Shown one piece after another: positions 1 through 34,630 of a stretch of DNA of 34,630 nucleotides. The notes under the pieces were generated by a model. That model was not told where the DNA came from. It saw nothing but the letters and a program-made list of their open reading frames with translations, and did no database searches. Position 1 is the stretch's first letter. Each line of letters begins with the position of its first letter. Both the position numbers and the translations under genes were made by a program. This stretch comes from Clostridiales bacterium. Its GTDB lineage: Bacteria > Bacillota > Clostridia > Lachnospirales > Lachnospiraceae. The DNA lies in assembly GCA_012519195.1 (NCBI GenBank), contig JAAYQP010000234.1, forward strand, positions 1 to 34,630, given 5' to 3'.

Positions 1-1
1 A

Positions 2-298
2 TTAAGAAGGTTAAAGGAATCGACTTTGGACAGATTTATGAAGCAAATCTTTGTTTCGGAAGCGACTGGCTTTCAAAAACCCATGAAGGAGTATTTTGAC
101 TATTGTTTCAGGCGTATTGGTAATATTGATAAAGCCAGAACTATGATTATTGGTGACTCCCTAACATCGGATATGAAGGGCGGCAATAATGCAGGGATTA
201 CAACATGTTGGTATAATCCAGAGGAGAAACCGAATCATTTGGATATTGTAATTGATTATGAGATAAGACAATTAAAGGATTTATATTTGATCCTATAA
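2..298 (+). CDS. HAD-superfamily hydrolase (YjjG-like), C-terminal part; gene begins upstream of window
   Basis: Frame is open from the window edge (LRRLKESTLDRFMKQIFVSEATGFQKP...); GFQKP and IIGDSLTSDMKGGNNAGI match HAD motifs III/IV. Confidence 0.8.
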   Translation, partial: LRRLKESTLDRFMKQIFVSEATGFQKPMKEYFDYCFRRIGNIDKARTMIIGDSLTSDMKGGNNAGITTCWYNPEEKPNHLDIVIDYEIRQLKDLYLIL

Positions 299-389
299 TG
301 AATGTTATATATAAAATTATGGATCTTACTAGTTTCGCAATTATCTAAATAACGATTAAAGTAAAGGAGTATGATTGATTAATCAATGA

Positions 390-467
390 AAAGGTGATGG
401 TACAAAGTATATTAAATTATAATATAGTAAGATAGATTAGCATGAACTATTTTGTAACATCACCTTT
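390..467. repeat. Inverted repeat AAAGGTGATGGTACAAA / TTTGTAACATCACCTTT between convergent genes, possible bidirectional terminator
   Basis: 17-bp arms with one mismatch, 44-nt AT-rich spacer containing a nested TATATTA/TAATATA repeat. Confidence 0.6.
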
Positions 468-494
468 GAGTACGGATAAGAGATCTAACTCAAT

Positions 495-1454
495 TTAACA
501 ATTATCCTCAGGTACTCGATTTCTAACATATTTACTTTCTTTATAGGAAAAATTCTTTTTATGAAACTTAGCGATTGGCTCAGGGCCTCTCATGATATTT
601 CTTTCAATCTGGAGGACCCCATTTTTATCAGCTCGAATTCTCCAATCAACCAACATGATCTTACCCTCCGTAATCTCGATTCCCGTAATCCCTCTAGTAT
701 TTATACAGCATCCAGAATTAAAATAAGGAAGTTCTCCTGGTTTTGGAAATTTGGGACGATGGGTATGACCACAGATTAACATCATCTTATGCTTTGCAAT
801 CCACTTATTATAATTTTTCTCAATTTTATGTCTTTTATAAAGATTTCTCGCAGGGCTGGAGGGATTGTGAAAACCCACAACATGCATGTATTTCCAGAAA
901 AATCTCAATAAAAATTTAGATACATACCAGATCTGATCGTTAATGAAATCTCCCTGATGTCCATGAACAACCAGAATCTCTTGTTTGGTTTTCTTGTTTC
1001 TAAGTACAAGGGATTCTATAGGAACTAAGCCATTTAATAGATCAACAACACCCTGACCATATTCATCATAAAAATGATAATAGTTTTTACATACATATTT
1101 TTTATTCTTCAAATTAATGTTATGGTTCCCATACAGGATAATTAACCTATTGTCCATATGATATTTTTTTAGATTAGTAAAGACATCGCTATGTGCTATA
1201 CGAATATATTTAAATTTGGGATATTCCCATAGCTCATCACCATCACCAACTTCGACATAGGTATATCCATTATTATAATAATAATCAAGAGCGTGGAGAA
1301 AAAGATTTTGGTTTCTTGCAAACTCATCAGATACGCTATCATCCCCTCTATGGGAATCACTAAAAAAGATATACTTTGACTTTTCATCAAAGTATTCAAC
1401 CCGGGCTTTCTTGTAAGCTTGTGTCAATCTCTGATCAGTAAACATCCCAATCAC
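495..1454 (-). CDS. Calcineurin-like metallophosphoesterase family protein
   Basis: Motifs SDSHRGD, GDGDELWE, GNHN, VVHGHQGD, CGHTHRP. Confidence 0.85.
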   Translation of the reverse strand: MIGMFTDQRLTQAYKKARVEYFDEKSKYIFFSDSHRGDDSVSDEFARNQNLFLHALDYYYNNGYTYVEVGDGDELWEYPKFKYIRIAHSDVFTNLKKYHMDNRLIILYGNHNINLKNKKYVCKNYYHFYDEYGQGVVDLLNGLVPIESLVLRNKKTKQEILVVHGHQGDFINDQIWYVSKFLLRFFWKYMHVVGFHNPSSPARNLYKRHKIEKNYNKWIAKHKMMLICGHTHRPKFPKPGELPYFNSGCCINTRGITGIEITEGKIMLVDWRIRADKNGVLQIERNIMRGPEPIAKFHKKNFSYKESKYVRNRVPEDNC

Positions 1455-1916
1455 TCCGTAATTCTAATTTGAATTAATATCAAAAGTTATATTACAATTT
1501 GATATCATAATTTGTATTACATTACTTCAATCTCGAAAGTAGCTACTGTATTAGTATAGCCAAATGTTTACTAGGATATCGATTGATACATTATAAAAAT
1601 TTTAGAAAAGCATGGAATGGGCGAATTTTAATAAGTGGTAAAAGTATTGCATGGTACTAAATGATTGCCTAAGGGAGTAAAATAGTGGTAAAATATTTAG
1701 CATAAAGGGAATTGAAAAATTGTAATATCGGAAGAATAAAATTTCATTAAAAATATAAGGATAAAGAGAAGGGATTATCAATATTTTTAGATAAAGTTTA
1801 AATTGATAATTCTTTTCTGGGAGGATTAAGCATAAATGTTAGCAAAACAATGCAAAGGGTTGAAAACATAAGGAGTTGAGAGTGACTTGCTATTTAAACT
1901 GGAGGTAGATAAGATC

Positions 1917-2282
1917 ATGAACTCAGTAAATGAGTATATTAGTCATTACGAGGAAGAAAAGAAGGAATGGATCACTACCTTTGTTACATTTATGAGGAAA
2001 AACTATCCTAACTGGGAAGAGACAATCTCTTATCAGATGCCTACCTATAAATTCCTTGGGCAATATATTGCTTTTTCTGCTACAAAAACACATTTTACCC
2101 TTCATACCTTAGATTTTGTAATGCTAGATGAGCTTAAGGAGAAGTTAGATAATGCAAAATTCGGAAAACGTAGTGTTAAGGTTAAATATAAAGATAAAGA
2201 GGCCATTCCAATTTTGTTTGAGGCCTGTAGAAAGATTGCTGAACGAAGTAGGCAGGATGAAACAAACGATTATGTAATATAA
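1917..2282 (+). CDS. DUF1801/YdhG-like small protein
   Basis: MNSVNEYISHYEEEKKEW...PNWEETISYQMPTYKF...; GGAGGT RBS at 1901-1906 supports ATG 1917 rather than the TTG at 1887. Confidence 0.75.
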   Translation: MNSVNEYISHYEEEKKEWITTFVTFMRKNYPNWEETISYQMPTYKFLGQYIAFSATKTHFTLHTLDFVMLDELKEKLDNAKFGKRSVKVKYKDKEAIPILFEACRKIAERSRQDETNDYVI

Positions 2283-2342
2283 GGAAGCAAATGAGGATAA
2301 TTGACCTAAGTATTATACCAATAGAGGAATTGAGGAGAGCAA

Positions 2343-3092
2343 ATGCATAATTACAAATTAACGATACAATATGACGGGGGGAGATATAAGGGATGGCAAA
2401 GGTTGGGTAATACCAATAATACGATTCAGGGAAAGATTGAATATGTATTATCCGAACTTATGGGAGAGGAAATAGAGATAATAGGATCTAGCAGGACAGA
2501 TGCAGGAGTCCATGCCTTAGGACAAATTGCAAACTTTAAAACAAATAAAAACTTAAGTACAACTAAAATTCAAGAATATTTAAATCATTATCTTCCTCAG
2601 GATATTAGCATTATCCGGGTGGATAAGGTTTCTGAAAACTTTCATGCCCGTTATCATGCCCGGGCCAAAACTTATCTATATAGGATTTGGAACAGGGAAT
2701 ATTCTCATCCCTTTATGCGAAAATATAGTATGCACATCGAGGAGAAATTAGATCTGGAGGCAATGAAAAAGGCAGCAGGTTATTTTGTAGGTACTCATGA
2801 TTTTACGGCTTTTTCTAATGCTAAATCGAAGAAAAAGTCCATGGTACGTGAAATCTATTCGTTCTGGATCAATCAGGAGGACGGGTTTGTTGATATTCGA
2901 ATACGGGGAAACGGTTTTCTTTATAATATGGCCCGCTGGATTGCAGGGACTTTGATTGATGTTGGATTAGGTGATCTTGATGGGGAAAGTATCCCTACAA
3001 TTATCCAATCAAAGAAAAGAGATCGAACCGGTAGGCTGGCAGAACCACAGGGCTTGTACCTAGAAAATATTGAATATGAGGAATTTGAGTAA
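2343..3092 (+). CDS. truA: tRNA pseudouridine(38-40) synthase TruA
   Basis: YDGGRYKGWQR, SSRTDAGVHALGQ, RIRGNGFLYNMAR motifs. Confidence 0.95.
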   Translation: MHNYKLTIQYDGGRYKGWQRLGNTNNTIQGKIEYVLSELMGEEIEIIGSSRTDAGVHALGQIANFKTNKNLSTTKIQEYLNHYLPQDISIIRVDKVSENFHARYHARAKTYLYRIWNREYSHPFMRKYSMHIEEKLDLEAMKKAAGYFVGTHDFTAFSNAKSKKKSMVREIYSFWINQEDGFVDIRIRGNGFLYNMARWIAGTLIDVGLGDLDGESIPTIIQSKKRDRTGRLAEPQGLYLENIEYEEFE

Positions 3093-3190
3093 AGTAACTA
3101 TTGTTGTCATTTTTCGGGTTAGGTCCTGTGTTATGATTTTTAAATTTATAAATGATCTATAATAAAATTAATATAATAGGTGGGGTAAAG

Positions 3191-4312
3191 ATGGTAGAAG
3201 TGAGAGAAGTTTCAACCAGGAAAGAACAAAAGATATTTGCTAAGTTTCCTTATGAGTTGTATCAAAAGGTACCGCAAGCGATACCAGATCTGATTCAGGA
3301 TGAGCTGGATAATTTTAATTCCAATAAGAATCCAGCGTATCAATATTGTAGTGTGAAGCAATTCCTTGCTTTTCAGGATGGTAAGTGTGTTGGACGTATT
3401 GCAGGAATTATTAATCATGCAGCCAATGAGAAATGGAATACAAAGCGGATACGCTTCTCTAGAGTTGATTTTATTGATGACTATGAAGTTTCTGCTGCCT
3501 TGTTCCATGCAGTTGAGGAATATGGAAGATCAGAAGGCATGATGAATATCCATGGACCAATCGGATTCTGTGATATGGATCAACAAGGTATGTTAGTAGA
3601 GGGATTTGAGGAAGAAGGGATGTTTCTTACTATTTACAATTTCCCCTACTACATTAAGCATCTGGAGAAGTTAGGTTATATGAAGGATGTAGACTGGATA
3701 GAGTATCAGATTGGAATGCCCAAAGAAGAGAATGTTAAATTAAAAAAGATCTCCAATGCAGTGATGAAACGATATCATATCACCTTGATCGAACCAAAAA
3801 GTCGCAAGGAAATATCACCGTACATAACACCAGTATTAAATCTAATAAATATTGCTTACCGTAATCTTTATGGCACAGTCGAGCTATCAAAGGCTCAGAT
3901 CGAGAAATATTATAAGCAATTTAAACTTTTGATCAATCCCAATTATGTAAAACTGTTATTGGATGAGAACAAGAAGCTGGTTGGCTTTGGCCTAGCTATG
4001 CCATCCCTTAATCAAGCGATCAGAAAAAGCAGGGCAAGATTACTACCGTTTGGCTGGTATCGGATACTACGTGCTCCCTATGCGAAAACTAAGGTTTTAG
4101 ACCTATATCTCATAGGCATATTACCTGAAATGCAGAATAAAGGTCTTACCGCGGTACTCTTAAGTTCCATGACGGAAACAGCCGCTAAAAATGGAATTGA
4201 ATATGCAGAAACAGGGCCGGAACTAGAAACGAATCATCAGGTTCAAGCATTGTGGAAGCACTATGATGTTAGGCAACATAAGCGTCGACGCTGCTGGATT
4301 AAGAACCTATAA
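3191..4312 (+). CDS. GNAT-like N-acetyltransferase family protein
   Basis: GNAT-like C-terminal half (LDLYLIGILPEMQNKGLTAVLLSSM); start moved to ATG 3191 after GGTGGGG. Confidence 0.55.
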   Translation: MVEVREVSTRKEQKIFAKFPYELYQKVPQAIPDLIQDELDNFNSNKNPAYQYCSVKQFLAFQDGKCVGRIAGIINHAANEKWNTKRIRFSRVDFIDDYEVSAALFHAVEEYGRSEGMMNIHGPIGFCDMDQQGMLVEGFEEEGMFLTIYNFPYYIKHLEKLGYMKDVDWIEYQIGMPKEENVKLKKISNAVMKRYHITLIEPKSRKEISPYITPVLNLINIAYRNLYGTVELSKAQIEKYYKQFKLLINPNYVKLLLDENKKLVGFGLAMPSLNQAIRKSRARLLPFGWYRILRAPYAKTKVLDLYLIGILPEMQNKGLTAVLLSSMTETAAKNGIEYAETGPELETNHQVQALWKHYDVRQHKRRRCWIKNL

Positions 4313-4318
4313 TAAATT

Positions 4319-4379
4319 GCTGGAAGCCAGGAACCACTTCCTAATCGATAAAATATGGGAAGTGATACTGGTTTCCGGC
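4319..4379. terminator. Hairpin terminator after the GNAT-like gene
   Basis: GCTGGAAGCCAG..CACTTCC / GGGAAGTG..CTGGTTTCCGGC followed by ATTTTTATAT. Confidence 0.75.
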
Positions 4380-4456
4380 ATTTTTATATATTATATTATG
4401 GTTTAAGTCTATGATTATAGTATCATTTATAATAGTTTAGCTGTTTCCGTTCTTTC

Positions 4457-5674
4457 TTACTTTACACGAAGGATTTTTGGAGCCCTTGGAGCACGAAGCA
4501 TGCTGGCTTCTGGCATATGGGAACCGAGTAAGGGCTGAAGATAATATTTGAATGCATCGGTTACATTATTACCTTTTGCATTGATAAATTCGTCCGGCAT
4601 CAGTTTGGTCTTACCAGCAACTTTATGAAGCTCTGTTATCTGATAATCTACGGAATAATAGCCAGTTCTATGAATCGTGATAGAACCATCGATATTATGC
4701 CAGATAGCAAATTGGGCGGCCTTTTCACCAACCTCCCTTGCCTCATGCTGATCCACATCGGATACGCATCCCATGAAGGATCTCTGCAGATAACCTAAGG
4801 TATCAGAACGTACTCTTTGGATATTTAACTTCTGCTTAATCTGCTGAGTTAGAATTTCTCCTAATGCGCCGGTCCCTGATAATTGTACATTGCCATGGGC
4901 ATCTTTTTTGGTTTTTACTAGTTTTGTTACAATAGGAACGCCGTCTTCATCCTGAATGCCTTCGGAAACAGCAACAATGCATCGTCCATATCGATCATAA
5001 ACTTCTTTTACATCCTTTAGGAAATGATCCATGATAAATGGTCTTTCTGGAAGATATATAAGATGAGGACCATCATCAGGATACTTTTGAGCGATGGAAG
5101 CAGCAGCGGTCAAGAAACCGGCATGACGTCCCATCACTACACCGATATGTACTCCTGGAAGGGCTCGGTTATCCAGGTTAAGACCAATAAATGCCTGAGC
5201 AACAAATCTAGCGGTGGAAGGATAGCCAGGCGTATGGTCATTGATCATTAAGTCATTATCTATAGTTTTCGGTATATGAATTGCACGGAATTCGTAACCG
5301 GAGGATTCGGCTTGCTCATTTACGATACGTACGGTATCTGCAGAATCATTTCCTCCTATATAGAAGAAATAACGAACATTATGAGCCTTAAATACATTAA
5401 AGATTTCCTCGCAATAAGCCTTGTCAGGCTTGTCCCTTGTGGAAAATAATGCAGAGGAGGGAGTAATCGCAACTTGCTCTAGATTATGGGTTGTCTCCTG
5501 AGTTAAATCGAGAAAATCCTCATTAATAATACCGGAGACCCCATTGACAGCACCATAAACCTTAGTAACCTGAGGGAACTTTCTAGACTCTAGAACAACT
5601 CCTACCAGGGACTGATTAATAACTGCAGTGGGGCCTCCACCTTGTGCTACAACTACTTTACCTTCAAGTTTCAT
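4457..5674 (-). CDS. 6-phosphofructokinase family, likely diphosphate-dependent
   Basis: GGGPTAVIN, YIGGNDSADT, HIPKTIDNDL (PKTIDND rather than PGTIDND favours PPi use), MGRHAGFLTA. Confidence 0.88.
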   Translation of the reverse strand: MKLEGKVVVAQGGGPTAVINQSLVGVVLESRKFPQVTKVYGAVNGVSGIINEDFLDLTQETTHNLEQVAITPSSALFSTRDKPDKAYCEEIFNVFKAHNVRYFFYIGGNDSADTVRIVNEQAESSGYEFRAIHIPKTIDNDLMINDHTPGYPSTARFVAQAFIGLNLDNRALPGVHIGVVMGRHAGFLTAAASIAQKYPDDGPHLIYLPERPFIMDHFLKDVKEVYDRYGRCIVAVSEGIQDEDGVPIVTKLVKTKKDAHGNVQLSGTGALGEILTQQIKQKLNIQRVRSDTLGYLQRSFMGCVSDVDQHEAREVGEKAAQFAIWHNIDGSITIHRTGYYSVDYQITELHKVAGKTKLMPDEFINAKGNNVTDAFKYYLQPLLGSHMPEASMLRAPRAPKILRVK

Positions 5675-5870
5675 ACAAACTACACTCCTTTACGATAATT
5701 TAAAGTAACTACTTTGTGGCAGGGTACTACCTACCTTATTCCTTTGTTGCTTACTCATCAGGTACATGAAATTCGGCCGATAAAATGTCAACCTTCAGTT
5801 TTACGTGCATCTGATCAAGTCTTATCATAGAGTGGGTATCTGTAACTAGCACAGCTTATCTGTAAATCCC

Positions 5871-5899
5871 ATTGTACCATAGATTAACATTATCTGTAA
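5871..5899 (-). promoter_or_regulatory. Candidate sigma-A promoter for the phosphofructokinase gene (TTACAG-N17-TACAAT)
   Basis: Minus-strand -35 at 5894-5899 and -10 at 5871-5876, 17-nt spacer. Confidence 0.45.
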
Positions 5900-5942
5900 A
5901 TATATACAATGATATTTCCTTATAGTATTCTTCTTTTATTAC

Positions 5943-6063
5943 GAAATTAAGTTGAAAGATCATAGGAATTAATTATAATGATAGATAACCAATAATTATC
6001 ATGCAAACTTCGCTCAGAAACTAGGTTATTCTGTAATTAAATTTTGCGATCTAACTAGATTTG
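5943..6063. repeat. Foldback element copy C with partial conserved core TGCAAACTTCGCTCAGAAAC
   Basis: Core at 6002-6021 shared with 17403-17425 and 30708-30727; imperfect arms AGATC..AATTAATTA..ATAACC / GGTTAT..TAATTAAATT..GATCT. Confidence 0.6.
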
Positions 6064-6117
6064 CAATAGAACTTCAAGATAAAGAAAGGTGGTAGCGGTA
6101 ATCAGTCAAACGATTGT

Positions 6118-7014
6118 ATGAACCGCAATGAGATTATGAAAATGGCAAGAGTAAAATTAGTTTTTGCAATGCTGATCTTTGGAAGTATCGGATTATTTGT
6201 TCGTAATATTGATTTATCCTCTGGACAGATTGCATTGGCAAGAGGAGTGATTGGAAGTTTATTTCTATTGCTTGTAGGCCGTATTACAAAGCAAAAATTA
6301 TCACAAGGGGCAATCCGCCGTAATTTACTCCTCTTACTTCTCTCCGGGGCGCTAATCGGTTTTAATTGGATCCTTTTATTTGAAGCCTATAAATATACAA
6401 CCATATCAAAGGCAACACTTAGCTATTATTTTGCACCAGTGTTTGTAATGGTTTTGTCGCCTTGGATACTTAAAGAACGGTTGGAAATAAAGAAAATCCT
6501 GGGTATGATCTTGGCACTTGGGGGTATGTTTCTTGTAACCGGTATAGGGGAAGGCGCAGGAAAAGCGGATCTGTTGGGAATTGGTTTTGGTCTCATGGCG
6601 GCCATGCTTTATGCAACAGTAGTTCTGATGAATAAATTCCTTAAGGGACTGACGGGATTGGAAACTACGCTTGTTCAGATCAGTGCGGCTTCCATTGTTC
6701 TTCTTCCCTATATTCTAATTACAGAAGACCTTCAATATAAACAGCTAAATTCCATAGGAATGATCCTTTTAGTCATTGTAGGTATCATTAATACCGGACT
6801 AGCTTATCTATTATACTTTTCTTCCATGAAGGATCTAAGTGGTCAAACGATCTCTGTATTTAGCTATATTGATCCGATCTCTGCAATCCTTCTGTCGGTC
6901 GTATTATTAGGTGAGCATATGTCAGCAATTCAAGTTATAGGAGGAATACTTATTCTTGGAGGAACCTTTCTCAGTGAAAGAAAGAGCATGTCTCCCCAAA
7001 CTTCACGCAATTAA
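6118..7014 (+). CDS. DMT-superfamily transporter (EamA domain)
   Basis: About 10 hydrophobic segments; duplicated EamA pattern (LSYYFAPVFVMVLSPWILKERL, SYIDPISAILLSVVLLGEHMS). Confidence 0.9.
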   Translation: MNRNEIMKMARVKLVFAMLIFGSIGLFVRNIDLSSGQIALARGVIGSLFLLLVGRITKQKLSQGAIRRNLLLLLLSGALIGFNWILLFEAYKYTTISKATLSYYFAPVFVMVLSPWILKERLEIKKILGMILALGGMFLVTGIGEGAGKADLLGIGFGLMAAMLYATVVLMNKFLKGLTGLETTLVQISAASIVLLPYILITEDLQYKQLNSIGMILLVIVGIINTGLAYLLYFSSMKDLSGQTISVFSYIDPISAILLSVVLLGEHMSAIQVIGGILILGGTFLSERKSMSPQTSRN

Positions 7015-7038
7015 GCAACTAGAAAGATAATCTCTCTA

Positions 7039-7067
7039 TTGACAACTTATCCAGTAATCTTTAGAAT
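7039..7067 (+). promoter_or_regulatory. Sigma-A-like promoter for metF (TTGACA-N17-TAGAAT)
   Basis: TTGACA 7039-7044, TAGAAT 7062-7067. Confidence 0.7.
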
Positions 7068-7137
7068 AGATACATTAAATAACCAAAATCAGATTAGAAT
7101 AATAGGAAATAATCAAGAAAGAACAGGAGAATGAAAA

Positions 7138-8004
7138 ATGCGTATTGCATCCTTATTCGAACAAAAGAAAACGGTATTTTCTTTTGAGGTGTTTCCTCCT
7201 AAGAAAACAAGCTCCGTAGACACCATTTATGAAACCTTAGATGAACTTCAAAGCCTTCGTCCTGATTTTATTAGTGTAACCTATGGGGCTGGAGGAAATG
7301 CCGCTGGTGCTACAACCTGCGATATAGCATCTTTGATTAAGCATAAATATGGAATTGAACCATTGGCACATTTAACCTGTATCAATGATAGCAAATCTGA
7401 AATCAAAGAGATATTAAATCTGTTAGAGCAGAATGGGATTGAAAATATCCTTGCCCTCCGTGGTGATATTAATCCAAATAAGACACCTAAAAATGAATTT
7501 AAATATGCCAGTGAACTGGTTACTTTTATTAAAGAAAGAGGTGGATTTCATATATCTGGCGCTTGCTATCCAGAGGGACATATGGATTCGGAGAATTTAG
7601 TTGAAGATGTTTTACATTTAAAGAAAAAGGTCGATGCTGGAGCGCAGCATCTGATATCACAACTTTTCTTCGACAATGCTTTCTTCTATTCCTTTGTTGA
7701 AAGGGCTAGAATTGCAGGAATTAATGTTCCGATTGAAGCCGGTATTATGCCAGTAGTGAATAAGAAGCAGATAGAAAGAATGGTTACCCTCTGCGGTGCT
7801 AGCCTACCCCCTAAGTTTGTAAAGATGATGCAGAGATTTGAACATTCCCCTGAGGCCTTACGGGATGCTGGAATAGCCTATGCGGTCGATCAAATTGTAG
7901 ATCTTATCTCCCAAGGTGTTGATGGAATTCATCTCTATACAATGAATAATCCCTATATAGCAAAACGAATCAGTGAAAATATATCCGGATTACTTGGAGC
8001 TTAA
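7138..8004 (+). CDS. metF: Methylenetetrahydrofolate reductase
   Basis: FSFEVFPPK, SVTYGAGG, LALRGD, GACYPEGH, ISQLFFDNAFFYSF, AGIMPV. Confidence 0.95.
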   Translation: MRIASLFEQKKTVFSFEVFPPKKTSSVDTIYETLDELQSLRPDFISVTYGAGGNAAGATTCDIASLIKHKYGIEPLAHLTCINDSKSEIKEILNLLEQNGIENILALRGDINPNKTPKNEFKYASELVTFIKERGGFHISGACYPEGHMDSENLVEDVLHLKKKVDAGAQHLISQLFFDNAFFYSFVERARIAGINVPIEAGIMPVVNKKQIERMVTLCGASLPPKFVKMMQRFEHSPEALRDAGIAYAVDQIVDLISQGVDGIHLYTMNNPYIAKRISENISGLLGA

Positions 8005-8215
8005 GCTTTAAAATAATCATTAAATAATAGGTTTATAAATAATTCTTATTCATGTAATTTAGCTTGAAGTGTATAAATCCATGCAAAATAAGGTATCATT
8101 TAATAAAAATGAAACCTTAATAAGGCATGTAACGTCTAATCTTTGTTATGTGTATAGGAAAATCTTACAACTACTTGGACATAATAACATACGAACAATA
8201 GAAGAGGTGAAAGTT

Positions 8216-9385
8216 ATGAGGAGATATATTTTAGTCTTAGGCATAGGCTTATCTCTTGTATTCCTGGCAGCCTGTGGGAAAGATACGAACGACCAGAAGG
8301 AATCACCAACTCCCGAACCCACTCTTCCGGTTGAACAAGTAACGCCTGGTCCGATAGAAACAGAGGATAAGAATCAGGATGAAACTGGAAAGGAAGAAGA
8401 TAGGGAGACAGAGGATACCTATAATTCTGAAGATGATAATGCCTTAAATATTAGAAGCTATTATCCCTTTGTTAAGGATACAGAGTATGTCTATGAAGGT
8501 GAAGGAATGGAGTACGCATCCTTTCATGTCATCGTGGATTACTACGATGAAGCATCAGGACGTATCCAAACAAGAACGGATAATGGAGGAACCGTTACTG
8601 CGAAAGTCATAGAGGTCAAGGATGGAGAACTATCCCTGATAAAATCCATTGGTGAATTTTATTATCGCGATAATCTATTGGCTACCAAGGCCGGGGAGGA
8701 AGCAGCGGAAATATTGCTAATGGAACCCTTAAAAGAGGGAACTTCATGGAAATTACCGGATGGCAGCAAACGTTATATTTCAAAGACAGATGTAAAGATA
8801 GAGACCAAACTGGGAAGCTTTGAAACAATTGAGGTTACTACAGAGTATGAGGAATCTACAATACGGGAATACTATGCCCCTAATGTAGGGATGATCAAGT
8901 CGATCTTTAATAGCGAGGATTATGAGGTGACCTCCACCCTGAGTGAGATTAAGAAGAATAAACCACATACACAGACATTAGAAATCTTCTATCCCGGTAA
9001 GGATGAAAAGATTCATGTTGAGGAAAAGACGATAACCTTCCATACTAACGATGTTACTAGATTCGTATTGGAAAAAGAGATAAAGGAAGAACTGCAGAAG
9101 GAAGAGTATCTTCCGCTCATTACAACGAATACCAAAATCAACTCACTCTACTTAGGTGAGGATAATATCGTCTATGTAGATTTCTCGAGAGATCTAATTG
9201 CGGAGATGAATGCCGGAGCAGGTTATGAGCAGCTGATACTGCAGAGCATTACCAATACCTTAGGCAATTATTACGGAGCACAGGAAGTCTATATTACAGT
9301 GGATGGGAAGCCCTATGAATCTGGACATATCCTTTTAAAGAAGGGTGAAACATTAAAAGTTAATTTGGATGCTGTAGTAAGATAG
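8216..9385 (+). CDS. Lipoprotein with C-terminal GerMN (sporulation/germination) domain
   Basis: Signal/lipobox MRRYILVLGIGLSLVFLAAC; C-term LPLITTNTKINSLYLGEDNIVYVDFSRDL...GAGYEQLILQSITNTL. ATG 8216 preferred over 8069. Confidence 0.8.
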   Translation: MRRYILVLGIGLSLVFLAACGKDTNDQKESPTPEPTLPVEQVTPGPIETEDKNQDETGKEEDRETEDTYNSEDDNALNIRSYYPFVKDTEYVYEGEGMEYASFHVIVDYYDEASGRIQTRTDNGGTVTAKVIEVKDGELSLIKSIGEFYYRDNLLATKAGEEAAEILLMEPLKEGTSWKLPDGSKRYISKTDVKIETKLGSFETIEVTTEYEESTIREYYAPNVGMIKSIFNSEDYEVTSTLSEIKKNKPHTQTLEIFYPGKDEKIHVEEKTITFHTNDVTRFVLEKEIKEELQKEEYLPLITTNTKINSLYLGEDNIVYVDFSRDLIAEMNAGAGYEQLILQSITNTLGNYYGAQEVYITVDGKPYESGHILLKKGETLKVNLDAVVR

Positions 9386-9414
9386 ATTGGTTGAAAATTA
9401 AATCATTAATAGGA

Positions 9415-9460
9415 AATGGGGTACCGCATAATTTCAAGCGATAGCCCCATTTTATTTTGC
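9415..9460 (+). terminator. Hairpin terminator after the GerMN lipoprotein
   Basis: AAATGGG / CCCATTT stem then TTTTATTTT. Confidence 0.55.
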
Positions 9461-9540
9461 GATTAAGCATAGTGAGCATTTGAATATTTACACTCATCCA
9501 TACTTATTGTAATATGTGAATTCTAAGGTGAAACAATCTA

Positions 9541-10584
9541 TTATTCTAAGATAAAATCCTTAAAATGATTGCTGAATTTTCTTTCTCCATTAGGGAAGAT
9601 CCACATTGCTTCCACATTATCAAAACTTTCAATAAAAGCTTTCCCCTTTTCAAAAGGCATATTATAGATCGCGGTAGATAATGCATCTGCCATTCCTGAG
9701 TCTTCGCAGAGTATAGAAACGGCTGTAAAGTAGTCAGAAGGCATTAGGGTGTTTGGATCAATAATATGGTGGTAGGTCTTACCATCCACTGTATAGTACC
9801 TTTCATAATTACCACTGGCTACTAAGGACAGATCTGTTAAGGCCATGGTGTAAAGGCTAGTCTGCTCCGAGGATTTATCGGGATTTTGTATGCCTACACT
9901 CCAGGGGGCTTTCTCCTGTCCTTTGGTTCCTACAGCTCGGGTGTTGCCGCCTACACTTAGTAGAAAATTGGTATATCCCTTTTGAAATGCAATCTTGGTA
10001 ACTTGTTCGGCCGCATAACCCTTAGCAATGGCCCCAACATCGAGGCTCATATTTTCATTCGTTAAAAATACGGTAGAATTCTCTTCATCGATAATTACTT
10101 GATTGATATCGGTAAAGCTGTTGGCTCTGATCAATTCCTCCATAGATGGAAGTTGTGCGTTTAGTGGATCATCAATACCGGCAGTACGATAAATATGCCA
10201 TATTTCAAGAACGGGTCCGAGCGCAATATTAACAGTACCGTCCGTTATACGATACATTTCTTTTGAAAATAAAAGCATGTCAATAATCCGACGGTCGACA
10301 CTTACAGGAGCTATTCCGGCATTGTCGTTAATGGTTTTGATATTATTTATACCTTCATAATCCTTATATTTATCATATAATTGATGATAGGTCTTAAGAT
10401 TATCATAGATTAATTGCACAAATTCCTCAAATTCCTCTTTGCTGTTCGAATAAGCAATAACTTCAGTTACTGTATTAAAAAGGGTAAGAAAACTGGCATG
10501 ATTCTATTCTTGACGCACGAGACCACAGGAAGTGGTATTAAGGATTAATATGAGTGTACATAGGGCAATTAATAACTTTTTCAT
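9541..10584 (-). pseudogene. apbE: ApbE-like FAD:protein FMN transferase lipoprotein, interrupted by in-frame TAG at codon 27
   Basis: MKKLLIALCTLILILNTTSCGLVRQE*NHASFLTLFNTVTEVIAYSNSKEEFEEFVQLIYDN...; LDVGAIAKGYAAEQV, SVGGNTRAVG, HHIIDPNT. TAG is + strand 10504-10506 (cta); AGGAG RBS before ATG 10582-10584. Confidence 0.85.
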
Positions 10585-10632
10585 CTTATCAACTCCTGTT
10601 GTAGATCGCTTTCGACTGTCATTATCTGTAAG

Positions 10633-10661
10633 AAAAAAGCTGCTGCAATATTTGCAGCAGC
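10633..10661 (-). terminator. Intrinsic terminator between the FMN-binding-like gene and apbE
   Basis: GCTGCTGCAA ATA TTGCAGCAGC followed by T6 on the minus strand. Confidence 0.9.
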
Positions 10662-10676
10662 CCCTTATAAGTTAAT

Positions 10677-11207
10677 TTATCTTGCTAATGCGTTAGCTTT
10701 TTCAACTACAGCGATCCAATCAGTCATAGTAACTGTTACAGAGCTCTTTAAGTCTTCTGCTGTTGTTTTACCATCTTCTACAGCAATACCAGATACATCT
10801 GCAACTGTCTTACCGGTTATATAATCAGCAAATGCGTTAGCCTGCTCGAACCATTCCTTGCCAATTGGAGAAGCAGCCTTCATACCATAAGCATCACCAA
10901 GTTCTTTTTTGGATACGAACTGAGCAGAGAGATCTGTTGTAATTTCTCCAGCTGTATTAAAGTTCATTTTTGTTTGTACAACATCAATTACACAGTTACG
11001 GATAACACCCTTAGAGTCAACAAGTACAGCAACTGCTGTTGAATCAACCTGTGCTAATCCATCTTTTTCCCCCGCGTCCTTTGAGCTGTGATCAGCAGAG
11101 GTAATAACCGCAAAACCGGTTTTAGCTTCTTCGGATTTGGATCCACAAGCTGTAAATAAGCTCATTACCATTCCGAGGCATAATGCAAGTGAAATAATCT
11201 TCTTCAT
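10677..11207 (-). CDS. FMN-binding-domain-like lipoprotein, candidate ApbE substrate
   Basis: Lipobox MKKIISLALCLGMVMSLFTAC; C-term EDLKSSVTVTMTDWIAVVEKA resembles a D-x-x-[S]-x-[A/V]-T flavinylation-type motif; AGGAGG RBS supports start at 11207. Confidence 0.6.
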   Translation of the reverse strand: MKKIISLALCLGMVMSLFTACGSKSEEAKTGFAVITSADHSSKDAGEKDGLAQVDSTAVAVLVDSKGVIRNCVIDVVQTKMNFNTAGEITTDLSAQFVSKKELGDAYGMKAASPIGKEWFEQANAFADYITGKTVADVSGIAVEDGKTTAEDLKSSVTVTMTDWIAVVEKANALAR

Positions 11208-11260
11208 AAATATCCTCCTTGATTTTTTCGTTAAATATTCTACAAATATTCTACAAGCGA

Positions 11261-11289
11261 ATAATATCACCGTCCAAAGATTTTGTCAA
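11261..11289 (-). promoter_or_regulatory. Sigma-A-like promoter TTGACA-N17-TATTAT for the FMN-binding-like gene
   Basis: Minus strand -35 at 11284-11289, -10 at 11261-11266. Confidence 0.75.
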
Positions 11290-11446
11290 TGTATATTCTT
11301 ATAATTTTCGAAAATTTATTACTAAAGGATACTATTTTTTAAAAATGTAAAAAATATATATGAATAATGCCATAAAAATTTAGTTATATTAACTAAAGAT
11401 TTATGGAAAAATTTGTATCAATTATTATTTGTTTATTTATTAGTTA

Positions 11447-11959
11447 CTATTTTGGGGAATACATACCTTTACTAATCATGTAAGCAGAAATCGCTTGCCC
11501 ATGTTTTTGCTCTTCTTTTTGGATATGATTTAAAACATCTCGTACCTGTGCATCCTTGAATTCAAAGATGGCAGTATCATAGGCTCCAGAGACGTATTTT
11601 TCTGTAGACAGCATATCCATACACATATCCTTATCTGAAATATTAAATCCTAAGGAACTGGTGGTTTCTTGTTTGAAGCTAGACTGCTGGGTTGCTTGCT
11701 GAGATTGATTTGCGTTTTGTTGGGGGCCTTGCTGTTGTTGGCCGCCGCCCATAGCTGGAACCTTACCGTTTAACAATTGGTTTATTGTCTGTAGATGCTC
11801 TCTTTCAATCTGTGCATTACTACGAAAAACAGCCTTTAGCTGAGGGTCGCAGGCAAGAGACTGATAATTATCGTATTTTAGGATACATTGCTCTTCGTGG
11901 CTTTTCATATCCTCTAAAAGGAATTTTTCCTTTGTAGTTAAGTTTACATTGGTAATCAT
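11447..11959 (-). CDS. CotF-like spore coat / ferritin-like protein
   Basis: LLEDMKSHEEQCILKYDNY...; MCMDMLSTEKYVSGAYDTAIFEF...VRDVLNHIQKEEQKHGQAISAYMISKGMY; GGAGGT RBS supports start 11959. Confidence 0.75.
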   Translation of the reverse strand: MITNVNLTTKEKFLLEDMKSHEEQCILKYDNYQSLACDPQLKAVFRSNAQIEREHLQTINQLLNGKVPAMGGGQQQQGPQQNANQSQQATQQSSFKQETTSSLGFNISDKDMCMDMLSTEKYVSGAYDTAIFEFKDAQVRDVLNHIQKEEQKHGQAISAYMISKGMYSPK

Positions 11960-12037
11960 AACAAACACCTCCGTAATTAGTATTTTCGGAAATGTTTTAA
12001 TTATCCACTAAGTTAAGAATTATTTTCATATAAAGTA

Positions 12038-13657
12038 TCATAATTCTTTACCAATCTCTTTAAGCATATTGATATATAAAATTAATTCCTCCCTAGAGGC
12101 GACATTAAGCTTAGAAAAGATGTGTTTATTATGTGTTTTTATGGTATTAATACTAAGGAATAGCTGATCCGCAATTTCTTTTGCACTGTAGCCCTGGATA
12201 TAAAGATTGAAAACATTACGTTCTGCCGGTGATAGGGTTTTGGTTCGATCGGCAAATTCCTCCAAAAGAGATATCTGATAAGTATCCTGTTCCATTTTTT
12301 TATTAAGTTCCTTCTTATAATCCGCCAAATAATCGATCAACTCATCAATTTCTTGAATATTTGTTTTTGGTGCTTCTTCTGGTTCCCCAGATTTAATAAT
12401 CTCAATCCCTTCAGAGATTGGCTTTATATACTTATTACTAAAGGTAATCGATACAACGATGCCTAGTGATATAAGAAAAGCAAACAAGGTGATGTAAATT
12501 ATATTGAGCCTTGTAATTGAGGCAGAGATGTCCTTTTTAGGAACCATAACCGCGATCGTCCATCTTGTGTCTTGAAAGGGTGATTCAGAGGGATAGAGCT
12601 TAATGGGAACATGATACCCCAGATATTCATCGTTATTTTGATTGCTATAGATTGTAAAGGAATCCTGATTCTCGGTAATTTGAAGTCTTGCATTCACGGA
12701 GGATGTTTTTTTAAGAGTATAATCACCAGCTACAAGTGAATGGTTAACTTCGATATAATTCGAGTCGATAGCCATGGGGGTCATAAGGCAAAAAATCCGG
12801 CTATATATATTCGTACTATTGGGTATGTGAGAGAGTTTAAAAAGCATGGCACTGATCTCAAAACCACAGACTCCGAGGATCTTATTATTAGAATCTATGA
12901 TTGGGATTGAGCACAACATGACTTCTTCACTGGTTCCAGGTAACAATAAGGGACTAGTCCAATAATATAATTTTGATAGAGGAAGATCAGCCTTATGTTT
13001 TTGAGCTGCTTCCATAGGTAAAGTATAGTAATCTGCATCCTTTATATCAAATTCCAAGCACCATTGCGTATGCAAATCAATGGAATTTTTCCTACCAATT
13101 TTAGCATTTCCTCTCAGTAATGTTATGGTTGGGCTAGAAGAGTTAATGATATTAGGTTCCATATTCTTTATGTATAGGCCAGCCCGAGAATAATTTGAGC
13201 TTTCTAATTCTGGGTTTACCGTGGTGTCTAATATGAGAAAGGCTCCGCTACAGCTGGATAATTGCAAAGAATGAAAAGTTAATTCATATACCTGAGCTAG
13301 TAATCTCTCAATCTCTTCTGGATTGGTCCTCAAATTATCGAAAGTAAGATTGTTTTCATCAAGATATTCCTCCAGTCTCCTTGATAATTTCTCGGAAAAC
13401 TCAACTGCTTGTACGGATAAGATACCATAACGTTCTGAGATCTCCTCTGAAGAATGTTTCAGCTCGCTATGAATAATCTTTTTGCTTTCATTTCGGCCTG
13501 CGGAAAAGGTCCCGGTAATAAATAGAATCACAATAATACTAGTCAGCATAATAAAAACCTGTAGTATTAGAAATATAACAAGCCGAAAACGCATTGTAAA
13601 ACATGGCCGATTAATTCTATTTAATTTATTTAAGGTATGCTTAAACAGCTTTTCCAA
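12038..13657 (-). CDS. Membrane one-component regulator: two TM helices flanking a Cache-like sensor, C-terminal LuxR-type HTH
   Basis: TM FRLVIFLILQVFIMLTSIIVILFI and LNIIYITLFAFLISLGIVVSITF; LSPAERNVFNLYIQGYSAKEIADQLFLSINTIKTHNKHIFSKLNV is a GerE/LuxR HTH; TTG start inferred. Confidence 0.85.
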   Translation of the reverse strand: MEKLFKHTLNKLNRINRPCFTMRFRLVIFLILQVFIMLTSIIVILFITGTFSAGRNESKKIIHSELKHSSEEISERYGILSVQAVEFSEKLSRRLEEYLDENNLTFDNLRTNPEEIERLLAQVYELTFHSLQLSSCSGAFLILDTTVNPELESSNYSRAGLYIKNMEPNIINSSSPTITLLRGNAKIGRKNSIDLHTQWCLEFDIKDADYYTLPMEAAQKHKADLPLSKLYYWTSPLLLPGTSEEVMLCSIPIIDSNNKILGVCGFEISAMLFKLSHIPNSTNIYSRIFCLMTPMAIDSNYIEVNHSLVAGDYTLKKTSSVNARLQITENQDSFTIYSNQNNDEYLGYHVPIKLYPSESPFQDTRWTIAVMVPKKDISASITRLNIIYITLFAFLISLGIVVSITFSNKYIKPISEGIEIIKSGEPEEAPKTNIQEIDELIDYLADYKKELNKKMEQDTYQISLLEEFADRTKTLSPAERNVFNLYIQGYSAKEIADQLFLSINTIKTHNKHIFSKLNVASREELILYINMLKEIGKEL

Positions 13658-13679
13658 TGGATGAAACCTACCTCTCTAA

Positions 13680-14990
13680 TTATTTTGCTTGAAAGTAGCT
13701 TTCCCTTGCATCTAACGCTGATTTGTTGAAATTCTTTTTAAAATCTGCCTCCATCTCATCAATTCCCGGAATCAATGGGGTGATATGAAACTCATACTGT
13801 TTCTGCATATCTCTAGTAACTGGAAGAAGATTTTTTATGTTGGGATCCTGAATTTGTTTCAGTTCCTCTAACATAATGATTTCAAAAGCTTCTTCCGTAA
13901 CAGGTAGGTAACCACTGGAGGTAACAAATTTAAGATTATTTTCCGGAGAAGTAAACCATTTTAAAAAGATACCTGCCAGTGCTTCTCTGTTTTTTTCAGA
14001 TTTTGTAATACACATACCGGCACCACGCTGAAGAGCTATTTTCTTGCCCCCCTCAAAGACTGGATAAGGGAGGATGGTAAAATGAGCAGGTTCAATTGTA
14101 TTATCTTCATAGGTTACAGAGGGGGATAGAAATACTACTCCAGCCGTGGAACCGGTGGAGCAAACGATATCTCCTGTTTTTGCTAAATCAGATGCAAACC
14201 CATCAAAGATTGCATAATGTCCTTTGGTGGCCGGTAAGAAATAGCTTTCCATTACCTTTTGAACCGTTGGATGATCCAAGTCAATCCCATGATTGGATAT
14301 AAAATCAAATCCCAACTGCTTGCAGCCAATCATAGTGTAATTAAACAAAGAATCGGAATAGTAGAAAGCTTTGCCATCGTTTGGAATATCCGGAGTCTGA
14401 TGATCCGTCCATTCATAATATAGTTTAGAGGCTTTGCGAATACCTTCGAAGGTGTATAGATCTTCTAGTGTGATGTTATTATCCTTTGCAAATCGGTTAA
14501 AGATTGTCATGTTTATAAAAAAAACTTCGGTTGATTTGGCCGTTGGAAACACGTAAAGGCCACCATCTTTTAGCCGACCTTCTTCTAGGAAGCGAGGGAT
14601 ATAGGACTCCAGTTCCTTTTGATCAAATAGGGTATCCAAATTTACCAAGAGATCCTTTTCGGCCAATAATTGGGCTGTCTTGGGATAGGCAGTCGTAATG
14701 TCTGGTAGTGCTGGAGCGCCGGGATCACCATTAGCAGCCATGGTAAGTTTTTCATGCAAGGTCTCTGAACCTGAGATTGAGGTAACATTGATAAAAATAC
14801 CTTCCTTGCTTCCGACGGTCGTGTTAAATTCATCAATCATCTCATCCATCAGGTTCTTCATTTGCCCGCCATAGTTATGCCAAAGATTTATGGTAACAGG
14901 GCTTTCTTTCTTGAGGAATAAGCTTACAATAATAAGAATAAGAATTGGTATCGTAAGTGATAGGATCATAAGGAAGGTTTTTCTTTTCAT
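13680..14990 (-). CDS. Extracellular solute-binding protein family 1, membrane anchored, no lipobox Cys
   Basis: MKRKTFLMILSLTIPILILIIVSLFLKKESPVTINLWHNYGG..., ADFKKNF; sugar-ABC-type SBP fold pattern. Confidence 0.8.
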   Translation of the reverse strand: MKRKTFLMILSLTIPILILIIVSLFLKKESPVTINLWHNYGGQMKNLMDEMIDEFNTTVGSKEGIFINVTSISGSETLHEKLTMAANGDPGAPALPDITTAYPKTAQLLAEKDLLVNLDTLFDQKELESYIPRFLEEGRLKDGGLYVFPTAKSTEVFFINMTIFNRFAKDNNITLEDLYTFEGIRKASKLYYEWTDHQTPDIPNDGKAFYYSDSLFNYTMIGCKQLGFDFISNHGIDLDHPTVQKVMESYFLPATKGHYAIFDGFASDLAKTGDIVCSTGSTAGVVFLSPSVTYEDNTIEPAHFTILPYPVFEGGKKIALQRGAGMCITKSEKNREALAGIFLKWFTSPENNLKFVTSSGYLPVTEEAFEIIMLEELKQIQDPNIKNLLPVTRDMQKQYEFHITPLIPGIDEMEADFKKNFNKSALDARESYFQAK

Positions 14991-15026
14991 ACGGTACCCC
15001 CATAAAAGAAATGTATTATCCTGATT

Positions 15027-15055
15027 AGTATATCACAAATGTAATAATATTCCAA
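15027..15055 (-). promoter_or_regulatory. Candidate promoter TTGGAA-N17-TATACT for the SBP/LuxR operon
   Basis: Minus strand -35 at 15050-15055, -10 at 15027-15032. Confidence 0.5.
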
Positions 15056-15087
15056 TATGATTATATTCATAATTAAATATTAAAATC

Positions 15088-15144
15088 ACCCTGAGGATGA
15101 TTGGGAATTTATTGGAAATCACCCTCAGGGTAATATCTTTTTTT
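15088..15144 (+). terminator. Terminator-like hairpin in a divergent intergenic region
   Basis: ACCCTGAGGATGATT / AATCACCCTCAGGGT (one mismatch) followed by AATATCTTTTTTT. Confidence 0.7.
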
Positions 15145-15239
15145 CGATAATAAGCTATAATAATTAATAAAGTCACCTGCAGATGCTTTGAATTTTGCTT
15201 GTACTTTAATCTTATGTATATAGGAAAGGGGAGTCTATT

Positions 15240-15602
15240 ATGTCAGATCTAAATAACAATAGCTCAATGGCAAATGCTTCAGCTACCGAAGAAACCTTTG
15301 ATCCTGCTGATATTGAAAAAAATAAAACGATAGCAGGGCTAGCCTATCTTATCTTCTTCTTACCATTGATTGCTTGCCCGGATTCCAAATTCGGAAGATA
15401 TCATGCCAACCAGGCACTGATCTTATTTATTGCTGGAATATCCGGATCCATAATACTTGGAATTATTCCATTTGTGGGGTGGGTATTGCTTCCATTCTTT
15501 TCAATCGCTGTGATGGTTTTTTGTATTCTTGGTCTCGTTCATGGGCTCAGCGGAAAAGCCAAGGAACTTCCGCTTATTGGTAAGTTGCGACTACTTAAAT
15601 AA
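15240..15602 (+). CDS. DUF4870-like small membrane protein
   Basis: NKTIAGLAYLIFFLPLIACPDSKFGRYHANQALILFIA..., three TM segments. Confidence 0.8.
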   Translation: MSDLNNNSSMANASATEETFDPADIEKNKTIAGLAYLIFFLPLIACPDSKFGRYHANQALILFIAGISGSIILGIIPFVGWVLLPFFSIAVMVFCILGLVHGLSGKAKELPLIGKLRLLK

Positions 15603-15674
15603 CTCCATGCTATTATAATAGAAACTTGAATTATAAAAACAAAACGAATTCATAAAAAACCGAAACGAATCAAT

Positions 15675-15737
15675 AAAAAGCAGGCTTGATCGTAAACAAA
15701 GGTGTTGTACCTAGATTTGCCATCAAGCCTGCTTTTT
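15675..15737. terminator. Bidirectional hairpin terminator between convergent genes
   Basis: AAAAAGCAGGCTTGAT / ATCAAGCCTGCTTTTT, 31-nt loop. Confidence 0.85.
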
Positions 15738-15805
15738 CTATTATCCTATTCTTCAGCTACCAAATGACTGTTTATATTTCGACAGTAGCCTTAATTAATT
15801 ATGAA

Positions 15806-17212
15806 TTATTCCGTAGCTTCATTCGCTTGTTGAATTGCATTAATCATCTGAGATTTCGTCAACATGCCTGTTGCATATCCATAAAAATTGCCTTCTTTGT
15901 CTATTAGAAAAGTAGTAGGGAAGGCGGATATATAGTAGCTTTGGAAAAGCTCGCCGGTCTCATCAAATACCGTAGGGAAGGTATAACCATTCTCTTCAAG
16001 AAAGGCTATAATCTCTTCTTTCGATTCATCCGCGTTATTGGGATAATCTGGACTGGAAGGATTGGCAACACCAAGGATGATAATATCATCCTGATTTTGA
16101 TTATATTCATTATATAGTTCTTCAATATCCGGCATTTCCATCTTACAGGGTGGGCACCAGGTTGCCCAGAAATTAAGGAATACGACCTTTCCCTTATATT
16201 CTGATAGGGTATGTTCCTTGCCATATTGATCCGTTAGTGTAAAATCTATTGCAGGGGATACCTTCTCCTTGGCTTCTTCCTTAGAAGGATTATCATTATT
16301 TTCCGTGGATGTATTATTATCATTTTCTTCTTTTATAATCTCATTATCTGAAGTCTCATATTGATCTTCGGAAGATTCACTGTTCCCTTGTTCCGAAGGA
16401 TTTTGTGAGCTATCATCATTCTTTTTATTAATTTCTTCCTCCTGTTTATTAGTTTCTTCGTCTTGTGAGATGGATGGAGGACTGAATTTACTTAGATATT
16501 TTGTTACACCATTCATCCATCCAGTAAAGGTCATGATACCGATAATAATAAGTAATATACCACCAGCCTTAACCGTATATCTTAAAAATTTTCTATGACT
16601 TTTCAGGAAGTTTAGTACCTGTGTTGTAAATAGACCTAGGAATAGGAAGGGGATTACAAAGCCTAGGGTATAAATTAGCACCAGTAAGTTACCGGTTAGA
16701 GAGCTTCCTGTTCCAGATGCTAAGATTAGAACAGACGATAAGGCAGGACCAACACAAGGTGTCCAGGCAAAGCTAAAAGTAAAACCCATAATAAAAGCTA
16801 TTAGGGGATTCATTTTATTATCCTTAAGCCTAAAGTTTATCTTTCTTTCCCTTTGCAGGAACTTGAATTCAAAAATTCCAACCTGATAAAGGCCTAAAAC
16901 AATTATAAGAATTCCGCCTAATCGAGTAAAAATAAGTTGATTACTTTTAAAGAAGCTACCCAATGCAGTAAAAGACATTCCCAATATAAAGAAAGCAAAT
17001 GAAATGCCCAGTACAAAGAATAGGGTATGGAAAAATACTTTCTTTCTTTGGTATGTAATGATACCATCTTCTCCTACCTGCTTGGCATTCCCAGCGAGAT
17101 AACTAATATAGATTGGTATCAAAGGTATTACACAGGGTGAGAAAAAGGAAAGTAGGCCCTCTAGAAATACGAGAAGAAAGCTGATGTTGCCAGCAGATAT
17201 AAGTCCTTGCAT
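15806..17212 (-). CDS. CcdA-like membrane domain fused to an extracytoplasmic TlpA/ResA-type thioredoxin domain
   Basis: FFSPCVIPLIP and FAWTPCVGPALS (CcdA); NFWATWCPPCKMEMP (thioredoxin); AGGAGG RBS supports ATG 17212. Confidence 0.9.
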   Translation of the reverse strand: MQGLISAGNISFLLVFLEGLLSFFSPCVIPLIPIYISYLAGNAKQVGEDGIITYQRKKVFFHTLFFVLGISFAFFILGMSFTALGSFFKSNQLIFTRLGGILIIVLGLYQVGIFEFKFLQRERKINFRLKDNKMNPLIAFIMGFTFSFAWTPCVGPALSSVLILASGTGSSLTGNLLVLIYTLGFVIPFLFLGLFTTQVLNFLKSHRKFLRYTVKAGGILLIIIGIMTFTGWMNGVTKYLSKFSPPSISQDEETNKQEEEINKKNDDSSQNPSEQGNSESSEDQYETSDNEIIKEENDNNTSTENNDNPSKEEAKEKVSPAIDFTLTDQYGKEHTLSEYKGKVVFLNFWATWCPPCKMEMPDIEELYNEYNQNQDDIIILGVANPSSPDYPNNADESKEEIIAFLEENGYTFPTVFDETGELFQSYYISAFPTTFLIDKEGNFYGYATGMLTKSQMINAIQQANEATE

Positions 17213-17302
17213 AGATAACCTCCTTGGATCAAAAATTAAGTTGTCATATCCATAGTTAATCAAATCGTCAGTAAAATAAAGTAAAAACATTGTAACACAG
17301 CA

Positions 17303-17496
17303 AAACCATTATAACAAGCAACTTTATTGATCCTTGCAAAACTTGTGGGATAGCTAAACCTTCTATACAACAGATTCAAAGACTTCGCTCCGTGGCGAGT
17401 GCAGACGCAAACTTTGCTCAGAAATTGCGTGTGTTGTTCATGAAGTTGTAAAATAATAAAGTTTTGCAAGTATATAAGTAGATTTATTATAGCAAA
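17303..17496. repeat. Foldback element copy A with conserved core 17387-17425; inner arms CTTGCAAAACTT 17333-17344 / AAGTTTTGCAAG 17459-17470
   Basis: Perfect 12-bp inner arms, degenerate outer arms; core GCTCCGTGGCG-N8-CGCAAACTTTGCTCAGAAAT. Confidence 0.65.
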
Positions 17497-17543
17497 GGGA
17501 CATAGACAGGAATGTAACTTAATCACAAAAAAAAGAATATTTA

Positions 17544-17572
17544 TTGACAGGTGGATTAGGGGATGGTAATAT
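17544..17572 (+). promoter_or_regulatory. Sigma-A promoter TTGACA-N17-TAATAT for marR-degV
   Basis: TTGACA 17544-17549, TAATAT 17567-17572. Confidence 0.8.
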
Positions 17573-17583
17573 ATTTAAAAATA

Positions 17584-17607
17584 TTTAATTAAAATATTTT
17601 AATTAAA
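17584..17607. promoter_or_regulatory. 24-bp perfect palindrome TTTAATTAAAATATTTTAATTAAA, candidate MarR operator
   Basis: Overlaps/just follows the expected transcription start of the marR promoter. Confidence 0.6.
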
Positions 17608-17635
17608 ATAATTTAAGGAATAGGAGGACCATACT

Positions 17636-18052
17636 GTGCTGGAAGATGAATTTGAAAAACTTTACCTTAAGTTTCGAAATAATTATTGTAAGAACCTTTT
17701 TGCAAATGGGAATGAAAACTTAAGTCCAACGGAATCCTATTGTATAGAAGCGATCTATTTGCTTAATCGACCGACTGTACATGAATTTGCGGATTTTACT
17801 CATATCTCCCAGCCAAATGCAACCTATCGAATTAATAATCTAATTAAAAAAGGTTATATTCGTAAGGTATCTTCTGAGGAAGATAAAAGAGAGTACCATC
17901 TGGAGGTTACCGATAAGTTTCTAAATAATTATGGGGTTAATGCTTCCTTCAATACAAAACTTATGGATGGGATTCGGGAGAAGTTCAGTAACGAAGAAAT
18001 AGAATTACTAGAAAAAATGATACGAAAAATAGTTGAAGAGATTATGGAATAG
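17636..18052 (+). CDS. MarR-family transcriptional regulator (GTG start)
   Basis: HEFADFTHISQPNATYRINNLIKKGYIRKVSSEEDKREYHLEVT winged HTH; AGGAGG RBS 17622-17627. Confidence 0.88.
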   Translation: MLEDEFEKLYLKFRNNYCKNLFANGNENLSPTESYCIEAIYLLNRPTVHEFADFTHISQPNATYRINNLIKKGYIRKVSSEEDKREYHLEVTDKFLNNYGVNASFNTKLMDGIREKFSNEEIELLEKMIRKIVEEIME

Positions 18053-18067
18053 GGAAGGAAAAATATT

Positions 18068-18910
18068 ATGGCAATTCGAATAATTACAGATTCAACTTCT
18101 GATATAAGAAAAGAAGAAGCAAATAAAATGAATATCTCAGTAATACCCCTAAAGGTACTTTTCGGGGACAAGGAGTATAAGGAAGGAATCGATATAACAA
18201 TTGAAGGTTTTTATCAGAAGTTGGTTGAGGCAGATAAGCTTCCTACCACCTCCCAGCCATCTCCGGATGATTTTCTTGATCATTTTATCAAGGCGAAAGA
18301 AGCTGGAGACAGTGTTATTGTTATTCTAATAGCCGGTAATCTTAGTGGTACTGTACAGAGTGCAACAATAGCAAAGGAAATGGCAGAGTATTCGAAAATT
18401 TATATCGTGGATAGTCTTAATGCGATTACGGGATTACGGCTATTAGTTGAGCATGCTGTGAAATTAAGAGATCAGGGCATTGAAGTTGAGGAGATCGTGG
18501 CATCCCTTAATGAGTTAAAGGAAAGAATTGTATTACTGGCTATGGTAGACACTCTAGAGTATCTCCATAAGGGTGGACGCTTGTCAAAATCCTCTGCGAT
18601 CTTGGGTTCCCTACTTAAATTTAAACCAGTTATTACGCTGAAGGATGGAGCAATTGGTGTAGTTGGAAAGGCACGGGGAATTAATAAAGGTATCGCAAAG
18701 ATCCTAGAAACAATAGATGAGATGGGAGCAATCGATACAGATTATCCTGTCAACTTTGGATATACAGCTGAGGATAGTACTAGCCTTCTTTTAATAGAAA
18801 AGGTAATCGAGAAGTATGGCAATTTTAATACGCCACTCTATCCGGTTGGCTGTGTGGTGGGTACCCATGTTGGACCCGGTGCCTGTGTTATAACCTATAT
18901 AAGAAAATAA
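18068..18910 (+). CDS. DegV family protein (fatty-acid binding)
   Basis: IITDSTSDI, LPTTSQPSPDDF, LSGTVQSA, VDTLEYLHKGGRLSKSSAILGSLLKFKPVI. Confidence 0.95.
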   Translation: MAIRIITDSTSDIRKEEANKMNISVIPLKVLFGDKEYKEGIDITIEGFYQKLVEADKLPTTSQPSPDDFLDHFIKAKEAGDSVIVILIAGNLSGTVQSATIAKEMAEYSKIYIVDSLNAITGLRLLVEHAVKLRDQGIEVEEIVASLNELKERIVLLAMVDTLEYLHKGGRLSKSSAILGSLLKFKPVITLKDGAIGVVGKARGINKGIAKILETIDEMGAIDTDYPVNFGYTAEDSTSLLLIEKVIEKYGNFNTPLYPVGCVVGTHVGPGACVITYIRK

Positions 18911-18916
18911 TACTAG

Positions 18917-19143
18917 CTAATTTACAATAAAATGGGCTACTGCAAAACTAAAATGGGTATGTAGAATAACCTCACACACCGATATAAGAACACCTGCTGT
19001 GATTTGTATTGTCATCTATCGGACGTACAACGTCCGCTTATGACAACACAAATCACAGCAGGTGTTCTTCTAACGGTGTATTACGGTTATATCTGCATAC
19101 CCTTATATATATTGCAGTAGCCCATTTTAATGTAGGAAATTAG
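18917..19143. repeat. Large near-perfect palindrome (core 18929-19128, 200 bp) with 3-nt apical loop
   Basis: AAAATGGGCTACTGCAA...AAGAACACCTGCTGTGATTTGT.TTGTCAT..CGGACGT aca ACGTCCG..ATGACAA.ACAAATCACAGCAGGTGTTCTT...TTGCAGTAGCCCATTTT. Confidence 0.95.
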
Positions 19144-19309
19144 GTGAAATAGGATGGTTATGTCTGAATAAATCAGCAAAAGTTGAGTAGTTTGTAGCAA
19201 GATATGATAGGTAAAAGACATGGTTTTAATTTAAACTAATAGCAGACAGAGCAAACGGTGGGAAGGCAAGTGGTATTTACGGTATTAATCTTAAACAGGA
19301 GGGAAATAA

Positions 19310-21472
19310 ATGGCGGAGTATGTGGCATATCTAGATGAAACCATAAGTTTTGAAGAAAGGGCAAAGGATTTAGTATCCAGAATGACGCTGGAGGAAAAGG
19401 TTTTTCAAACATTATTCACTGCTCCGGCAATCGAACGGCTGGGTGTTAAAGCATATAATTGGTGGAATGAGGCTTTACATGGAGTAGCAAGAGCTGGTGT
19501 GGCAACGGTATTTCCACAGGCAATCGGGCTTGCTGCTACATTTGATGAGGATCTCTTGGAGGAGGTCGCAGATGCAATCTCCACCGAAGGACGTGCGAAG
19601 TTCAATGTATCACAAAAATATAATGATACTGGTATCTATAAAGGATTAACCTTCTGGTCCCCTAATGTAAATATATTTCGTGATCCCAGATGGGGAAGGG
19701 GTCATGAAACCTATGGTGAGGATCCCTATCTAAGCTCCAGAATGGGCGTCCGATTTATCAAGGGAATTCAGGGCCATCATGATAAGTATCTAAAAGCGGC
19801 GGCTTGTGCAAAGCATTTTGCAGTACATTCTGGTCCAGAGGATATCAGACACAGTTTTAATGCCGTAGTCTCCGTACAAGATTTGTATGAAACTTATCTA
19901 CCAGCATTTAAAGCATGTGTGCAGGAAGCAGAAGTGGAAGCTGTTATGGGTGCCTATAATCGTACAAACGGGGAACCCTGCTGTGGTAGTAAACGTTTAT
20001 TGGAGGATATCCTGAGGGATGAATGGGGCTTTAAAGGGCATGTGACTTCGGATTGCTGGGCAATAAAGGATTTCCATGAAAATCATATGGTAACATCCAC
20101 ACCAACGGAATCGGTAGCCTTAGCAATGAATAATGGCTGCGATTTAAACTGTGGATCAATCTATGGACACCTGTTATATGCGATCCGAGACGGCTTGGTG
20201 GATGAGAAAACGCTTGATGAAGCTGTAACAAGATTGGTTACAACTCGTATGAAGTTAGGTCTCTTTGATAATCCAGAGGCGGTACCATTTAACTCCATTG
20301 GCTATGAACAAGTGGATTGTAATATCCATAAGGAACTCAATCTTAAAGCTTCAAGAAAATCTATTGTATTATTAAAGAATGAAAATAGTATTCTGCCCCT
20401 AGATAAGTCAAAATTAAAAACCGTTGGAGTAATTGGACCGAATGCGAACAATAGGAAGGCATTGGTGGGTAATTATGAAGGAACTGCATCCGAATATATT
20501 ACTGTCTTGGAAGGCATCAAGGATTATTTGGGAGAAGAAATACGAGTTTATTATTCGGAAGGTTGCCATTTATATAAAGAAAAATTACAGGGCTTAGGGG
20601 AGAAAAATGATCGATTAGCAGAAGTTCGGGCTGTTTGCGACATGAGTGATGTGGTGATTGCTTGCTTTGGTTTAGATCCCGGTTTAGAGGGAGAGGAAGG
20701 GGACCAAGGAAATGAATTTGCCAGCGGAGATAAGCCGAATTTAAACCTACCAGGTCTGCAGGGTGAAATTATTCAAGAGATTTATAAAAGTGGAAAACCT
20801 GTAATCCTAGTATTACTGTCCGGAAGTGCTTTGAGTATTCCTTGGGAGGATGAACATATTCCAGCTATTATCCAAGGATGGTATCCCGGAGCACAGGGGG
20901 GTAGAGCGATTGCAGAGATGATCTTTGGTGAGTTTTCTCCAGAAGGAAAGCTTCCGATCACCTTCTATCGGACGACAGAGGAATTACCTGATTTTACGGA
21001 TTATAATATGATCAATCGTACCTATCGTTATATGAAGAAGGAAGCATTATATCCCTTTGGATATGGACTCTCCTATACCAGCTTTGAGCTGAGTAATATA
21101 TCAATTAGCGGAGAGGAAATCCTGCCGGGACAGGAGATCGTCTGCTCAGCAGATATAAAAAATACTGGAAGTATGGTAGGAGCAGAAACTCTTCAGGTAT
21201 ATGTAAAGGTCAATAAGGAAGATGCACCGAATTGGCAGCTGAAGGGCTTAAAGAAGGTCACTCTAAATCCTGGTGAGCAGAAGACCATTGCTATTACCTT
21301 AAAGGATGAAGCCTTTGGGCTCTATGATGGGAATGGTAAACTAATGCTAAATGAAGCGGAATATGTAATATATATCGGAACCTGCCAGCCAGATGCCAGA
21401 AGTATCCAACTAACCGGTCAAAAACCCTATCATAAAGTTCTTCATTCCCATAAAACAGTTGAGTTATCATAA
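19310..21472 (+). CDS. Glycoside hydrolase family 3 (beta-xylosidase/beta-glucosidase-like)
   Basis: WWNEALHGVARAG, FRDPRWGRGHETYGEDPYL, KHFAVHSGPE, VTSDCWAIKDF, C-terminal fibronectin III-like domain. Confidence 0.93.
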   Translation: MAEYVAYLDETISFEERAKDLVSRMTLEEKVFQTLFTAPAIERLGVKAYNWWNEALHGVARAGVATVFPQAIGLAATFDEDLLEEVADAISTEGRAKFNVSQKYNDTGIYKGLTFWSPNVNIFRDPRWGRGHETYGEDPYLSSRMGVRFIKGIQGHHDKYLKAAACAKHFAVHSGPEDIRHSFNAVVSVQDLYETYLPAFKACVQEAEVEAVMGAYNRTNGEPCCGSKRLLEDILRDEWGFKGHVTSDCWAIKDFHENHMVTSTPTESVALAMNNGCDLNCGSIYGHLLYAIRDGLVDEKTLDEAVTRLVTTRMKLGLFDNPEAVPFNSIGYEQVDCNIHKELNLKASRKSIVLLKNENSILPLDKSKLKTVGVIGPNANNRKALVGNYEGTASEYITVLEGIKDYLGEEIRVYYSEGCHLYKEKLQGLGEKNDRLAEVRAVCDMSDVVIACFGLDPGLEGEEGDQGNEFASGDKPNLNLPGLQGEIIQEIYKSGKPVILVLLSGSALSIPWEDEHIPAIIQGWYPGAQGGRAIAEMIFGEFSPEGKLPITFYRTTEELPDFTDYNMINRTYRYMKKEALYPFGYGLSYTSFELSNISISGEEILPGQEIVCSADIKNTGSMVGAETLQVYVKVNKEDAPNWQLKGLKKVTLNPGEQKTIAITLKDEAFGLYDGNGKLMLNEAEYVIYIGTCQPDARSIQLTGQKPYHKVLHSHKTVELS

Positions 21473-21557
21473 ACTTACATCTGTTTCTGATATTTGTTAA
21501 GTACAATTATGTTATTAAGTACAATCTAATAGTGGCAGTTACATCACGAAGTAATTT

Positions 21558-21630
21558 GCTCCCTGTCTATAAGGCGGCCTCTTTTGTTAGATTTTAGTCT
21601 GACAAAGGGTTCGCTTCATAGATAGGGAGC
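21558..21630. terminator. Long imperfect hairpin after the GH3 gene
   Basis: GCTCCCTGTCTATAAGGCG / CGCTTCATAGATAGGGAGC, then TGTTTAATTTTAAT. Confidence 0.6.
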
Positions 21631-21673
21631 TGTTTAATTTTAATCAGTTTTATAACATAAAAATGGCGGAAAT

Positions 21674-21701
21674 TTGACTTGTATATAGCCAAGGTTATAA
21701 T
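21674..21701 (+). promoter_or_regulatory. Candidate promoter TTGACT-N16-TATAAT for the mannitol dehydrogenase-family gene
   Basis: TTGACT 21674-21679, TATAAT 21696-21701. Confidence 0.55.
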
Positions 21702-21807
21702 ATAATAAACATAACTTGTAAAAGCATTCATTTTATCGGCGTAGTTACAGTGTCTTATAAAATGTGTAATAGGAACAATAAAATATTCTACAAAGAGGAG
21801 TGGCAAA

Positions 21808-23412
21808 ATGAAACTAGTACATTATGATGGATCGTGGAAACAGAAAGGCTATGAAATTCCCGAATATGATCGGGAACAAATCAAGCAGAATACTAAGGAA
21901 AATCCTGTTTGGCTTCATTTTGGTGCGGGGAATATTTTCCGAGCCTTTCCTGCAGTTGGTCTTCAAAAGCTTTTAAATAACGGTAGTTTTGATAAGGGAG
22001 TTATTGTGGCGGAGGGCTTTGATTATGAGATTATTGAGAAAGCATACCGGCCCTATAATAATCTTAGCCTATTGGTAGTTTTAAAGTCGAATGGAAGTAT
22101 TGAAAAAAAGGTTATAGGCAGTGTAACGGAATCCCTGATTGCAGATAGTGCCAATGGAGAGGATTGGAGACGTTTAAAAGAAATTTTTATTAACCCTTCT
22201 CTACAGATGGTTAGCTTTACAATAACGGAAAAAGGGTATAGTCTAGTAGACTCGAAAGGAAATTACCCAGAAATTGTAAGAAATGATTTTAAAGCTGGTC
22301 CCAGTCAACCAATGAATATCATTGGTAAGGTAGCTGCCTTATTACTTCATCGTTATCAGCATGGTGGGTATCCAATTGCCATGGTAAGCATGGATAATTG
22401 CTCCCACAATGGGGATAAGCTTTTGGCTGCTATTGAAGTCTATGCAGAGAATTGGGTGAATAATGGCTTTGTTGAGGAAGGCTTTTTGCAATATATTAAT
22501 GATCCTCAAAAGGTCACCTTCCCCTGGACCATGATCGATAAGATTACACCACGACCGGATGACAAGGTGAAGCAGATTCTTCGTGAAGATGATTTTAAAG
22601 ATACGGACCTAATTGTTACCAGTAAAAACACCTATACCGCACCATTTGTGAATGCAGAAGAAACAGAATATCTCGTTATTGAAGATGCTTTCCCCAATGG
22701 TAGACCACCCTTGGAGAGGGCAGGATTTTTATTTACAGACAGAGAAACCGTTGATAAGGTAGAAAAAATGAAGGTATGTACTTGTCTAAATCCGCTTCAC
22801 ACGGCTCTTGCGATCTTTGGATGCCTCTTATCCTATAAGACGATTTGGGAAGAGATGAAGGATCCACACTTAAATAAAATAATTCATAAGATCGGTTATA
22901 AGGAAGGTATGCCGGTAGTGATTAACCCTGGTGTACTAGATCCCCAGGAATTTATTAAGGCAGTTATTGAGCTTCGCTTACCGAATCCCTTTATGCCGGA
23001 CGCACCACAAAGAATTGCAACGGATACTTCACAAAAGCTCTCAATCCGATTTGGGGAAACCATAAAAGCTTATGTTAAGAGTGATCATTTAAATGTGACA
23101 GACTTAACCTTTATCCCCCTTACCATTGCAGGCTGGTGCAGATATCTGATGGGAATCAATGATGAGGGTGAGCCATTTACTCCTAGCCCTGATCCGATGC
23201 TTGCAGAGCTGCAAGGCTATGTAAAATCCATTAAACTTGGAGATCAGAAGCTTCCGGAGGAAGCATTAAAGCCGATCCTTTCCAATGCTAAGATATTTGC
23301 TCTTGATTTATACCAGGTTGGATTAGGTAAGAAGATCGAGGGTATGTTCCTAGAGATGATTGCAGGAACTGGAGCTGTTCGAAATACTTTAAAAAAATAT
23401 CTAGAGAATTAA
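21808..23412 (+). CDS. Mannitol dehydrogenase-family oxidoreductase (fructuronate reductase/UxuB-like)
   Basis: WLHFGAGNIFRAFPA, TITEKGYSL, VSMDNCSHNGDKL, CTCLNPLHTALAIFGCLL. Confidence 0.85.
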   Translation: MKLVHYDGSWKQKGYEIPEYDREQIKQNTKENPVWLHFGAGNIFRAFPAVGLQKLLNNGSFDKGVIVAEGFDYEIIEKAYRPYNNLSLLVVLKSNGSIEKKVIGSVTESLIADSANGEDWRRLKEIFINPSLQMVSFTITEKGYSLVDSKGNYPEIVRNDFKAGPSQPMNIIGKVAALLLHRYQHGGYPIAMVSMDNCSHNGDKLLAAIEVYAENWVNNGFVEEGFLQYINDPQKVTFPWTMIDKITPRPDDKVKQILREDDFKDTDLIVTSKNTYTAPFVNAEETEYLVIEDAFPNGRPPLERAGFLFTDRETVDKVEKMKVCTCLNPLHTALAIFGCLLSYKTIWEEMKDPHLNKIIHKIGYKEGMPVVINPGVLDPQEFIKAVIELRLPNPFMPDAPQRIATDTSQKLSIRFGETIKAYVKSDHLNVTDLTFIPLTIAGWCRYLMGINDEGEPFTPSPDPMLAELQGYVKSIKLGDQKLPEEALKPILSNAKIFALDLYQVGLGKKIEGMFLEMIAGTGAVRNTLKKYLEN

Positions 23413-23472
23413 TTCTTTGATTCATCCTTTGGTTAACCTATAAGGGAAAGTAATTAAAAAGTAATAAGTAAT

Positions 23473-23596
23473 GGGGTTCATCATCCTATTTTCCATTCGA
23501 GTTTACTAGCTGATTCAAAGGGAAGACAGTTTTTATAATCGAAAGAAACTGCTCGTAGTGTATCAGGCTGATTATGGAAAATGATGATAGAACCCC
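23473..23596. repeat. Foldback/inverted-repeat element between convergent genes
   Basis: GGGGTTC.ATCATCCTATTTTCCAT / ATGGAAAATGATGATAGAACCCC with nested CAGTTT / AAACTG. Confidence 0.75.
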
Positions 23597-23605
23597 AGGA
23601 TAGAC

Positions 23606-25714
23606 TTATTTATTATTATTTAGTTCATTTACCGGTGCATAACAGCTATGATTTTCGCATAGATAATAGGTTACCCGGTCATTGATCATAGTATAATCCT
23701 TTACATAGTTCGCGATTTTTAATAGTTCTTCTTCATTTTGCTCGGTTTTTAGAAGTACAACGGTATTTGGTTCAAAATTCTCTGCCAGATAATTGGTTAA
23801 TTGGGATATATTAATCTTGGCATCGGAATCTTGGCTACCGCCCTTTTTCCCTGTATCCTCTGCTGCAACACAGACGATTTCCTTAGAGGGGTATAGGGCG
23901 CAGAGCATAGCGATAAGAGAGAAGCTAAAGCCGGAGGGATAATCTTTTACCTGTCCTGCTAGAAAGCGAAGCTGTTGATCGGAATATTCTAAGAAGCGTG
24001 GATTAGCAGTTATATGGGATAATTTCTGCAATAGGTAGCTAGCTACGGAATTACCCGATGGAATTGCTCCGTCATATACTTCCTTCGGACGATAAATTAA
24101 CTGTTTCGCATCCTTGGCATTTAGGAAGAAGCCTCCATTTTTGTCATCCCAGAACTTATCGATCATTTTTTCGGTTATGCTGATAGCTTGCTTAAGATAA
24201 TCCACTTCAAAGGTGGAATCATACATTTCCAATAATGCCATACCTAAGAAGGCATAATCATCCAAATGACCTGGATAATCAGCGCTACCATCCCGGTACC
24301 TGATATAAAGCTCACCATTCTCATCCATCAGTCTTGCATTAATAAAGTCTACTGCATTTCTTGCAATCGTTATATATTCCTCTTTTTGCAGAATTCTTGC
24401 AGCCTTTGCGTAGGCGATAATCATCAAGGCATTCCAAGAAGTTAATATTTTGTCATCCTTATGAAGGGTACTACGATCCTGACGGAATTGATACATTTTT
24501 TCGCAAAGATGAAGGATTCTCTCATTATTCGGTTTCAAATCCGTGTTCTTGATTAGATTTGGAATAGATGCTCCTTCAAAATTACCTTCCTTAGTAATAT
24601 CAAAATAATCACAGAAAAAGGAACCATCCTTATTTTCCAATACCTTGTTGACTTCTTCTGGGGTAAAGACATAGTATTTGCCTTCAACACCTTCACTATC
24701 AGCATCCTGAGCGCAGTAGAAGCCTCCCTCCGGTGAGGTCATTTCTCTTTTGATATACTTAAGAATCTGTTCTGCTACGGTTCGATACAATGGATTCTTA
24801 GTATATTGATAAGTCTCTAGATAGGTAGTACAAAGGAGGGCATTATCATATAGCATTTTTTCAAAATGCGGTACCAACCATTTTGCATCGGTGGAATATC
24901 TGGAAAAACCATAGCCTATATGATCATAGATTCCACCACGGTACATATGCTTGAGGGTATTCTCTACCATAAATAAGGCTTGCTCATTCTGTTCAAGGCA
25001 TGCGTATCGGAGTAAAAACATTAGGTTATGGGGAGTTGGGAATTTCGGCTCATTTCCGAAACCACCAAAATCATGATCAAAGCTTTGTTGAAATTGGGTT
25101 ACAGCAAGGCTAATCAGATCCTTTGAAACTTCGCCATGATTTGACCGGTCTTGGAATTCCCGCTTCATTATGGATGCAATCTGTTCCCCGGTTTGCTCTA
25201 GATCCTTCTGATTCTCATGCCATTGAAGATCAACTTGAGTTAGTAGATCGATCAGTCCTACAATTCCATACCTGGAATGCTTGGGAATATAGGTTGCGGC
25301 ATAGAATGGCTTTTGACCCGGTGTCATTAGGATGGTAAGAGGCCAGCCGCCATGACCGGTTGTTGCCTGGCATACGGTCATATAAACCGTATCAACATCT
25401 GGACGCTCTTCCTTATCCACTTTAATGCTAATAAAGGCTTCATTTAATAGGGAAGCAACCTCTTCATCCTCAAAACATTCATGGGCCATAACATGACACC
25501 AGTGGCAAGTAGAATAGCCAATACTAAGAAAAATCGGTTTATTTTCTTCTTTCGCCTTGGCAAATGCCTCATCACCCCAAGGATACCAATTTACTGGATT
25601 GAATGCGTGTTGCAGGAGATATGGGGATTTTTCATTAATTAAGCGGTTGGGAATTCTTGTGGTTCCCTGTCCTTTATTTGTTACATGTTCCGTGGTTACT
25701 ATCATTTTAAACAC
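23606..25714 (-). CDS. Thioredoxin domain-containing protein, YyaL/DUF255 family
   Basis: [65 protein letters not shown]. Confidence 0.95.
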
Positions 25715-25821
25715 TCCTTATGGCTAATAATATCTTTTTGCAAAAATTAATTATAATTTAATATGATTATTATGCCATTAAGGAGTGGAGATTATTAGAT
25801 GTGATTAATTTATATTATTTA

Positions 25822-27222
25822 TTATAAACTTATGGAAGCCCATTTTCCGCTAGAAAAACGTTTCATGCTGGTAATCATACGAAAGCATTGATCCAGTAAG
25901 AGGGAAATCCATGCGCCATATAGTCCAAATCCCAAAGGAAAACATAGTAACCAGGTTAAGAAAGGGCGGATCAGGGCGATGCTGATAAAGGATGTGATTG
26001 CAACAAAAACCGTATCTCCGGCACCCCTTAGGCATCCAGATAGAACAACTTGGGAAGTTTGAAAATGAGTTCCCATAGCTGCAAGGATCAGGATATTGGC
26101 TCCAAGAGCGATAACCTCTGCTTCTGTACTGAATAATGATACGAGAAAATATCTCCCAAGTAGGAAGATGAAAAAGATGACAGTGGAGATTATAAAAGCT
26201 ATACGCTGACCGGTTTTACCATAGATAATGGATAAATCAGGTCTTTTTGCGCCTAGATTTTGCCCTACTAGTGCTGATGCAGCCACGGATAAACCGTCCC
26301 CAAAACAGAAGGAGAGGGAAAGGATATTCATACAGATAATATGTGTTGCATATTCTGTTGTTCCCAATCTTGCTACGATGGCGGCATAGGCTAAAAAGCC
26401 AACTCTCATAAATACTTGTTCTACAAAAGCGCTAGAGCTAACTTTAAAGATAGGATTTAAAAACTTATGACCAAGTGCCCAACCGGCTTTATGATAAAAA
26501 TTCAGGTATGAATTTTTCCGAAATAGAGTAATAATTGAAATGCAGAAAGCAGTACATGCCCCTATGGCAGTGGCGAATGCTGCTCCTCTTACTTCCAGTT
26601 TAGGGAATATACCAACTCCATTAATTAATAAGTAATTAAATAAAATATTAACTAGGTTACTGATTAAATTGGTGTGCATCGATATCTTTGTATTGCCACA
26701 ACCTCTCTGGGCTGCATTGACTGTAAGATTGAGTGCCTGAAATGGTATACTAACCATAATGATTCTGAAATAATCGATCGCCTCGGAAAGATAGCTTTCC
26801 TGAGCGCCTGCAATTAGCAGTATAGGTTCAGCAAATAGAAATCCCAGTAAAGCCATTAGTAGCGATCCGATTAAACTTAGTATCATTCCATTTCGAAGGG
26901 TGCGATTGGCACCAGCTTGATCCATCTGTCCTTTTCTACGGGCGGTTACCGCGGTGATTCCGGTATTTAGGGAGAAGATGGCGGCTAATAAAATTAATTT
27001 GGGTTGATTGGTAATCCCTACAGCGGTTATGGCGTTTTTCCCTAAAGTACCAACCATAATAGTATCCACGGAACCTACGAGTCCAACCAATAAGGCTTCC
27101 ATAGCAGATGGCCATGCCATTTTATAGAAATGTTTATATACTTGGGAAGTAGCAGGTAAGTCACCAATAACTTGATCGGGTTTTATCATTTTGTTCACAG
27201 AGAATAAGTTTGTCATATGCAA
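25822..27222 (-). CDS. MATE family efflux transporter
   Basis: MAWPSAMEALLVGLVGSVDTIMVGTLGKNAITAVGITNQP; about 12 TM segments. Confidence 0.92.
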   Translation of the reverse strand: MHMTNLFSVNKMIKPDQVIGDLPATSQVYKHFYKMAWPSAMEALLVGLVGSVDTIMVGTLGKNAITAVGITNQPKLILLAAIFSLNTGITAVTARRKGQMDQAGANRTLRNGMILSLIGSLLMALLGFLFAEPILLIAGAQESYLSEAIDYFRIIMVSIPFQALNLTVNAAQRGCGNTKISMHTNLISNLVNILFNYLLINGVGIFPKLEVRGAAFATAIGACTAFCISIITLFRKNSYLNFYHKAGWALGHKFLNPIFKVSSSAFVEQVFMRVGFLAYAAIVARLGTTEYATHIICMNILSLSFCFGDGLSVAASALVGQNLGAKRPDLSIIYGKTGQRIAFIISTVIFFIFLLGRYFLVSLFSTEAEVIALGANILILAAMGTHFQTSQVVLSGCLRGAGDTVFVAITSFISIALIRPFLTWLLCFPLGFGLYGAWISLLLDQCFRMITSMKRFSSGKWASISL

Positions 27223-27342
27223 TGTATTTATCCTTACCTTTCTAAAAAACTAATTAATAAAAATTATACCACTATAATATGATAAATCAATGAAGATACA
27301 AACATCAATAGTTTTATACATTAAAAATAGGTTGATATATGC

Positions 27343-27395
27343 AAAAAGTAGGATGTTAGGGAGAGATTTTTATTTCTCCTAACATCCTACTTTTT
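27343..27395. terminator. Strong bidirectional hairpin terminator downstream of the amine oxidase
   Basis: AAAAAGTAGGATGTTAGG.. / ..CCTAACATCCTACTTTTT. Confidence 0.93.
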
Positions 27396-27423
27396 AAGCT
27401 TAACTAAGATCAATTACTATGAA

Positions 27424-29112
27424 TTATAAAGAGGAGCCATTAGAAAGAAAGCTAGTAGCCAATTGGTTAGCAGCAGCCTTTCCGGTATATAGAGCTCCCT
27501 GAAGCCATCCATGTTTGGTTGAAAGATGTTCCCCCGCAAAAAACACCCGATTATTAAATTCAGGTTGAAGCATACAAAAGTTAAATCTGATTTTTTGACT
27601 AGGTATGGCAGAGGCAAATGCCCCTCTAAAATTGGGTTCCGCATTCCAATGGACTGTTTTGGTGGCTTCAACAATAGAATTAAGGAAGCCTCTGGGAAGG
27701 CCATGGACCTCTTCTACATTTTCCCGTATGACTTGATAGCGTCTTAGGGGATCCAGATTCCCTAATCTGACGGCATCCAGATACAGATTATAGGATGCTA
27801 ATAATACGCCGGGGTCTTCCGGGGATGTCAATTGATTTTCTGGCATATGGACATGGTCTACAGGGTAGAATATGGATTGGATCGGAAGATCCGTAAAGGA
27901 TATACCTCCAAAGATATTTCCATAATCTGTTTTCCTTTCCCAAAACCTACGGTTACATAGAAAGGCAGTCTTCATGGCATCAAGATAATTATATTCAAAG
28001 ATGGCCTGCATTTTCTGATTGCTGAAGAATGGTTTAATCTCAACCTCCCTCAATGAAGAAAAGGGTAGGGCGCAGATAACATAATCAAATATATCGACAA
28101 AATCTCGGACCTCTTCTTTGCATCGATAGCGTACCACGATTTTGTCACGGTATGCAGATTGATAAATTCCAGTGACATAACGGCCAGATTGAAAGCAAAC
28201 AGTGCCAAGAAGGGATGCCGGTTGATTTCTGTATTGGGATGGCTTTTTTTCTTGAAAGGATTGATAAAATGCCATAGGAAGGTTAACATTTCCGCCATCG
28301 ATAGAATATATATTCCTATAGTCAAAGGTGTAGTCTTCGTTTATAACTTCATTATAGCTTAGATTTAAATAGGAGCCGGTTAAGGGGTTTGTACCGGATA
28401 ATAAGCTGATGGCTCCTTGACTAAAACCTAAATCTTCTAGATATTGACGTAAATTCTTAGTTAGAAAAGGTAGGTATTCCGATGAATAACTGGGGAGAAT
28501 TTGCAACATTTCTGCACGGACCTCTGGGGTAAGCTGACGTATCTGGTATTCAAATGCATAGTCCATAAGTTCATCCCAGGGAGTAGCCCGTTCCTGTGGT
28601 GAAAGCTCATATTTAGGATATAAATATTGTTCTATAGAATCGGATGTTCTTAATCTGGTATTATGTACATAGAGAAAGTTATTACGGGTTGGTGAGGTAA
28701 GAGAAGTGGTTCTTAAGTTAAATAGATTAATATAATGCCAAGTAGTTTCATGGCTAACTGGTATTCTATAAGCTCCAAATTCAGCATAATACTTTTTGTT
28801 ACGATCAAAGTAATAAGTATATACTCTTCCTCCAATTCTGTCATCGGAGGCTTCCAAAATCGTAATGTCAGCACCCAATTTGCGGAGTTCATAGGCTGCT
28901 GCCATACCGGCAACACCGCCTCCTATAATGCCGATCTTAACACCGTGCATTTCACCGGCAGCCACGATATTTGTAATATCCTCTGGTGGACTAAGATGTT
29001 TAATAATACATTCATAATCTTCGGGTCTTCCGGCTGCTTCCAGGCTGTTTCTTAGTATTTCATGGCGTTCTTCATCGCTTGGATTTTTTACAGGATAGAT
29101 CGGTGCATACAT
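27424..29112 (-). CDS. Flavin monoamine oxidase family protein
   Basis: KIGIIGGGVAGMAAAYELRKLGADITILEASDDRIGGRVYT; C-term RVFFAGEHLSTKHGWLQGALYTGKAAANQL. Confidence 0.9.
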   Translation of the reverse strand: MYAPIYPVKNPSDEERHEILRNSLEAAGRPEDYECIIKHLSPPEDITNIVAAGEMHGVKIGIIGGGVAGMAAAYELRKLGADITILEASDDRIGGRVYTYYFDRNKKYYAEFGAYRIPVSHETTWHYINLFNLRTTSLTSPTRNNFLYVHNTRLRTSDSIEQYLYPKYELSPQERATPWDELMDYAFEYQIRQLTPEVRAEMLQILPSYSSEYLPFLTKNLRQYLEDLGFSQGAISLLSGTNPLTGSYLNLSYNEVINEDYTFDYRNIYSIDGGNVNLPMAFYQSFQEKKPSQYRNQPASLLGTVCFQSGRYVTGIYQSAYRDKIVVRYRCKEEVRDFVDIFDYVICALPFSSLREVEIKPFFSNQKMQAIFEYNYLDAMKTAFLCNRRFWERKTDYGNIFGGISFTDLPIQSIFYPVDHVHMPENQLTSPEDPGVLLASYNLYLDAVRLGNLDPLRRYQVIRENVEEVHGLPRGFLNSIVEATKTVHWNAEPNFRGAFASAIPSQKIRFNFCMLQPEFNNRVFFAGEHLSTKHGWLQGALYTGKAAANQLATSFLSNGSSL

Positions 29113-29238
29113 TTAACGTACCTCTCCTTTATGTTACAATAGTAATATATTTTAAACATCCTCAAAATATAACAAAATTGGGCAAGCTATGAGTAAAAAT
29201 GACGCTAGTAATTTACGAAAATATGAATAATTAATAAT

Positions 29239-29253
29239 TGTGATAACATCACA
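29239..29253. promoter_or_regulatory. Palindrome TGTGATAACATCACA, candidate Crp/Fnr-family operator upstream of trxA
   Basis: Perfect 6-bp half sites with 3-nt centre in the amine oxidase/trx divergent region. Confidence 0.5.
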
Positions 29254-29378
29254 GAAGCTAAAGTAATATCGTGTTATAGTAAGATCACCACCAAAACAAA
29301 AGCATAAGAAAGAAAAGAATTGCTGCATAATCATTTTATATAATTTAATCATATTAATTTAATTAGGAGGGTTTTATT

Positions 29379-29693
29379 ATGGCAACGATAAAAATAACAA
29401 AGAATAATTTTGATCAAGAGGTATTAAATTCAAAGGAACCTGTATTATTGGATTTCTGGGCATCTTGGTGTGGACCTTGCCGTATGGTAGCTCCTACCGT
29501 AGATGAAATTGCAGAAGAGGTGAAGGGAACTGCCAAGGTCGGTAAGATCAATGTGGATGAAGAAAGCGAACTTGCATCGCAATTCCGTGTTATGAGTATT
29601 CCAACATTGATGGTAGTTAAGGATGGTAAAGTTGCTGCTACCGCAGTTGGGGTAAGACCGAAAAAGGACATTTTAAGAATGTTGGAAATTTAA
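29379..29693 (+). CDS. trxA: Thioredoxin
   Basis: LLDFWASWCGPCRMVAPTVDEIA; cis-Pro SIPTLMVVKDGK. Confidence 0.95.
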   Translation: MATIKITKNNFDQEVLNSKEPVLLDFWASWCGPCRMVAPTVDEIAEEVKGTAKVGKINVDEESELASQFRVMSIPTLMVVKDGKVAATAVGVRPKKDILRMLEI

Positions 29694-29763
29694 GGTTGCT
29701 ACTTAATTGGATTTATGATAAATTTAATATTAAAGTCAGGAGACTGATTTCATAGTCATGAAA

Positions 29764-29813
29764 GGGAATGAAACAGACAATGTGGCATAGTTGCCTTGTC
29801 TTGTAGCATTCCC
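29764..29813 (+). terminator. Hairpin after trxA
   Basis: GGGAATG-CAGACAA-GGCA / TGCC-TTGTCTTG-CATTCCC. Confidence 0.65.
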
Positions 29814-29955
29814 TCGCTTTGTATATACCGATGTATGGAAAACATACATAGTACAATCTCGATTGGAATAATTATTACGAGTAAGATATCGTAAAATTAG
29901 AGTGCAATATGCAGAAGCTTATTTGAATAATATATGTTGAATAGGAGGAGGTAAC

Positions 29956-30633
29956 TTGCTAAGTAGAGAAGACCTGTCGTTCATCCAAGATACCCTGAGC
30001 TTTTGGAAAAATCTTAATAAGGAACAAAAGAAGCTACTGGAGCATGCCTTGGTTAAAAAGCAATTTAATGTGGGAGAATCCATGAGGGGTAATTCGGAAT
30101 ATTGTGCAGGACTATTTTTGATCCAGCAAGGTCAGGTAAGGGCTTATATTATTTCTGAGAGTGGTAAAGAAATCACTTTATATCGCCTATTTGATAGGGA
30201 TGTTTGCATCTTTTCTGCTTCCTGTATTTTAAAAAATATTAATTTTGATATCTTTGTTGAAGTTGAAAAAGAAACAAAAGCCTTTCTAATTCCAACTGCC
30301 TCCTTTCTAAAGCTCTCAAAAGAATCGATTGCAGTTCAGTCATTTACTAATGATTTAATGGCTTCTCGCTTTTCTGAGGTTATGTGGATCATGGAGCAGG
30401 CCTTATTTACAAGCTTTGATAAAAGGTTGGCTAATTTCTTACTAGATCAGATTGCGATTGAGGAAAGTAATACTTTGAAAGTCACCCATGAACGGATTGC
30501 CAACGACCTGGGAACGGCGAGGGAAGTGGTAACTAGAATGCTGAAGTATTTTCAAAGTGAGGGGATCGTCGAACTGAATCGTAAAACCGTAAAGATACTG
30601 GATGAAAATAAACTGTATCAGCTCACTCAGTAA
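29956..30633 (+). CDS. Crp/Fnr-family transcriptional regulator
   Basis: cNMP-binding-like N-term (LFLIQQGQVRAYIISESGKEITLYRLFDRDVC); HTH VTHERIANDLGTAREVVTRMLKYFQSEGIVEL. Confidence 0.92.
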   Translation: MLSREDLSFIQDTLSFWKNLNKEQKKLLEHALVKKQFNVGESMRGNSEYCAGLFLIQQGQVRAYIISESGKEITLYRLFDRDVCIFSASCILKNINFDIFVEVEKETKAFLIPTASFLKLSKESIAVQSFTNDLMASRFSEVMWIMEQALFTSFDKRLANFLLDQIAIEESNTLKVTHERIANDLGTAREVVTRMLKYFQSEGIVELNRKTVKILDENKLYQLTQ

Positions 30634-30641
30634 ACAAATCA

Positions 30642-30767
30642 ATGCGATATAAACCATAATAATATAAACAAGATATACTAATTTCCTTGCTCCGTGGCGT
30701 GTATGCACGCAAACCTCGCTCAGAAATAGTATATCTTGTATATAATATGGATTAATAAGTATCGCAA
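30642..30767. repeat. Foldback element copy B with conserved core 30689-30727; perfect 13-bp inner arms 30668-30680 / 30727-30739
   Basis: ACAAGATATACTA / TAGTATATCTTGT, imperfect outer arms out to GCGATA / TATCGC. Confidence 0.8.
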
Positions 30768-30804
30768 TAATCTACACACAGTAATAACCGGAAGGAGAAA
30801 GTAT

Positions 30805-31506
30805 ATGGACAATGCACAGTTGATCCGGCAACGATTAATAGAATTGTCAGAGGAGCAATATCGGGCATTTTCGGCCTCCCTGACACCGGGTAAAAAGAAT
30901 ATCCTTGGCGTACGCCTACCGAAACTTAGAAAATTAGCCGGGGAGATCGTTAAGGAAGATTGGCGGACATATCTTAGTCAAGCCTCGGATGAATCGATGG
31001 AAGAGGTATTATTGCAAGGGATGGTAATTGGGAAGTGTAAGACAGATATTGAAGAGCTTCTAACTCTTGTAGCAAGATTTATTCCTAAGATTGATTGCTG
31101 GCCGGTATGCGACAGTTTTTGCAGTAGCTTAAAGATGGTTCATCAATATCGTGAGCGTTTTTGGGAATTCTTACAGCCTTATCTTTTATCCGATCAGGAA
31201 TATGAGATACGATTTGGCGTCGTAATGCTACTAAATTACTATGTATTGCCGGAATATGCCCCTGCCGCCTTCCATCATTTTGATCGTATAAAACATGAAG
31301 GATACTATGTTAAGATGGCAGTTGCCTGGGCGATATCAATCTATTTTATAAAACTCCAGGAGGAAACCTTTGCCTACCTCAAAAACAATAAATTAGATGA
31401 TTTCACATACAACAAAGCTCTTCAAAAGATTACCGAATCATTAAGGGTAGATAAAGAAACGAAGGAAATAATCCGGAGTATGAAGCGAAAGAATACCCTA
31501 TCCTAA
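30805..31506 (+). CDS. DNA alkylation repair protein (AlkD-like HEAT repeat)
   Basis: GVRLPKLRKLAGEI, WPVCDSFCSSLK, EIRFGVVMLLNYY, VKMAVAWAISIYF; start ATG 30805 after AAGGAG. Confidence 0.85.
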   Translation: MDNAQLIRQRLIELSEEQYRAFSASLTPGKKNILGVRLPKLRKLAGEIVKEDWRTYLSQASDESMEEVLLQGMVIGKCKTDIEELLTLVARFIPKIDCWPVCDSFCSSLKMVHQYRERFWEFLQPYLLSDQEYEIRFGVVMLLNYYVLPEYAPAAFHHFDRIKHEGYYVKMAVAWAISIYFIKLQEETFAYLKNNKLDDFTYNKALQKITESLRVDKETKEIIRSMKRKNTLS

Positions 31507-31546
31507 AATGGGATCAATATAACGTACACGTAAGGAGGAAGGTTGA

Positions 31547-33145
31547 ATGAAATTAACATTTCTAGGTGCAAGCCATGAGGTTACAGGAAGCTGTTTCTAT
31601 CTTGAAGCCTGTGGGAAGCACATATTAATCGATTGTGGAATGGAACAGGGAAGGGATTCCTTCGTAAATCAAGAACTTCCGATTCCGGCTGCCATGGTAG
31701 ATGCTGTTCTTCTAACTCACGCGCACATGGATCATTCGGGAAAACTCCCCTTGCTATATAAGCAGGGCTACCGCGGAAATATTCACGCTACAGGGGCTAC
31801 GACTGCGCTATGTGATCTTATGCTCCGTGACTCAGCTCATATTCAGATGAGTGAGGCGGAATGGAGAAACCGAAAAAGGAAACGTTCCGGAGGAGCACCT
31901 TACGAGCCAATCTATAATATGGAGGATACCCTGGCCACGATTCGAAGATTTGTATCTCATGATTATGGTAAAAAGTTCTCCTTGTACGAAGGTATTGAGA
32001 TTCGTTTCACCGATGTGGGGCATTTACTGGGTTCTGCCAGTATTGAAGTTTGGGTAACGGAAGAAGGAGTTACTAAAAAAATTGTATTCTCCGGAGATAT
32101 CGGTAATATAAATCAGCCACTGATCAATGATCCTCAGTATATTAGTGAAGCTGATTATGTTGTGATGGAATCAACATACGGTGACCGAAACCATGGTGAG
32201 AGGCCGGACTATATCGGAGAACTGACACAGATCATCCAGTCTACCTTGGACCGGGGAGGTAATGTTGTGATACCATCCTTTGCGGTAGGTAGGACACAGG
32301 TTTTACTATACTACTTGCGTAAGATTAAGGATAGTCAGCTAGTGAAAGGACACGGGGATTTCAAGGTTTATATAGACAGTCCGATGGCAATCGAATCCAC
32401 TCAGATCTTCCATGAAAATATGCTTGGATATTTTGATGAGGAAGCGCTTGATCTAGTCAAAAGAGGAATTAATCCCATCTCCTTCCCAGGATTAAAGACG
32501 GCAATCACACCGGAGGAATCAAAAGCAATCAATTTCGATGGGGAACCTAAGGTTATCATCTCTGCCTCCGGAATGTGTGAAGCTGGCCGCATTCGTCATC
32601 ATCTAAAGCATAATTTATGGAGAGAGGATAGTACCATCCTTTTTGTGGGCTATCAATCGGTTGGATCCCTTGGACGACTTCTACTGGATGGAGCATCTGA
32701 GGTAAAATTATTCGGAGAAATTATTCAGGTAAATGCTAAGATCGCTAAGTTATCGGGTGTTAGCGGACATGCGGATCGGGATGGCTTACTGAAATGGCTA
32801 CAAAGCTTTGCGAAGAAACCAGAAAGAGTATTTGTTGTTCATGGGGATGACCAGATCTGTGAACAATTTACGGAGTATATTCGAGATCGCTTAGGATATC
32901 AAGCAGTTGCTCCTTATAGCGGAACCACCTATGATTTAAAAGAAAATATATGTGTCGTTGAAGGAAGGAGGATCCCGGTAGATAGGGCACAGGAAACAAG
33001 AAAAGCCAGCTCTGCATTTGAGCGACTTGTTAATGCAGGGAAACGTCTTCTTGTCGTTATACAAAATAATAAGGGTGGAACCAACAAAGATCTTGGGAAA
33101 TTTGCAGATCAGATCAATGCCCTATGCGATAAATGGGATAGATGA
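31547..33145 (+). CDS. MBL-fold metallohydrolase with beta-CASP/RMMBL domains (YSH1-like)
   Basis: LTHAHMDHSGKLP, DVGHLLGSASIEV, FSGDIGNINQPL, VMESTYGDRNH, ISASGMCEAGRIRHHL, SGHADRDGL. Confidence 0.95.
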   Translation: MKLTFLGASHEVTGSCFYLEACGKHILIDCGMEQGRDSFVNQELPIPAAMVDAVLLTHAHMDHSGKLPLLYKQGYRGNIHATGATTALCDLMLRDSAHIQMSEAEWRNRKRKRSGGAPYEPIYNMEDTLATIRRFVSHDYGKKFSLYEGIEIRFTDVGHLLGSASIEVWVTEEGVTKKIVFSGDIGNINQPLINDPQYISEADYVVMESTYGDRNHGERPDYIGELTQIIQSTLDRGGNVVIPSFAVGRTQVLLYYLRKIKDSQLVKGHGDFKVYIDSPMAIESTQIFHENMLGYFDEEALDLVKRGINPISFPGLKTAITPEESKAINFDGEPKVIISASGMCEAGRIRHHLKHNLWREDSTILFVGYQSVGSLGRLLLDGASEVKLFGEIIQVNAKIAKLSGVSGHADRDGLLKWLQSFAKKPERVFVVHGDDQICEQFTEYIRDRLGYQAVAPYSGTTYDLKENICVVEGRRIPVDRAQETRKASSAFERLVNAGKRLLVVIQNNKGGTNKDLGKFADQINALCDKWDR

Positions 33146-33194
33146 AACTTTAGCATAGGCCAGTAAAAATGATCTGACAACTAGCAGAAATGGT

Positions 33195-33223
33195 TTGACA
33201 AGGATTTTTGCTTCCTCTATTAT
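33195..33223 (+). promoter_or_regulatory. Sigma-A-like promoter TTGACA-N17-TATTAT
   Basis: TTGACA 33195-33200, TATTAT 33218-33223. Confidence 0.7.
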
Positions 33224-33306
33224 AATAGTATATTGTCGTATTCTGCCTATTATAACTATGCCCAGTAGGATTACGAATATCTGAGTATTGACTGGAGGAA
33301 GCAAAC

Positions 33307-34630
33307 TTGAAGATAAAAAAGCAATCAATCTTAAGGTCTATAAGAAAGATTATCTTGGCTGTAATTATTGCTATAATTTTTATTTTGCTATCTTTTCTAT
33401 ATCTGCAGATAAAGATTCAAAGTAAAGATAATGATGATAAGCAGATTATCAATATATTTGGAAAACAAAGAATGTATACACAACTGATCACTAAGAATGT
33501 AAATCATCTATATTTTTTGATGTATAGTGCACAGAAAAGTCACACACAGGAAGAAGTCGATGAGATATCAAAGAAAATTATAGAGATTAAAGAGGATTTA
33601 TTACTTACTAAGGAAGATGTCGCTTCCACATTAGAATCTGTACATAAAGGTTATCTCTATGTCGATACGAAACGCATTGACATGGAACATTCGGTTAAAA
33701 AAGCATCTTCAGAAATGGATCAATTGTATACTGCCTGGAACAGTTTCTCAGAGGCAATTGATACCTTTATTAATGCAAATGAGCTTAATATAGATGTAAG
33801 GCAAGCCCATCAGTATATCAATGAAAATAATATGAAGCTGCTAGAGATCTGTGATACAGTTTTGAATTCTATTTTACAGGAAACGATAAGCTCTGCCAAG
33901 AGATTATCCAAATTGATCTATGCATTGATTGCTATGTTAAGTATCCTTGTTGTATTTGCTTTATTCAACCTATTGCAGTATATTATTTTACCCTTTAATC
34001 GAATTTATGATGGTATCTCCGAATTGGGTTTGACTTCCTATCCATCAAAATCAAATTTACCAACAAGAAAAAGAGTTACACCGGTTGTTGAAGAGATCAA
34101 TGAAATGTTTAGTAAATTTGATGATTTAAAGTCTCTGATTGAGAATATTAATAATAAAGGCACCTTTACGGAGACCTTGGATTTTATTAACCGGACATTT
34201 TCTAATTTTATCCCCTATAATTATATCGGTATTGCGCTGATCGAAGAAGATAAGAAAATGATACGGGCATCCTATGGGGTTTCTGATGGCTCTATAACCG
34301 GCCTTTCGGAAAACTTGGTAGGAAAATCTTGGCCTATAGAAGAAACCAGCCTTGGGCGTTTATTACGATCGGATAAAGTAAGAATTATCAATGACCTGGA
34401 AAAATATATGAGCAATCGGCCGATAAAGCCCTATAATCAAAGTATTTTTCAGGCAGGGATTCGTTCCTCTATAACACTACCTCTAAATGTTTCCGGAGAG
34501 CCTGTCGGCGTCATTTTCTTCTCCAGTAATCAGAAGAATGTTTATAAGGAAGCACATATTAATATACTTAAGACACTAGCAAATAGTATCGCCATAAGCT
34601 TCCATCAGAATATATTTATTGACGATATTA
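33307..34630 (+). CDS. Membrane sensor protein: PilJ/NarX-like N-terminal domain, two TM helices, GAF-like domain; truncated by window end
   Basis: Not in the supplied ORF track. TTG start after GGAGG; IIAIIFILLSFLYLQ...IINIFGKQRMYTQLITKNVNHL...LIYALIAMLSILVVFALFNLLQYI...IRSSITLPLNVSGEPVGVIFFSSNQ; open to window end. Confidence 0.82.
   Translation, partial: MKIKKQSILRSIRKIILAVIIAIIFILLSFLYLQIKIQSKDNDDKQIINIFGKQRMYTQLITKNVNHLYFLMYSAQKSHTQEEVDEISKKIIEIKEDLLLTKEDVASTLESVHKGYLYVDTKRIDMEHSVKKASSEMDQLYTAWNSFSEAIDTFINANELNIDVRQAHQYINENNMKLLEICDTVLNSILQETISSAKRLSKLIYALIAMLSILVVFALFNLLQYIILPFNRIYDGISELGLTSYPSKSNLPTRKRVTPVVEEINEMFSKFDDLKSLIENINNKGTFTETLDFINRTFSNFIPYNYIGIALIEEDKKMIRASYGVSDGSITGLSENLVGKSWPIEETSLGRLLRSDKVRIINDLEKYMSNRPIKPYNQSIFQAGIRSSITLPLNVSGEPVGVIFFSSNQKNVYKEAHINILKTLANSIAISFHQNIFIDDI

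Follow-up and report, generated by a model that had tools for sequence, protein, structure and literature searches.

The region 30642–30767 of the window, that is, of the 34,630-nt stretch of Lachnospiraceae DNA analyzed here, raises the question of why a core of about 39 nt should recur three times at the apex of inverted-repeat arms that had been taken to be unrelated between the copies. The initial annotation proposed either a structured RNA family with covarying stems or a foldback module of mobile DNA by which flanking sequence is copied in inverted form. In our assessment, the three loci, termed B, A, and C, are very probably decayed copies of a MITE with a probable parent insertion sequence (IS). 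This MITE is a non-coding element of ~149 bp in which 16-bp terminal inverted repeats (TIRs) enclose a long imperfect hairpin, and which thus brings its own arms.

The window copies and their family

The core of B lies at 30689–30727 as originally placed, and our recount likewise gave 32 of 39 positions identical to 17387–17425; its 3' half is also present in C, but there the match covers 6003–6020 rather than 6002–6021. An 18-mer of the core, GCAAACYTYGCTCAGAAA, matches the window three times versus 0.11 expected matches. When the 3' half of the core was used to query the bacterium's own genome (G000; 3.04 Mb in 320 contigs), 28 matches were obtained as opposed to a single one for the reversed-pattern control, extending the core well beyond the three window copies. 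All three of the latter are on the + strand, but the 28 are divided into 16 forward and 12 reverse, so the uniform orientation in the window is attributable to chance. A covariance model (R1) built from 14 copies identified about 45 loci in the own genome (71 matches with both strands counted, the double matches arising because the element is nearly palindromic).

Beyond the core, the aligned own-genome copies have a stem in common, TTTTATATACAACATATAC ... GTATATGTTGTATATAAAA, and carry TIRs of the form AGATAATTGCGAAACT ... AGTTTCGCAATTATCT (family TIR of 16 bp, AGGYAATTGCGAAACT), identifying the core as the apex of a dispersed element of ~150 bp. The arms derive from a single conserved stem and the TIRs and have diverged between copies, which refutes the notion of unrelated arms: the B arm ACAAGATATACTA differs by one base from the family arm ACAACATATACTA, and the A arm CTTGCAAAACTT is part of the family TIR. 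The earlier impression resulted from the comparison of only three diverged copies. The annotated span of B falls inside the element, but TIR homology enlarges the latter to 30636–30773. The features are as follows.

30636–30773, + strand: element B, full-length, diverged copy of the probable hairpin MITE, 138 bp (R1, 138 bits, E 5e-22; TIR homology; RNA fold)
30636–30651, + strand: left TIR of B, AAATCAATGCGATATA, a decayed form of AGATAATTGCGAAACT (family alignment)
30758–30773, − strand: right TIR of B, AGTATCGCAATAATCT as read on the + strand (family alignment)
30662–30685, + strand: left arm of the interior stem of B (fold)
30723–30746, + strand: right arm of the interior stem of B (fold, family alignment)
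30686–30726, + strand: conserved apex of B, corresponding to the initially annotated core (family alignment)
30624–30633, no strand: left copy of the B target duplication, decayed, CACTCAGTAA (shift 13, p = 0.005 versus shuffled flanks)
30775–30784, no strand: right copy of the B target duplication, CACACAGTAA (shift 13, p = 0.005)
29956–30633, + strand: Crp/Fnr-family regulator gene of the host, upstream of B (PF13545, PF00325)
30805–31506, + strand: DNA alkylation repair gene of the host, downstream of B (PF08713)
17328–17475, + strand: element A, decayed full-length copy, 148 bp, TIRs TGATCCTTGCAAAACT / AGTTTTGCAAGTATAT (R1, 92 bits, E 4e-13)
5982–6052, + strand: element C, badly decayed copy with uncertain ends; the secure part is the 3' half of the apex, 6003–6020

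The left duplication copy of B, CACTCAGTAA, holds the stop codon of the upstream Crp-family gene. Target duplications at A (p = 0.09) and C were not significant, and the arms of the badly decayed C could not be confidently assigned. Self-complementarity, initially ascribed to each copy, holds for B (−41 kcal/mol, z −7.4 versus shuffles) but is not significant for A (z −1.6) and C (z −1.1).

Nine of the 28 own-genome copies are reduced to the stretch running from the apex to the right end (L004, L005, L015, L018, L021, L022, L026, L027, L028), with a break 0–3 nt before GCAAACTT; the places carrying the left part of the core are full-length model matches. Part of the constancy of this break stems from how the search pattern was chosen. 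A short subfamily with a left TIR of its own was considered and rejected, as a left TIR is present in only one of the nine.

Mobility and the probable parent insertion sequence

Direct target duplications of ~12–14 bp flank 74 of 111 copies (67%), compared with 2.2% when flanks were shuffled between copies; the shifts are concentrated at 13–15, and the target copies are 81% AT versus 67% further out. An empty site was found at one locus in another species, the congener G006, where a short spacer without the element separates the two genes that flank B. The element is thus dispersed, species-specific at its sites, and duplicates ~12–14 bp of AT-rich target upon insertion. Taken together, dispersed copies with common TIRs, direct target duplications, an empty site, small size, and lack of coding capacity are the hallmarks of a MITE.

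Within the window there is indeed no transposase, as stated initially; one that matches is encoded elsewhere in the genome. Family TIRs delimit both ends of IS1182-like insertion sequences of 1.75–1.79 kb, found on two viral contigs (L220, L228), in three copies in the same-family genome G259, and on the Butyrivibrio plasmid pCY360. TIRs are present at L220, L228, L250, L259, L260, and L261, and target duplications at all of these but L228; none was seen at L228 or L262. The duplications have shifts of 12, 13, 14, 15, and 16, the last being a perfect 16/16, and this 12–16-bp range is the one seen for the MITE. The transposases resemble those of the IS1182 family in carrying DUF772 (PF05598) and in a C-terminal match to NF033551, as do the elements in their TIRs and length, but the NF033551 scores, 23.5–72.7 bits, fall far short of the curated threshold of 270, for which reason we term the transposase IS1182-like.

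The own-genome representative (G000:C254:5860-7266) is a 484-aa frame without stops, 40% identical to the transposase at L228, between diverged TIR-like ends (AACCGTTTGCGAAACG / AGGCGATTGCGAAATG) 1757 bp apart; its contig terminates 4 bp beyond the right end, so a duplication cannot be seen there. G006 harbors a decayed IS relic ending in an exact TIR. There is thus an autonomous partner that matches the MITE in its ends and in the length of the duplications, albeit with diverged ends in the own-genome relative, and an intact IS and an intact MITE with identical TIRs were not found together in any single genome. Since ends and duplication length are common to both, we infer mobilization in trans: an IS1182-like transposase probably moves the MITE by cutting at the TIRs and inserting it with a 12–16-bp stagger, mostly at sites just upstream of genes. 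Because its interior bears no relation to the IS sequence, the MITE is not simply an IS with an internal deletion. Two candidates for an autonomous element in G006 and Anaerocolumna sedimenticola, obtained from TIR pairs 0.5–5 kb apart, turned out to be the ends of neighboring MITEs, and most TIR matches on viral contigs were dismissed as single chance matches.

Compensatory changes in the interior hairpin

MITE interiors are usually regarded as passive. Here, compensatory changes preserve the hairpin of a non-coding interior across genera despite the turnover of its letters. For 15 representatives with little interior similarity, the median score for pairing of an arm with its own partner was 40, versus 13 with the arms of other families. 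In the cross-species alignment, which comprises 15 sequences and about nine genomes, both partners have changed at 15 of 26 interior pairs; covariation amounted to 0.397 versus 0.148 ± 0.017 for shuffled alignments and at most 0.150 for slid structures, a large margin over both controls, bearing in mind that a structure drawn from the same sequences favors the unslid version and that kinship alone can beat shuffles. Among 30 Anaerocolumna-type copies, covariation was evident at 14 pairs, with 23 cells versus 5.1 expected. The same kind of change is found in B, where ATCTTGT pairs with ACAAGAT in place of the family's ACAACAT/ATGTTGT, both sides having changed. The interior hairpin is thus kept by compensatory changes between species and among Anaerocolumna copies. 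Covariation in 14 own-genome copies did not exceed that of shuffles (0.091 versus 0.092), so the role of the hairpin is deduced from other species. Our reading is that pairing is maintained as DNA in spreading lineages and lost in resident copies, and that it may be upheld either by a benefit to transposition or by arm-to-arm template switching in young copies.

Covariation is the usual mark of structured RNA, and the covarying stems postulated at the outset were indeed found, between species and within Anaerocolumna; nothing, however, points to a function of the RNA. If the hairpin worked in transcripts as a leader, sRNA, or mRNA stabilizer and its fold were selected, the strong cross-species covariation, that among the Anaerocolumna copies, and the location near gene starts would all fit. 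Yet no Rfam family matched in the window at gathering score, a loose threshold gave nothing beyond chance-level matches for the copy L012, and G-U was not preferred over A-C, neither in transcription-oriented copies (132 versus 132, where recent neutral decay dominates the mismatches and weakens the test) nor in the cross-species stem (11 versus 29). Moreover, orientation relative to genes showed no significant bias, the own-genome copies decay without compensation, and TIRs, target duplications, and the IS already explain the distribution, which makes an RNA family very improbable. The family rather illustrates that covariation can arise from mobile DNA.

Concerning the nature of this mobile DNA, the second idea of the initial annotation stands insofar as TIRs, target duplications, the empty site, and a matching IS attest to mobility, but not with respect to inverted flank copying. 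A foldback module that makes new arms from adjoining DNA at each insertion was suggested only by the seemingly unrelated arms; with arms that align across copies and species and duplications outside the TIRs that are direct rather than inverted, this proposal is already refuted, and we grant it next to no probability. A REP-like element moved as a single-strand hairpin by a Y1 (HUH) transposase would likewise be palindromic, intergenic, and present in high copy number. To our knowledge, however, direct target duplications of 12–14 bp are not expected for Y1 elements, and their presence, together with a TIR-sharing transposase of the DUF772/IS1182-like type, renders this origin extremely unlikely.

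Within the framework of a MITE, the fold may be an unselected by-product of quasi-palindrome correction, in which template switching during replication carries changes from one arm over to the other. Such correction is known for long imperfect palindromes, and several of the Anaerocolumna double changes occur in single copies, in line with this possibility. Own-genome copies, some of them very diverged, have nevertheless not been homogenized, so arm correction cannot be constant; a by-product hairpin is a serious contender to which we assign somewhat less than an even chance. That the hairpin is instead kept because it helps transposition as DNA is an option we hold tentatively. In such a scenario, extrusion of the hairpin or a cruciform could allow the two TIRs, separated by only ~117 bp, to meet, selection during spread would maintain pairing while the letters drift, and resident copies would then decay neutrally, as in the own genome. 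The further-reaching proposal that the hairpin functions in transposition itself, defining a structure-dependent class of MITE with an IS1182-like transposase and an unusual 12–16-bp stagger, is less likely than not. With a probable parent transposase identified, it can now be tested directly what internal structure contributes to MITE movement.

Distribution, related elements, and size variants

The covariance model detected copies in 6 of 12 congeners and in none of 8 genomes from other families of the order. A TIR-pair search blind to the interior revealed the element in Anaerocolumna, Mobilisporobacter, Acetatifactor, Lachnospira, Roseburia, and other Lachnospiraceae assemblies, the same TIRs bounding elements of ~149 bp in Anaerocolumna, Mobilisporobacter, and other assemblies of the family; 85 of 111 copies fall into a length peak of 148–150 bp. 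Placement was analyzed for 62 copies, mostly from Lachnospiraceae assemblies, with mechanically called open reading frames. Only three overlap a frame of at least 120 aa; 47 lie between tandem, 13 between divergent, and one between convergent genes, at a median distance of 34 bp to gene starts. The family thus marks many promoter-proximal sites in Lachnospiraceae, owing either to target preference or to selection. Flanks of the 111 copies are pyrimidine-rich at positions −20 to −17, outside the target duplication, as expected if many copies sit just upstream of ribosome-binding sites.

No description of the family was found in Rfam and the open-access literature searched. It nonetheless represents a known kind of element, unusual in its duplication length for an IS1182-like transposase and in its compensatory interior hairpin. 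The bcr1 element of Bacillus cereus, ERIC, Correia, and RUP are imperfect palindromes of ~100–160 bp that occur between genes in many copies; they are similar in length, palindromic character, and copy number but differ in their short target duplications (TA or 5 bp).

Comparable with respect to the partner are the ISMac2-derived, IS1182-family MITEs of Methanosarcina acetivorans (160 and 169 bp), which are alike in length, TIR bounds, and an IS1182-family partner (PMC3852290). The inverted repeats given there are 25–26 bp and the direct repeats 4 or 0 bp, as opposed to 16-bp TIRs and 12–16-bp duplications here, and the passages on these MITEs mention no conserved hairpin, which is present in our family (PMC3852290). 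ISPse1 of Paracoccus also generates a 4-bp repeat (PMC3281130), as noted for one of the ISMac2 MITEs (PMC3852290), unlike the 12–16 bp observed here.

Some loci deviate from the standard format. A Zetaproteobacteria MAG contig (L129) carries a palindrome of 159 bp whose ends resemble AGCCAATTGCGAAACT and whose interior is unrelated; misbinning, chance, or distant relationship could account for it. Since this palindrome is probably unrelated or due to chance, it was excluded from the arm comparison. In a match of ~212 bp in G001 (L064), family TIRs surround another hairpin of much greater length, TTTCTTGTGCAAGTTTAACAA ... TTGTTAAACTTGCACAAGA. Additional size classes in G006 retain the family TIRs, namely 188–189 bp (L087, L091, L095, L100) and 83 bp (L098); the latter contains a different hairpin, AGAAAATTCGCAAAGCGTACTTTCT, which is also present, as an additional hairpin, in one or more of the 188-bp elements.
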